Source: an uncultured Flavobacteriales bacterium
GTDB taxonomy: Bacteria > Bacteroidota > Bacteroidia > Flavobacteriales > Schleiferiaceae
Length of the DNA: 64,000 nt
Assembly: GCA_938084135.1 (NCBI GenBank)
Contig: CALKDS010000001.1
Coordinates: 1 to 64,000 of the forward strand
Direction of reading: 5' to 3'
Made by a program: the position numbers and the translations under genes
Part shown: piece by piece, positions 1 through 64,000 of the stretch
How positions within the stretch are numbered: the first letter of the stretch is position 1
Layout of the letters: each line of letters starts with the position of its first letter
The notes under the pieces: generated by a model
Seen by the model: only the letters and a program-made list of their open reading frames with translations
What the model was told of the DNA's origin: nothing
The model's database searches: none

Positions 1-745
1 CTGAACCTTTTTTTGTTGTTATAAGAATAACTCCATTAGAAGCCCGCGAACCATAAAGTGCTGTCGCTGCCGCTCCTTTTAATACAGATACTTTATCTAT
101 ATCCTCAGGGTTGATATCCATCGCTGCATTACCGTAGTCATATCCTCCACGACCAGTTTGCTGATCAGAGGTATTAGTGATTGCATTCGAAATTGGAATA
201 CCATCAACCACAAATAAAGCCTGGTTGTTTCCAGTTAAAGAACTGTAACCACGTATTACTACGTTGGCCGAGCCCCCCATGGTACCTGACTGCCTGATGT
301 TCACTCCAGCAACTTTACCGGATAGTGAACTCATGAAGTTAACGTCCTTTACTTTGGATACTTCTGCCCCTCCAACTTCTTGGACGGCGTAACCAATGGA
401 CTTCTTGTCTCTAGAAATACCAAATGCTGTGATAACTACTTCATCCAACTTATTGGAAGAAGTACTTAAAGAAACATCTAATGTATTTCCACTTACTGTA
501 CCTTCTTGCGAGGCATAGCCCATGGAAGAAAATACTAATACGGCATTCTTACCGGCTTTAATGGAGTACTTTCCATCAAAGTTGGTGATTGCGGCATTAT
601 TTGTGCCTTTTTCCTTCACTGATACGGAAGGGACAGGCTCCCCACTTGCTGCATCAGATACAACTCCCGTCACATTCTGCGCTAATGCAGAAAACGAAAA
701 GAATGTAGCGATGGCAAGGGCGAAAAGATTTGCTCTGCGTTTCAT
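1..745 (-). CDS. SusC/RagA-family TonB-linked outer membrane protein, N-terminal part (3' end outside window)
   Basis: Minus-strand translation from ATG at 745: MKRRANLFALAIATFFSFSALAQNVTGVVSDAASGEPVPSVSVKEKGTNNAAITNFDGKYSIKAG...GYASQEGTVSG...; carboxypeptidase-like repeat then plug domain (GVNIRQSGTMGGSANVVIRGYSSLTGNNQALFVVDGIPI...DIDKVSVLKGAAATALYGSRASNGVILITTKKG). ORF is open to the window edge, so absent from the track. Confidence 0.93.
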   Translation of the reverse strand, partial: MKRRANLFALAIATFFSFSALAQNVTGVVSDAASGEPVPSVSVKEKGTNNAAITNFDGKYSIKAGKNAVLVFSSMGYASQEGTVSGNTLDVSLSTSSNKLDEVVITAFGISRDKKSIGYAVQEVGGAEVSKVKDVNFMSSLSGKVAGVNIRQSGTMGGSANVVIRGYSSLTGNNQALFVVDGIPISNAITNTSDQQTGRGGYDYGNAAMDINPEDIDKVSVLKGAAATALYGSRASNGVILITTKKGS

Positions 746-936
746 CTAGGTGTTATTTGAATGTTAAACAGGGTAAATATAACGTAATTTTTGATTAAGA
801 AACAATCTTAAGCCCCTATTCTCAAGGCGTTTGCCAAAAAGTAGTAAAAAAATTTATAAAATTTGAATGTGAAAATTTAACTTGTGTATTAATTACACTT
901 ATATCGTATTTATTGTACTTGAGACACTTTAAATAC

Positions 937-2406
937 TTATTCTAAGACACTTTTTTTCACTTTTTTAGCGGAATAAAACTCTTTTTTAAATTTTAAGTCC
1001 AAGAAAACTAAAAGAGAAGCTGATCCCCAAACTAAAACTGCAGCTTTATCCATGTCTAAGAAATTATTCAATACCCCATGACAAAAATATGAGACCAAAC
1101 CTAATAAAGCGCAAATCGCGATACTCCGGTCGCTACCGACCTTTAGGGTGTTAACCACCCTGAACCCAGTACTAAAAAGAGCAATTAAAAAAACTAGCAT
1201 TAGTATGAGGCCTGGTAACCCCTGTTCAGCCATTAGCCCTATATATTCACTGTGAGCATTCCCCCTGTTACCAGAATTAGTTGAGATAACCGTCATTTCC
1301 GAAGAATGTTGAAATGGAGCATACTGAAATTGATATGTCCCTGGGCCCCAACCTGTCAACGGGCGTTCTTCAAACATCCTTATTGCCGACATCCATCTAT
1401 TTATTCTCTCTAGATTAGAGGCGTCAGTTGATATATTGGAAATACTCTTAATATGCTCTGAAAAATTATCGGAGGAAACAGTTTCATTTTTTGTAAAGAC
1501 CCTCATCCAATGTTCTTGAGAAACATAAAGAGAGCTAAGCACTATAAAAGACCCGAAAAAAAAATATTTTAAATTAACCTTAAATCTAATGAGGAGATAA
1601 ACCCCAAGAGCTGCGACAATACTAAGCCATGATGCTCTGGAATAAGAAAAAACTGTTGCTATTGTCAAAAGCGTCATTAATCCTGCAGAAAGAACATAAT
1701 TGATAAGTTTTTGATTTTTTAACACCCGATAAATTGCAAATGGAAAAATGAAAGCTAAGGCCATTCCATAAGCAGTGTGTTCTTTGTAAAATGGAAACAT
1801 GACCCATGTGCTTGTCTGCTTACTGAACCCATATTGTGAGTGGACATATAAAGTATACAGGCAAGAAATAGCCAGGCTAATTGCGTAAAGAAGGAAAAAT
1901 CTACTTCTGGCAGTTTTGGACTCAAAAACATTAAACATTGCGAAAAACAATGGTACTACAAACCAAATATTTGATATCCATGATTTAAAAGAGACCATGG
2001 GCATTTCACTAGTGAGGATTGAAAACCCCATCCAACTCAATTGCATCAATAGAGTAATGGATACGGGATGCTTTAGCAAAGACCATGGAAGCTTTCCATT
2101 CTGCAAAAAACGAAGTAAAAGAAAAAAAGTGATTCCTGCTAAAATGGGTTCTGTGGGCAAGCTCACACCAAGGTTAAAAGTAGAATCCTTCAGAGAGATA
2201 GATAGCGGGGTAACTGCTACTACAAACAAAAGAAGACTATTCAAATGGTAAAAAGACCACGCCACGAACAACAGCGCAAATGGTATAGCTGCAACAACAT
2301 AAAACTCTAGTGCCACTGAAAACCCTACAAAAAGAACAAACAGTGCTCCAATTATCCAAATTGGATAATTTTTTAAGATGGGAGACTTTGTTTTAAATCT
2401 TTCCAT
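937..2406 (-). CDS. O-antigen ligase/polymerase family (Wzy_C-like) membrane protein
   Basis: Polytopic membrane protein with GWGPGTYQ...SGNRGNAHSEYIGLMAEQGLPGLILML motif. Confidence 0.85.
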   Translation of the reverse strand: MERFKTKSPILKNYPIWIIGALFVLFVGFSVALEFYVVAAIPFALLFVAWSFYHLNSLLLFVVAVTPLSISLKDSTFNLGVSLPTEPILAGITFFLLLRFLQNGKLPWSLLKHPVSITLLMQLSWMGFSILTSEMPMVSFKSWISNIWFVVPLFFAMFNVFESKTARSRFFLLYAISLAISCLYTLYVHSQYGFSKQTSTWVMFPFYKEHTAYGMALAFIFPFAIYRVLKNQKLINYVLSAGLMTLLTIATVFSYSRASWLSIVAALGVYLLIRFKVNLKYFFFGSFIVLSSLYVSQEHWMRVFTKNETVSSDNFSEHIKSISNISTDASNLERINRWMSAIRMFEERPLTGWGPGTYQFQYAPFQHSSEMTVISTNSGNRGNAHSEYIGLMAEQGLPGLILMLVFLIALFSTGFRVVNTLKVGSDRSIAICALLGLVSYFCHGVLNNFLDMDKAAVLVWGSASLLVFLDLKFKKEFYSAKKVKKSVLE

Positions 2407-3383
2407 GTATTTAAAAGAAGGATGACGAGTAAAGTCGATACAAATGTCGCTAGTGAACTAACAACACAAATTAACCATCGAATAGGATATTTCTTTTTAT
2501 CTGCGGGAATAGCTTTGTTAACTCTAAATGTTGCAGGCATAACCTGTCTAGCATCAACACTTGATTGATTGAGCTTGGTTCGAATCTTCACTTCCTCCTC
2601 TTTCATCAAATGCAACTCGTCTCGCAGAGAAACATACCTACCACCATATTTTGCCAATGTATCTAAAACCGCCTTTAACTGATCAATAGTCCTCTCAGGA
2701 CGGCCCTCAGCTATGGCAGTTGCATATTGTTCTGAAACAACCATAGATTGACTTTCATACTCATGAACTCCTTTCTGACGCAGCTTTTTGATTTCGCTCT
2801 CCATCTTTCCCATTTCTTGACGGACTTTATTATACTCTTTTTCCACAATATTGTAACCAACTAAAGCCCTATCTCTTTGAATACGACTCTTTACACGATC
2901 CAATAAATTTGTAATCGAATTTGCTATATCTGATGCTAATTGTGGGTCCTTGTCAAGAACATTTATCTCAACACTCATAAACTGAGTACGACCAAAAGAT
3001 ATTTTATCAGAATATTCCTCAAATAGATCTGTCCTAATAGTTGCACTGGTTAAATCCAAATCATAATGCTCAGTAAGATTAAATTTCCTTGTTATGGTGT
3101 CAAAAATAACATCTGAATTCAAAATCTGAATTAATTGTTCCGCTTGCTCCTCTGCGCCAAATTCAAGAAAATCTTGATCTTGATATGAATCTTGAGGAAG
3201 TAGAGCTTTTGAAGGCGAATTTGTTGTTGAAGGAAAAACAATTACTGTAGATTCATATAGCGGGTCAATAAAAACAGGCATTGACCCTATCGCTCCAGCA
3301 AGTCCAGCCAAAAAAGGTATTACCAATAATGGTTTTCGCCATTTGAACAAAAAGTGAAGAAGGTTTTGAGAAGTAGCATCCAT
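2373..3383 (-). CDS. Wzz-like chain-length determinant / polysaccharide co-polymerase
   Basis: Two terminal TM segments flanking a coiled-coil periplasmic domain; SIANSITNLLDRVKSRIQRDRA; start taken at internal Met (MDATSQ). Confidence 0.8.
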   Translation of the reverse strand: MDATSQNLLHFLFKWRKPLLVIPFLAGLAGAIGSMPVFIDPLYESTVIVFPSTTNSPSKALLPQDSYQDQDFLEFGAEEQAEQLIQILNSDVIFDTITRKFNLTEHYDLDLTSATIRTDLFEEYSDKISFGRTQFMSVEINVLDKDPQLASDIANSITNLLDRVKSRIQRDRALVGYNIVEKEYNKVRQEMGKMESEIKKLRQKGVHEYESQSMVVSEQYATAIAEGRPERTIDQLKAVLDTLAKYGGRYVSLRDELHLMKEEEVKIRTKLNQSSVDARQVMPATFRVNKAIPADKKKYPIRWLICVVSSLATFVSTLLVILLLNTWKDLKQSLPS

Positions 3384-3393
3384 TAAATTAAAC

Positions 3394-4317
3394 TTAAGTC
3401 CACAAAGATAGACTTCTTCCAACGAGTGATTCTAATTCGTGGATATCATCTACAAAATATTTCATTGCTTTTTTTCGATTATCGGAGGATAATTGTTCAG
3501 ATTCTTCCTTAAAGAGAGCTTTTTTCAAAAAAAGATGTAATCTCTTGGGTAATACATTTTTTAATCGCTTTAATTCTAAACGAAGAATTAATCGATTCAA
3601 AACTGGAGATTTTGGATCCTGACTTTCATGATTTTTTACTTCACCAAGTATCGGGCTGCTTTCCACTCCCCAAAATTCACAAACATCATTCCAGCTTTTT
3701 TGCGGACTATTAAAAAAGACCTCATAAATATCTACCCTGAGTAGATCTGCATCAAAATTTTTCATCCAGCGCTTTAAACTCTCAGAATAACGACTTAAAT
3801 GATAAAAATTATGACTTTTTCCCCATAAAGATTTCGTTGAAAAATCTTTTTCTAACTCCTCCAAAAACGAACCCGAAACAAGGCCATATTTTCTAGACAT
3901 TCTATAATGAGACCATGCCCTATCGACGGGATTTCTTAAAATAATTGAAATTTTCCCATTGGGGCATGCCCGTTTGACTTCTTCAGCTGCATTTTTGCTC
4001 CAGAAATAACTTGTAGAGCATTCTGCTAACTTTTGTCCTGGTCTTGCATGTTCGAATAAACGAGTATAACTATTTTGATCTCTCACAAAATCTTGATGAA
4101 CAAACTCCAGTCGATCTTTTAACCAATAACTTTTAGGTAATCTTGGTGAGATGGCGTTAAATTCTGAAGAAAAATTGTTGACGTCAATATCAGTCGAAAA
4201 AAAATTAGGTTCTTTTATTTTTGACAAAGCGATATTTGGATTTTCACTCATCCAATGAGCAATGGTTGTAGTACCCGCTTTGGCAGCACCAATCAAAAAT
4301 ATATCAGGATTCACCAT
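3394..4317 (-). CDS. Sulfotransferase domain protein
   Basis: N-terminal PAPS-binding motif FLIGAAKAGTTTIAHWM; later IILRNPVDRAWSHYRM (3'-phosphate binding). Confidence 0.88.
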   Translation of the reverse strand: MVNPDIFLIGAAKAGTTTIAHWMSENPNIALSKIKEPNFFSTDIDVNNFSSEFNAISPRLPKSYWLKDRLEFVHQDFVRDQNSYTRLFEHARPGQKLAECSTSYFWSKNAAEEVKRACPNGKISIILRNPVDRAWSHYRMSRKYGLVSGSFLEELEKDFSTKSLWGKSHNFYHLSRYSESLKRWMKNFDADLLRVDIYEVFFNSPQKSWNDVCEFWGVESSPILGEVKNHESQDPKSPVLNRLILRLELKRLKNVLPKRLHLFLKKALFKEESEQLSSDNRKKAMKYFVDDIHELESLVGRSLSLWT

Positions 4318-4320
4318 TTT

Positions 4321-5622
4321 TTAACGCCAAAAAATTAATGTTCGTATTCCCGTTTGTTTATATCCAATTAAAAGAGCCCAGATATTCCAAATTATCATTG
4401 TCGAAGAGGTGGCCCAAGCTGCGCCCTTAAGTCCAAAAAGAGGAATAAGTAAAATATTTGCAGAAATATTAATAATTGCAGCATAAATCATCGTATTACG
4501 GGCTTTTTTTTCATTTCCAGTCATATTTAAAAGGTACATTACTGGACCACAAAGAGCATTTATAATTTGACCAAAACAAAGAATTCTAAGAACAGACAAT
4601 GAGCCTTCAAACCCCTCTCCAAAAATGGATAACAAAAATTGCCCGAAAAACATTATTCCAAGAAAAAGAGGAATACCCACAATCGTATTTATTAATGAAG
4701 CCTTATGAATAATAGACTGAAGCTCTTTAGCCTTTTTATTTATCCATAAAGATGAAATCTGCGGAGCAATCCTCGCGTTGATAGCAAATTGGGTAAATGT
4801 TATAAGGGTAGCTATCTTGAAAGCTACTCTGTAATTTGCAACATCTTCAGCAGACATAAAATAACTGACTGTCAAAGTATCTGACCATGACATTATCATA
4901 AATAATGTTCCCGTTAAGAACATAGATGTAGCGCTTGATGCATGATTTTTTAATGAACGCCAACTTTTATGAAAAAGAGGGCCATAAAATCGAATGCTTA
5001 TAAACGCAAAAAAAGAGATAATAAATAAAAACCCCATAGGTAAAATTTCGCGAGGAAATATTAGTAAAAATGCTTCTCTTGAAAGAAAAAAATGATCAGG
5101 GAATAGATACATTAGAAGAGAAATAAGCCCTAAGAAAAAACTAGTTTGGAAAACACCATATAATAACCATTGTTTCCTCGCGCGCAGGTATTCAGAGTGA
5201 ATTTGAAAAAGTGAAAAGAATGGCAAAGTCAATGCGGTCATTCTTAGAACAAGCCCAAGACCAAAATCATTAAAAAAATCTTCAAGGATATCCGCAGACA
5301 AAAAAAGTATTAATGCAAACGCTAAAGAACTTAGTCCAACAAAACTTTGAACTTTTCTTATAAAATTCCAACCATCTTGTTCATTCATATTAGGAATTTC
5401 TCTTACTGCCAGGCCATCTGTCCCCCATTTAGATAATGCAGCAAGAATACTCAAGAATGTAAATGCAACTTCAAAAAGCCCATAAGTACCAGGACCAAAA
5501 ATATTTATAACTACCCACACAAAAGAGTAGCCACCTACCGCGCCGAGTATTTTTAAAACTAATACCAGAGAACTGCTCTTCAGCATAGAATTCCAATCAG
5601 TATTCAAAAATTTGACAGACAT
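4321..5622 (-). CDS. Polysaccharide flippase (Wzx/MATE-like, oligosaccharide translocase)
   Basis: Polytopic protein with flippase-like N- and C-terminal segments; start chosen at MSVKFLNTDW (5622). Confidence 0.82.
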   Translation of the reverse strand: MSVKFLNTDWNSMLKSSSLVLVLKILGAVGGYSFVWVVINIFGPGTYGLFEVAFTFLSILAALSKWGTDGLAVREIPNMNEQDGWNFIRKVQSFVGLSSLAFALILFLSADILEDFFNDFGLGLVLRMTALTLPFFSLFQIHSEYLRARKQWLLYGVFQTSFFLGLISLLMYLFPDHFFLSREAFLLIFPREILPMGFLFIISFFAFISIRFYGPLFHKSWRSLKNHASSATSMFLTGTLFMIMSWSDTLTVSYFMSAEDVANYRVAFKIATLITFTQFAINARIAPQISSLWINKKAKELQSIIHKASLINTIVGIPLFLGIMFFGQFLLSIFGEGFEGSLSVLRILCFGQIINALCGPVMYLLNMTGNEKKARNTMIYAAIINISANILLIPLFGLKGAAWATSSTMIIWNIWALLIGYKQTGIRTLIFWR

Positions 5623-5643
5623 GGGACAAAGGTCATACTTTTG
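5611..5643 (+). promoter_or_regulatory. Bacteroidota-type promoter TTTG-N21-TACTTTTG, 5 nt before GT4 ATG 5649
   Basis: TTTG 5611-5614; TACTTTTG 5636-5643. Confidence 0.65.
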
Positions 5644-5648
5644 AGGTA

Positions 5649-6803
5649 ATGCCCCAATCAATTACAATAGCTATTAATGGCCGCTGGCTTCTTGCTGGAA
5701 AACTAGAGGGTACAGGATGGTATAGTCATAGTATTATAAAGCTATTAATTGAGTTTCATCCTGAAGTCGATTGGCATATTTTCTATGACCGAACCCCTAA
5801 GCCGCCTCACATTTATCCTGGTGTGAAATACCATGTGCTAAGACCAGCAGCAAGACATCCCTGGCTCTGGAGTTTCTGGAATGAATGGCTTGTTCCAAAA
5901 AAATTAATGAGAATAAAAGCTTCTATTTATTGGTCTCCAGACGGATTATTACCGAGTAGAAAATCATTGAAAGACAATCAAATAAAACTAATCACAACAA
6001 TTCATGATTTAAATTTTATTCACAGACCTAAGGATATACCATTAAGAATTGGCGACTATTATCGACAAGTATGCGAACGATCTGCTAAAGAATCTGACAG
6101 AATTTTAGCAGTATCTGAAACCACAAAAAATGATATAATTTTAACTTATTCCATAAAGAATAAAGATATTGATGTAACCTATAATGCTCCTCAGAAGGAC
6201 TTTACTCCTCTCTCGGAAAAAGAAAAAAAGTCGGCTCAAAAAAAATTTGCAAACGGGAATCCCTATTTCTGCTTTCTAGGTGCATTTACTCGAAGAAAAA
6301 ATTTAAAAACTCTTGTAGAAGCATTTAATAAGTGGACTTTATTGAACCCAAAAAGCAAGCATCAATTGGTTATTGCTGGAAGGCCTCTTCACGAAGATGA
6401 GGAATTGAATAATGCCTTAAAAAATGGCAAGAAAAGAATTCTGCTTCCAGGATTTATTTCTAGAGATCAATTAAATGATTTTTTTGGAGGTGCGACAGCA
6501 TTTGTTTTTCCAAGTTATTTCGAAGGTTTCGGTATTCCAATAATCGAAGCTATGGCATCAAATTGTTTGGTCTTATCATCTAATTCTTCATGTATGCCTG
6601 AAATTGCAAATGATGCTGCACACTATTCGCGACCGGAAAATATAGAAGATTGGATATCAGCATTAAATTTTGCAATACAAAATGAAGAAGATGTGAAATT
6701 GCTCAAAGTAAAAGGGTTAGAGCGAGCAAAATACTTTAAATGGGAACACTCTGCAGATCAAGTTTGGGAATCTTTCGAAAAAATTTTATCTAATGAACGT
6801 TAA
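5649..6803 (+). CDS. Glycosyltransferase family 4
   Basis: FLGAFTRRKNLKTLVEAF...FVFPSYFEGFGIPIIEAMASNCLVLSSNSSCMPEIANDAA. Confidence 0.92.
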   Translation: MPQSITIAINGRWLLAGKLEGTGWYSHSIIKLLIEFHPEVDWHIFYDRTPKPPHIYPGVKYHVLRPAARHPWLWSFWNEWLVPKKLMRIKASIYWSPDGLLPSRKSLKDNQIKLITTIHDLNFIHRPKDIPLRIGDYYRQVCERSAKESDRILAVSETTKNDIILTYSIKNKDIDVTYNAPQKDFTPLSEKEKKSAQKKFANGNPYFCFLGAFTRRKNLKTLVEAFNKWTLLNPKSKHQLVIAGRPLHEDEELNNALKNGKKRILLPGFISRDQLNDFFGGATAFVFPSYFEGFGIPIIEAMASNCLVLSSNSSCMPEIANDAAHYSRPENIEDWISALNFAIQNEEDVKLLKVKGLERAKYFKWEHSADQVWESFEKILSNER

Positions 6804-7377
6804 ACAGCTATTAACTGCGGGATTAGATGAAGCAGGAAGAGGCTGCCTAGCTGGCCCGGTAGTGGCTAGCGCAGTTATTTGGCCTGAAGGATTACAATTA
6901 AAAGGACTCACTGATTCTAAAAAACTAAACGCCAATAAAAGAGCTTCATTTAGAAAAAAACTTGAAGAAATACTTCCAAAAGGAAGTTGGGCCATTGGAG
7001 TTTCCAGCTCAGGAGAAATAGATAAAATAAATATACTCGAAGCTACTTTTTTAGCAATGCACAGGGCCATTGCAAAATTAAAACCTCAACCTAATTTACT
7101 TTTAATTGATGGGAATAGATTTAGGCCATATCTGAATATCACCTACCGTTGTGAAATAAAAGGGGATGCGCGATTTCAAGCAATATCAGCTGCAAGTATA
7201 TTTGCGAAAACATATCGTGATCAAATCATGCTGGAAGCTCATCTGGAAAATCCGCAATATGAATGGAATGCTAATAAAGGTTACCCAAGTAGAAAACATA
7301 AGATAGCGATGATGAGATATGGCTTGTCAAAAATTCATCGCACAAGCTTTAAATGGCGAAATCCGGAAATAAAATAA
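6793..7377 (+). CDS. rnhB: Ribonuclease HII
   Basis: AGLDEAGRGCLAGPVVASAVI...DGN...AASIFAKTYRD...KGYPSRKH. Confidence 0.96.
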   Translation: MNVKQLLTAGLDEAGRGCLAGPVVASAVIWPEGLQLKGLTDSKKLNANKRASFRKKLEEILPKGSWAIGVSSSGEIDKINILEATFLAMHRAIAKLKPQPNLLLIDGNRFRPYLNITYRCEIKGDARFQAISAASIFAKTYRDQIMLEAHLENPQYEWNANKGYPSRKHKIAMMRYGLSKIHRTSFKWRNPEIK

Positions 7378-7390
7378 GATTTTTTAATAA

Positions 7391-8728
7391 ATGAATAGAG
7401 ATCGAAAAATCCACAAAGAATACCTTAAAATTCTATTTATCATAGGGGTCTTATTAATAATATCAAATTGCACAAATAAATCAAAAGGAATTAATAAGCT
7501 CGAGGCTATTCCTGCAAACGCAATGATTTTAGCTTCAATAGATAATATTGCATCATTAAATTTCTCTTTGATGGAAATGCAGCAATTACCAAATCTGAAA
7601 AGCTTACAATTTTTATTTGAAAATATTGAAAATCATTTAAACGGCGACTTCCTGATAAGCTTTCACCCTATTGGAGCAAAAGATTTTCATTGGCTTATTA
7701 GTATTCCAAGAACGTCAGCTGAATCCTGGCATCCCTCGGTGTTGTCAAAAGAAAAAAACCTTAAACGTCGTTCATACTCAGTTGGCACAATATGGAATAC
7801 CGAGTCCATATCACTAGGCCAGACTGCCAACTACCTATTATTGAGCACATCTTCAATTCTAACAGAGGAAAGCATTCGACAAATTGAAAAAGGTGGAGGT
7901 CAAGATTCCTATAAATCTTTTGAGGACCTTCCCTATAAATTGTTAAACAACGATTTCATAACTATTTCCAACGATGACAATGCTAATAATTTGTCGATTT
8001 TTTATCCTTTTTATAGAAAAAAAAGAATAAATGATATACTTCGAAAATATCGTTTAGATCAGAACACAAGTCTTTCTTGGAATTTTTTGGAAGCTGGGGA
8101 TAGTAGCTCTTTCATTGCTCTATCTGATGAATTTGATATTTCCAAAACCTCCTTAGATTTTTTAAAACACTCTTTGCCAGTTTCTTTCCCCGGGTGGAAA
8201 TGGATGGTACCTGAGCTTAATTGGGGAGCTTGGATTATATCTGATTCGGAGTTTTCATTTAATAATAAAACCATTTCATCGCAGGTATTTGGAGAGTTGT
8301 GCTTCAAAGGAAATAGAAATAAATCCTGGAAAGCAAATGTCTATTATTCAAAACATGAAAAACTATTAATTCCCAATTGGACAAGCTCAAATAAATTTGA
8401 AATTAAACACTTGGATCAAGTATCTAACCCATCAGTCGATCAATACTTTAAAAGTTTTGGGCCATTTTTAGTCTCAGTAATTGACAGTAATCAGTTTAAT
8501 CGTTACGCATCATTTCTTGAAGTCGTTAGAACAGATACCCAAGAAAAGCAATACCAAGAGGCAATTCATTGGCTTCAAAGTCAACCAGCTGAAGCCAATG
8601 CTTGGTGGGTATCAAATACAATGATCAAAAACAGCGTTGAGACAACTAGTCAATGGCAAGGCCTATCATTGCAAATTTTGAATGGTAATGGAATCTGGTG
8701 TGCTTCTTCTGCGAAACAAAATCATTAA
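7391..8728 (+). CDS. Putative lipoprotein, DUF3352-like
   Basis: Lipobox-like LIISNC; IPANAMILASIDNIASL opening; no recognised catalytic domain. Confidence 0.5.
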   Translation: MNRDRKIHKEYLKILFIIGVLLIISNCTNKSKGINKLEAIPANAMILASIDNIASLNFSLMEMQQLPNLKSLQFLFENIENHLNGDFLISFHPIGAKDFHWLISIPRTSAESWHPSVLSKEKNLKRRSYSVGTIWNTESISLGQTANYLLLSTSSILTEESIRQIEKGGGQDSYKSFEDLPYKLLNNDFITISNDDNANNLSIFYPFYRKKRINDILRKYRLDQNTSLSWNFLEAGDSSSFIALSDEFDISKTSLDFLKHSLPVSFPGWKWMVPELNWGAWIISDSEFSFNNKTISSQVFGELCFKGNRNKSWKANVYYSKHEKLLIPNWTSSNKFEIKHLDQVSNPSVDQYFKSFGPFLVSVIDSNQFNRYASFLEVVRTDTQEKQYQEAIHWLQSQPAEANAWWVSNTMIKNSVETTSQWQGLSLQILNGNGIWCASSAKQNH

Positions 8729-8734
8729 AAAATA

Positions 8735-9625
8735 CTACTTTAATTTAATAAGATCTCCTTTTTTTGGTTGGTATCCAACTGCCCAATTATTAAGGCGGTA
8801 TAAAACACTTAGTTGAATTGAATATAATTGGGAGACAAAATGAGCATTTTCATCTGCACTTAATCTGTGAGTAGAAAACTCTCTGAGTTTACGAGAAAAT
8901 GATTTTCCTTTTCTCTCAATATATACTCTATCCCCCGGATTAATCTGAGAGGAGAATGTGAAATCATTAAAACGAAGTAACCGATTAATTGAAAGGCCAT
9001 TCTCTAAAGCAAATGACTCAATAGATTCATCTTCTTTTAGAACAACATAACATGGTCCATTTGGGCTAAGCATAAGGCGATTAATGTATTTATTCCTCTT
9101 AGATTTTATCTTTTTTATGGCCGTATCAAACTTCTTTAGATTATTATCTTCAATAATATTAATCAAACGAACTGCATACTCGTTGTTTGTAGCATACCCG
9201 GCATCCTGTAACCCTCTCGCCCAAGATTTAAAATCCCGAGGATCCAAAACAAATAAATGATCATACCTACTTCTAGATGCAAGAAATAAACTATGATCAC
9301 GGAAGCTTTTTTTTGGCCTTTGATATGCACGAAAACACTCATCCAGTAAGTCATCATCAGCATATATGGTTTTTCCATCCCAATTCTCATGACACTTAAT
9401 TCCAAAGTGATTATTCCCATCCTTTGCTAAACGACTATTTCCATTACCGCTCTCTAATATTCCTTGAGCCAGCGTTATGGATGCAGGAATGCCTGATCTA
9501 TGCATTTCTCGAATTGCCAATTTGTGGTATTTATGAATATAATCCGATCTTGAAAGTGATGCCTGAGCAAAAATACTTTGACCGAAAAAATAGCTTAAAA
9601 ATATCAGGGGAAATATTGCTTTCAT
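8735..9625 (-). CDS. Glucosaminidase-domain peptidoglycan hydrolase with LysM-like C-terminus
   Basis: HKLAIREMHRSGIPASITLAQGILESGNGNSRLAKDGNNHFGIKCHENWDGKTIYADDD...FRAYQ. Confidence 0.92.
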   Translation of the reverse strand: MKAIFPLIFLSYFFGQSIFAQASLSRSDYIHKYHKLAIREMHRSGIPASITLAQGILESGNGNSRLAKDGNNHFGIKCHENWDGKTIYADDDLLDECFRAYQRPKKSFRDHSLFLASRSRYDHLFVLDPRDFKSWARGLQDAGYATNNEYAVRLINIIEDNNLKKFDTAIKKIKSKRNKYINRLMLSPNGPCYVVLKEDESIESFALENGLSINRLLRFNDFTFSSQINPGDRVYIERKGKSFSRKLREFSTHRLSADENAHFVSQLYSIQLSVLYRLNNWAVGYQPKKGDLIKLK

Positions 9626-9696
9626 AAATGGATTTCAGGTCTCAAGATATTGATTTAATTATATCTTTAAAGCTTTGAATATTAGCTTATCTAAAA

Positions 9697-9852
9697 ATGT
9701 CTGTCAAAAACATTAATGAGTCCAATTCAGAAGACTACTATTTCAATTCTGAAGGTCTAATGGTCTTCACTGAACAACATCACCTTAAAAGAGGTTATTG
9801 TTGTAATAGTGGCTGTAAACATTGTCCCTACAAAAACGATGCGAATCAATAA
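9697..9852 (+). CDS. Small Cys-rich DUF5522-like protein (51 aa), missing from ORF track
   Basis: Translation MSVKNINESNSEDYYFNSEGLMVFTEQHHLKRGYCCNSGCKHCPYKNDANQ; RGYCCNSGCKHCPY matches the short DUF5522 family. Confidence 0.82.
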   Translation: MSVKNINESNSEDYYFNSEGLMVFTEQHHLKRGYCCNSGCKHCPYKNDANQ

Positions 9853-9865
9853 AAAGCTAAAAGTA

Positions 9866-11872
9866 ATGAATGAATTTCAACAGGATATTTTAACGGGAAT
9901 TCCAAATTATTTACCTGAACATCTTGGTCAGGACCCGCTCGTTTCGCATGCTCCTAAGAGAAAAGACGTCCTAGATAATCAAGAAAAACAACTTGCCTTG
10001 AAGAATTCTTTGAGATACTTTGATGTTAAACATCATTCGGAGCTAGCAGATGAATTCGCACTTGAATTAAAGACATTTGGAAGAATTTATATGTATCGAT
10101 ATCGTCCAAAATATAAAATGCACGCACGGCCATTAAGCAGTTATCCTGCAAATTGCGATCAAGCAGCTGCGATTATGCTTATGATTCAAAATAATTTAGA
10201 TCCAGCTGTCGCACAACATCCTCACGAGCTTATTACCTATGGAGGAAATGGTGCTGTATTTCAAAATTGGGCTCAATATCTCTTGACAATGAAATATTTG
10301 GCCGAAATGAACTCCGAACAAACCCTTCATATTCACAGTGGGCACCCTCACGGTCTTTTTCCATCAAGCAAGCAAGCCCCAAGAGTAGTGGTTACAAATG
10401 GGATAATGATTCCGAATCATTCAAAGCCTTTAGATTTAGAAAAATATAATGCTATAGGAGTTACTCAATATGGACAAATGACAGCAGGAAGTTATATGTA
10501 TATCGGACCGCAAGGAATTGTTCATGGAACAACAATTACTCTTATGAACGCCGCTAGAAAATTCACCGATGGAAAACTTGAAGGTAAAATTTTTGTTACC
10601 GCTGGATTAGGAGGTATGAGCGGTGCTCAGCCAAAAGCAGCATCCATAGCTGGTATGGTCAGCATTACAGCAGAAATAAATAAAACCGCAGCATTAAAAA
10701 GACAAAGTCAAGGGTGGGTAGATGAAATTCATTTCGAGGTAAATGCTGCCATAAACTCCGCCATAGAATCTCAAGGAAAAAAAGGAAATAAATCCATTGC
10801 TTACATCGGAAATATAGTAGATCTATGGGAAGCCCTAGTAGAGAAAAATGTCTCTGTAGATCTTGGATCAGATCAAACATCATTACATAATCCCTGGGCC
10901 GGAGGATATTATCCACAGGGCTATAGTTATGATGAGGCAAATGAGCTAATGGTATCGAACCCTAAGAAGTTTCGAACGGAAGTAGAATCAACCCTTAGAA
11001 AACATATTGCAGCAATTAATCATCTGCACTCAAAGGGGATGTATTTCTTTGATTATGGTAATGCATTTTTATTAGAATCAAGTCGCGCTGGAGCGGATGT
11101 TTTAGCAAAAAATGGAGTTGATTTTTCATACCCTAGTTATGTGCAAGATATATTAGGACCGTTATGTTTTGATTTTGGTTTTGGACCTTTCAGATGGGTC
11201 TGCTCGAGTGATAAAAAAGAGGATTTAATTGCAACCGATAAAATAGCTGCAAACGTTATAAAGAAATTACTTTCAAGAGCACCTGAAAATATCAAAATGC
11301 AAATGGAGGACAACCTAAAATGGATAGAGAATGCAAATGATAATGAGTTAGTTGTTGGTTCAAAAGCTCGAATACTTTATGCAGATAGCATAGGACGAAT
11401 AGCCATCGCAGAAGCCTTCAATAGTGCTATCAAAAATGGCGAAATTGGTCCAATAATTATAGGCAGAGATCATCATGACGTAAGCGGTACAGACTCACCA
11501 TACAGAGAGACATCTAACATTTATGATGGCTCGAAATTCACTGCTGACATGGCAGTTCACAACGCCATTGGTGATTCGTTTAGAGGAGCCACATGGGTTA
11601 GCCTCCATAACGGTGGAGGTGTTGGATGGGGTGAAGCAATAAACGGAGGTTTTGGAATGCTACTCGATGGCAGTGATGAATCGCAAAGAAAACTAAAATC
11701 TATGCTTTTTTATGATGTTAATAATGGAATAGCAAGACGAGCTTGGGCTAAAAACCCAGAAGCATTAATCGCAATCGAAAGAGAAATGCAGAGGGAGTCA
11801 TCTCTTAAAGTGACAATACCAAGTATTGCAAAAGATGATTTAATAAATTCTACCATAGCTGAACACTTTTGA
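9866..11872 (+). CDS. hutU: Urocanate hydratase (long form)
   Basis: GQMTAGSYMYIGPQGIVHGTTITLMNAARK; VTAGLGGMSGAQPKA; DQTSLHNPWAGGYYP; start moved to MNEFQQ (9866), downstream of the DUF5522 stop. Confidence 0.93.
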   Translation: MNEFQQDILTGIPNYLPEHLGQDPLVSHAPKRKDVLDNQEKQLALKNSLRYFDVKHHSELADEFALELKTFGRIYMYRYRPKYKMHARPLSSYPANCDQAAAIMLMIQNNLDPAVAQHPHELITYGGNGAVFQNWAQYLLTMKYLAEMNSEQTLHIHSGHPHGLFPSSKQAPRVVVTNGIMIPNHSKPLDLEKYNAIGVTQYGQMTAGSYMYIGPQGIVHGTTITLMNAARKFTDGKLEGKIFVTAGLGGMSGAQPKAASIAGMVSITAEINKTAALKRQSQGWVDEIHFEVNAAINSAIESQGKKGNKSIAYIGNIVDLWEALVEKNVSVDLGSDQTSLHNPWAGGYYPQGYSYDEANELMVSNPKKFRTEVESTLRKHIAAINHLHSKGMYFFDYGNAFLLESSRAGADVLAKNGVDFSYPSYVQDILGPLCFDFGFGPFRWVCSSDKKEDLIATDKIAANVIKKLLSRAPENIKMQMEDNLKWIENANDNELVVGSKARILYADSIGRIAIAEAFNSAIKNGEIGPIIIGRDHHDVSGTDSPYRETSNIYDGSKFTADMAVHNAIGDSFRGATWVSLHNGGGVGWGEAINGGFGMLLDGSDESQRKLKSMLFYDVNNGIARRAWAKNPEALIAIEREMQRESSLKVTIPSIAKDDLINSTIAEHF

Positions 11873-11886
11873 TTAATTTCGCGAAC

Positions 11887-12444
11887 ATGAAAAAACATAA
11901 TTTAATAATCGCAAGTTCTTTTTTACTCTTACTTGCATCTTGTAGTGCACCAGTTCAAAATTCAATCGAGACAAGTGCTGATGGTATGAAAATTGGCTTT
12001 GTTCGTTTAGATAGCTTAACTCAATTGTATGACTATCATGGTGAGTTAGTGGAAGAAATTGAAGCAAAGGCAAAAAAAATGGAAGCTGAACTCATAAGAA
12101 GTCAACAAAATATTCAAACTGAATACGAAGTGCTTCAGAAAGCTGCGCCTAGTTTGTCGAAGATAGAGCTTGAACGAGCACAAATGGATTTTCAAAGAAT
12201 TCAACAACAGTATCAGGCTCTTGAGCAGCAAAGATCTGGCGAATTGCAGCAAGAGGAGATAGCAATGAACAATATTGTCAAACTACAAGTTGATAAGGCA
12301 ATAGAGAAAATGAAGACTGAAAAGGACTTAGATCTTGTTTTCATTTATGAGACTAACCTCCTTTACGCAAAGGAAAGCATGGATTTGACAAACGAACTAG
12401 CTAGCTATTTAAATCAGCTAGATCGACCTGATTCAATAAAGTAG
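11887..12444 (+). CDS. OmpH/Skp-like periplasmic chaperone lipoprotein
   Basis: Signal/lipobox MKKHNLIIASSFLLLLASC; KIGFVRLDSL... then long coiled coil. Confidence 0.8.
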   Translation: MKKHNLIIASSFLLLLASCSAPVQNSIETSADGMKIGFVRLDSLTQLYDYHGELVEEIEAKAKKMEAELIRSQQNIQTEYEVLQKAAPSLSKIELERAQMDFQRIQQQYQALEQQRSGELQQEEIAMNNIVKLQVDKAIEKMKTEKDLDLVFIYETNLLYAKESMDLTNELASYLNQLDRPDSIK

Positions 12445-12456
12445 AAATCTTTTAAA

Positions 12457-13611
12457 TCATTTCTCCTTCGCTTCGTCTAAAATAGCACGTGAAATTACCA
12501 TTCGTTGAATTTCGGATGTACCCTCATAAATCTGGGTGATTTTAGCATCTCTCATATGTCTTTCGACATGATACTCTTTTACAAAACCATATCCTCCATG
12601 TATTTGAACTGCTTCAACTGAAACCTCCATAGCAACCTCAGATGCATATAATTTCGCCATTGCTGATTCTTTCACGTAAGGCATTCCTTGATCTTTTAAC
12701 CAAGCCGCCTTTAAAACTAAAAACCTTGCAGCCTCTACTTTTGTAGCCATATCAGCGAGCTTAAATGCGATGGCTTGATGATCTCCAATTATTTTATTAA
12801 ATGATTTCCTTTCTGTAGCATATTTTGCAGAGATCTCTAACGCCCCTGACGCTATTCCTAAAGCTTGAGCTGCAATTCCAATTCTACCTCCAGACAATGT
12901 TTTCATCGCAAACTTAAATCCAAAACCGTCATCTCCCACTCTATTTTCTTTAGGGACTTTTACATCTGTAAACATCAATGAATGAGTATCGCTTCCGCGA
13001 ATCCCCAGTTTATCTTCTTTTTTTCCGATCTGAAAACCTGGCATTTCCTTTTCAACAATCAAGCAATTAATACCTCTATGTCCTTTTGAAACATCAGTTT
13101 GTGCAATAACAAGATAGATTGAAGCACTCGAACCATTTGTGATCCAATTCTTTGTTCCGTTCAACAAATAGTGATCTCCCATATCGATAGCCGTAGTTTT
13201 TTGACTAGTTGCATCACTGCCGGCTTCAGGCTCGCTCAAGCAAAATGCCCCAATGACTTCTCCCGAAGCAAGTCTAGTAAGATATTTCATTTTTTGATCT
13301 TCAGTTCCATACTTTTCTATACCCCAACAAACTAAAGAATTGTTGACACTCATGATCACTGCAGAGGAAGCATCGTACTTAGATATCTCTTCCATGGCCA
13401 AAACATATGAGACAGTGTCCATCCCGCCACCAAGGTATTTTGGACTTGTCATCATTCCAAGGAAACCCAATTCTGCCATTTTCTTGACACCGTCAGTAGG
13501 GAATTTCTGCTCACTATCACGTTCTACTACTCCAGGTAATAATTCATTCTGAGCAAACGACCTTGCGGTGTCGCGTATCATGAGATGCTCTTCAGTCAAT
13601 TCAAAATTCAT
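12457..13611 (-). CDS. Acyl-CoA dehydrogenase
   Basis: MNFELTEEHLMIRDTARSFA...GAFCLSEPEAGSDA...QIYEGTSEIQRMVISRAIL. Confidence 0.96.
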   Translation of the reverse strand: MNFELTEEHLMIRDTARSFAQNELLPGVVERDSEQKFPTDGVKKMAELGFLGMMTSPKYLGGGMDTVSYVLAMEEISKYDASSAVIMSVNNSLVCWGIEKYGTEDQKMKYLTRLASGEVIGAFCLSEPEAGSDATSQKTTAIDMGDHYLLNGTKNWITNGSSASIYLVIAQTDVSKGHRGINCLIVEKEMPGFQIGKKEDKLGIRGSDTHSLMFTDVKVPKENRVGDDGFGFKFAMKTLSGGRIGIAAQALGIASGALEISAKYATERKSFNKIIGDHQAIAFKLADMATKVEAARFLVLKAAWLKDQGMPYVKESAMAKLYASEVAMEVSVEAVQIHGGYGFVKEYHVERHMRDAKITQIYEGTSEIQRMVISRAILDEAKEK

Positions 13612-13702
13612 AGTAAAATTGGGTTGTATTCTTGGTTTACGACAAAAATACAACCGAAGAACCTCTGGTTGTGTTTATTCTAACTCATCTATTATGATTT
13701 AG

Positions 13703-13710
13703 TAGATTTG
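13703..13710 (+). promoter_or_regulatory. -7 box TAGATTTG, 4 nt before anmK ATG 13715
   Basis: TAGATTTG-AATA-ATG. Confidence 0.5.
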
Positions 13711-13714
13711 AATA

Positions 13715-14842
13715 ATGACTAACAGGCCAACAAACCGAGCTCATTCGGGATTTAGCTCAAATATGAATAGCCCAATCATTGCCCTAGGATCTATGTCTGG
13801 CACTTCGTTAGATGGTCTTGATTTGGCTTTAGTCAAATTTACCCCGCCATCAAGAAAAATTAATAAATGGAGATTCTCTATTATTTCGAGCAATTTTATC
13901 TCATATTCGGGGACTCGTTGGGAAGATGATCTGTTAAAAGCTTATCAAGCCGATGCCAATGACTTAGATAAAATATCTAGAAACTATTCTAAATGGGTCA
14001 GTTTTAAAGCCAGTGAATTCATTAGTTCATTATCAGATGACTTCCCAAAAGTATTTTGCAGTCACGGACATACGGTTAGACATAGTCCAGAAAATGGGGT
14101 GACTCAACAAATAGGAAATACCCATGAATTAACAACTCATCTAAATATTCCAGTCGTCTGTGATTTCAGAAGTGCTGATGTGCGAAGGGGTGGACAAGGA
14201 GCTCCACTTGTCCCGATAGCAGATAAATTGCTATTTAGTGATCAACCAATATGTTTGAATCTAGGAGGTTTTGCAAATGCCAGTTGGGATGAAAATGGAG
14301 TGAGGCTAGCAGCAGATTTGGGTCCTTGTAATATTATATTGAATGAATTGATGCGTAAAATGGGTAAGTCCTTCGATGATAAGGGTGAACTATCTTCAAC
14401 AGGGCGAATTCATAAAAAGACACTGGAAAAATTAAATAATTTATCCTATTACTCCTTTGAACTGCCTAAAAGCCTAAGTAGGGAATGGGCAGAAGAAAAT
14501 ATCATGGTAGAAATATTACGTATTCCAAAAATTGAGGACGCCTTAGCTACTGCCGTGGAGCATACAGCCTGGGCAATAAATTTTGGTTTGGAAAGATTGA
14601 ATTCAGAAAAAATATTTGTCACTGGTGGCGGAATATGGAATACTTATTTGATGAAGAGAATAGCCTTTTATTGGGGAAAAGAGATTCAAATACCTGAAAA
14701 ACAAATTGTTAATCAAAAAGAAGCTTTATGCTTTGCTTTCTTAGGAATTAGGCGCCTTAGGGGTGAAATAAACATCCTTTCATCGGTTACTGGGGGGGCT
14801 AAGGATAGCTGTGATGGCACAGTGTTTGAAAAAAACATTTAA
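13715..14842 (+). CDS. anmK: Anhydro-N-acetylmuramic acid kinase
   Basis: IALGSMSGTSLDGLDLALV; CSHGHTVRHSP; NLGGFANASW; FVTGGGIWNTYLM. Confidence 0.95.
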   Translation: MTNRPTNRAHSGFSSNMNSPIIALGSMSGTSLDGLDLALVKFTPPSRKINKWRFSIISSNFISYSGTRWEDDLLKAYQADANDLDKISRNYSKWVSFKASEFISSLSDDFPKVFCSHGHTVRHSPENGVTQQIGNTHELTTHLNIPVVCDFRSADVRRGGQGAPLVPIADKLLFSDQPICLNLGGFANASWDENGVRLAADLGPCNIILNELMRKMGKSFDDKGELSSTGRIHKKTLEKLNNLSYYSFELPKSLSREWAEENIMVEILRIPKIEDALATAVEHTAWAINFGLERLNSEKIFVTGGGIWNTYLMKRIAFYWGKEIQIPEKQIVNQKEALCFAFLGIRRLRGEINILSSVTGGAKDSCDGTVFEKNI

Positions 14843-14849
14843 TTATATA

Positions 14850-14866
14850 CTAATCCAAAGGATTAG
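14850..14866 (+). terminator. Possible intrinsic terminator between anmK and nhaD
   Basis: CTAATCC-AAA-GGATTAG followed by AACATTATTTTT; AT-rich 7-bp stem. Confidence 0.45.
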
Positions 14867-14929
14867 AACATTATTTTTACGTCGCGTTGAGAAATTATTT
14901 TACTAAACATATCCTAAATTAACAATCAC

Positions 14930-16249
14930 ATGTATCTATTGATGATAATCGTTTTCATATTGGGATATGCAGCCATTGCTTTTGAACACAATCTCAAAAT
15001 AGACAAAGCTGCCGCAGCATTAGTTACGGGTGTTCTTTGCTGGGTGTTCTTCGTTTTGGGGGGAGCGGAAACGAATCAAATAGAACATGATCTATTAAAT
15101 CATATAGGTGAAATTTCAAGTATCCTTTTCTTTTTACTCGGTGCTATGACCATCGTAGAGCTGATTGATGCTCATGGGGGATTTAATGTTATTACTGATA
15201 AAATAGCTACAAAAAATAAAGTAAAAGCATTGTGGACAGTATGCTTAATGACGTTTTTCTTTTCTGCAATACTTGATAATCTTACTACTTCAATTGTAAT
15301 GATTTCGCTACTAAGAAAGTTAATTAAAGACAAACAGATCAGATGGCTTTTTGCAGGAATGGTTATTATTTCTGCAAATTCAGGGGGAGCTTTTTCACCA
15401 ATTGGTGATGTCACAACAACTATGCTTTGGATTGGCGGACAAGTCTCTGTTTCAAATATCATCTCCTCCTTATTTTTACCATCTATAGCCTCTCTTTTAG
15501 CCCCATTATTATTCCTAAGCTGGAAATTAGATGGAGAAATAGAGCAACCTGAATTTATTGACTCAAAAAAAAATAAAGCAGTAAGTAGAAGAGAACAATC
15601 AACTATCCTTGCAACCGGAGTTCTGGGATTAATTTTTGTTCCAATTTTTAAAACAACAACGCATCTACCTCCTTTTATGGGAATGATGCTTAGCCTAGGA
15701 ATATTATGGCTCGTTACAGATGTCATGCATCGGAAAAAACCTTTTGATATTAGACGAAAATTAAGTGTGATTGGAGTTTTTAAAAAAGTTGATATCGCAT
15801 CTGTATTATTCTTTTTAGGAATTCTATTAGCCGTAGCTGGTCTTCAGACCGGAGGACAACTAGATGATATGGCATTGGGTTTAGACAAAACATTTGGAAC
15901 GGATTCTGTAATAGGTATTTACATTGTAGGTGGTCTCATAGGTCTACTTAGTGCCATTATTGATAACGTTCCACTAGTTGCAGCAGTCATGGGGATGTAT
16001 GAATTAGTCCCTGGGACACTCTTCGCTCAAGATGCACTTTTCTGGAATTTCTTAGCTTATTGCGCCGGAACTGGAGGCTCAGTACTAATAATAGGATCAG
16101 CTGCCGGAGTGGCCGTTATGGGCTTGGAAAAGATACCGTTTGGCTGGTACTTAAAAAAGATTAGCCTCTTAGCTTTAATTGGATATATATGTGGAATTCT
16201 GGCTTATATTTTACAAGCTTGGGTCATAAGTATTTTCAATATCATATAA
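14930..16249 (+). CDS. nhaD: Na+/H+ antiporter, NhaD family
   Basis: Polytopic; SAILDNLTTSIVMISLLRKL; ANSGGAFSPIGDVTTTMLWIGGQV; DNVPLVAAVMGMY. Confidence 0.92.
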   Translation: MYLLMIIVFILGYAAIAFEHNLKIDKAAAALVTGVLCWVFFVLGGAETNQIEHDLLNHIGEISSILFFLLGAMTIVELIDAHGGFNVITDKIATKNKVKALWTVCLMTFFFSAILDNLTTSIVMISLLRKLIKDKQIRWLFAGMVIISANSGGAFSPIGDVTTTMLWIGGQVSVSNIISSLFLPSIASLLAPLLFLSWKLDGEIEQPEFIDSKKNKAVSRREQSTILATGVLGLIFVPIFKTTTHLPPFMGMMLSLGILWLVTDVMHRKKPFDIRRKLSVIGVFKKVDIASVLFFLGILLAVAGLQTGGQLDDMALGLDKTFGTDSVIGIYIVGGLIGLLSAIIDNVPLVAAVMGMYELVPGTLFAQDALFWNFLAYCAGTGGSVLIIGSAAGVAVMGLEKIPFGWYLKKISLLALIGYICGILAYILQAWVISIFNII

Positions 16250-16312
16250 ATTAGAATTTAACAAGTCGCAAAGCACTAGGTTTCTGTGTTCACTCAAAAT
16301 AAAATCCCTTTT

Positions 16313-17032
16313 ATGAAAATTAACTTTCTCCAAATTGAAATACCCGATGAAATTATTGATTCAAAAGTATTGAACTCATTGGAATCCGTGCCAAAAGAAG
16401 AAACGTTGAGTATAATAAGCTTAATGATTTCTGGAGGAATAGGGGCACAAATAATAATGTCATTAATGGTTTTATTGAGTATCTCAATGATTTATATTTT
16501 TGTTAATCGAATGGGTGCTTTGAAGCGAGCAAATGCTATTGACTCCGAATTCATGAAAGATATCAAAGACTACATATCGTCTGGGAATCTAGAATCTGCC
16601 GTGAAATTATGTGAACGTTCTGATAGCCCAGTTTCAAGAATGATAAAAAAAGGCATTTCCAGAATTGGCAAGCCTTTACAAGACATTTCGGCATCAATAG
16701 AAAATCAGGGAAAATTGGAAATTCAACGTCTGGAAAGGAATCTGCCATATTTAGCTACAATTGCAGGAGGCGCTCCAATGTTAGGTTTTTTAGGAACGGT
16801 GATAGGAATGATTTTGGCATTTAAAGAAATGGCAAATGCCGGAGGTGGAGTTCAAGTTGATATGCTCGCAGAAGGTATTTATGTAGCAATGACTACAACA
16901 GTTGCAGGACTAATAGTTGGGATCTTTGCTTTTTTTGGATATAATTATTTAGTTATGAGAGTCGAGTCCGTTATCTATAAAATGGAGGTTAGCAGCACTG
17001 AATTCTTAGATCTTTTGAACGAACCTATTTGA
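16313..17032 (+). CDS. exbB: MotA/TolQ/ExbB proton channel family
   Basis: PYLATIAGGAPMLGFLGTVIGMILAFKEMA...LAEGIYVAMTTTVAGLIVGI; start taken at ATG 16313 rather than GTG 16286. Confidence 0.92.
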   Translation: MKINFLQIEIPDEIIDSKVLNSLESVPKEETLSIISLMISGGIGAQIIMSLMVLLSISMIYIFVNRMGALKRANAIDSEFMKDIKDYISSGNLESAVKLCERSDSPVSRMIKKGISRIGKPLQDISASIENQGKLEIQRLERNLPYLATIAGGAPMLGFLGTVIGMILAFKEMANAGGGVQVDMLAEGIYVAMTTTVAGLIVGIFAFFGYNYLVMRVESVIYKMEVSSTEFLDLLNEPI

Positions 17033-17042
17033 TGAAATTTCT

Positions 17043-17435
17043 ATGAATCTAAGAAACAGAAATAAAATATCAGCAGAATTCAATATGTCTTCCATGACTG
17101 ACTTGGTTTTTTTGCTTTTAATTTTTTTCATGCTAACTTCCACATTAGTCACTTCCTCAGCATTAGATGTAATTCTACCGAAGAGCAAGGCCCAAACTGT
17201 TAAGAAATCAACAGTGACTGTAACCATAAGCAAAGATCTTAAATTCAGTATTAATGATGACATAGTCTCAATTAATGACTTAGAGATTTCAATCTTACAA
17301 TATGTTTCTAATGACCCAGAAGCTGTTTTAATTTTAAGAGTAGATGAATCCGTACCAACTGGAGAAGCTGTTCGAATAATGGATATCGCATACCGAAATA
17401 AGATAAAAATGGTTTTGGCAACTGATCCGAAATGA
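17043..17435 (+). CDS. exbD: ExbD/TolR biopolymer transport protein
   Basis: FNMSSMTDLVFLLLIFFMLTSTLV...LPKSKAQTVKK. Confidence 0.93.
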   Translation: MNLRNRNKISAEFNMSSMTDLVFLLLIFFMLTSTLVTSSALDVILPKSKAQTVKKSTVTVTISKDLKFSINDDIVSINDLEISILQYVSNDPEAVLILRVDESVPTGEAVRIMDIAYRNKIKMVLATDPK

Positions 17436-18256
17436 GCAACTACAGTGAAAATGAGAAAAATGACCGTAGAAGAGGATGGCTAGCCACACTATCAGTCCAT
17501 TCCTTGTTGTTTGTTTTATTTTCCTTTTTCGGCTTAAACTATCAGGACCCTCCCCCAGAAATGGGTATTCCCATAAATTTTGGATATGAGGAAACAGGAT
17601 TTGGTGAAAATTTCAATTCAACACCAGAAGCTCTCATTACAAATTCAACACCGGATTTAATACCATTAGAAAGTGAACCTATGGTGACTCAGGATATCAT
17701 AGAAACAATAGGTTTAAACGAAGTAGTTGAAAAACTTGAACAAGTTGATCAAGTAAAAGAAACCAAAAATATCATTGATGAAATTAAACCAGCAGAGCCT
17801 AAAATAGAAAAGCCGAAAGTCGCAAGCGAATTAAGTAATAGACTTAACAGTAGTTTTGGATCAAAATCTATAGATGAAAAATCTAATGCTGGTGAGGGTA
17901 GGTCAGAAGGGACTGGTAATGAAGGTCAACAAAACGGTAATCTCAATACTTCTGGAAAAGGTGGGTCTGGAGTTTTAGGTTTCAGCTTAGGCTCAAGAAA
18001 ATCTCTCTCTAAGCTCTTAGGTGATAGCGATTGCGGAGTAAAAGGGGTTCTATTTTTAAACGTATGGGTTGATAACAACGGATTTCCTTATCGAATAGGT
18101 AATCAATCCATAAAAGGAACCACTATTACAGAGAATCTTGACTGCGCTATAAAAACAGCAAGAGAATTATTGAAAAAAGCACGCTGGGAAGCAGATTATA
18201 AAAAAACCTATACGCAGGGCATTAAAATATCAGTTCCGATACCGTTTACTTTATAA
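17432..18256 (+). CDS. TonB-like energy transducer
   Basis: N-terminal TM, Pro/Glu-rich linker, globular C-terminus; directly follows exbB-exbD with ATGA overlap. Confidence 0.7.
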   Translation: MSNYSENEKNDRRRGWLATLSVHSLLFVLFSFFGLNYQDPPPEMGIPINFGYEETGFGENFNSTPEALITNSTPDLIPLESEPMVTQDIIETIGLNEVVEKLEQVDQVKETKNIIDEIKPAEPKIEKPKVASELSNRLNSSFGSKSIDEKSNAGEGRSEGTGNEGQQNGNLNTSGKGGSGVLGFSLGSRKSLSKLLGDSDCGVKGVLFLNVWVDNNGFPYRIGNQSIKGTTITENLDCAIKTARELLKKARWEADYKKTYTQGIKISVPIPFTL

Positions 18257-18262
18257 TTTAAA

Positions 18263-19501
18263 TTGGACCAATACGAAAGAGTAATTGATTGGCTTTTTAA
18301 GCAACTACCCGTATATCAAAATTCCGGGCCAAGAAATTATAAAATAGATCTTAAAAAATCATGGTTGCTAATGGAAACTTTGGGGCATCCCCAAAATAAG
18401 TTTCCATCTTTTCATATCGCTGGAACAAATGGAAAAGGATCAACTTCGCATATGCTAGCAAGCATATTACAAGCTGAAGGTTATAAGGTCGGTTTATATA
18501 CCTCTCCCCATTTATTAGACTTTCGCGAAAGAATAAGAATTAATGGTGAATTAATTTCTAAGAAAGAAGTAATTGATTTTATTGAGCAATATCAAAACCA
18601 AATTAACAACATCGAGCTGAGTTTTTTTGAATTAACTGTAGGCATGGCGTTTTCCGCATTTGAAAAAGCTCAGGTCGATATTGCAATTATAGAAGTTGGA
18701 ATGGGTGGTCGTTTGGATAGTACAAATGTCATAACTCCTATGGTAAGTGCAATAACCAATATAGACCTAGATCATATCGAATTTTTGGGAAATACAAGAG
18801 CAGCAATAGCCATCGAAAAAGCTGGTATTTTTAAAAAAAATATTCCTGTTGTAATCGGACAAAAAGATAAAGAGATAGAAAAAGTTTTTCTGACAAAAGC
18901 AAAAGAAGTAGGTACAGAAATTATTTGGACTGAGAACCATAATTTCCCGATTTATGAAATGGATTTACTCGGTGATTATCAGATCGAAAACCAAAGAACT
19001 GCACTAACAGTTTTACAATCCCAAAAAAAATTTAAATGCAGTGAGAATTCTATAAAAAAAGGACTTAAAAACATATCAAAATTGACTGGAATTTCAGGGA
19101 GATGGCAGATTATTAATGATTCCCCATTTATAGTTATTGATTCTGCCCACAACTCGCACGGAATGTCTGCAATAATGAAGCAATGGCGAAAGGTCCTGGC
19201 AAATAAGTCCCGAGGATTTATGATTTTAGGTGCAGTAAAAGATAAAAATTTAAATTCATTTTGGGATAATATACCAAAAGAATGTATTGTCTATTATACT
19301 AGGCCTAGCATTCAAAGAGGACTTCCTGCTCGCGAGTTATATTTAGCGGCAAAAAAAAATGATTTTTCGGGTACAGCATGTGATTCTTTTTCTGAGGCAT
19401 TCCAGAAGGTTAAAACGCAATTAAAAACTAATGATGCCTTATTTATTGGCGGAAGCACATTTCTTGTCGCTGATGTGCTTAAAGAGAGGAAAACATTCTA
19501 A
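18263..19501 (+). CDS. folC: Bifunctional folylpolyglutamate/dihydrofolate synthase (TTG start)
   Basis: FHIAGTNGKGSTSHMLASILQAEGYKVGLYTSPHLLDFRERIRING; VGMGGRLDSTN. Confidence 0.94.
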   Translation: MDQYERVIDWLFKQLPVYQNSGPRNYKIDLKKSWLLMETLGHPQNKFPSFHIAGTNGKGSTSHMLASILQAEGYKVGLYTSPHLLDFRERIRINGELISKKEVIDFIEQYQNQINNIELSFFELTVGMAFSAFEKAQVDIAIIEVGMGGRLDSTNVITPMVSAITNIDLDHIEFLGNTRAAIAIEKAGIFKKNIPVVIGQKDKEIEKVFLTKAKEVGTEIIWTENHNFPIYEMDLLGDYQIENQRTALTVLQSQKKFKCSENSIKKGLKNISKLTGISGRWQIINDSPFIVIDSAHNSHGMSAIMKQWRKVLANKSRGFMILGAVKDKNLNSFWDNIPKECIVYYTRPSIQRGLPARELYLAAKKNDFSGTACDSFSEAFQKVKTQLKTNDALFIGGSTFLVADVLKERKTF

Positions 19502-20256
19502 AATCTCCAACCCAGTCCTGAATTCAAACCATAAGTGAAATTCGGAAGGTCAGACCCTCCTGGATAAGCATCATAGTTAATGTTTGATGAAATCACCAAA
19601 TTTAATTTAGGAGATATTGGAGTTGAAAATCTCGAATTCAGAACTAATCTCACGTCCTCCCATCGTCCAAAAGCAGGTTGATAATAAGCAATAGAATTCC
19701 ATTGATATTTCTCTGCAAGCCGAATATCTAGTGATACATATGTACTCATCCTGAATAAACTTTCTAACTTACCAGAAGATTCTTGATCAATCTCATACAT
19801 TACTAAAGGCGAAATATAAAAACTAACCGATTTAGTTTTTATTGCCATATATCTTGGACCAAAACCAAAGTTGTATCTCTGGGCTATTCGCATAGGCTTA
19901 TTTGATTGCCATTGAAAAAATACTTCCCCTGTGAATTTATCGGATACTTTTTTATTATATCTTCCATGAACAAAACCGTTCTGTTCAAATAATAAAGATT
20001 CCCCTCCTACTCGGGTTGAAAAATTACTGCTAAAAATACCAAAATAAGATTCATCTCCAACTGACTTTCTTATGTTGGTTGCAGTTGATAACCGCATTAA
20101 TAAATTTTTTGCTCCACCAAAGTAAAAGCTTCCATCAACAATACCATGAGTCCCTGAGTCTGTTCCAGTTCGGCTTCTCATTGCTTCGACATTAACAATT
20201 TGCCCTGAAACTGCAGTAGTAATCAAATAAAATAAGAAAATATAGACTTTATGCAT
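19498..20256 (-). CDS. DUF481-like outer-membrane beta-barrel protein
   Basis: Signal peptide MHKVYIFLFYLITTAVSGQ; VNVEAMRSRTGTDSGTHGIVDGSFYFGGAKN; repeated beta strands. Confidence 0.7.
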   Translation of the reverse strand: MHKVYIFLFYLITTAVSGQIVNVEAMRSRTGTDSGTHGIVDGSFYFGGAKNLLMRLSTATNIRKSVGDESYFGIFSSNFSTRVGGESLLFEQNGFVHGRYNKKVSDKFTGEVFFQWQSNKPMRIAQRYNFGFGPRYMAIKTKSVSFYISPLVMYEIDQESSGKLESLFRMSTYVSLDIRLAEKYQWNSIAYYQPAFGRWEDVRLVLNSRFSTPISPKLNLVISSNINYDAYPGGSDLPNFTYGLNSGLGWRF

Positions 20257-20260
20257 GTTG

Positions 20261-20268
20261 CAAATGTA
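20261..20268 (-). promoter_or_regulatory. Bacteroidota -7 box TACATTTG, 4 nt before ATG 20256
   Basis: Plus strand CAAATGTA; exact TAnnTTTG on minus strand. Confidence 0.55.
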
Positions 20269-20299
20269 ATATGAACATAGGAGGACGTATCTTTTAATT

Positions 20300-20887
20300 A
20301 TGAAAAAATACATTTTACTATTCCTTTTGATTCCCTCTATTTTATTTGGTCAAAATGATGATCTGCGCCAAAGAATAAATGCGTTTAAAAATGATCTATC
20401 TGGAGATTATAAAATAAAATCATTTAATGTAGGTGGGGAACGCTTGGGGTCAATACAATATGAAGAAACAGTTTTTTCAACAAAATTTAAACTAGAAAAA
20501 CTCGAGAAACAGCGAGATAATCTTAATCGAAATGTTCGTTTTGACGTCTATATGAATATATTCGAATTTGCCGATAAGGAGGAATTGAATTGGGTTATGA
20601 AACGGTGGCTTAAAAACTTTATTGATGGCAGTCAAATTCGCCCTGGAAGAGACTCCAGAAATGTGCCACACGCTAACCCAAGCGTCATAATCATAGAAGG
20701 CAACAGCATCTCTATTTTGAATCAACCATGTACTCAATTTGAGGCTATTGAATACAGGGAATGGAGGAGTAAAATGCTTACATATTTTGGTAGTCCATCA
20801 TCTATAATCATAGAAATAGGCGGTTGTGAAGGACCACTGAATTGGACCAAAAATGCACCTGACCCCAGAGACAGAACTTGGAAATAG
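20300..20887 (+). CDS. Hypothetical secreted protein
   Basis: Signal peptide MKKYILLFLLIPSILFGQ; no recognisable domain. Confidence 0.55.
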   Translation: MKKYILLFLLIPSILFGQNDDLRQRINAFKNDLSGDYKIKSFNVGGERLGSIQYEETVFSTKFKLEKLEKQRDNLNRNVRFDVYMNIFEFADKEELNWVMKRWLKNFIDGSQIRPGRDSRNVPHANPSVIIIEGNSISILNQPCTQFEAIEYREWRSKMLTYFGSPSSIIIEIGGCEGPLNWTKNAPDPRDRTWK

Positions 20888-20906
20888 CATAAAATTGGAA
20901 GAATTA

Positions 20907-21893
20907 CTATTTACTTAAATCCTTAACAGCAGAGAGTATTTTTCCTGAAGGAATATCTTTACAAGCAAAGTCTTTTCTCGAACAATAATCCAAACCAGCG
21001 ATGGAACATGGCCAGCATTTCAAGTTCTCGGGCTCAATAGAGATAGAATTATTATTTAAGGCCCTAAATCCAGCATTTGGTGACGTCCCCATCCACAAAA
21101 TAACAGAGGGGACATTATATGTGGCAGCAATATGTTGATTCGCAGAATCACAAACTATAGCTCCTTTTGCCATTTGCCACATTTCTTTTTCACTAAATCT
21201 CATATCAGAGGCAAGACTCAAGTTGGGATGTGAATAATTCCAATTTTGTAATTCGTCTTCAGTTCCCAAAATAATTATTGACCTCCCTTCACTCAAAAGT
21301 TTTTTAACAACAATTATTGCTTTATCTAAAGACCAACTTTTTGTTTTTTTAGAAGAAAATGGACAAATAATCCAAATATTTTTTTTGACTTCTAATAAGT
21401 TTTCAGGGGAGGGCTTTAAAGAAAAAATTGGAGAGGCATATTTCACACCAAAAGACTTCATAACAAGACTAATTTCTTCTTGAACATTGGGAAGACTTTT
21501 AATTTTTTTTCTCAAAAACAGCTTTCTTAAATTCCTTTTTTTTGAAAACCTCTTTACTTTGTAACCCATCAAATATGCAACAGAATAAAAAACTACTGTT
21601 CGCAAATGTGAATGAGCATCAAATACAAAATTCGGCGAATTACTTCTGAACCATCCCCAAAAGAAAACTACCTGGCTCAACCAAGATCTATAATCACCGG
21701 ATACATCTAAATCAACGACTCTAATACCACTAACCCTCGGAAGATTAGCCGCAATATCTGGTCTGGTGAATAAAGTAAAAGAAACAGAAGAATCCTGAAA
21801 AGTAGCATCTTCAAGCACCGAAAAGAGCATAAATACGTCACCAAGAGCTGAAAATCGAGCAACTGCAATGTGTTTTCTATCAGTCATTTTCAT
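20907..21893 (-). CDS. Glycosyltransferase family 9 (heptosyltransferase-like)
   Basis: VARFSALGDVFMLFSVL; ICPFSSKKTKSWSLDKAI; CDSANQHIAATYNVPSVILWMGTSP. Confidence 0.87.
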   Translation of the reverse strand: MKMTDRKHIAVARFSALGDVFMLFSVLEDATFQDSSVSFTLFTRPDIAANLPRVSGIRVVDLDVSGDYRSWLSQVVFFWGWFRSNSPNFVFDAHSHLRTVVFYSVAYLMGYKVKRFSKKRNLRKLFLRKKIKSLPNVQEEISLVMKSFGVKYASPIFSLKPSPENLLEVKKNIWIICPFSSKKTKSWSLDKAIIVVKKLLSEGRSIIILGTEDELQNWNYSHPNLSLASDMRFSEKEMWQMAKGAIVCDSANQHIAATYNVPSVILWMGTSPNAGFRALNNNSISIEPENLKCWPCSIAGLDYCSRKDFACKDIPSGKILSAVKDLSK

Positions 21894-22489
21894 TCAACGC
21901 CATAAAGTGCCGGATTTGTATCTGGATCATTATACAATTTATGCTGTTCAAAAATATTGTACTTAACAGCGCCAGATTTTAAATCACTGATAAGCTCGTT
22001 TATACTATCAATTAGATTTTTATTTTGTAATTCCAGCTTACTTAGACGCAATTTTGCTTCTTTAACAAGGCTGAAATCGGAATCCTGTCGGACTGATTCA
22101 ATATTCATATGATATATCTTCAGTTGTAAAATACTTAATCGATCTAAAGCCCAACCCAATGATTCCGTCCTTACTGATCCATCCAGGTTTTCTCCCGGCT
22201 GTATTGAATCTTTTAAAATAGAATCTATTTTTTCTACTTTTTCAGTTCGCATTTGATTCAAAAAATCAATTCTTCGCTTTAAAGAAATAAAATGAGCTGA
22301 AGGTAAATCTTCACGTCTAATTTCATCTTCCAGATGCCATTGAACCGTATCTATCCAAGCTTTTTCAAAAAATATTTGTGATAGATAATCTTCTGTGGAA
22401 ATTTTTGGGCAAGGTGAGTCTAATTTATCTAGTAGATGATAATCATGAATAGCCTTTAAAAATAATTTTGTTACCCAATCCGCAGTCAT
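21890..22489 (-). CDS. DUF4254 domain protein
   Basis: WHLEDEIRREDL...SLKRRIDFLNQMRTEKVEKID; overlaps GT9 start. Confidence 0.8.
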   Translation of the reverse strand: MTADWVTKLFLKAIHDYHLLDKLDSPCPKISTEDYLSQIFFEKAWIDTVQWHLEDEIRREDLPSAHFISLKRRIDFLNQMRTEKVEKIDSILKDSIQPGENLDGSVRTESLGWALDRLSILQLKIYHMNIESVRQDSDFSLVKEAKLRLSKLELQNKNLIDSINELISDLKSGAVKYNIFEQHKLYNDPDTNPALYGVE

Positions 22490-24477
22490 AAAAGCTGAAA
22501 TCTATCAATACCCTGTTGAAGCCAATCAACAAAAACACTTGCATCTGGATGATATGCTGCACTACCATTTAATGGTTCAAAGCTACCATTAGGATCAATA
22601 ATGACATAATAAGGCTGAGCGTTAGCATTGTAATTAGTTGCTTGAAAATCACTCCACTTTTGGCCAACTCTTTTTATCTCTTTTCCTGAAACTTCAGATA
22701 CATATTGTTCATCTTTAGGCAATACAATCCTCTCATCTACATATAATGAAACTAAAACAACTTCTTTTGACAGTATGTTTTTAACTCTGTGATCTGTCCA
22801 TACTTGTTCCTCCATTTTTCGACAATTAACACAACCCCATCCAGTAAAATCAATCATTAGGGGCTTGTTAACCTCTTTAGCATAAGCAATAGCTCCGCTT
22901 AAGTCATTGTTAAAAATAATTTTATCTTTCTCGCTACGAGAAGATACTGATGCATCAGAGCCATACTGTTCAGAATAGTGCAATGGTGGTGGAAAACCTG
23001 AAATTAATTTTACTGGCGCACCAAAAATACCTGGCAATAAGTAAAAGGTTATGATTAAAAATACAGAACCTAAAAGCATTCTACCAACACCTAAATAATC
23101 AGACTTACTATCGTTTGGGAGTCTAAAACCACCAAATAAGTAAAAAGCAGTAACAAATGAAATTCCTGTCCAAATAGCTATAAAAAGTTCCCGGTTTAGC
23201 ATGTGATATTGCCAAACCATATCTGCTGTGGAAAGAAATTTTAAAGCAAAAGCTAATTCTAAGAATCCTAAAACAACTTTTGCCGCATTTAGCCATCCTC
23301 CTGACTTAGGTAGGGATTGTAACCAACTTGGGAAAGCGGCAAAAAGCATAAAAGGTAGACTTAGGGCAAAGGAGAATCCAAACATTCCAATCGCAGGAGC
23401 CAATAGTTCCCCGGATTGACTTGCACGAACAAGAAGGGTACCTATCAATGGTCCAGTGCAACTAAAAGAAACTAAAGCCAAAGTAAACGCCATGAAAAAT
23501 ATACCAAAGAGCCCCCCTTTATTTGATAATGTATCAGATCCATCTACCCATTTAGCAGGCAATGTGATTTCAAACGCGCCGAAGAAACTAATTGCGAAAA
23601 CAACAAATAGGAAAAAAAATGCCAAATTAAACCACGGGTTTGTTGCCAATGCATTTAGAGCATCTCCGCCAAAAAGTACGGTAACCAAGAGGCCTAAAGC
23701 CACGTAAATCACATTTATGCTTACACCGTAAGTAATTGCTTTACTAATTCCCTCAGAGCGGCTTTTACTTTGTTTCATAAAGAAACTAACAGTGAGAGGA
23801 ATCATCGGAAATATACAGGGCATAATAATTGCAAAAAATCCCCAAAACATACCCTCTCCAAAAATCCCTAATAAGCTATCAGATATTACAGTATCTCTGA
23901 TAATTGTCTTTTTCTCCGACATTTCTGAAGTTGAGATTAAATCATCAGAATTAATATTTGTCTTATCATCACTTTCAATAGATCCGTTGTTGAATACCAT
24001 TTCATCTGTAGCTGGAATAATCCATTTGAGCTTTAAATAATCCGGAGGAAGACACATCTCATCATTGCATACGATAAATTCAACTTCAGCTTCTAATATT
24101 AGCTCTTTTGCGTTCTTTTTATATATTTCTTGACGGAATACAACCTTATTCTTGAAAAAAGATAATTCCATATCAAACTCCTTTACAAACTCTGTAATCG
24201 GAGAAGGTTCTTGAAAATAATTAGGATCAAAAAAACTAATGACAGGATTATTGTTTTCTGAAAAAGAAGCAGTATCAAAAGTAAATTTTGTAGGAAATGG
24301 AAAATCATCATTATACTGACTGTATAAATGCCAGCCAGGTTCCAAAGTTGCTGTAGCCTCTAAATATTTTCCATCCAAATTGGTTGACCACTCCACAGGG
24401 GTCAATATTTGGGCATTGACTTGCAACGTTCCCAGTATTATAAGAATAACGAAGTATAGCCTTTTAATAACTTTCAT
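22486..24477 (-). CDS. dsbD: DsbD-like thiol:disulfide interchange protein
   Basis: N-terminal CNDEMCLPP; TM motif MPCIFPMIPLTVSFF and SFSCTGPLIG; C-terminal thioredoxin DFTGWGCVNCRKMEEQVW. Confidence 0.95.
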   Translation of the reverse strand: MKVIKRLYFVILIILGTLQVNAQILTPVEWSTNLDGKYLEATATLEPGWHLYSQYNDDFPFPTKFTFDTASFSENNNPVISFFDPNYFQEPSPITEFVKEFDMELSFFKNKVVFRQEIYKKNAKELILEAEVEFIVCNDEMCLPPDYLKLKWIIPATDEMVFNNGSIESDDKTNINSDDLISTSEMSEKKTIIRDTVISDSLLGIFGEGMFWGFFAIIMPCIFPMIPLTVSFFMKQSKSRSEGISKAITYGVSINVIYVALGLLVTVLFGGDALNALATNPWFNLAFFFLFVVFAISFFGAFEITLPAKWVDGSDTLSNKGGLFGIFFMAFTLALVSFSCTGPLIGTLLVRASQSGELLAPAIGMFGFSFALSLPFMLFAAFPSWLQSLPKSGGWLNAAKVVLGFLELAFALKFLSTADMVWQYHMLNRELFIAIWTGISFVTAFYLFGGFRLPNDSKSDYLGVGRMLLGSVFLIITFYLLPGIFGAPVKLISGFPPPLHYSEQYGSDASVSSRSEKDKIIFNNDLSGAIAYAKEVNKPLMIDFTGWGCVNCRKMEEQVWTDHRVKNILSKEVVLVSLYVDERIVLPKDEQYVSEVSGKEIKRVGQKWSDFQATNYNANAQPYYVIIDPNGSFEPLNGSAAYHPDASVFVDWLQQGIDRFQLL

Positions 24478-24495
24478 AAAAGCAAAAATAACGGA

Positions 24496-25863
24496 TCATT
24501 GATCATTAAAACTGATATATTTTTCTTCATTATCGATTTTAACCTTTCTACTCAGCTGTAATCCGGGTATCCAGTATACTTCACCTGAAGAAATAGAATT
24601 AGCAAGTAATACTTGTTGATGCCTAAGGCATGATGGAACTTTGGAATCGGTAAGAATATCACTTATCTTTTTTTTACCCTTCATCCCAAGAGGATATATA
24701 TAATCGCCCTTAATCCAGGTCCTCCAAAATAAACCTTTATAATTTTCGGAGACATTAAGAAGAGGATTCATTAAGTCTCCAAAATCCTGAGTTTCTTTTG
24801 ATTTGATATGTTCTAATTTCCATTTTTTTTCAAAGTTCCAAAAACTTCCATTCCAGCAATTCCCTTGAATATTTGAAATTCCTGAACCGATATTTTTCGG
24901 CTTTACAGTTGATAATCTATTTTTTACCAAATCTGGATTAAGTAGAACCAAACCTTCGCGCTCATGCCAAATTTGCCAATCCTTAAATTGAATATGAGTC
25001 CCAACTTGTGATTTATTCAAAGAGATAACTTGTTCATATTCAAAATCAACAAGTGGTTTAATGATATAATTAAAAAGCAGTGACCCATGAGCTAAATCAA
25101 ATATCTTTCGATCGATAATTTTTGCTCCTGGGATTGAATATGATTTGTATAGATATAAATCTTTATCTCGATTAATAGAAGTTTTTAAGTAAGAATTAAT
25201 TTCTCTTAAATTTCTTTGAGTAGTTTTTAAACCCTGTAAAGCTTGAGGGACAGCTTTAATTAATGATGGTAACGAATTATGTCGAATATGGTTTCTAGTA
25301 TATTTATCGGTTTGATTTGTTGAATCTTCACGCCAAACTAATTTATGTTCTGTTCCAAAAAAATTGATTTGGTCCTTTGAAACTGACCAGAAAGGTCTGT
25401 ATACCTTATCATTTTTAGATGACATCGAAATCAAGCCACTTAAACCTGTACCTCGAGCAGCATGAAACAAAAATGTCTCAGCTGAATCATTTGCATGATG
25501 AGCTGTTAAAACGGAAGGTGCCTGAACTTCTTTACAGTAATTCATCACAGATTCATATCGTAAATCTCGAGCTCTAGACTGAAAATTAGCGAGTGAATTA
25601 AAATCTTTTGGCGCATGAAGAATCTTAAAAGGGATTGAATATTTAGAGCACCAGTAACGAACAAAATTTTCATCTTCATCAGATTCTTTCTCGCGAAGAC
25701 CATAATTTAGATGAAAAATGAAAAATGGAACTTCAAGTATTTTAAGTATGTGAGCTAGAGAAAGTGAATCTTGACCTCCTGAAAACATTAAAACATAAGG
25801 TGCTGGAACTTTTTCTAAAAAATTATTTACTAACTCTACTAGATTAACACTATTTGATTCCAT
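24496..25863 (-). CDS. tilS: tRNA(Ile)-lysidine synthase
   Basis: LMFSGGQDSLSLAHIL PP-loop; LTAHHANDSAETFLFHAARGTGLSGL. Confidence 0.95.
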   Translation of the reverse strand: MESNSVNLVELVNNFLEKVPAPYVLMFSGGQDSLSLAHILKILEVPFFIFHLNYGLREKESDEDENFVRYWCSKYSIPFKILHAPKDFNSLANFQSRARDLRYESVMNYCKEVQAPSVLTAHHANDSAETFLFHAARGTGLSGLISMSSKNDKVYRPFWSVSKDQINFFGTEHKLVWREDSTNQTDKYTRNHIRHNSLPSLIKAVPQALQGLKTTQRNLREINSYLKTSINRDKDLYLYKSYSIPGAKIIDRKIFDLAHGSLLFNYIIKPLVDFEYEQVISLNKSQVGTHIQFKDWQIWHEREGLVLLNPDLVKNRLSTVKPKNIGSGISNIQGNCWNGSFWNFEKKWKLEHIKSKETQDFGDLMNPLLNVSENYKGLFWRTWIKGDYIYPLGMKGKKKISDILTDSKVPSCLRHQQVLLANSISSGEVYWIPGLQLSRKVKIDNEEKYISFNDQ

Positions 25864-25865
25864 AA

Positions 25866-27191
25866 TTATTTATAAAAATTCAATACGTGTTTTGGAGCAT
25901 CCATTTTCAAATTTATCTCTTCCCACTCTTTTATGGGGTCAGCATCTAAAGTCAATGCAGAACCTGCCCAAGAAATCCATTTATCAGTTTTACTTTCATA
26001 CAGTAAACTCCGGATAATAACATTGAAATCACATTCGCCATTAGGCGCCACGTAACCTAAAGCTCCTGAATACCATCCTCTCCTTCCAGGCTCTTGACTG
26101 TCTATTCTCTCCATTGCCCGAATCTTAGGGGCCCCTGTCATACTGCCCATAGGAAAAGTAGCCTCAATGGCATTTAACCAGTCTAAATTATCTTTCAAGA
26201 CCCCACTAACAGTCGATACCAAATGAAATACTGTTGGTAATTTTCTTAGTTCTAAATATCGATCAACCTTTACCGATCTTTCCTTTGCTATACGAGATAT
26301 ATCATTCCGGACGATATCCACAATCATGGTATTCTCACTACGTTCTTTTTTTGAATTTCTCAAATCATTTCCATGTCGGATATCATCAGCATGATTTTCA
26401 CCCCTGGGAGAAGTACCTTTTATTGGTTGACTATAAATACGAGTTTCATTACCCTCTTTACGAATACATAAGTATCTCTCTGGGGAAGCTGACATTAAAG
26501 TAGCTTTAGGGATTTGAAAATAACCCGCCATAGAGGCTTTAGCCTTAGAGTGTAACCTTTTATATACCTCCATTCGATTAATATTCCCTCTACCTTTAAA
26601 AGGAAAACACAAATTCGCTTCATAGATATCTCCAAGATTTATCCATTCTTTTATTCTTTCCGCCCTTTCGAGATAATCATTTTCTCTCCAGGACTCTATT
26701 AATTGAATTCCTGGATTAGAGACTTTTGTGACTTTCCCTCGTCTTAAAATATTTCCCCACCAATCTTTCGAATCATAGTTTAAGGATTCGTGAATGTGTA
26801 ACTGAATAACTCCCTTTTTTGAAGCTACAACCCATTGGGGTTCAAAAAAAACAATTTCAGGAAAATTTAAATTTGACGGATGCCTTGAAGAAATTGATTT
26901 CTCCAAAGCATTTTTTAGATCATAGCTGAGAATCCCAAACCACCAAGATGGAAATGAACGCCAATGAGATTTGAGATTATCCCATGCTTTAGAATCCGCA
27001 ATTGGATATGCGAAATTTTTAACACTTCCTCCAGCACATAAAAAATCATATCGATCCAAAACTTCTGGTGATTCAATTAAAGAGGATCCTGTTTCTAAAA
27101 GACTAAAATGAGAGAAAGATTCAGAAGCTTCGCGCAACGCCGTTTGAATTTCAACGGACGCAATTTTTAATTTATGCGTCTTAAAAGACAT
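25866..27191 (-). CDS. pabB: Aminodeoxychorismate synthase component I-like chorismate-binding enzyme
   Basis: SASPERYLCI; PIKGTSPRG; VDIVRNDISRIA; ATFPMGSMTGAPKIRAM; start at MSFKTHK. Confidence 0.9.
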   Translation of the reverse strand: MSFKTHKLKIASVEIQTALREASESFSHFSLLETGSSLIESPEVLDRYDFLCAGGSVKNFAYPIADSKAWDNLKSHWRSFPSWWFGILSYDLKNALEKSISSRHPSNLNFPEIVFFEPQWVVASKKGVIQLHIHESLNYDSKDWWGNILRRGKVTKVSNPGIQLIESWRENDYLERAERIKEWINLGDIYEANLCFPFKGRGNINRMEVYKRLHSKAKASMAGYFQIPKATLMSASPERYLCIRKEGNETRIYSQPIKGTSPRGENHADDIRHGNDLRNSKKERSENTMIVDIVRNDISRIAKERSVKVDRYLELRKLPTVFHLVSTVSGVLKDNLDWLNAIEATFPMGSMTGAPKIRAMERIDSQEPGRRGWYSGALGYVAPNGECDFNVIIRSLLYESKTDKWISWAGSALTLDADPIKEWEEINLKMDAPKHVLNFYK

Positions 27192-27192
27192 C

Positions 27193-28587
27193 TTAGGAGT
27201 GTATCGCTCTCTTGGCCGTTGCATCCAGAGCTGCCTCCTTAATCGCCTCGGTATAAGTTGGGTGGCCATGACAAATTCTTGCAATATCCTCAGCAGAAGC
27301 TCTAAACTCCATTGCTACAACAGCTTCCATAATTAAATCTGCAGCTCTCGCAGCTACAATATGCACACCTAAGACCTCATCACTATGCGAATCAGCAAGA
27401 ATCTTTACAACTCCATCAATGTCTCCTGAAGCCCTTGAGCGACCCAGAGCTCGCATCGGGAAAGATCCAACTTTGTAATCCTTTCCCATTTCTTTTAATT
27501 CATTTTCTGTTTTCCCGACACTAGCAACTTCTGGCCATGTATAAACAATGTTTGGAATTAAATTATAATCAATGTGAGGTTTTTGACCCACAATAAATTC
27601 AGCAACAGAAACACCTTCATCTTCTGCCTTATGAGCAAGCATAGCACCTCTGACTACATCACCTATTGCAAATATATTTGGCTTACTGGTCTGTAAATTA
27701 TGGTCAACTTTTATCCGACCTTGGTCATCCAACTCTAATCCTGCTTTATCCAAATTTAAACCTTTTGTATAAGCCTTTCTTCCCACTGCAACAAGACAAT
27801 AATCTGCCTCCAGGTTAAATGAATTTCCTTTACTATCAAAACCTGATACATTTACTATTTTGCCTTTTCGTATCACTTTATCAACCTTAGTTGATAAATG
27901 AAATTTCATTCCAATTTTCCGAAGACTTCTCTGAAGTTCTTTACCACAAGAGTCATCCATATTCGGTATAAGACTTTTACCATACTCAACAACAGTTACT
28001 TCAGACCCAAGTCGCTTATAAACTGAACCCATTTCAAGCCCGATAACCCCTCCACCGATAACAACAAGGCGTTTGGGTATCTCTTGAAGATTAAGAGCCT
28101 CTGTTGAAGAGATTATTCTTTCCTTATCAAACTTAGCAAATGGCAATTCTATCGGTTTGGATCCCGTTGCTAAAATAATATTTTTAGCATTTATTTTTAC
28201 CTTTTTGGATCCATTAACTTCAATTGAAGTATCATCGATTAGACTTGCCAATCCATGGATTACCTCAATCTTATTCTTCTTCATTAAAAAGTCAATTCCC
28301 TGGCAAGTAATATCTACAACAGAATCTTTTCGACTAATTAATTTTGGCATATTAACTTTTGGAGCCGGCCCTTCAATACCATGATTTTCAAAATTATGTA
28401 TCGCATTATGAAAGTGCTCTGACGAATCCAATAAAGATTTCGAAGGAATACAACCCACATTTAAACATGTGCCACCTAGCGTATTATATTTTTCCACTAT
28501 AGCCGTTTTAAGACCTAATTGAGCGCATCGAATCGCACTCACATAACCTCCAGGGCCGGATCCAATAACTACAACATCATACTGCAT
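27193..28587 (-). CDS. lpdA: Dihydrolipoyl dehydrogenase
   Basis: YDVVVIGSGPGGYVSAIRCAQLG; LGGTCLNVGCIPSKSLL; CHGHPTYTEAIKEAALDA. Confidence 0.97.
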   Translation of the reverse strand: MQYDVVVIGSGPGGYVSAIRCAQLGLKTAIVEKYNTLGGTCLNVGCIPSKSLLDSSEHFHNAIHNFENHGIEGPAPKVNMPKLISRKDSVVDITCQGIDFLMKKNKIEVIHGLASLIDDTSIEVNGSKKVKINAKNIILATGSKPIELPFAKFDKERIISSTEALNLQEIPKRLVVIGGGVIGLEMGSVYKRLGSEVTVVEYGKSLIPNMDDSCGKELQRSLRKIGMKFHLSTKVDKVIRKGKIVNVSGFDSKGNSFNLEADYCLVAVGRKAYTKGLNLDKAGLELDDQGRIKVDHNLQTSKPNIFAIGDVVRGAMLAHKAEDEGVSVAEFIVGQKPHIDYNLIPNIVYTWPEVASVGKTENELKEMGKDYKVGSFPMRALGRSRASGDIDGVVKILADSHSDEVLGVHIVAARAADLIMEAVVAMEFRASAEDIARICHGHPTYTEAIKEAALDATAKRAIHS

Positions 28588-28663
28588 AACACTTGAATTT
28601 ATTTTCAAAGTAAAGGTAGTTCACTCTATCTAAATTATTCATTCAAATAGCACAAGCACTAAA

Positions 28664-30355
28664 TCAATATTGAACTTTTTTTCTTACAAAAACACTGATC
28701 AATAAAAATGGAAATAACAAAGCGCCTGCTCTTCCGATTAAATCTCCACATATTGTAAATACAGTTTTTTTGTTATTTAACCGAAATAAACTTGTTCGTA
28801 TACCTTTCTCTCCCCAAGTCATCGCCTCAATTACTTGCCCTTTTGGGTCAATAAATCCTGAAATACCAGTATTTGAAGAACGTAGTATCCATCTTCTGTT
28901 TTCGATTGCTCGAATTCTAGAATATTGCATATGAGTCAAATGACCTAAAGTATTACCCCACCATCCATCATTGGTTATAATTGCAAATACATTGGCACCT
29001 TGTTTTGCATATTCTCTGACATAATTACCATAATCTTGCTCCCAACAAATGATAGGAGCTAATCTAATAGAGGTATCAATTAAGGTAAAGACATCTCGAT
29101 AATCTTGAGTTCCTAAGCTACCAGCGGATCCTCCCATATCAATTGTTAAGTCTCCCAATAATTTTGAGAGCAGAGAGCCAAAAGGCATGTACTCAACTCC
29201 CACCACCAATTTTGATTTGTGATAGAACCGCATGGGTTTATTAAGAGATAAAACAAATGCTGAATTGTAAAGGTCATAATAACTTTTACCGTGTGAACTT
29301 ATTTTTCGCGAAGTCTTTGTTCGATCCGAATTAGTAAATAGCTCGTAAGTCATAGCACCAACCAATAAACTTGTCATTGGGTAACTTTGAATAATTGAAT
29401 CTAGCTCATGAATAGGTTTAAACACATTAGCATGACTTTCCTGCAGGCCTTCATGGAGAAATGTTTCAGGGAAAACAATCACATTTGGAGAAAATTCAAG
29501 CGCTAAATCATTAGAGCCATTTATATTAGACTTTAAATATGAATTGATAATTTGAGCCCATTCTCTTGCTTGTTCCTGATCTGATTTTTCAAATTTTTCA
29601 TAATATGGATCAACATTGGGCTGAACTATACTGCCTAATCTCTCTGGCATTTCATCTTGGCTATAATTAAAATACAGAAAAAGGCTAAATATAATTGGAA
29701 TAAGCCATAATACCATTAACGCAATGTATGACTTAAGACTACTTTTAAAATTCTTAAACGAAAAGTTAAATTCTCCACTTATACGGTTTATTTCCGCCAT
29801 CCTTGAATTGATGACAGCATGAAATAAAGTCAGATTTCCAACAAGCATCCAAAATGTTCCACCCCTGTGCCCGGTATATTCATACCACTGAACCATAAGA
29901 GGTGAACTAGCAAATGCATGACCTAAATCCAACCAAGGAAAACTGAGTGCCCAAGTCTCATGAAAGACCTCTAGAGCCAGCCAGCCAGAGACGAGGGTCC
30001 AATAACCCATTCTTTGACTATGAACCCGACTAACCCAACCATAACAGGCGAAAACAAAACTCATCAATCCCCCATTAATGAAAACAGTTGCCAAAACACC
30101 CGACCAATGAGCATTCCAAACCCAAAACGTTGTTCCAGCATTAAATATTCCTAATGCAATAAATCCGTATAAAAAGGTTCGAGTGAATTTTCGTTTTTTA
30201 AGATCATTTTGAATCTGATACTCAACAAGAAGAAGAGGTAAAAAAGCAAAAAGAAAAGTGAAATTGAAAGTGCTATTTGCAAACCCCCACACTCCAGGCC
30301 AAAAAATCATTAGCAAAAAGCCAGTAAAAGCTGAATAATAGATCTTTTTTAGCAT
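28664..30355 (-). CDS. lnt: Apolipoprotein N-acyltransferase
   Basis: Polytopic N-terminus plus nitrilase-like domain; VFPETFLHE, KSKLVVGVEYMPF, IICWEQDYG supply Glu/Lys/Cys. Confidence 0.93.
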   Translation of the reverse strand: MLKKIYYSAFTGFLLMIFWPGVWGFANSTFNFTFLFAFLPLLLVEYQIQNDLKKRKFTRTFLYGFIALGIFNAGTTFWVWNAHWSGVLATVFINGGLMSFVFACYGWVSRVHSQRMGYWTLVSGWLALEVFHETWALSFPWLDLGHAFASSPLMVQWYEYTGHRGGTFWMLVGNLTLFHAVINSRMAEINRISGEFNFSFKNFKSSLKSYIALMVLWLIPIIFSLFLYFNYSQDEMPERLGSIVQPNVDPYYEKFEKSDQEQAREWAQIINSYLKSNINGSNDLALEFSPNVIVFPETFLHEGLQESHANVFKPIHELDSIIQSYPMTSLLVGAMTYELFTNSDRTKTSRKISSHGKSYYDLYNSAFVLSLNKPMRFYHKSKLVVGVEYMPFGSLLSKLLGDLTIDMGGSAGSLGTQDYRDVFTLIDTSIRLAPIICWEQDYGNYVREYAKQGANVFAIITNDGWWGNTLGHLTHMQYSRIRAIENRRWILRSSNTGISGFIDPKGQVIEAMTWGEKGIRTSLFRLNNKKTVFTICGDLIGRAGALLFPFLLISVFVRKKVQY

Positions 30356-30392
30356 TTAATAAAAGTACAGCTTACCCATGATTCGAGCATGC

Positions 30393-30400
30393 TATATTTG
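30393..30400 (+). promoter_or_regulatory. -7 box TATATTTG, 4 nt before ATG 30405
   Basis: Exact TAnnTTTG; TATATTTG-TGGA-ATG. Confidence 0.55.
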
Positions 30401-30404
30401 TGGA

Positions 30405-31133
30405 ATGCAATGGCTTCCTAACTTATTAACCATTAGTAATGCATTTTTTGGATGCCTGAGTTTGATTTTCATTTATGATTATAATCTCAACCTTATTACT
30501 ATCCTAATTATAGCTTCTTTATTATGTGATTTATTTGATGGCTATCTCGCGAGAAAAATAGGATCTGATGGAGAAATTGGTAAACACCTTGATAGTCTTG
30601 CTGATATGATTTCTTTCGGAGTTGTGCCGGGAGCCATTATTACAAAAATTGCGTTTTCACTAGATAGCCCTATTTTCTTTTTAGGCTTTTTTATCACTTT
30701 AGGTTCACTCTATCGTTTGGCAAAGTTCAATACGGAAAAGTCTAACGTCAACTATTTCACTGGCCTTCCTACTCCAGCAAATTCATTGATGATTCTCGGC
30801 ATAGCTTGGGGAATTCAAGAATATAATTTATTTCATAACATTTCAAATGATCAGCCCCTAGTTAATTCTATCTTTTCAATCTTTTTTATTGTAACAATAA
30901 CTTTGTCTGTTTACATCATGAATTCATCATTACAAATTATAAGCTTTAAAGGGATACCAAAGCTTAAAGAACAATTGATTTCGAGAATGATCTATGCGAT
31001 CCTTAGCGTCATTTTGTTAATAATTTTTAAAGCGACAGCTTTTGCACTAATCATACCTTTATTAATATTATTTTCACTCATCGAAAGAAAGCTTTTTAAA
31101 TCAAAAAACTATGAAATTCCGAGCAGAAATTGA
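30405..31133 (+). CDS. pssA: CDP-diacylglycerol-serine O-phosphatidyltransferase
   Basis: MQWLPNLLTISNAFFGCLSLIF...DLFDGYLARKIGSDGEIGKHLDSLADMISFGVVPG; internal ATG preferred over 30378. Confidence 0.93.
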   Translation: MQWLPNLLTISNAFFGCLSLIFIYDYNLNLITILIIASLLCDLFDGYLARKIGSDGEIGKHLDSLADMISFGVVPGAIITKIAFSLDSPIFFLGFFITLGSLYRLAKFNTEKSNVNYFTGLPTPANSLMILGIAWGIQEYNLFHNISNDQPLVNSIFSIFFIVTITLSVYIMNSSLQIISFKGIPKLKEQLISRMIYAILSVILLIIFKATAFALIIPLLILFSLIERKLFKSKNYEIPSRN

Positions 31134-31365
31134 CATCATGCCTTTAAAAGCATTACTTGACCCACAGGGTAAGACTGTCAGCCAAAATATGATCAATGTG
31201 GGTTTATCTGATGTTAACAATGTCAGAATCGGAAAGCACGTAACATTAGAAGTTGAAGCCACAAGTAAAGAAGAGGCGACGGAAAAAATAGACCTGGCTT
31301 GTAAAAAAATACTTGCTAACCCCATTATGGAAAGCTACTCTTATGAGATATTTAATCAAGCTTGA
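31111..31365 (+). CDS. purS: Phosphoribosylformylglycinamidine synthase subunit PurS
   Basis: MKFRAEIDIMPLKALLDPQGKTVSQNMINVGLSDVNNVRIGK...ILANPIMESYSYEI. Confidence 0.92.
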   Translation: MKFRAEIDIMPLKALLDPQGKTVSQNMINVGLSDVNNVRIGKHVTLEVEATSKEEATEKIDLACKKILANPIMESYSYEIFNQA

Positions 31366-31961
31366 ATTTCCTGGCTCACCTTGTTCTTTCAGAAGGAGGA
31401 GATCAAGTCATGGCAGGGAATTTTTTTGCAAATCAAGCAAAAGGAAAGAGTTGGAAAAGACTTTCTGAAAAATACGCTGAAGGAGTCATTTTACACAGAG
31501 CTATCGACTCCTATGTTGACAATCACCAAATAATATTAGATGCAAAAAAACGACTTTCCCCAAATTTTGGTAAATTCAAAGGTGTCTTGCTTGACATCTA
31601 TTGGGATCACTTTTTAGCTCAGAATTTCATGAATCACTGCGGAAAAGATCGTAACGAGTTTGTTTCCTATTCTCTAAATGTGCTGAAAAAACATTCTGAC
31701 ATATTTAATACAAAATCAAAACATATGATCGTCCTTATGGAAAAGCAAGATTGGCTAAATGATTATTCGCATCTTGATGGAATAGATAATATTTTGTGTC
31801 AAATGTCAAATCGATTTCGTTATGAGAACCCCCTTGATAAAGGAATCAATGGTCTCAAAGAAAACTATTTAGCACTAAGTAATGATTTTAAAACTCTTTG
31901 GCCCGACTTAAAATCTAAATTTGGAATGCATCCCTTTTTCAGCGAGAAAATTAATAGTTAA
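31362..31961 (+). CDS. acpH: Acyl carrier protein phosphodiesterase family (TTG start)
   Basis: MNFLAHLVLSEGGDQVMAGNFFANQAKGK...VILHRAIDSYVDNHQ. Confidence 0.85.
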   Translation: MNFLAHLVLSEGGDQVMAGNFFANQAKGKSWKRLSEKYAEGVILHRAIDSYVDNHQIILDAKKRLSPNFGKFKGVLLDIYWDHFLAQNFMNHCGKDRNEFVSYSLNVLKKHSDIFNTKSKHMIVLMEKQDWLNDYSHLDGIDNILCQMSNRFRYENPLDKGINGLKENYLALSNDFKTLWPDLKSKFGMHPFFSEKINS

Positions 31962-32025
31962 ATCTATTAATCTCAATACCAAAATTTAATTAACAGTTAA
32001 TCATTTCTTTTTTCTAAATTAGAAA

Positions 32026-32796
32026 ATGAAATGTAAAATAAGGGCGTTATTTCGAATTATTTCATTCGCGGTTTTAATGACATTATTGTCGCTGGGTGTT
32101 CCTTTAGCGCGACTTTTTTTCAGCTCTAAAATGGCCTTTTCCCTTCATAGACAAGGAATGCTTTTGATACATAAAATTCTGGGGATTCGTTTGAACATCA
32201 TTGGAAATCTTCCTACTGAGCCTGCAATAATAATGTGTAACCACCCAAGTTATTTTGACATTTTATATAATATTGGCAAACATCCAGCAGTTATGGTTGT
32301 TGGTCATCAATTCAAGAAATGGCCTTTTATTGGTTGGCTCGCAATGGCTCTCAATACTATTTGGGTGAATCGAAAAAACTCAAATGCTCGAAAAAAAGTA
32401 AGGTCAGATATTATAGAAACAATAAATAATGGTTCGTGCGTTTTTGTTTGTCCTGAAGGGAGAACTTCAGGTTCTCATTGTATTCATGAAGTCAAACCAG
32501 CCCTCTTTCATGATGCAAGCATAAATCAAATACCAATTGTATTTTATTCTTTTTGGTATCATTCAACAGATTACCCATATTTCCATGATCTAAATTCCGG
32601 GTTTTTGAACCATTTTTTTCATCATATATGGCGAGCACTAAAAAACAAAAATGTAACTGTTGACATGAGGATAAGTAGTCCTCGAAAAATTAATTCTGCT
32701 GATAGTGGAATGTTAGATTTTTATAGATTTAATGCCTGGCATCTAAGGCGGGCACCCGACGTTGAGAACATAGTAAATCCAAATATTTTAACGTAA
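32026..32796 (+). CDS. plsC: 1-acyl-sn-glycerol-3-phosphate acyltransferase
   Basis: IMCNHPSYFDILY (NHxxxxD-type); VFVCPEGRTSG. Confidence 0.9.
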   Translation: MKCKIRALFRIISFAVLMTLLSLGVPLARLFFSSKMAFSLHRQGMLLIHKILGIRLNIIGNLPTEPAIIMCNHPSYFDILYNIGKHPAVMVVGHQFKKWPFIGWLAMALNTIWVNRKNSNARKKVRSDIIETINNGSCVFVCPEGRTSGSHCIHEVKPALFHDASINQIPIVFYSFWYHSTDYPYFHDLNSGFLNHFFHHIWRALKNKNVTVDMRISSPRKINSADSGMLDFYRFNAWHLRRAPDVENIVNPNILT

Positions 32797-32810
32797 AATA
32801 TTTAACTGAA

Positions 32811-33560
32811 TTAGTCAGTATGTATTAGAGGCATCGAATAGCCAATAAACGCTCCAAAAGAATAACCTACTAAAACATCAGACAAAAAATGTTCACCTGA
32901 AATGACCCTGTTATATGCTGTAATCGCTGGAATAACAACAGCAACTGCCCATGCTAGAGCCTTCAATCTTGATTTAGGATAATGGTCTGTAAATACTTTG
33001 GCAGCATAAAATGAATTTGCGGCAGACAAACTTGTATGCCCTGAAAAAAAAGATTTCCTGGCATCTATTGATGTCCTTAGTGAAATTGGGGCCAAATCAG
33101 AATAAGCATAAGGTCTTGATCGCGAAAAAGAATTCTTGACTATTTCAGTTGACAATAACGTCAATAAATTGACCTCAATTAAAATAGATGCAGTTGGTAT
33201 TGAAGTATTCCATTTTTTGGAGATTAATGAGGGGATTAGTGCTGCAGAGGCGCCTAATAGTGCTGATGAATAAACAATAAGATCACTTCGGTCAGAGGCA
33301 ACAGGATTCCACAACCCAATTGCAAAACGATCCCAGTTAGGGATTTTAGCCTGAGATAATGAATTTAATTCATCCTTACTAAAACCGAGTAAATTAGACT
33401 TGATTGTTTCATTAAAACCGAATAAAGCTAGTGAGCTATTGGCAATTAATGATTCAGTACTATAATTTAACTCATAAATATTTTGAGCTGAACTTGATAT
33501 TTGAATTAAAACTAGCGTAGTAATGATTATTGTTAATCTAATCATATTAAAATTATTCAA
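32811..33560 (-). CDS. PAP2-family phosphatase
   Basis: KNSFSRSRPYAY...SFFSGHTSLSAANS...NRVISGEHFLSDVLVGYSFG. Confidence 0.92.
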   Translation of the reverse strand: MNNFNMIRLTIIITTLVLIQISSSAQNIYELNYSTESLIANSSLALFGFNETIKSNLLGFSKDELNSLSQAKIPNWDRFAIGLWNPVASDRSDLIVYSSALLGASAALIPSLISKKWNTSIPTASILIEVNLLTLLSTEIVKNSFSRSRPYAYSDLAPISLRTSIDARKSFFSGHTSLSAANSFYAAKVFTDHYPKSRLKALAWAVAVVIPAITAYNRVISGEHFLSDVLVGYSFGAFIGYSMPLIHTD

Positions 33561-36345
33561 TTATTATACTCCGGTTAAATATTTTACCATCTGAACTAAT
33601 TTGCATTTGATATACTCCAGGATCAAGTTGAGAAACATCAATTTTTTTTACTCGGTCAAATTCGTAATTATTGATTACACTTTGGATAAGAATTCTACCC
33701 AGCATATCGGTAATTTGAAAATTGGCCTCTCCAAAATTATTAAAATGTTGAAAATCAATCATTACAAAATCATTAGCTGGATTTGGATAAATATTTATTC
33801 CTTCCAACCTATCTTGATTTTCTATTTCTGAAAGAGTTACACTTGGTTGATTTAGCTTCAAATCCGTATAAATTCTATATTCACCCGGTGCTAAAGTCAA
33901 TGACATATACTTGTCGTTCACAATTAAAGAATCAGAACTAAAGTAATCATACCAAATCCCCACATGAGCAAAATTAGGAACAACATTTCGATGCCAAATA
34001 TCAAAATTACCTATAACGTTAGCATTCATGACTGAGTCATTCAGTATTAAACGCTTAGTCTTAGAAGTCAAACTATAATAGAAATCCTTGGTATTAAAGG
34101 TGGAAGGGTAATTTTTCCTAAGATTAATAAGAGAAGATGTTATATCATAAAGCCTTTTCCTCTGGGGAACCTGATGATAATTCCACAATGCAGGCTTATT
34201 ACAAATACGACAAGGGTTATTGATTGATATGTCATACCCTAATTCACTAAACATATACAGCATTTTTGGACCAGGGATAAGAAAGTTAAAAGCGCTGACC
34301 AACTCTGCACGTTGCAATCCCACATCGATATCCTGAACATTGTAGAGATTAGGCTGACTATTATTCCCAAATGTATTTACATCATACATAAGCCTCTCCT
34401 CGTCATGGCTCTCCATATATGAAATTAAATGTGGAGCATTCCAACCTCTATTTTTATAAACGGCATTTGAAAAATTCGAACTATTGGTATATCCCATTGC
34501 AGCTTGACGGTAATTATAAGTTGTATTTCCCCACAGCATCATTCCATAATCTGAAAGCAGTTTTTCTTCATTATTATCTCCCCAATGCTCGAGGATGACA
34601 AATAAATCTGGATTCACAGACCAAATGGTATCCGCCATTCTTTTCAAAAGAATTTGTCTCTGAATATCCCATCCTGAATTCGAGTTATTAGTGAAGCCCT
34701 TTGTGAAGTCAAAACGTATTCCATCTATGTTATACTCTTGAATCCAATAAGTATTTACTCTATCCATGAAATCTTGGGTAGAAATAGAGGTGTGATCAAA
34801 ATCATATCCCCAGCAATAAGGTGGGTGTGGACAATTGGAATTAAACCACGGGTTATCCGCTGATGGTTGATTTGCTGCTGCATCCCAGTACATTTTTACC
34901 AATGGACTTTGACCAAATGCATGATTAAAAACAAAATCCATAATTACTGCAATACCTTTGCTATGGCATGAGTCTATCAACTCTTTGTATTTCTCCGGAG
35001 TCCCATAATATTTATCTAATGCCATATGATATGATGGATTATATCCCCAACTCTCATTGTTTTCAAATTCATTATTTGGCATCAACTCAATAGCATTAAT
35101 CCCTAAGCGGACGAGATAGTCCAAAGTGTCGATAACCATTTGATAATTTCGATTAGAACCGCTAGCAAAGTCCCTTATTAACAATTCATATATGATCAAA
35201 TTAGATTTATCTGGAGCTTGGAAATTATTATTCTTCCATGCATATTTTTGCTTTCCAGGGTGAATAAGAGTACAATGACCTGTTGTTAATCCTGTAGGGT
35301 ATGGATGAGGATTTGGATAACTTGCATTAGGGATATTGGAGTCATTTGCTGGGTCTAGTATTAACTCTGAATACGGATCAGCCAATTTTATTTCACCATC
35401 AATCCAATATTGATAGGCATATCTAGTATTTGAAGATAGATTTAGCGTTAACCAAAACTTTTCACCATTTATTGATTTATTCATAAAACAGAGTGAATCG
35501 GGCAAAAAGTCATTGAAGTCTCCCAAAACATATACAAAAGATTTATTTGGAGCATTCAAAATCAAAGTAACTGTAGAATCGTTTATATAATTGATACCAT
35601 CATTTAAACCTGCAGGCGGATCAATATATGACACTGTTGGATTACTAAAATAAAAAGTACTATCTCTAACTGGTGCTTGACTCCCACCATTGTCAATAAG
35701 CAACTCTAACATATGATTACCTCCAGAAGAAACAATCAAATCATGATAAAAGTGATCAGAATTCAACATAGAATCTGAGGCTATTAAAACACCATTGTCA
35801 TAGAGAAAAAACATAGCATTTTCATTAGCTGCGCCATGTATTTCAATTGTATCTCCTGGATCTACAATTAAATATTCATCAGGAGTTATGAACCTTCCTA
35901 ACAAGCCTGCAGAAGAAGGATAAACGGGATAATAAATATCTGATCCATCTGAAGCTCTTCCCACATTATTTCCCGCTGCATCTCTAAAAACAAATGCGAG
36001 CTGCAAAACATTGGTGGTCAATAAAGGGAAACCATAAAAAGAAGGTATGTGATAATCAATCTGATGTCTATTATTTCCAATGTCAGTCATGAGGACTGAG
36101 GGAGTTGGTTGGCCCCAAACTCCCTGAACAAATTTCCAGTTAGTAGGAGATGAACTTGTTGAAGTTATAAGTCCTGCATGAGCATAAATCGGAGAAATTC
36201 CTGTAAGTGCGCCATTCCCTTTTGTCGCATCATAAACTATACTAATTGTATCCTGACTTGTCGGAAAAGGTGGATCAATTGAAAGTATTTGACCCTTGGA
36301 CTGAAGAGCCAATAACACTAAGATCGATACGATGAGCTTTTTCAT
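33553..36345 (-). CDS. Secreted alpha-amylase family (GH13) with C-terminal T9SS type-A sorting domain
   Basis: DGIRFDFTKGF, LFVILEHWGD, MESHDEERL catalytic motifs; LGDFNDF CBM48-like; C-term GINIYPNPANDFVMIDF...GVYQMQISSDGKIFNRSIIIE. Confidence 0.93.
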   Translation of the reverse strand: MKKLIVSILVLLALQSKGQILSIDPPFPTSQDTISIVYDATKGNGALTGISPIYAHAGLITSTSSSPTNWKFVQGVWGQPTPSVLMTDIGNNRHQIDYHIPSFYGFPLLTTNVLQLAFVFRDAAGNNVGRASDGSDIYYPVYPSSAGLLGRFITPDEYLIVDPGDTIEIHGAANENAMFFLYDNGVLIASDSMLNSDHFYHDLIVSSGGNHMLELLIDNGGSQAPVRDSTFYFSNPTVSYIDPPAGLNDGINYINDSTVTLILNAPNKSFVYVLGDFNDFLPDSLCFMNKSINGEKFWLTLNLSSNTRYAYQYWIDGEIKLADPYSELILDPANDSNIPNASYPNPHPYPTGLTTGHCTLIHPGKQKYAWKNNNFQAPDKSNLIIYELLIRDFASGSNRNYQMVIDTLDYLVRLGINAIELMPNNEFENNESWGYNPSYHMALDKYYGTPEKYKELIDSCHSKGIAVIMDFVFNHAFGQSPLVKMYWDAAANQPSADNPWFNSNCPHPPYCWGYDFDHTSISTQDFMDRVNTYWIQEYNIDGIRFDFTKGFTNNSNSGWDIQRQILLKRMADTIWSVNPDLFVILEHWGDNNEEKLLSDYGMMLWGNTTYNYRQAAMGYTNSSNFSNAVYKNRGWNAPHLISYMESHDEERLMYDVNTFGNNSQPNLYNVQDIDVGLQRAELVSAFNFLIPGPKMLYMFSELGYDISINNPCRICNKPALWNYHQVPQRKRLYDITSSLINLRKNYPSTFNTKDFYYSLTSKTKRLILNDSVMNANVIGNFDIWHRNVVPNFAHVGIWYDYFSSDSLIVNDKYMSLTLAPGEYRIYTDLKLNQPSVTLSEIENQDRLEGINIYPNPANDFVMIDFQHFNNFGEANFQITDMLGRILIQSVINNYEFDRVKKIDVSQLDPGVYQMQISSDGKIFNRSIIIE

Positions 36346-36481
36346 AAATAAATTAATTTGAACCTAGTCTAAAAATTAGAAGACTGGAATACAAAATTTA
36401 ATAGCGAGGACTAAATCTAGATAAAATTTGAGCAATGCATAAACCATGCACAATAATTTATTTTACCACAATTGAAAATTA

Positions 36482-37651
36482 TCAAATTTTCATCAAAAAA
36501 TTAAAACTAAAAGAGCTATTCCAATTTTCTAAATCTCTATCATAGTATGCGTCATAACCCAAGGAAAAGCCATTAAGTCCAAAACTCGACCCTGCAAAAC
36601 TTGATGATATTATGAAAAATCTCGATCTTTCCCTTTTTTCCACAGAAATATCTTCAGGGTTATAAGATTGATAAATACCCTGACCAAAAGGTGCCATCCA
36701 ATTTTTTCCAACCCATGACTTTACATTAAATTTCCAATCATTCCAATTTTTGGAGACAGAATGTAAATGTCCCGAACCAAAGACAATCTCTGAAAAAACA
36801 GATTTGGGATCAAAATACTGCATGTAAGAATAATTATATCTGGGTAATTTTAGTGAAATATGTTGCTCTCCCCTTTTAATTGGAATAATAGGACTGACAG
36901 ATGCCTGAAATGCGCTATGACCTCTATTACCACTAACTGAGGATTCATCAACATCAATTTGACCACCAACATGTCTATATAAAGCATAAAATTTCGCATC
37001 AAAATTATAAGCAATATCAAAATCACCAGTTTCTTTATTTAATTCATACTTTGATAAATCTCGATTTTTTGAAAGTATTAGATTTTGATTAATTCCCAAA
37101 ACAAAAGTTTCTTTAAACGGACTTGCAAATACTATTGCCTGATCCCAGTTTATCCATAAATCTGTTTTTTGCGAAATGTATTGAATCCCATATTCAAAAG
37201 GTTTGATATATGGAATTGCTGGATTGTATATAGGCTCTGGAAGGCTATGACCGGGATTACTTAGAGAACCAAATCTGATTTGACCAAATTTATAGTGATT
37301 TCCTAAAAATTGAACCAATGCAATATGAGGATATAATCGCAATCCACCTCCAAATTGCTGATTAAAAGCGGTGCCAATTTCTAAACGCCTATTATCTTTT
37401 AAATCGCTTTTCCAAAAAACATTCAATTGCAGTCCAAATTGAGTTCTTCCCTGCTCCATTGGGTGGAAGAATTCTGTATTTCGAAAATATCCCAAAGCAC
37501 GAATATCAATACTTTTTAAAGTATCAAGATCACGTTGATATCCATATTTCTGCATTTTCACAACCCCTGCTAAAGCAGTCTGCTGGGCCTGGACTGACAG
37601 AGTATTTATTAATAAGACAACAAATCCGAGGTGATATTCTTTTAGCCGCAT
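36482..37651 (-). CDS. Predicted outer-membrane protein, unknown function
   Basis: Signal peptide then barrel-like alternating strands; ends SFNFLMKI. Confidence 0.5.
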   Translation of the reverse strand: MRLKEYHLGFVVLLINTLSVQAQQTALAGVVKMQKYGYQRDLDTLKSIDIRALGYFRNTEFFHPMEQGRTQFGLQLNVFWKSDLKDNRRLEIGTAFNQQFGGGLRLYPHIALVQFLGNHYKFGQIRFGSLSNPGHSLPEPIYNPAIPYIKPFEYGIQYISQKTDLWINWDQAIVFASPFKETFVLGINQNLILSKNRDLSKYELNKETGDFDIAYNFDAKFYALYRHVGGQIDVDESSVSGNRGHSAFQASVSPIIPIKRGEQHISLKLPRYNYSYMQYFDPKSVFSEIVFGSGHLHSVSKNWNDWKFNVKSWVGKNWMAPFGQGIYQSYNPEDISVEKRERSRFFIISSSFAGSSFGLNGFSLGYDAYYDRDLENWNSSFSFNFLMKI

Positions 37652-37711
37652 TTAAACTTTATATAATTTGAATTCAAGTGCCTCTTCATGAATATTCTAG
37701 CAAGACGAAAT

Positions 37712-38929
37712 TCACTCAACAATTTTTATCCAAAGCTTACCCTTGTATTGTTTTTGTAAACCAGATACTTTTGCCTTTTCTGCTTCCTCAGCAGTCTCAA
37801 ATTTTAAGATATACATATAGTACATATTATTTTTCTTATCTCTGAACACATCGGTCGTAATGCCTTTTTTTTGCATCGCGTCTTTCATTCTAGATGAAAG
37901 GCTTGACGATCGATATATACCTGAAACTATATAATATCCTGGAGATCCTGCTACTATATTTTCAGCGTAATTATCCTCATAATATCCTGAAATAATGCCT
38001 TCATTTCTAATTATTTTCTCTTTAACAATAACTGGTTCTGGTAACTCAGTCTTCTCCGGTATTTGAACTTTAGTTGAATCCACCAGATTATCTACATCGA
38101 TATTATCATCTATTTTCACTAACTCCGAACTCTTTTCATTAACAGAATCCATTATTTTAATATCTGAATCAGGAATAATTATAGCCTTCAATGTATCCTG
38201 TGAAGCTTTCGATTCTCCTTTTGTTTTATATGAGGAAACCAGCCTTTTCATTCTAGAAGATGGTCTGTTGGGATCAAGATTTGACTCCCCACTTTTATCG
38301 AAGCGATACCCACTTAAGAATTCCGGATAATCTATTTGATCTAACTTCTCAATAGATACAAATTTCCATTTTCTATATAGACCTTTTCTCGAAAGAGACC
38401 AGCTATAAATCTGTGATAAAATACCAGTCGGTAGATCAATATATACTACGCCTGCCGCACTAGCGGCAGCAAACAATAAGTTCAAAATTGAAACTCCAAA
38501 GTCATTGCTAGCGATGGATATAGGTATCATAGCAACAGTTAAGGCAGCGAAAGATGTTGATACTATTCCAAATGTTGCATATGGCTCGAATTTACTTCCA
38601 TCATAACGCATTCGATACGTCAATTTATATGCTTTGTAATTTCCATTGTCTTCTGCTAACAAATAATTTATTCTAGGAGTCCATCTGCCTTGATACTTAA
38701 CTCTAGAGAATTTTGGCACAAGCAAACTCATTCCTCCAGGGGAATTTGAAAGAGTAACTTTTAACGGCGTTGGATAAAAATTTCCAGCCTCGTCGTAAAG
38801 GGAAAATATGGTCTTATTCTCATCTTTAGATTTTATATCAATCTTTTGATTTTGAGTATAAAAAACAGAGCTGCAAGAAGAAAAAAGAAAAAGAGGGAGA
38901 AACAGAAGAAAGTGAAGTCGAATTTTCAT
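37712..38929 (-). CDS. Lipoprotein with C-terminal SPOR-like domain
   Basis: Lipobox LFLFSSC; C-term GYYIVSGIYRSSSLSSRMKDAMQKKGITTDVFRDKKNNMYYMYILKFETAEEAEKAK. Confidence 0.75.
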   Translation of the reverse strand: MKIRLHFLLFLPLFLFSSCSSVFYTQNQKIDIKSKDENKTIFSLYDEAGNFYPTPLKVTLSNSPGGMSLLVPKFSRVKYQGRWTPRINYLLAEDNGNYKAYKLTYRMRYDGSKFEPYATFGIVSTSFAALTVAMIPISIASNDFGVSILNLLFAAASAAGVVYIDLPTGILSQIYSWSLSRKGLYRKWKFVSIEKLDQIDYPEFLSGYRFDKSGESNLDPNRPSSRMKRLVSSYKTKGESKASQDTLKAIIIPDSDIKIMDSVNEKSSELVKIDDNIDVDNLVDSTKVQIPEKTELPEPVIVKEKIIRNEGIISGYYEDNYAENIVAGSPGYYIVSGIYRSSSLSSRMKDAMQKKGITTDVFRDKKNNMYYMYILKFETAEEAEKAKVSGLQKQYKGKLWIKIVE

Positions 38930-38934
38930 ATCCC

Positions 38935-38942
38935 CAAATATA
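38935..38942 (-). promoter_or_regulatory. -7 box TATATTTG, 5 nt before ATG 38929
   Basis: Plus strand CAAATATA; exact TAnnTTTG on minus strand. Confidence 0.55.
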
Positions 38943-38955
38943 GATTTTTATGCAC

Positions 38956-38988
38956 AAAAAAAGGCTGAAGCAGCCTTCAACCTTTTTT
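38956..38988 (-). terminator. Intrinsic terminator downstream of tRNA-Leu
   Basis: Minus strand AAGGCTG-CTT-CAGCCTT followed by a T run. Confidence 0.8.
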
Positions 38989-38989
38989 G

Positions 38990-39075
38990 TGCCCGAGGCG
39001 GGAATCGAACCCGCACCTCCATCACTGAAGAAGGGATTTTAAGTCCCTCGTGTCTACCTATTTCACCACTCGGAC
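38990..39075 (-). tRNA. tRNA-Leu (anticodon UAA)
   Basis: Acceptor GTCCGAG/CTCGGGC pairs; T-arm GGTTCGATTCC (plus: ggaatcgaacc); anticodon loop CTTAAAA; class II variable arm; 86 nt. Confidence 0.96.
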
Positions 39076-39146
39076 AATAAGGTTACAAATGTACAACTCA
39101 TGAATCAATATTTTCGGAATTCACAGCATGTTTTTAGGACAAAAAA

Positions 39147-39168
39147 ATAGCCCCAAAATTGGGGCTAT
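39147..39168 (-). terminator. Intrinsic terminator downstream of the 39193-39615 gene
   Basis: ATAGCCCC-AATTTT-GGGGCTAT followed on minus strand by T7. Confidence 0.9.
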
Positions 39169-39192
39169 TAATTCAATATTTGGAACTATCAC

Positions 39193-39615
39193 TTAAGCAT
39201 TGCTCTTCTCTCCTCTAGCATATGCCCATGCTATTGCTGCTCCAGATAAGACAGTAAAACCTATATAGATTGCAACATTAGTAAATGCTGCATCAGTTGC
39301 ATTAAATACCGAATATTGAGATGCCTCATTCAAGTTTTGAATACCAGCCAATAAAGCTCCTAACCAAATACCGTTAAGTGCTCCATCCTTAATCGTTCTA
39401 AATCCCATTTTATCCCAAATTATTACCTGTAACACAGTTTGCAAAAAGCCACCAGCGAATCCAGCCCATAGAACAGGTTCAGCGTAGTAAGCATCGGGGA
39501 AAGCTTCGTGTAAAGCAGCTGTTGTAGGATTGAACCAAAGTGGAACGACAACAACACCTGCCACTGCTGCAACAGATACATATCCAGCTACGAGGGGTAA
39601 AATATATTTATTCAT
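39193..39615 (-). CDS. Small hydrophobic membrane protein, unknown function
   Basis: Four predicted TM segments; MNKYILPLVAGYVSVAAVAGVVVVPLWF; monocistronic with its own terminator. Confidence 0.6.
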   Translation of the reverse strand: MNKYILPLVAGYVSVAAVAGVVVVPLWFNPTTAALHEAFPDAYYAEPVLWAGFAGGFLQTVLQVIIWDKMGFRTIKDGALNGIWLGALLAGIQNLNEASQYSVFNATDAAFTNVAIYIGFTVLSGAAIAWAYARGEKSNA

Positions 39616-39694
39616 ATTTAAGTGTTTAGGGTTAAGGTGATAAAAACTAAAAAATGAAATTAGCAAAATATTTTAAATTATTATAACCAATTAA

Positions 39695-39728
39695 AAACCC
39701 CAAGTCTGAGAAATCAGACTTGGGGTTT
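39695..39728 (-). terminator. Intrinsic terminator downstream of groEL
   Basis: AAACCCCAAGTCTGA-TTTC(T)-TCAGACTTGGGGTTT, long perfect stem. Confidence 0.9.
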
Positions 39729-39753
39729 AAAAAATCATATTAAAAAGAGGATC

Positions 39754-41415
<1,662 letters not shown>

Positions 41416-41426
41416 TTAAATATTCC

Positions 41427-41705
41427 TTAAAGAATCGCAAGAATATCAGATTCTCTCATTATCAAGTATTCTTCTCCTTCAAAACTAAATTCTGTCCCGG
41501 AGTATTTACCGTACAAAACTTCATCACCTACTTTCACCGTCATTGGCTCATCTTTTTTACCATTGCCTAAAGCCACAACACTTCCCTTTTGGGGCTTTTC
41601 TTGAGCTGTGTCCGGAATAATTATACCGGAAGCCGTTTTTGTCTCAGCAGCTGAGGGAGAAACTATTACTCTGTCAGCGAGAGGGGTTATATTCAAATTT
41701 GCCAT
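41427..41705 (-). CDS. groS: Co-chaperonin GroES
   Basis: [43 protein letters not shown]. Confidence 0.98.
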
Positions 41706-41766
41706 ATTGATGTTTTTAGTTTTTGAATTTTTTTAATTTATTGGTCGCTACAAGCCTTTTTGTTTA

Positions 41767-41784
41767 TTGCAGAACTCATGCCAA
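41767..41784 (-). promoter_or_regulatory. Candidate sigma54 (-24/-12) promoter upstream of groES
   Basis: Minus strand TTGGCATGAGTTCTGCAA: GG-N10-GC spacing, TGGCAYR element exact, -12 element CTGCA vs TTGCA. Confidence 0.55.
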
Positions 41785-41803
41785 CAAGCACAATCGGCGC
41801 TTC

Positions 41804-41822
41804 TAATGTCAGCTTGACATTA
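41804..41822. repeat. Perfect inverted repeat TAATGTCA-GCT-TGACATTA between secG and groES
   Basis: 8-bp arms, 3-nt spacer, read directly; no T tract on the minus-strand side. Confidence 0.85.
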
Positions 41823-41844
41823 AAGAACTGACAAAAATTCAGTT

Positions 41845-42216
41845 TTATTCAGCGCTTTCAGGCATATCTATATCAGAAGGTTGAGAAATTGCAGGCTGCG
41901 ATGATGGTGTCATAGGGGATTGAAAAGTTGGAGCAGCATTATCAATTTCCTCATCTATTTGAGACTCTGGGCTCGATTGAATTTCAGAACTTGAATTAGT
42001 GATATTTACCAGAAGAACCAATACTAGCAGAGCAAGAGCCAAGGTCCAAGTAGATTTTTCTAAAAAGTCATTAGTTCGTCTCACTCCGCCAAGCATATTT
42101 CCCGAGTCACCGCCAAAAGCAGAGCTCAGCCCACCTCCCTTGGGGTTTTGAACTAGTACAACTAACATTAAGAGAACACTAATCACAATGATTAGTAACA
42201 TAAACAAAGTGGTCAT
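41845..42216 (-). CDS. secG: Preprotein translocase subunit SecG
   Basis: LVVLVQNPKGGGLSSAFGGDSGNMLGGVRRTNDFLEKSTW. Confidence 0.95.
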   Translation of the reverse strand: MTTLFMLLIIVISVLLMLVVLVQNPKGGGLSSAFGGDSGNMLGGVRRTNDFLEKSTWTLALALLVLVLLVNITNSSSEIQSSPESQIDEEIDNAAPTFQSPMTPSSQPAISQPSDIDMPESAE

Positions 42217-43397
42217 TTTTTGTCAGATTGAAGATTACGCATTTCAGAAATACGGGCCGCAAAGATGCCACTTTTCTGCGGAACTTTCAATTTCAATATT
42301 TCATATGCCTGAATTGCCTTCATAAAAGCACCTTGATCATAATAGTGGTTTGCTAAAGTCTCTGTTACTAAACCGCTTACATTTGGAATTTTTAAAGTTA
42401 AATCCGATATGTTTTCATTCCTTTTAATAGAAGATATTTTTGGATTTAATTCTAAAAACTGCTCCAATATTTTTCTTTCTGTTGACCTCTCCCTTGAAGA
42501 TTCTGTGACAATTTTTGGACCATTGTTCTTCAATCCTTGCAAAAATTGAGCAAAAGGAGAAAGGTTCGTGAATTCTGAATGCTCACGGGATTTTAAAAAA
42601 ACTTTAGGTTTTTTGATTTTATCTTGAAAATTAAAATCTTCATCTAAATTATTTATTTTGATGTGCGGAGCTTTTTCATTGCTATTAACTAGAGTTTTTT
42701 TCTTTCTTACTATCGGAAGATCTGTTTTTTCTAATTTTTCTATATTTTCCTCAAGAACTATTTTTTTTACCTTTTTAACAGTTTCATTTTCTTTTCGATC
42801 CAAATCCTTTTTTCGATCTAAATCCTTTACTATGGGTAGTCCATCATTACCTTTTCTGTTGCGGCTTAGCTGTTCTTTAATAGCTCTGCTTCTTAAAATT
42901 TGAATCTTAACTTTATCCGGTAAAGTAGATAAGTCTAGCGACTCCATAGATGTCTTCTTTACTTTTACAATTTCTATTTTAGAAGTTGATGATTTGGTAT
43001 TTTTTTTAAATTCTTTAACACCTGAAATATGTTTTTCATCTGAATCTTCTTCGGGAATTTGGATCTCATTTTTACTTTCTATTTCCGACTGAATAAAGGT
43101 TCGATCTGATAATCTCTTTTTTACAGCTGCCATCTGAACCTCAATTGGAACCAATGATTCTTCAGCCCAGTCAAAAAGAGCAGAACGGTTCATTGTTGAA
43201 ACTGATGATCGATTCAATTGGGAGGGGAACTTGTAAGAGTCTTCCTGCTGTAAGCTCCGTAAATACAAAAAATGGAAAATAGGTGCATAAGGATATTGAT
43301 CTACTAATTGCCCTAAACTCAACGTAGATTCTTTTCCGAAGCTGGCTTTGCTTTTTAGTAGTAAATTAACCTGCTTTTTTTTCTCCCCCATCACCAA
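42213..43397 (-). CDS. Conserved hypothetical protein of the lptE-secG cluster, low-complexity Lys-rich middle
   Basis: LVDQYPYAPIFHFLYLRSLQ...; C-term ANHYYDQGAFMKAIQAYEILKLKVPQKSGIFAARI (TPR-like). Confidence 0.6.
   Translation of the reverse strand: MVMGEKKKQVNLLLKSKASFGKESTLSLGQLVDQYPYAPIFHFLYLRSLQQEDSYKFPSQLNRSSVSTMNRSALFDWAEESLVPIEVQMAAVKKRLSDRTFIQSEIESKNEIQIPEEDSDEKHISGVKEFKKNTKSSTSKIEIVKVKKTSMESLDLSTLPDKVKIQILRSRAIKEQLSRNRKGNDGLPIVKDLDRKKDLDRKENETVKKVKKIVLEENIEKLEKTDLPIVRKKKTLVNSNEKAPHIKINNLDEDFNFQDKIKKPKVFLKSREHSEFTNLSPFAQFLQGLKNNGPKIVTESSRERSTERKILEQFLELNPKISSIKRNENISDLTLKIPNVSGLVTETLANHYYDQGAFMKAIQAYEILKLKVPQKSGIFAARISEMRNLQSDKK
42793..42828 (-). repeat. Tandem duplication of an 18-bp coding unit
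   Basis: TTTCGATCCAAATCCTTT / TTTCGATCTAAATCCTTT, encoding KDLDRK-KDLDRK. Confidence 0.9.
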
Positions 43398-43891
43398 TTG
43401 ACTAATGATCTATTAAAAATCTTTTCTACCATTTCTTGAATTATTTCATCAACAAGAATATCCTCTACAGAACTCAAGTCGCTACTGGCAGGAAAATTTC
43501 GGTAACTAGAAAAGTTTTGCTCAAAATCTTTTTCTGTATTTAAGAAATTTTTAAATCTCACCTTTACCGTCATAGAAAGTCTGCTTTGTGCAATCTGGTC
43601 ATTCGCTCCAGGAGCTTCTGACTTTACTTCATAACCAACTATCTCACCACTGAAGCTCAAGTCTCCGTTAACTTTAGTTAGTGCCAAAGGGGTTTGCCTA
43701 ACCAATAATTCCTGTAATGATTCGGTAAACTGTTGTGATAGTTTCGGATTTACTAAAGGCGCAATATTATTAAATCTATCAATACTCACAGTTTCTGCAG
43801 CACCAACATCTCCACCAGTAAAAGAATAGCCACCTGAGCAGGATTGTAAAACAAATATGAAAAGCAATATTGGAGCTGATCTAAACATCAT
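43391..43891 (-). CDS. lptE: LptE-family LPS assembly lipoprotein
   Basis: Lipobox FVLQSCSGGYSFTGGDVG...SIDRFNNIAPLVNPKLSQQFTESLQELLV. Confidence 0.85.
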   Translation of the reverse strand: MMFRSAPILLFIFVLQSCSGGYSFTGGDVGAAETVSIDRFNNIAPLVNPKLSQQFTESLQELLVRQTPLALTKVNGDLSFSGEIVGYEVKSEAPGANDQIAQSRLSMTVKVRFKNFLNTEKDFEQNFSSYRNFPASSDLSSVEDILVDEIIQEMVEKIFNRSLVNW

Positions 43892-45123
43892 TAACCCAGA
43901 TTATATTGTTTGATTTTACGATACAATGTTCGCTCTGAAATACCTAATTCTTCTGCAGCCTCTTTGCGACGACCTCGATGTTTATCAATTGCCCTTTTTA
44001 TCATTTCTACTTCTAAATCTTGAAGTGATAAATTACCATTGGGATCCTCCGCAGATTCGACATCCAAAGTTTCTTCGCTTGCGATTATTTTATTATCCTT
44101 TTCTATTGAGGGTGCTAGTGACTCAGCATCTCTTGAGGAATTATGATGAATTATTGTTCCTTCCGGAGATTCTTGAGTCTCGTTTAGCCTTCCTCCTTTC
44201 AAAATAGATTGAACTGCGTTTTTTAGGTTACTAATATCACTGCGCATATCAAAAAGAACTTTATAAAGAATCTCTCTTTCAGTCTTAAATTCTCCCTGAG
44301 AAACTGGATTTTCCATCCTTGCCGGAAGGTTTGAACGATCAATTTCAGGTATATAATTTCTCAAAACTTCAGCATCAATCTCTTTATCATTTTCAATAAC
44401 ACAGAGTTGCTCAACAAGATTTCGCAGTTGACGAATATTCCCTGGCCATCTGTAATCCTCTAAAACTCTAACAGCCTCTTGACTTAACCGCACTCCCGGA
44501 ACTCTATATTTTTGAGCAAAATCCTGAGCAAACTTTCGAAATAATAGATGAATATCACCTTTCCTATCACGCAAGGGGGGTAGATTAATTTCCACAGTGT
44601 TTAGTCGATAATAGAGATCTTCACGAAATTCATTTTTTTCTATTCCGCGCAACATATCTGAATTGGTGGCTCCGACAATTCTAACATTTATTTTCTGGGA
44701 TTTAGAGGAACCAACTCGAATAATTTCTCCATTTTCCAGCACACGCAACAAACGCACTTGAGTCCCTAGGGGCAATTCCCCAACCTCATCCATAAAAATA
44801 GTGCCATTATCTGCCTCCTCAAAGTACCCTTTCCGAGCCCCTGTTGCGCCCGTAAAAGAACCTTTTTCATGACCAAAAAGCTCGCTATCAATTGTTCCTT
44901 CAGGGATAGCTCCGCAATTAACGGCAATTAACGGTGAATGTTTTCTGTGGGATAGGTGATGAATTATTTTTGGTATAGCTTCCTTACCAACCCCACTTTC
45001 TCCCGTAACTAAAACTGAAATATCAGTTGGAGCTACCTGCATAGCCTTGAAAATAGCACGATCAAGAACTTCATTAGTTCCAATAATGCCGAAACGCTGC
45101 TTAATTTCTTGAATATTCATCAC
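43891..45123 (-). CDS. Sigma54-interacting AAA+ transcriptional activator, PspF-like (no N-terminal sensor domain), Fis-type HTH
   Basis: VLVTGESGVGKE Walker A; GHEKGSFTGATGARKGYFEEADNGTIFMDEV; RWPGNIRQLRNLVEQL; C-term RRKEAAEELGISERTLYRKIKQY. Confidence 0.95.
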   Translation of the reverse strand: MMNIQEIKQRFGIIGTNEVLDRAIFKAMQVAPTDISVLVTGESGVGKEAIPKIIHHLSHRKHSPLIAVNCGAIPEGTIDSELFGHEKGSFTGATGARKGYFEEADNGTIFMDEVGELPLGTQVRLLRVLENGEIIRVGSSKSQKINVRIVGATNSDMLRGIEKNEFREDLYYRLNTVEINLPPLRDRKGDIHLLFRKFAQDFAQKYRVPGVRLSQEAVRVLEDYRWPGNIRQLRNLVEQLCVIENDKEIDAEVLRNYIPEIDRSNLPARMENPVSQGEFKTEREILYKVLFDMRSDISNLKNAVQSILKGGRLNETQESPEGTIIHHNSSRDAESLAPSIEKDNKIIASEETLDVESAEDPNGNLSLQDLEVEMIKRAIDKHRGRRKEAAEELGISERTLYRKIKQYNLG

Positions 45124-45518
45124 TTTAAAGTTTTATACAGTTTTAAGGAATGACCTGTTCTAATTCTCGTCCCCGAAATTTTATTTACAACGAAAGGAGC
45201 GCCAGCTTCAATTAAAATCTCTTTGGCCTCGGGAAATGATCTTTTAAAAGATAGATCCATATTCTTTCCTGTCCATAGCGAATTTGATATTTCTTTACCC
45301 ATTTTATCAAAAATTACGATTGTAAATCCAACCGTTAGATTTTCAATACAAACACCATTTTTAGATATACATAATTCTAAAAATCCATTCTCTTTTATCT
45401 CTTCTTGGATAATATTAAAAGACAATTCCTTATCCTCCCATGTACCATCTTGAAGTCTTGTCTGAGAATAGAGACTTGATCCTAAAAATAAGAATAACAA
45501 AAAGAAAAACTTATTCAT
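45120..45518 (-). CDS. Hypothetical secreted protein
   Basis: Signal peptide MNKFFFLLFLFLGSSLYSQ; overlaps next gene start. Confidence 0.5.
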   Translation of the reverse strand: MNKFFFLLFLFLGSSLYSQTRLQDGTWEDKELSFNIIQEEIKENGFLELCISKNGVCIENLTVGFTIVIFDKMGKEISNSLWTGKNMDLSFKRSFPEAKEILIEAGAPFVVNKISGTRIRTGHSLKLYKTLK

Positions 45519-45531
45519 GATTTTTATTTTT

Positions 45532-46974
45532 TTAAATGGCTATTCCGATTAAAGTTGCAGATGTAGCTCTCTGTATTTCTACATCTACAAAGTCTCCCGG
45601 ACGAAAATTCTTTTTTGGAAATACGACAACATTATTTTGCGAGGTCCTTCCAAATAAATCATCTTCAGATTTTTTTGATTTTCCCTCTACTAACACTTGA
45701 AAAGTTTGACCTAAATATTTTGATAAATTTTCTCTACTGTGCCTTTGTTGATATTCGATTATTTCAGAAAGTCTACGTTTTTTTATTTCCAAAGGGACGT
45801 CGTCGTCTAAATTCCTGGCAGCAAAAGTGTTTGGTCTTTCCGAGTAAAAAAACATGTAGCCAAAATCATACTTGACTAACTCCATTAAACTCAAAGTTTC
45901 AGCATGATCTTCTTCTGTTTCCCCTGGGAAACCCGTTATCATATCATGCGAAATACCACAATTTGGAATTATTTCTTTTATCCTTTTAATTAAGTCGATA
46001 TATTCTTGACGGTTATGTCCTCTATTCATCGCTTTAAGTATTCGACTACTTCCACTTTGGACTGGAAGATGAATATAATTGCAGATATTATCATTTTCAG
46101 CAATAGCATATAAAACTTCATCAGCCATATCCTGTGGATTAGAAGTTGAAAATCTAATTCGCATTTTTGGAACTGCTTTAGCTACCATTTTTAACAAATC
46201 TGCAAATCTTAAAGCTGCAGCTTGGGCCATTGAACTTGACTTTCGGAAGTCTTTTTTCAATCCTCCACCGTACCACAAATAGCTATCAACATTCTGTCCT
46301 AAAAGAGTAACCTCCTGATAACCATTTTTTGAGAGATTTGTGATCTCATCCACAATAGTCTGAGGGTCGCGACTTCTCTCCCTCCCTCTTGTGAAAGGAA
46401 CAACACAAAAAGTGCACATATTATCACAACCACGAGTTATTGACACAAAAGCGGAAACTCCGTTACCCCCAAGTCTTACTGGCTCTATATTATGATAGGT
46501 TTCTTCTTTTGAAAGTAAAACATTTACAGCATTTCTCCCATCGTCTAGCTCCCCTATTAAATTTGGCAAATCCCTGTAAGCATCAGGTCCTACAACCAGA
46601 TCTACAAGCTTCTCTTCATCAAAAAACTTCTCTCTTACTCTTTCAGCCATGCAGCCAAGAACACCAATTTTCATTTCTGGAGATCTTTTTTTAATGCTAT
46701 TTAATTTCTTCAGTCGTTTTCTTACCGTTTGTTCTGCCTTGTCACGGATAGAACATGTGTTCAGTAGAATTAAATCAGCTTCTTCAGCATTTGTAGTAGT
46801 CTCATATCCATCTTTAACCAAAATGGAAGCAACGATTTCGCTATCCGAAAAATTCATCTGACAACCATATGATTCTAGATATAGTTTCTTACCTGTGCCC
46901 GAACTTTCGATTATTAATGGCTCACCTTGCCTAACTTCGTCAAGTAATTTTCCTTGGCTTTTTGTTGTCTTCAT
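45532..46974 (-). CDS. miaB: tRNA-2-methylthio-N6-dimethylallyladenosine synthase
   Basis: LYLESYGCQMNFSDSEIVASIL; RGCDNMCTFCVVPFTRGRERSR; start at MKTTKSQ. Confidence 0.97.
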   Translation of the reverse strand: MKTTKSQGKLLDEVRQGEPLIIESSGTGKKLYLESYGCQMNFSDSEIVASILVKDGYETTTNAEEADLILLNTCSIRDKAEQTVRKRLKKLNSIKKRSPEMKIGVLGCMAERVREKFFDEEKLVDLVVGPDAYRDLPNLIGELDDGRNAVNVLLSKEETYHNIEPVRLGGNGVSAFVSITRGCDNMCTFCVVPFTRGRERSRDPQTIVDEITNLSKNGYQEVTLLGQNVDSYLWYGGGLKKDFRKSSSMAQAAALRFADLLKMVAKAVPKMRIRFSTSNPQDMADEVLYAIAENDNICNYIHLPVQSGSSRILKAMNRGHNRQEYIDLIKRIKEIIPNCGISHDMITGFPGETEEDHAETLSLMELVKYDFGYMFFYSERPNTFAARNLDDDVPLEIKKRRLSEIIEYQQRHSRENLSKYLGQTFQVLVEGKSKKSEDDLFGRTSQNNVVVFPKKNFRPGDFVDVEIQRATSATLIGIAI

Positions 46975-46978
46975 TTTA

Positions 46979-47011
46979 CAAAAATAAGTACTTTGATGCA
47001 TCCGTGACAAA
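46979..47011 (-). promoter_or_regulatory. Bacteroidota-type promoter of miaB: TTTG-N21-TATTTTTG, 4 nt before ATG
   Basis: Plus strand CAAAAATA (46979-46986) and CAAA (47008-47011); 21-nt spacer; ATG at 46974. Confidence 0.65.
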
Positions 47012-47082
47012 ATGTCAGCGAATGATTTTATACAATTTTATGGAAATGCTTCCATTACTTTGCGCTCAGAAAAAAATATCTT

Positions 47083-49380
47083 ATGCCTAAAAACTTAGTA
47101 ATCGTCGAGTCGCCTGCAAAAGCTAAAACTATTGAGAAATTTCTAGGCCCAGACTTTAAAGTGGAATCAAGCTTTGGTCATATTCGTGATCTCGATAAAG
47201 TGGACAGAGAAAATATGTTTTCTCCATCATATATCGTGAGTAAGGATAAAAAAGAAGTTGTGAGCAAATTAAAAAAGCTCGCAAAAGATAGTGAGATCGT
47301 CTGGCTTGCTTCTGATGAAGACCGAGAGGGAGAGGCAATTGCATGGCATTTAGCAGAGACATTAAAATTAGACCCATTAAAAACGAATCGAATCGTTTTC
47401 CACGAAATAACAAAAAAGGCAATAACAAAAGCTATTGGAGAACCTCGGAAGATAGATATGGAAATTGTTAATGCTCAGCAAGCTAGAAGAGTAATGGATC
47501 GAATTGTTGGGTTTGACTTATCCCCGGTTCTTTGGAAAAAAGTCCGAGCGGGACTCAGCGCAGGAAGAGTTCAGTCAGTGGCCGTTAGACTAATTGTTGA
47601 AAGAGAAAGAGAAATTTTATCTTTTCAAAGCTCAAGTGATTTTCGCATCAATGCGACTTTTTCAAACTCAAAAGGCGAATCATTTATTACTGAACTAAAC
47701 AAAAGTGCTCCAAATGAAGAAAGTGTGGAACCCATGCTTGAAAGCTTAAATACAAATATGTTTAAGGTTGCTAATCTTGAAAAAAAATCTGCAAGTAGAA
47801 AACCATCGGCACCATTTACAACTAGTACTCTTCAACAGGAAGCTTCAAGAAAGTTAGGTTATCAAGTGAATAGAACGATGTCATTGGCTCAAGGCCTTTA
47901 TGAATCTGGATTGATTACCTATATGCGAACAGATTCCTTAAACCTATCACAGGAAGCTATTAATGAGGCAAGTACAGTGATTTCAGAAAATTATGGTCAC
48001 CAATATATTCAGGTTAGGAAATATAGTACAAAAGCTAAGGGGGCGCAAGAAGCTCACGAAGCTATAAGACCCACTAATATGTCTAAAATTTCAGGAGGAA
48101 ATGATGACCAGCAGAAAAAGCTTTATGATCTCATCTGGAAAAGGACTATTGCATCTCAAATGAGTGATGCCAAACTGGAAAGGACAACTGCAGAAATAGA
48201 AAATGATTCCGGTCTGAAATTTGTGGCTAAAGGTGAAATGATTTCTTTCGATGGTTTTCTTAAAATCTACAGAGAGAACATGAATGAAGATAACTCTGGT
48301 ATACTACCGAATTTAGAGAAAGGTGAAATCGCTAACTTGATTTCTGCGACAGCAACCCAAAGATTCACAAGGCCTCCAGGACGTTTTTCCGAAGCTACTT
48401 TAGTTAAATCTATGGAAGAACTTGGGATTGGGCGACCTTCAACTTATGCGCCTACGATAACGACAATTCAAAAAAGAGGATATGTTCAAAAAGGGGATTC
48501 TGAAGGAATAGAACGTACTTTTTCCAAAGGAAGCTTTTCTGATCGTAAATGGAATTGGGAACAAATAAAAGAGAAAGCCGGATCTAATAAGGGTAAAATG
48601 GTTCCAACAGATTTAGGAAACTTAGTAACAGATTTTTTGAATCAGCATTTTGCTCCTGTTATGGATTATCAGTTTACTGCAAAAATGGAAAGTGATTTTG
48701 ATTTAATCTCAACAGGATCAGCTCCATGGACAGAGGTGTTGTCAGATTTTTACTCAGATTTCAGTCCTTTGGTTGGTAAAGCTGGAGATGCAGAAAGAGA
48801 AAGCGGCCAACGCACTTTAGGAATTGATCCTGATTCAGGAAAAAATATTTATGTCCGACTTGCAAAGTTTGGTCCAGTTATTCAAGTAGGAGAAACATCT
48901 GATGAAGATAAACCTAAGTTTGTAGGACTTCCAAAAGAACATGGATTGGAAACTGTAACTCTAGAGGACGCTTTGCCTCTTTTAGCTCTACCCAGAATAG
49001 TGGGAACCTATGACGGAGAAAACATTATAGCTAATAATGGTAGATTCGGAGCATATGTTCAAGTCAAACGTAATTTTGTTAGCCTACCCCCAGAAATTAC
49101 TCCATTTAATGTTTCTGAAGAGCAAGCTATTGAACTTATTGTTGCTAAGGCTGCAGCAGATGCGGCAGCGCAATTGGCTATTTTTGAGAGTCCAGATGGA
49201 ATTATCGAAGTGCGAAAAGGGCGTTTTGGCCCATATATCAAATTCAATAAAGGCAATTTTAAAATTCCAAAAGATATTGATCCAGAGTCGTTGACATTAG
49301 AATCCTCCATGAAAATAATTGAAGAAGCCCCTGCTAAGAAATCGAAACGGTCGACAAAAAAATCCTCAAAAAAATCTTAG
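47083..49380 (+). CDS. topA: DNA topoisomerase I
   Basis: NLVIVESPAKAKTIEKFLG; ASDEDREGEAIAWH; ESGLITYMRTDSLNLS. Confidence 0.98.
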   Translation: MPKNLVIVESPAKAKTIEKFLGPDFKVESSFGHIRDLDKVDRENMFSPSYIVSKDKKEVVSKLKKLAKDSEIVWLASDEDREGEAIAWHLAETLKLDPLKTNRIVFHEITKKAITKAIGEPRKIDMEIVNAQQARRVMDRIVGFDLSPVLWKKVRAGLSAGRVQSVAVRLIVEREREILSFQSSSDFRINATFSNSKGESFITELNKSAPNEESVEPMLESLNTNMFKVANLEKKSASRKPSAPFTTSTLQQEASRKLGYQVNRTMSLAQGLYESGLITYMRTDSLNLSQEAINEASTVISENYGHQYIQVRKYSTKAKGAQEAHEAIRPTNMSKISGGNDDQQKKLYDLIWKRTIASQMSDAKLERTTAEIENDSGLKFVAKGEMISFDGFLKIYRENMNEDNSGILPNLEKGEIANLISATATQRFTRPPGRFSEATLVKSMEELGIGRPSTYAPTITTIQKRGYVQKGDSEGIERTFSKGSFSDRKWNWEQIKEKAGSNKGKMVPTDLGNLVTDFLNQHFAPVMDYQFTAKMESDFDLISTGSAPWTEVLSDFYSDFSPLVGKAGDAERESGQRTLGIDPDSGKNIYVRLAKFGPVIQVGETSDEDKPKFVGLPKEHGLETVTLEDALPLLALPRIVGTYDGENIIANNGRFGAYVQVKRNFVSLPPEITPFNVSEEQAIELIVAKAAADAAAQLAIFESPDGIIEVRKGRFGPYIKFNKGNFKIPKDIDPESLTLESSMKIIEEAPAKKSKRSTKKSSKKS

Positions 49381-49383
49381 ATT

Positions 49384-50538
49384 ATGTGGCAAGAAGTCCT
49401 CAGCCCAATATCAAAAGACTTGCTTTGTGAATTTAAACCCGGATCGCTTGGGGAGAACTTGAATATTTACGCAGAAGAATCAAACTTCCCAGACTTAAGA
49501 AACAATAGAGTAGTCATAATAGGAGTCCCGGAGGATCGATCAAGTCTTAAACATAAGGGAACCAGTGATGCGAGTAATGCCATTAGAAAACAACTTTACT
49601 CTCTTTATCCAGGCTCATGGGAGATTAATATTGCAGACATAGGAAATATAATTCCAGGAAGAGACGTAATTGATACAATAGCTGCTCTTGAGGAAGTTTG
49701 TGTAGAGGTTTTAAAACTTAACTCAATACCCTTTATAATTGGAGGAAGTTCAGATTTAGGCTTCGCTATTTATCGAGCATTCGTAAGGCTAGAACGAACT
49801 ATTAACGCCACAATTTTAGATAGTAGAATTTCTCTTGAATCAGATGAAAAAGAGCTGAATTCAGATAATTATTTAAGTCATATTCTAACCTCTAAACCAT
49901 ACAGACTTTATAATTTATCTCACATCGGTCATCAAACTTATTATGTTCCTCCTCAAATTATTGGCCTACTTGAACGAATGCATTTTAGCACCTATAGACT
50001 TGGAGAAATAAGAGACAAGATTCACCTTATTGAGCCCCTCATGAGAGATGCCGATGTTATTTTTTTTAATAATCATGTGATTAGAATGGCAGATGCACCA
50101 GGTCAATCGGACCCAACACCAAATGGTCTTACAGGAGAAGAGTTTTGCGCAGCTATGCGTTACGCAGGAATGAGTGATAAACTTTCAGCAACTGGATTAT
50201 TTGATTTTAATCCGAGGTTGGAGAGCAGTACTCAAAACGCCCAACTGCTGGCCCAAAGTATTTGGTACTTCTTTGACGGGGTTGATTGGAGGAAGGGAGA
50301 CTATCCTTTTAGATCAAAAACTGAGTACACAAAGTTCACAGTGCTAACAGATGGCCTAGATGAAGAAATTATTTTTTATAAATCATCATGGTCAGAAAGA
50401 TGGTGGATGGAAATCCCATCTCATCCTGGACGGGATGCAAAAAATAGTCTAATTTCCTGTTCTATTGACGATTACAATGCTGCACGAAAAGGTGAAATAC
50501 CCGATAGATATTGGAAAGCTATTCAAAAATCTATTTAG
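49384..50538 (+). CDS. Arginase/formimidoylglutamase-family fold protein, predicted pseudoenzyme
   Basis: Ureohydrolase-like layout (VVIIGVPEDRSS...NAIRKQLYSLY...IIGGSSDLGFAIYRAF...ATILDSRISLE...VIFFNNHVIRMADAPG) with substituted metal-ligand motifs. Confidence 0.75.
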   Translation: MWQEVLSPISKDLLCEFKPGSLGENLNIYAEESNFPDLRNNRVVIIGVPEDRSSLKHKGTSDASNAIRKQLYSLYPGSWEINIADIGNIIPGRDVIDTIAALEEVCVEVLKLNSIPFIIGGSSDLGFAIYRAFVRLERTINATILDSRISLESDEKELNSDNYLSHILTSKPYRLYNLSHIGHQTYYVPPQIIGLLERMHFSTYRLGEIRDKIHLIEPLMRDADVIFFNNHVIRMADAPGQSDPTPNGLTGEEFCAAMRYAGMSDKLSATGLFDFNPRLESSTQNAQLLAQSIWYFFDGVDWRKGDYPFRSKTEYTKFTVLTDGLDEEIIFYKSSWSERWWMEIPSHPGRDAKNSLISCSIDDYNAARKGEIPDRYWKAIQKSI

Positions 50539-50636
50539 ATTTATTACTGTTATCAATGAGAATAATTCATTTTGTTTATCAAATTCGCTTTATGGTGGCA
50601 TTTAATTTCCTATTTTTAGCCCTCAATCAGCATTGA

Positions 50637-51581
50637 ATGACAGTCCGTAATTTTTTTTTCGTAACCTTATCCATCGTTTTTACTGGAACAGTTGCAGCTC
50701 AACAAGATGTGCAATACACGCAGTATTATCATAATCAAGTAGGTTTCAATCCCGGGGTTGCAGGCAGTTCAGGCGCTATTAATCTTAATGTTGGGCATAG
50801 ATCTCAATGGGTTGGATTTGAAAATGCGCCAACGAGTCAAAATATTAACGCCGACATACCACTAGCGATTTTACATGGCGGATTATTAGTTAATATCGTT
50901 AATGATCAAATAGGATTCTTCCAAGATATCGCTGCTGCAGTAGGCTACGCATATCAATTGGAATTGGGTCCAGGAAAATTAGGAATAGGACTTTCTGTCG
51001 ACTTTAAAAATAAAAATGTGAAAGCTGCCCAATGGATATATCCTGATGGTACCAGTGGCTCGAGTGACCCATCTATTTTTGCCCCCAACGCGACTGCAAT
51101 GACTCCTGAAATGAATTTTGGCGCATATTATTCTACAGATCTCTGGTATGGTGGATTGTCAACGAGTCGATTATTACAAAGTGAAGCGAACTTAGGAGCC
51201 ACGGCGGCTTACAAAAGTAAATTACACTACTATTTAACTGGCGGAATTAATATTCCATTTAGAGATCTGGAGCTAGTGCTCTCCCCAAACATTTTGATGA
51301 AATCAGATCTTAACTCTAATATTTCTTTGGATATTAATATAAATGCTCTAATCCAAGAAAAAATATACGGAGGGCTGGGTTACAGAAATCAAGATGCCTT
51401 GAGTGTGATGGCGGGGTATCAAATACTCCCTTCCCTAAGACTAGCCTACTCCTACGATATAACAACATCATCTCTTTCCGCATACAGTGGAGGAAGCCAT
51501 GAGATATTTCTCAACTATAGTTTTAACATTGAAGTGCCGCCACGCATTCAAGGAAGCTATAGAAACATTAGATTTTTGTAA
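50637..51581 (+). CDS. PorP/SprF family type IX secretion membrane protein
   Basis: QQDVQYTQYYHNQVGFNPGVAGSSGAINLNVGHRSQWVGFENAPTSQ...GGLGYRNQDALSVMAGYQI. Confidence 0.95.
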   Translation: MTVRNFFFVTLSIVFTGTVAAQQDVQYTQYYHNQVGFNPGVAGSSGAINLNVGHRSQWVGFENAPTSQNINADIPLAILHGGLLVNIVNDQIGFFQDIAAAVGYAYQLELGPGKLGIGLSVDFKNKNVKAAQWIYPDGTSGSSDPSIFAPNATAMTPEMNFGAYYSTDLWYGGLSTSRLLQSEANLGATAAYKSKLHYYLTGGINIPFRDLELVLSPNILMKSDLNSNISLDININALIQEKIYGGLGYRNQDALSVMAGYQILPSLRLAYSYDITTSSLSAYSGGSHEIFLNYSFNIEVPPRIQGSYRNIRFL

Positions 51582-51615
51582 ATTGGCAAACTTTTTGTGA
51601 TAAGATATTATTCCT

Positions 51616-53046
51616 ATGAAAAAATTCGTTAACACTTATAGACTTATAACCCTTGGGGTCACTAGTCTTTTAATTTCTTGCTCCGGCTCAAATCATGGTG
51701 AATTGGTTGGAGTACAGAATCGAGCAGATTTTTATCCATCAGATCCATATGGTATGGTTTACATTCCTCAAGGATCATTTAATGCAGGAAATGCGGATGT
51801 TGATATTCCCGCAACCCTTACAGCACCTACAAAAACTGTAAGTGTCTCTTCTTTTTATATGGATGAAACTGAGATAACAAATAATGAGTACCGTCAATTT
51901 GTTCATTGGGTAAGGGATTCTATTTTGCGATACAGACTAGCTGAGGGGTTAGTAGAAGAATACGAATATATCTCGTATGCCGATCTACAAAATCCAACAT
52001 ATTTTGAGGAATATGTTGGAATAGAGTACCCTGACTCGATGCAATCTCATTTAGATTGGAGTCGAAAACTAACTTGGGACACAAAAAAATTTCCTTCAAT
52101 TGAATACACAGAAGTACTTGAAACAATGTATTTGGCGCCTGAGGAAAGATATCTAGGCGGTCGAATGTTAGATTCGCGCCAATTGAATTATTTATATTTC
52201 TGGATCGATAAGCAGAAAGCTGCTAAAAAATCGAACCGAGCAAATATGGATTTCACCGATGCTGATGCTGATGGTATGACATACAACTACAAAGACTACA
52301 TAAAAGATGGCCAAAGCATATCTGACCGATCAAGTTTTTTTGAAAGTGAAACGATAAATGTTTATCCAGATACACTCGTATGGCTCTCAGACTTCACGTA
52401 TTCTTTCAATGAACAAATGCATGACAGCTATTTTTGGCATCCTGCTTATGATAATTACCCGGTAGTTGGAATAAATTGGAAACAAGCCATGGCTTTTTGT
52501 AACTGGCGCACACGATATAGAAACGATTATTTGAAAGAGAATGATGATTTTCAAGAAAGTGAGTTCAGATTGCCAACTGAATCAGAATGGGAATATGCAG
52601 CTAGAGGCGGATTTGAATTAACCACCTATCCCTGGGGTGGACCTTATACAACCAATAGCGCTGGCTGCTTCTTAGCAAATTTCAAACCCTCCAGAGGAAA
52701 TTTAACCTCCGACGGAGGCTTTCATCCTGTAAAGGCCACTTCTTATGAACCTAATGGGTATGGTTTATACTGCATGGCTGGGAATGTCGCAGAATGGACA
52801 AGTACAGCTTGGGATGAAGCTAGCTATTATTATGTTGGAGATTTCAACCCAGACTTTAAATACAATGCTGACGAGAATGACCCTGAAACTATGAAAAGAA
52901 AAGTGATTCGCGGTGGATCCTGGAAAGACATTGCCGCCTACCTTCAAGTAAGTTCTAGAGAATACGAATATCAAGATACAAATAAATCCTACATTGGATT
53001 TCGCACAGTACAAAGTTTTTTGGGTCGAGACGCTCGAGACTTTTAA
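51616..53046 (+). CDS. gldK: T9SS/gliding lipoprotein GldK
   Basis: Lipobox LLISCSG; SUMF1-type MVYIPQGSFNAG...MDETEITNNEYRQFVHWVRDSI...RGGSWKD; followed by gldL. Confidence 0.95.
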   Translation: MKKFVNTYRLITLGVTSLLISCSGSNHGELVGVQNRADFYPSDPYGMVYIPQGSFNAGNADVDIPATLTAPTKTVSVSSFYMDETEITNNEYRQFVHWVRDSILRYRLAEGLVEEYEYISYADLQNPTYFEEYVGIEYPDSMQSHLDWSRKLTWDTKKFPSIEYTEVLETMYLAPEERYLGGRMLDSRQLNYLYFWIDKQKAAKKSNRANMDFTDADADGMTYNYKDYIKDGQSISDRSSFFESETINVYPDTLVWLSDFTYSFNEQMHDSYFWHPAYDNYPVVGINWKQAMAFCNWRTRYRNDYLKENDDFQESEFRLPTESEWEYAARGGFELTTYPWGGPYTTNSAGCFLANFKPSRGNLTSDGGFHPVKATSYEPNGYGLYCMAGNVAEWTSTAWDEASYYYVGDFNPDFKYNADENDPETMKRKVIRGGSWKDIAAYLQVSSREYEYQDTNKSYIGFRTVQSFLGRDARDF

Positions 53047-53104
53047 CATAGAAAAATCTCAATATTTAATCAAATTCATTAATAATTAATTAAACCGAAA
53101 TAAG

Positions 53105-53758
53105 ATGGCCTTAATAGATGTAGATGGCAAGCGATTTAAAAACTTCATGTCCAAATTATATGGATGGGGAGCAGCAGTTGTAATCATGGGTGCGCTTTTC
53201 AAAATCATTCACCTTCCAGGAGCTGACTTTATGCTAATTATTGGTTTAACCACTGAAGCGGTAATATTTTTCATTTCAGCTTTTGAGTCACCATCCAAAG
53301 ATTTTGACTGGTCAATTGTTTACCCAGAATTATCAACACTAGACCTGAACGAAGGAAAAGGTCGTCGTGGAACTGTAACCCAGGAATTAGATAAAATGAT
53401 GGAAGAAGCCAAAATCGGTCCAGAACTATTGACTAGCTTGGGTGACGGAATGCGCCAATTAAGCGATACTGCTTCATCTTTAAATTCGGCTACAGATGCA
53501 GCTGGAGCAACTTCTGCTTATAGCGATCAATTAAATAGCGCGGCACAAAACATGGAAGCTTTGAATGCTCTTTATGCTGTTCAGCTCGAGAACACTACGA
53601 GCCAAGTTGAAATTCAAAATAGCCTAATGGAAAAACTTGGGTCTTCAATGAATGAGTCCGAAGCTCTAGCTCAAGAGGTTGGAAAACTCTCAGGAAACTT
53701 ATCCCAGCTAAATAATGTTTATGGCAATATGCTTTCAGCAATGAGTGGTAAAAGCTAA
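53105..53758 (+). CDS. gldL: T9SS motor protein GldL
   Basis: KNFMSKLYGWGAAVVIMGALFKIIHLPGADFMLIIGLTTEAVIFFISAFE. Confidence 0.96.
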   Translation: MALIDVDGKRFKNFMSKLYGWGAAVVIMGALFKIIHLPGADFMLIIGLTTEAVIFFISAFESPSKDFDWSIVYPELSTLDLNEGKGRRGTVTQELDKMMEEAKIGPELLTSLGDGMRQLSDTASSLNSATDAAGATSAYSDQLNSAAQNMEALNALYAVQLENTTSQVEIQNSLMEKLGSSMNESEALAQEVGKLSGNLSQLNNVYGNMLSAMSGKS

Positions 53759-53820
53759 TAATCACTAACTTTCTGATATTCAAAATATAACAAGTTAATT
53801 ATCTCTTAGAATAAAACAAA

Positions 53821-55356
53821 ATGGCTTCAGGATCTCTTTCTCCCCGTCAAAAAATGATCAACATGATGTATTTGGTGTTGACAGCTATGTTGGCATTGAA
53901 TGTCTCCAAGGATATTCTCAAGGTTTTACATAAACTTGATGTAGGAATGTCTGCAACTGTGAAAACCGTTGAAGAAGGAACTAAGACTATATATGCGGCG
54001 ATTGAAGCTCAAGTATCCGAGAATGAACGGGCGGTACCTTTTAATGAAAGAGCTAAAGTTCTTCGAACGAAATCCAATTCAGTTGAATCATTACTTGTAA
54101 AAGCAAGGGAAGATATGATCGAAGAATCTGGCGGAATAGATACTGCTGATGACAACCGACTGAAAGGAGAAGATAACAGAAGTGTATCTAATAACTACAT
54201 GCTAAACGATAAAAGTGTTGGTGGGCAGGGAGCTGCAAAAGAAATTAAAGAGAGACTTACAGAATATCGCGGATATCTAATTGCTGAAGTTGAAGCAAAT
54301 CCTTCGCCAGTTACTGAAGAACTTATTGGAGAAATAAATCAAGCCTTTGACTTTAGTGATGTAAGAGCTGGTTCAAAAAAAGAAACATGGGAAACGGCTA
54401 CTTTCGCAGACCTTCCTCTTGCTGGCGTCATACCGTTTATTACGGATCTCCAGTCTAAAGTAAGACGAATGGAGGCGAGAGTTGCTGAGTATTTTTATAG
54501 CCAAATTGATGCCTCTGCGCTTAAGTTTGATGGCGTGAGAGCTGTTGTTATGCCAAAAAGTACCTACATAACTCAGGGAGAGATTTATGAAGCTGATGTA
54601 TTCTTGGCAGCATATAACAGTGGAAATCAGCCGGAATTTACGGATATCATTCCAGAAGAAATAGTTGATGGTGTGGGTAAAATTCGTTTCCCAGCAAAGG
54701 GAATAGGTTCAAAGACATTAACAGGAAGCATGACGCTGCCCGGAGATGATCGCGTTTATACATATGATGTAGTTTATACGGTCGCGCCACCTAGCGTTGT
54801 GATTTCTCCTTCTAAAATGAATGTCCTTTATCGTAATGTGATTAATCCGTTAGAAATCTCTGTGCCAGGAGTAGCTCCGTCTAACATAGTCGTCAACGGG
54901 CCTGGTGTAAGAGGAAGTAACGGAAAATATAATGCTGACATAACTAAAATAAAGGGTAAGGAAATCAAAATTTCTGTCTCGGTAAAAGAGGAAAATGGTA
55001 AATTACGACGAGCTGGATCAAAAATATTTAGAATAAAGGGATTGCCTCAAGCTGTAGGTTCTGTATTTAAAAAGACCCAAGGAGTAATGTCATCTAGCTT
55101 ACTAAGTAAAGGAAAAGTCGAAGCAGAGTATCAAGATTTTCCTTTCGACTTGCCACTAACAGTTGTCTCATTTGAACTAAAAATGGACGGACAACCGCCT
55201 ATGAAAGTTGATGGCAATAAAATACCTTCCAAGGCCAAACCTCTTATTCAAAAATTACGCCCTGGGAGCAGCGTTCAAATTCGTAAAATTATTGCGAAAA
55301 CGCAAAAAGGCGCCAGAATTTCTAGAGTAGGTATTGTTTCAATTGACGTTCAATAA
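53821..55356 (+). CDS. gldM: T9SS motor protein GldM
   Basis: SLSPRQKMINMMYLVLTAMLALNVSKDIL. Confidence 0.97.
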   Translation: MASGSLSPRQKMINMMYLVLTAMLALNVSKDILKVLHKLDVGMSATVKTVEEGTKTIYAAIEAQVSENERAVPFNERAKVLRTKSNSVESLLVKAREDMIEESGGIDTADDNRLKGEDNRSVSNNYMLNDKSVGGQGAAKEIKERLTEYRGYLIAEVEANPSPVTEELIGEINQAFDFSDVRAGSKKETWETATFADLPLAGVIPFITDLQSKVRRMEARVAEYFYSQIDASALKFDGVRAVVMPKSTYITQGEIYEADVFLAAYNSGNQPEFTDIIPEEIVDGVGKIRFPAKGIGSKTLTGSMTLPGDDRVYTYDVVYTVAPPSVVISPSKMNVLYRNVINPLEISVPGVAPSNIVVNGPGVRGSNGKYNADITKIKGKEIKISVSVKEENGKLRRAGSKIFRIKGLPQAVGSVFKKTQGVMSSSLLSKGKVEAEYQDFPFDLPLTVVSFELKMDGQPPMKVDGNKIPSKAKPLIQKLRPGSSVQIRKIIAKTQKGARISRVGIVSIDVQ

Positions 55357-55358
55357 TT

Positions 55359-56183
55359 ATGAAAAATTTTCTCATTGTTTTTTTCTTTGTGGCTTCGAGT
55401 ACGGTCTGGAGTCAAGTCATATCACCGGAAGATGATGGCTTAGTGCCAAAAGGCGATATACATTATTCTAATACTAGAGTCGTCCCCTACCCTTTTCTTA
55501 GACAAGATGATATGATGTGGGCTACTCGCCATTGGGAAAGAATACAAGTTCAAGAAAAGTTAAATCATCCACTTTATTACCCAGTAGTTCCTCTCCCTGA
55601 TCGAAAATCAATGTTTGATGTTCTTAAAGATGCAATCCTTGTTGAAGGCAGTATCGTAGAAGTTTTCAGGGATGATTTATTTGAACTACCCTTAAGCAAT
55701 CAAGAAGTTGCTGATATTATTTTTAGAGTAGACTCTATTACTGACCCTGATGATCCAAGTATCCTTCTTGCAATTGACTCAATAGAGCTAAAAGCGCCCA
55801 ATGTCGTAGCATGGGAATTAAAATCTGATTGGTATTTTGACAAGCAAAGGGGTGAGATGAAAAACAGAATTTTAGGCATTTCCCCAGTAGTAAAAGATCC
55901 TTCTACATCTGAAATTTATAATATTTTCTGGATATGGTTTCCTGATGCGCGGCAGGCTCTTTCCACAAATATTGCCTACAATCCGGACAACAATACTAGA
56001 AGATTGACATTTGACCAGATCATGCAAATGAGATATTTTAATTCAGTAGTCTTTAAGGAAGACAATGTTTATGACCGTACTATAGATGATTATAAACAAA
56101 ACAGACCAATGGAGCAGCTATTAGAATCCAAACGAATTCGTGAAAATCTAAGGAATTACGAACACGACCTTTGGCAATTTTAA
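55359..56183 (+). CDS. gldN: T9SS protein GldN
   Basis: DDMMWATRHWERIQVQEKLNHPLYYP...IFWIWFPDARQALSTNIAYNPDNNTRRLTFDQIMQMRYFNSVVFKEDNVYDR. Confidence 0.96.
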   Translation: MKNFLIVFFFVASSTVWSQVISPEDDGLVPKGDIHYSNTRVVPYPFLRQDDMMWATRHWERIQVQEKLNHPLYYPVVPLPDRKSMFDVLKDAILVEGSIVEVFRDDLFELPLSNQEVADIIFRVDSITDPDDPSILLAIDSIELKAPNVVAWELKSDWYFDKQRGEMKNRILGISPVVKDPSTSEIYNIFWIWFPDARQALSTNIAYNPDNNTRRLTFDQIMQMRYFNSVVFKEDNVYDRTIDDYKQNRPMEQLLESKRIRENLRNYEHDLWQF

Positions 56184-56208
56184 TTGACTAAATAATTTTG
56201 TTATTTCA

Positions 56209-56235
56209 AAGGGCCGCTATTTGCGGCCTTTTCAT
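56209..56235 (+). terminator. Intrinsic terminator after gldN
   Basis: GGCCGC-TATTT-GCGGCC-TTTTCATTTTT. Confidence 0.85.
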
Positions 56236-56243
56236 TTTTAAAT

Positions 56244-57227
56244 ATGCATTTCGCAATAATAGGTCAAGGTCTTGCGGGTTCTTCTCTCGCAATAGAAGCT
56301 GATAAGAATGGTCATGACATCACATGCTTTGACCTGAGCAATGAAAATACAGCCTCCAAGAGGGCAATCGGGATAATTAATCCATTAGTTCTAAAAAACC
56401 GAACAATATTTGATAAAAGTGAAATATTTTTGAGTAATTGTCTGTCCTATTATAATTGGATAGAAAAAACGTTTCAAAAACCATTATTATCAAGGAACTC
56501 GATCCGAGAAGTCTTATTTAATCCTAGTGAAGTTTCAAATTGGACCTCTTTATCTCAAGAATCAAATCTTGAAAAATATATTGGATCAATTGAAACTACC
56601 AATAAATCATTAAGCGCTTTAGGCCTAGGTTGTATAAAAAATAGCTTCAGACTTGATGTTAAAAATTATCTTCAAGTGATAAGGACTTGGCTTAGCGAAA
56701 ATCATCATCTCCAGGAAGAAGACGTTAAGAATATATTCGTGTCAAAAAATGAGGTAATTGTAAATAGCCAAAAATTTGATGGACTAATCTTAGCTGAGGG
56801 CTTAATAGCCACTTGGACACAGAAGATATTTCGACCTCTTCAATTTAGTCCAACAAAAGGAGAGGGTTTGGTAATTGAAACCACAAATACTAATATTGAT
56901 TTTCCTGTCCATAGAAATACTTTTCTTTTAAAAGAACATGAGAATAGATATACTGTTGGGGCCACATTCAACCGAAAGGATCTTCAAACAGGCCCTTCCA
57001 AAGCTGGAAAAGACTCTCTCATAAAGGAATTATCATATTGGTTTCACGATGACTTTAAAATTGTCGATCACTGGTGTGGATTGAGACCTACAATGAAAGA
57101 TAGAAAAATTTGTTTTGGATGGCACAAAGAATTTCCCAATGTAGGGTTTCTAAATGGGCTTGGATCTAGAGGTGCATTGACCTCCCCTTACTATAGCTCT
57201 CTGCTTTGGGCACAGCACAGATCTTAA
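56244..57227 (+). CDS. FAD-dependent oxidoreductase (DAO family)
   Basis: FAIIGQGLAGSSLAIEADKNGHDITCFD; C-term NGLGSRGALTSPYYSSLL. Confidence 0.88.
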   Translation: MHFAIIGQGLAGSSLAIEADKNGHDITCFDLSNENTASKRAIGIINPLVLKNRTIFDKSEIFLSNCLSYYNWIEKTFQKPLLSRNSIREVLFNPSEVSNWTSLSQESNLEKYIGSIETTNKSLSALGLGCIKNSFRLDVKNYLQVIRTWLSENHHLQEEDVKNIFVSKNEVIVNSQKFDGLILAEGLIATWTQKIFRPLQFSPTKGEGLVIETTNTNIDFPVHRNTFLLKEHENRYTVGATFNRKDLQTGPSKAGKDSLIKELSYWFHDDFKIVDHWCGLRPTMKDRKICFGWHKEFPNVGFLNGLGSRGALTSPYYSSLLWAQHRS

Positions 57228-57317
57228 AAGGGATAAATTAGATGTGATACTAGTCAAAAAACAATTTAAATAAAGTTAGCATTCAGATGAATTCCCTTTG
57301 TTACTTTTGTCCTCCAG

Positions 57318-59282
57318 ATGTTAAGTGTAAATCAAGTTGGTCTGGCCTTTGGAGGAACAGATCTTTTCAAGGACATATCATTTCAAATAAACCCTGGAGA
57401 AAGGATTGGACTAGTCGGTCGAAACGGAGCCGGTAAATCTACTCTACTGAGCCTTATTGCAGGGAAAATCTCCGTTGATTTTGGTAAGATATCCTTTCCG
57501 AATGATTTTAAAATTGGTTTCTTAACTCAAGATATTCCGCCTTCGGGGAATAATACTATTTGGGAAGAGGCTGCATCTAGCTTTAAGGAGATTCAAGCTC
57601 TCGAGTTTAAAATGGAAGAGCAGACGAAGCAACTCGAGACTAGAACGGACTATGAAAGTCCTTCCTATATGGATCTAATTAATGAACTATCTTCTAATCA
57701 AGAAAATTATCAAATGCTTGGTGGTTATACGTACCAAGCAGAAATGGAAAAAGTCCTCATTGGTCTTGGTTTTTTATCTAGTGATTTCCATAAATCACTT
57801 GCCTCATTTTCTGGGGGATGGCAAATGAGAGTTGAATTAGCTAAAATATTAATGCAGAATAATGATGTTCTGTTATTAGATGAGCCTACGAACCATTTAG
57901 ATATCGAGTCGATTATGTGGCTAGAGCAATTTCTTGCTGATAGCCCGCAAGCAATTATTCTCGTTTCACACGATAGAACATTTCTCAATAATGCAACGAC
58001 AAGAACTTTAGAAATTGTTCTGGGTAAGAGTTATGATTTCCCATGTCCCTATTATAAATATTTAAGTCTGAGAGAGGAAATTAGAGAAAAACAAAGACAA
58101 GCTAAAGCCAACCAAGAAAAAGAAATAAAACAGACTGAAGAACTCATAGAACGATTTCGATACAAAGCTTCCAAAGCATCATTTGCTCAGAGTTTAATAA
58201 AAAAATTAGACAAAATAGACCGTATTGATGTAGATGAAGAAGATACACGTAACATGAGATTTAAGTTCCCTCCAGCCCCTCGTTCTGGAAAAGTTGTCGC
58301 GAAACTCATTGACATTCATAAGCATTATGGATCAAAGCACGTTCTTAAAGGTTTTGACATGGAGATTGTTAGAGGTCAAAAAATAGCTTTTGTCGGACAA
58401 AATGGTCAAGGTAAATCAACACTTGTCAAAGTTCTTGCTGAAAATTTAGACTTTACTGGCTCCATTGATTTAGGACACCAAATATCACTAGGTTATTATG
58501 CCCAAAATCAGGCTGAAGTTTTAGATGGATCTAAAACTGTTCTAGAGACTATTGAAGATTCTGCCCCTGAGGAAATGCGGAGCTCTGCCCGAAAAATGTT
58601 AGGGAATTTTATGTTTACCGGAGATAATGTTGGTAAGAAGGTATCTGTCCTCTCTGGTGGGGAAAGAGGTCGGCTTGCATTATGCCAATTGATGCTAAAT
58701 CCAATTAATTTTTTAATTCTCGATGAGCCAACCAATCACCTAGATATGCAAGCTAAAGATGTCTTAAAACAATCTTTAGCAAACTATGATGGAACCCTAA
58801 TCGTGGTCTCTCACGATAGAGAGTTTTTATCCGATTTAGCAGATATAACCTATGAATTTAAAGATGGTAAAATTAGACAGCATTTGGGTGGTATCGAATA
58901 TTTCCTTGATCAGAAAAAAATGCAGAATATGCGACAAGTTGAATTAGGGTTGAAGGAAAAACCAGTTTCAAAATTAGAGCAAAAAACAAAAAATAACCGA
59001 GAATCGAAAAATGAACTCAAGAGGATAGAGAAAAATCTAAAGAATGCGGAAAAATTTGAAAAAAACGCTCAAAATAGATATGAAAATTTTCAAAAAGAAT
59101 TAGATGCTTTAGAAAACATTTTATCAAACCCTATTGCATTCAAAAAAATGTCTGAAGATCCAGATTTTTATATAAATTATGAACAGCTCAAAAAGAAATT
59201 AGATGATTCTTTTAATGCTTGGGAGGAAGCAGTCGAAAAAAGTTCTTCCCTTCAAAAGGAGTTGGGGCAAATAGAAGCGTAA
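57318..59282 (+). CDS. ABC-F family ATPase
   Basis: Two ABC cassettes: GRNGAGKST/SGGWQMRVELAKIL/LLLDEPTNHLD and GQNGQGKST/LSGGERGRLALCQL/LILDEPTNHLD; C-terminal coiled coil. Confidence 0.96.
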   Translation: MLSVNQVGLAFGGTDLFKDISFQINPGERIGLVGRNGAGKSTLLSLIAGKISVDFGKISFPNDFKIGFLTQDIPPSGNNTIWEEAASSFKEIQALEFKMEEQTKQLETRTDYESPSYMDLINELSSNQENYQMLGGYTYQAEMEKVLIGLGFLSSDFHKSLASFSGGWQMRVELAKILMQNNDVLLLDEPTNHLDIESIMWLEQFLADSPQAIILVSHDRTFLNNATTRTLEIVLGKSYDFPCPYYKYLSLREEIREKQRQAKANQEKEIKQTEELIERFRYKASKASFAQSLIKKLDKIDRIDVDEEDTRNMRFKFPPAPRSGKVVAKLIDIHKHYGSKHVLKGFDMEIVRGQKIAFVGQNGQGKSTLVKVLAENLDFTGSIDLGHQISLGYYAQNQAEVLDGSKTVLETIEDSAPEEMRSSARKMLGNFMFTGDNVGKKVSVLSGGERGRLALCQLMLNPINFLILDEPTNHLDMQAKDVLKQSLANYDGTLIVVSHDREFLSDLADITYEFKDGKIRQHLGGIEYFLDQKKMQNMRQVELGLKEKPVSKLEQKTKNNRESKNELKRIEKNLKNAEKFEKNAQNRYENFQKELDALENILSNPIAFKKMSEDPDFYINYEQLKKKLDDSFNAWEEAVEKSSSLQKELGQIEA

Positions 59283-59291
59283 CTTGACGAT

Positions 59292-60887
59292 ATGAAAAAA
59301 CTGTTTCAGCTTGTTTTAACATTTTTTACTTCATTGACAATTATGTCCCAGACGGCATCAGAGACAAAACTCGTTGTTTCTATTGTGGTGGATCAAATGC
59401 GAGCCGATTATTTAACTAGGTACTCTCACCTTTATGAAGGCGGGTTTAAAACGCTACTTGAAGATGGTGAAGTCTTTTGGAATGCGCATTATACGCATGC
59501 TCCAACTTATACAGCTCCAGGCCACGCAAGTATTTACACGGGTACAGATCCTCGTTTTCATGGTGTTATTGGAAATGATTGGTATGTTCCAAGTATTGGG
59601 AAGACAACTTATTGTTTAGAAGATCCAGTTGTATCACCAATCGGAACTACATCTAAATATGCTAAAAGAAGTCCAAAAAATATTCATAGCACAACTTGGA
59701 CAGATGAATTAGAGTGGGCTAGTAATAAGAAATCTAAAATATTCGCATTTTCTTTAAAAGATCGTGGTGCAATTTGTGCTGCAGGACATTTTGGAGATGC
59801 TGCTTTCTGGTTGGATAAATCAGGATTTATATCAAGTAGCTATTATATGTCATCACTGCCCAAATGGCTTATCAATTTTAATCGAAAAAATAGTCTTAAA
59901 TCATACATGAATGGCCAATGGGATTACTTAATAGATAAAAATAAATATCCTGAGATACAGTCTACAGAGTTTGAACGTATTCCTAAAGGAGCGAGAAAAG
60001 CTGATTTCCCTTATGATTTATCCTTGCTTTTTAATTTTGACACTACCGGTATTGAAGCATTTAAAACTACTCCTAAGGGGAATCAAATATTAGTAGATGT
60101 CGCTATAGAGGCCATGAAAAAAGAAGAATTAGGAATACATAATAATCGTTTCCCAGATGTGTTGGCAATTAGCTTTTCTGCTACAGATTATATCGGACAT
60201 GGCACAGGCATTAGGTCTCATGAGACAATGGATATGTATTTACGATTAGATCGTCAACTTGACACATTAATTGAATACCTAAATAAATACGTCGGTAAAG
60301 ATAATTTCATCATTGTTCTAACTGCAGATCATGGCGCTGCAGACAATCCAAGCCAAGCTAAAATGGATGGTATGCCAGTAGATTGGATGGCGCCGGCAGA
60401 CTTAGAATCAGAGTTTAGAGAATTGATTGTAGCTGCTGGAGTACCTGCGGAATTGATATTGAATTTTTCAAATGAACAAGTTTATATTCAAGAAAATGAT
60501 AATCTTGAAAATATTCAAGAAGTTGTTCGTAATGCACTATTAAAACATCCTGCAATCGCTGAATCATGGACAAAAGATGAAATACGAAGAGCCTCAGAAC
60601 CTTTTGCGCTGATGCGTAAAAATGGATCTGATAAAAGAAGTGGACAAGTATTTTACTCTCTTTATCCTGGTTCCATAGCTTATTACAAAACAGGTACCAC
60701 TCATGGTTCCGGCTACACATATGACACTCATGTGCCTGTCATTTTTTATGGGGAAATATTTCACTCCCCCAAAGGACACAATGAAAGAATTAACATTAAA
60801 GACATAGCGCCAACCCTTAGTCATATTCTGAAAATTGCTCAGCCTAGTGCTTGTAATGGTGATATTTTACCTTTAAAATTTAATTAA
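59292..60887 (+). CDS. pafA: PafA-type alkaline phosphatase
   Basis: VVDQMRADYLTRY; THAPTYTAPGHASIYTGT nucleophile Thr; VIGNDWY; SLKDRGAI; TADHGAADNPS. Confidence 0.9.
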   Translation: MKKLFQLVLTFFTSLTIMSQTASETKLVVSIVVDQMRADYLTRYSHLYEGGFKTLLEDGEVFWNAHYTHAPTYTAPGHASIYTGTDPRFHGVIGNDWYVPSIGKTTYCLEDPVVSPIGTTSKYAKRSPKNIHSTTWTDELEWASNKKSKIFAFSLKDRGAICAAGHFGDAAFWLDKSGFISSSYYMSSLPKWLINFNRKNSLKSYMNGQWDYLIDKNKYPEIQSTEFERIPKGARKADFPYDLSLLFNFDTTGIEAFKTTPKGNQILVDVAIEAMKKEELGIHNNRFPDVLAISFSATDYIGHGTGIRSHETMDMYLRLDRQLDTLIEYLNKYVGKDNFIIVLTADHGAADNPSQAKMDGMPVDWMAPADLESEFRELIVAAGVPAELILNFSNEQVYIQENDNLENIQEVVRNALLKHPAIAESWTKDEIRRASEPFALMRKNGSDKRSGQVFYSLYPGSIAYYKTGTTHGSGYTYDTHVPVIFYGEIFHSPKGHNERINIKDIAPTLSHILKIAQPSACNGDILPLKFN

Positions 60888-61717
60888 TTCTCTTTCCCTC
60901 TTTTGTAAGATTTGGGGATTTCACAAACAGGAATGGGTAGCATCTTATGGCTATTTGATCTATGGTATTCAATGAAAAGGAGCAAAACCTCTTTTTCTCT
61001 CTTTTTCAAATTACTTTCTAAAATATTATTGACATCATCCTTTAACAGATTCCAATTTTTCTCAATAACCCATTTCATAGCCACTTCAAGTTCTGGGTAA
61101 GTTGCTCCAATTTGATCTTCATCATTTCTTTCATCTTTCCATAAACCATCTGTAGGAGCTGCATCCAAAATAGTTTGAGAAACTCCCTTATATTTTGCTA
61201 ATTCAAATACTTCAGATTTAAATAAATCAGCAATTGGACTAATATCTACCCCTCCATCCCCATATTTTGTATAAAAACCTACACCAAAATCTTCAATTTT
61301 ATTTCCAGTTCCAATAACCAGTAAATTATGGTTTTGAGCATATGCATATAAAGTGGTCATTCGGATTCTTGCCCGAGCATTTGCAAGTGATAGTTCAGTA
61401 TTATAATTTTTACTAAGATTTAATATTGAAACCAGTGAATCAAAAACTAAAGTCAAATCTCGTTGCTCCATATATACATTACCATATTTTTCTTTTAAGC
61501 TTTTCATATGGCTATATGCTCTTTTAGACTGACTCTTAGCCTGATGAATAGGTAATTCTAATAAATGAGTTGCAAGTTGAGTTGAAGCGCACAAAGAAGA
61601 CGTCAATGCTGAGTCGACACCTCCAGATACTCCAACGACAAATCCATTTACTCCAGAAGACATGGCGTAATCAGATAGCCAACTTACTATATGTTTATCA
61701 ATTTGACTAAGGTTCAT
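60884..61717 (-). CDS. nadE: NAD synthetase (ammonia-type domain)
   Basis: GFVVGVSGGVDSALTSSLCA; VIGTGNKIEDFGVGFYTKYGDGGVDISPIADLFKSEV. Confidence 0.96.
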   Translation of the reverse strand: MNLSQIDKHIVSWLSDYAMSSGVNGFVVGVSGGVDSALTSSLCASTQLATHLLELPIHQAKSQSKRAYSHMKSLKEKYGNVYMEQRDLTLVFDSLVSILNLSKNYNTELSLANARARIRMTTLYAYAQNHNLLVIGTGNKIEDFGVGFYTKYGDGGVDISPIADLFKSEVFELAKYKGVSQTILDAAPTDGLWKDERNDEDQIGATYPELEVAMKWVIEKNWNLLKDDVNNILESNLKKREKEVLLLFIEYHRSNSHKMLPIPVCEIPKSYKRGKEN

Positions 61718-61728
61718 TTTTGGATAAG

Positions 61729-61736
61729 TACTTTTG
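61729..61736 (+). promoter_or_regulatory. -7 box TACTTTTG, 5 nt before gldB ATG 61742
   Basis: Exact TAnnTTTG; TTTG at 61702-61705 (23-nt spacer, longer than consensus). Confidence 0.55.
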
Positions 61737-61741
61737 GCATA

Positions 61742-62740
61742 ATGTTTAAAATAATATCAAAATTAATACTCTTATTTGGCATACTAGTGTCACTAAATTC
61801 ATGCCAAGAGAATCCATGGGAACAACTCCCTAGATCGAATGCTGCAAATCAACTAAATATTATTCATTTTTCAGATTCTATTTTAGGTTTAGATTCGATT
61901 AGTATGTTCAATAAGCTTGAGCAAATGCAATATCGACATCCCACAATTTTCTTTGATTCTGATAGCTCCTACGACTGGAAGAAAGACCTCCCCCCTTATT
62001 TATTAGATCCAGAGGTGCAAGCACTATATAAAGATGCTTTAAAGTCTCGCATGCCTCTTGATGAGTTTAAATCTGATATAAATTCTGGAGTATCTCAATA
62101 CAAATTGAGATTCCAAGAGAAAGCAAAAGAATTTGATATATATACATACATAAGTAGAAATGAAAAATTTTGGATACTGGAAGGTCCAAAGCATTTTTTT
62201 ATTCCGTGGGACAGGTATCTGGGAAGTGATCATCCCCTGTATGCTCGAGAGGCGAAGTATCAGCTTTCAAGACATGATTCCGATCAAGTTATCATCGAAC
62301 TATTCCGTTCATTAAGTAAAGGTCACATACCGCAAGTTCAAAAGAATTCATCATTGCTATCTGCAATGATCAATTCAGGGAAAAGTGTTTTATTTCTTCA
62401 AACTATTTTAGGTGATTCCCAGGCCCAGAAAGCACTAAACATGGATGTTATTCAAAATCAATTTATGATTAATAATGAAGCGGCTCTATGGAAAGTATTG
62501 TTAAAAAAGAAATGGCTTTTTGATAACTCTTTTGATTTAAAAAGAAAACTCATTGAAGCTGCTCCATTTAGTGCATTTACAACTTCAAATGATCAAATTA
62601 TACCTGGACAAGCAGGAGCTTGGTTTGGTTGGAGAATCCTTCAAAACTATTGGTCCGAAAATCCCGAACTAGCTTTATCGGAAATTATGGCTGACGAAAA
62701 CGTAAATTTGATCCTTCAAAAATCTGGTTACAGACCTTAA
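61742..62740 (+). CDS. gldB: Gliding motility lipoprotein GldB
   Basis: Signal/lipobox MFKIISKLILLFGILVSLNSC; GQAGAWFGWRILQNYW near C-terminus; next to gldC and nadE. Confidence 0.88.
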   Translation: MFKIISKLILLFGILVSLNSCQENPWEQLPRSNAANQLNIIHFSDSILGLDSISMFNKLEQMQYRHPTIFFDSDSSYDWKKDLPPYLLDPEVQALYKDALKSRMPLDEFKSDINSGVSQYKLRFQEKAKEFDIYTYISRNEKFWILEGPKHFFIPWDRYLGSDHPLYAREAKYQLSRHDSDQVIIELFRSLSKGHIPQVQKNSSLLSAMINSGKSVLFLQTILGDSQAQKALNMDVIQNQFMINNEAALWKVLLKKKWLFDNSFDLKRKLIEAAPFSAFTTSNDQIIPGQAGAWFGWRILQNYWSENPELALSEIMADENVNLILQKSGYRP

Positions 62741-62751
62741 ATATCTTTTTT

Positions 62752-63075
62752 ATGAATTCCAAAATCAATCTTGACATTGAACTTGATCTTAATAAAATCC
62801 CCACAAACATAGAATGGTCTGCTCCAGATGGAGGTGTGAAAAAATCAAAGGCTGATGCATTTATGCTATCCGTTTGGGATGGCAAGACTAAAGATACTTT
62901 AAGAATTGATCTCTGGACTAAAAATATGATGGTGGATGATATGAAGAAATTTTATCATCAAACCTTACTCTCGATGGCTGATGGGTTTCAAAGATCAACC
63001 AATGAAGACGAAATGTCTGAAGATATAAGAGATTTTGCTAAATATTTTGCAGAGAAATTAAAACTTATTGTGTAA
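62752..63075 (+). CDS. gldC: Gliding motility protein GldC
   Basis: INLDIELDLNKIPTNIEWSAPDGGVKKSKADAFMLSVWDGKTKDTLRIDLWTKNMMVDDMKKFYHQTLLSMAD. Confidence 0.95.
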   Translation: MNSKINLDIELDLNKIPTNIEWSAPDGGVKKSKADAFMLSVWDGKTKDTLRIDLWTKNMMVDDMKKFYHQTLLSMADGFQRSTNEDEMSEDIRDFAKYFAEKLKLIV

Positions 63076-63087
63076 CTAATTTCTTAG

Positions 63088-63762
63088 TTATTCTAAACCT
63101 CTTTCAGAAGTATTAATTTCTTCCAGTAAAAGAGGAGATAGTTCCAGTGTCAATTTCCTTATTGATTCAATCAATTCAACTCGACCCAAAGCTGTTTCTG
63201 CGCTTGTTAAATACATAGGAGGAATATTCTCCCACTCTTGAAGCATTTTTTTCTTAAATGCCGCCTGATTCTTTCCAAACGCACTACTTGACAATTTATC
63301 TAGTTTGGTAAAAACGAGAGAAAACGGTATCCCCCACTCTCCCAGATTTCTGATAAAATCTATATCTTTTTTTTGAGGCTCGAGCCGACCATCAATTAGT
63401 ACAAAAACATTAACTAGATTCCTTCTGTTTTTTAAATAATGACTAATCATTTTAGAGAAAATCTCTCGTTGGACTTTACTAACTTTTGCATAGCCATAAC
63501 CGGGAAGATCAACCAATGACCACAATCCAGCATCCATTGTAAAATGATTAATGAGCTGAGTTTTCCCAGGTTTACCTGATATTTTTGCTAAACCCGAATT
63601 GTTAGCCAAGCAATTTATTAAAGAAGATTTACCAACATTAGATCTCCCGATAAAAGCAAATTCAGGAACTGAAATTTTAGGACATTCAGAAGTCCGAGAT
63701 GCAGATTTGGCAAATTCTGCCTTAATTGGGGGAACTAATTTGACAGTAATTTGTCTAGCCAT
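63088..63762 (-). CDS. engB: Ribosome biogenesis GTP-binding protein EngB/YsxC
   Basis: FAFIGRSNVGKSSLINCLAN; VDLPGYGYAKVSK; VFTKLDKLS; start at MARQITVKLV. Confidence 0.96.
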   Translation of the reverse strand: MARQITVKLVPPIKAEFAKSASRTSECPKISVPEFAFIGRSNVGKSSLINCLANNSGLAKISGKPGKTQLINHFTMDAGLWSLVDLPGYGYAKVSKVQREIFSKMISHYLKNRRNLVNVFVLIDGRLEPQKKDIDFIRNLGEWGIPFSLVFTKLDKLSSSAFGKNQAAFKKKMLQEWENIPPMYLTSAETALGRVELIESIRKLTLELSPLLLEEINTSERGLE

Positions 63763-64000
63763 TTTTGAATTATTGTATTGAATTCTTCTGGTCGCTCCAT
63801 CATCGCTGCATGCCCACATTCATCAATCCAGTGTAGTTCCGAATTTGGCATGAGATTATTGAATTTATCAGCAACTTCAGGTGGTGTAACATCATCTTGT
63901 CTACCCCAAACTATGCATGTAGGCACCTTGAATTCTTTAATATCATTCGACATATTATGTCTAATAGCACTTTTAGAAATAGCCAAAGTTTTAATCGCCT
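63735..64000 (-). CDS. Alpha/beta hydrolase, C-terminal part (5' end outside window)
   Basis: VPTCIVWGRQDDVTPPEVADKFNNLMPNSELHWIDECGHAAMMERPEEFNTIIQKWL; frame open to window edge. Confidence 0.9.
   Translation of the reverse strand, partial: AIKTLAISKSAIRHNMSNDIKEFKVPTCIVWGRQDDVTPPEVADKFNNLMPNSELHWIDECGHAAMMERPEEFNTIIQKWLDKLLSN

Follow-up and report, generated by a model that had tools for sequence, protein, structure and literature searches.

Pseudoenzymes of the arginase fold are already known. According to PMC11271267, they include the T. brucei arginase-like protein (Hai et al. 2015), which has the arginase fold and evolved without a binuclear Mn cluster, and MetCb, a metal-free arginase-family pseudoenzyme that is needed by its active partner MetCa in metformin hydrolase. 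The stretch of DNA analysed here (the window, 64,000 nucleotides of an uncultured Flavobacteriales bacterium) carries a further protein of this fold, which is named ARGL here.

The closest sequence and fold relatives of ARGL are the formimidoylglutamases HutG (TIGR01227; 3m1r, 1xfk, and 4mxr), with a profile match of 1e-19 to 3m1r. Unlike HutG, ARGL has lost metal ligands, lacks a hut operon context, and has an extra C-terminal module. ARGL and the T. brucei protein have in common an arginase fold without the binuclear Mn cluster. The T. brucei protein is a single eukaryotic protein, whereas ARGL is class-wide among bacteria and has a new tail and a conserved neighbourhood; this comparison is one of descriptions. 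MetCb is likewise a ureohydrolase-superfamily pseudoenzyme without metal and works by binding, but its active subunit is encoded beside it (PMC11271267), whereas no ureohydrolase gene adjoins ARGL in the loci read. The proteins GldK, GldL, GldM, GldN, PorP, and SprA have a common neighbourhood with ARGL and broad co-presence with it in Bacteroidia, but they belong to other protein families and their presence is decoupled from that of ARGL in both directions.

In a literature search that left most subscription journals outside, neither a description of a class-wide bacterial ARGL family with its C-terminal domain nor a paper tying ARGL to gliding or T9SS was found. ARGL, which has an essential gene on one side and a secretion operon on the other, occurs in about 94% of sampled Bacteroidia genomes and would be annotated under an enzyme family whose chemistry it probably cannot perform. 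Once it is recognised as a pseudoenzyme, degradation of arginine or histidine is no longer wrongly inferred from it. The ARGL family is also an extensive case, provided by nature, of a single fold that has lost its metal site repeatedly.

The ARGL gene, its fold and its distribution

The gene and its added C-terminal part are located as follows.

49384..50538, + strand: pseudo-ureohydrolase ORF (ARGL), 384 aa, AF2 model pLDDT 93
50287..50535, + strand: added C-terminal module (beta-beta-beta-beta-alpha-alpha), FYKS-x4-RWWME-...-CS-x2-DY-x2-A-...-EIPDRYWKA, restricted to this family

The ORF begins with ATG and its reading frame is intact over 384 aa. The Pfam Arginase profile (PF00491) matches ARGL at 4.1e-14, above the cut-off. 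The AF2 model, which was built from a 57-sequence alignment, has a pLDDT of 93 and a pTM of 0.92. All of the matches listed by Foldseek for this model are ureohydrolases, with metformin hydrolase chains at the head of the list, and the best match, T. cruzi formiminoglutamase (4mxr), has a TMt of 0.82. Pfam, AF2, and Foldseek thus all place ARGL in the ureohydrolase (arginase) superfamily by profile and fold, but the six metal ligands of the GGxH, DAHxD, and [ST]xDxD motifs read SDRSNH in ARGL instead of HDHDDD.

The preliminary description expected automated annotation to call the protein HutG. This expectation did not hold for the curated model, since ARGL scores 80.1 bits against TIGR01227 (hutG), where the equivalog cut-off is 229.15 bits, and the curated rule would not name it HutG. 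The protein would instead receive the less specific name 'arginase family'. ARGL is presumably cytosolic, with a low maximum 19-aa hydropathy of 1.28 and no apparent signal peptide or transmembrane stretch. No match to ARGL was found in the viral contigs searched.

The C-terminal extension covers residues ~302-384 (~80 aa), contains Trp, and is conserved, with the signature FYKS..RWW..PCS.DY. It is as real as the preliminary description had supposed when it reported an intact ORF with an extended Trp-containing C-terminus. The non-family ureohydrolases do not have this module and their matches stop near profile position 307. Outside the ARGL family, the module is represented by marginal scraps at most in 26 related genomes, and neither a sequence profile nor a fold in PDB matched it (the model of the isolated module has a pLDDT of 78). 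A known fold, or a part common to other proteins, was rejected for the module on these searches.

Of 326 Bacteroidia genomes, about 305 (about 94%) have an ARGL match at E below 1e-20. Among the relatives of the window genome, 55 of 60 gave a match at E <= 0.001, of which one (G048) turned out to be an intact HutG. The window copy differs from those of close relatives by dN 0.018 and dS 0.232, and by dN 0.046 and dS 0.484, which corresponds to dN/dS of about 0.08-0.10. The ratio is about 0.12-0.14 against more distant relatives, where dS is near saturation. The earlier reading of a maintained pseudoenzyme, not a decaying one, is borne out by this range (about 0.08-0.14) and this distribution. 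In one locus (L033, G028:C126), an in-frame TAA splits the ARGL gene, which is either a genuine loss or an assembly error. The ARGL copies of family f19 (L177-L180) are strongly diverged or shortened, consist mainly of the C-terminal half, and have an unrecognisable metal site.

Gene neighbourhood and co-occurrence with T9SS

The neighbours of ARGL in the window are listed below.

45532..47010, - strand: miaB, divergent neighbour, kept in the ancestral-looking order
47083..49380, + strand: topA, DNA topoisomerase I, the most conserved neighbour of ARGL
50637..51581, + strand: porP-like T9SS gene, downstream of ARGL
51616..53046, + strand: gldK
53105..53758, + strand: gldL, TIGR03513 at 9.4e-53
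53821..55356, + strand: gldM
55359..56183, + strand: gldN

Three bases separate the topA stop (49380) from the ARGL start. These coordinates agree with the position between topA and porP-gldKLMN that was first reported, and the position is recurrent. The order miaB-topA-ARGL-porP-gldK-gldL-gldM-gldN is found in many families, including Bacteroidales, Flavobacteriales, and other Bacteroidia records. In four sets of testable loci, topA lies directly upstream of ARGL in 30 of 30, 18 of 19, 12 of 21, and 40 of 77 loci. In the three sets that are long enough to tell, gldK lies within 3 kb downstream in 15 of 17, 10 of 20, and 15 of 63 loci. The named loci are skewed to Sphingobacteriaceae and Bacteroidales MAGs.

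This synteny supports a cytosolic accessory or regulator of T9SS, dispensable in some lineages, that binds the GldL/GldM motor or controls gldKLMN expression or assembly. ARGL lies within 10 kb of gldL in all 32 sampled f3 genomes. GldL was found in 319 of the 326 class genomes and 307 of these 319 have ARGL (Fisher p 4e-6, uncorrected for relatedness). In L072 (G397:C6, about 1.9-9.4 kb), ARGL adjoins a Mur-ligase gene, and a porP-like and a gldK/J-like gene lie ~4 kb away, which is possibly another T9SS neighbourhood.

Against such a role, ARGL has no apparent signal peptide and could meet T9SS on the cytosolic side only, and the losses of ARGL and T9SS mostly occur separately. Seven of the 326 genomes lack GldL and five of these seven also lack ARGL. 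Three of the five are from family f25, where ARGL is missing from all six sampled genomes, including those with T9SS. One more (G398) has neither ARGL nor GldL but retains SprA, so that its GldL is probably missing in an assembly gap. For these reasons the Fisher association is not trusted. The only plain double loss in the 326-genome sample is G538 (1.2 Mb); another, the 0.3-Mb G051, lies outside this sample.

GldL without ARGL is found in f24, part of f25, f107, f116, f125, and f80, and within the order in f9, f10, f12, and G048. SprA is also present in most of the tested cases of this kind. Conversely, G526 (99% complete, f17) has an intact ARGL (L186/L204, G526:C32) and neither GldL nor SprA, and its ARGL adjoins a NAD-epimerase-like ORF instead of topA. 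G396 (95% complete, ARGL at a contig edge) may be a second case of ARGL without T9SS. ARGL is away from gldL in the sampled genomes of f6, f17, f18, f19, f22, and f23. Where a single link is left at ARGL, it is topA alone 17 times and gldK alone once.

ARGL is thus not present if and only if T9SS is present, and strict dependence on T9SS was rejected by the separate losses in both directions. The T9SS-specific structural or regulatory role that the preliminary description drew from adjacency was not upheld, and the phyletic correlation it proposed as a check gave high co-presence with decoupled losses. A T9SS accessory or regulator is an unlikely reading of ARGL on this evidence. More doubtful is its narrower form, in which a lineage-dispensable motor accessory or regulator is hidden by an arginase- or HutG-like annotation and contacts GldL/GldM at their cytosolic face through the new C-terminal domain. 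We read the broad association as probably the outcome of common inheritance and old synteny, not of dependence.

SprA was found in 11 of 11 congeners tested, and the 80%-complete window genome gave no match. Its presence in the genus of the window argues that the metal-site loss described below is not part of T9SS decay. The gldL ORFs of family f107 (L076 and L077) are 364-382 aa in length, compared with the usual 210-300 aa.

Metal-ligand positions

The positions that correspond to the ureohydrolase metal motifs were located by alignment and are listed below.

49741..49758, + strand: motif 1 position, GGSSDL (canonical GGxH; His101 replaced by Ser123)
49819..49833, + strand: motif 2 position, DSRIS (canonical DAHxD; D146 alone kept)
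50062..50076, + strand: motif 3 position, FFNNH (canonical [ST]xDxD; neither Asp left)
50203..50205, + strand: D274, where rat arginase has Glu277 and most family members also have Glu

The six ligand positions of rat arginase (H101, D124, H126, D128, D232, and D234) are S, D, R, S, N, and H in the window ARGL, and D146 (rat D124) is the sole canonical Mn ligand left. The ligand alignment sets the window ARGL and 152 further family sequences (153 in all) against 18 other ureohydrolases. No intact metal site was identified in any of the 153 family sequences. The maximum is four of six ligands, counting Asn at H101 as kept, and 17 sequences have none left. QDRDDS is the most frequent string. In 16 relatives from outside the class-wide family the string is HDHDDD, except for N in first place in three of them and HDHNDD in one.

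The preliminary description had read the three motifs as GGSSD, DSRIS, and FFNNH, and these readings are correct. Its suggestion that topA-gldK-linked homologues have uniformly lost a working binuclear site agrees with the alignment. Its single remaining Asp is true of the window copy and does not extend to the family. Most members outside the genus of the window keep three Asp, and 16 congeners within the genus keep no ligand, with strings that include SHRANH and SNRSHA.

In the maximum-likelihood tree, a branch separates the ARGL family from the outgroup with an SH-aLRT of 94, just below the value of 95 that the program stars. The loss of H126 and D234 takes a single change within the family plus a second in an outgroup row, the HutG from the window genome; this second change is uncertain, since MAFFT displaced motif 3 of that HutG by two columns. 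Judged from the aligned sequences, the second-metal pair (His126 and Asp234, rat numbering) was lost a single time, at the family base. The three-Asp set takes eight changes on the tree, with the protein itself not lost.

An active but altered hydrolase would retain the first-metal site (Q/H101, D124, D128, and D232) and Glu277 for one-metal chemistry, with a secondary loss in the genus of the window. Consistent with this, of the 153 family sequences 130 retain D124, 113 retain D128, 125 retain D232, and 111 retain E277, and the H101 position is most often Gln (110 of 153). The Gln, His, or Asn with three Asp and Glu277 in most members outside the genus could still hold one metal. However, H126 is kept in 13 and D234 in 4 of the 153 sequences, and the three-Asp set has been lost repeatedly while the protein stays. 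The ligand positions are also not among the most conserved and rank from 73rd to 277th in the family alignment. The near-invariant residues are W340, W294, G248, Q184, F331, R221, P218, E217, and C359, none of which is a metal ligand, which argues that selection acts on something besides the metal site. We consider one-metal hydrolysis improbable for the family, and ARGL is very probably catalytically dead in the genus of the window.

Proposed role of ARGL and the other ureohydrolases

ARGL is likely, though by no means certainly, a cytosolic non-catalytic binding or adaptor protein of the ureohydrolase fold, near-universal in Bacteroidia and not specific to T9SS. An ancestral protein of the arginase/formimidoylglutamase fold would have been inherited by nearly all Bacteroidia. 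The comparison shows that the His126/Asp234 second-metal site was lost and the ~80-residue C-terminal module gained at the base of the family. In several later lineages, including the genus of the window, the remaining metal site has eroded as well, with body and tail under strong purifying selection. ARGL would then work without metal hydrolysis through a conserved surface. This surface may be formed by F331, K333, S334, R339-W341, C359, and D363-Y364 of the tail and by R68, D85, Q184, R205, E217-P218-R221, and W294 of the core. We prefer a general housekeeping role to one specific to T9SS because the linkage of ARGL to topA is kept no less often than that to gldKLMN and because ARGL persists in the absence of T9SS.

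A housekeeping role in the service of topoisomerase I or chromosome maintenance is very unlikely. topA is the most persistent neighbour, by the counts from the four sets of loci, and is separated from ARGL by three bases in the window, but ARGL is away from topA in the loci read from f17, f18, f22, and f23, and adjacency to an essential gene may be mere operon inertia.

A non-catalytic subunit of an active ureohydrolase in the same cell would follow the precedent of MetCb with MetCa (PMC11271267). Like MetCb, ARGL has lost metal ligands; metformin hydrolase chains head its Foldseek list and the window genome holds two ureohydrolases besides ARGL. However, no ureohydrolase gene was found next to ARGL in the loci read, and ARGL is the sole Pfam-Arginase protein in six genomes that are 98-100% complete (G046, G050, G192, G316, G526, and G551). 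An obligate partner of the MetCa type is therefore excluded for these six genomes and an obligate heteromer with another ureohydrolase was rejected, which leaves a MetCb-like subunit with a slim chance. A decaying pseudogene, for which the lost catalytic motifs and the internal stop in one relative (G028, L033) could be cited, was rejected and is hardly credible given the low dN/dS, the intact ORFs in hundreds of genomes, and the near-invariant tail residues.

The hut-cluster HutG of the window genome is not ARGL but L002 (G000:C43:2957-3727), whose neighbours were read as HutI and FTCD genes. This HutG and those of the congeners G009 and G012 (L192 and L193) have DPHPDCR as motif 2. In motif 3 of all three, Cys replaces the first Asp (E-[IV]-C-A-D, compared with E-I-D-L-D in the Flavobacterium-type HutG). 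The HutG of the congener G002 (L191) retains EIDVD.
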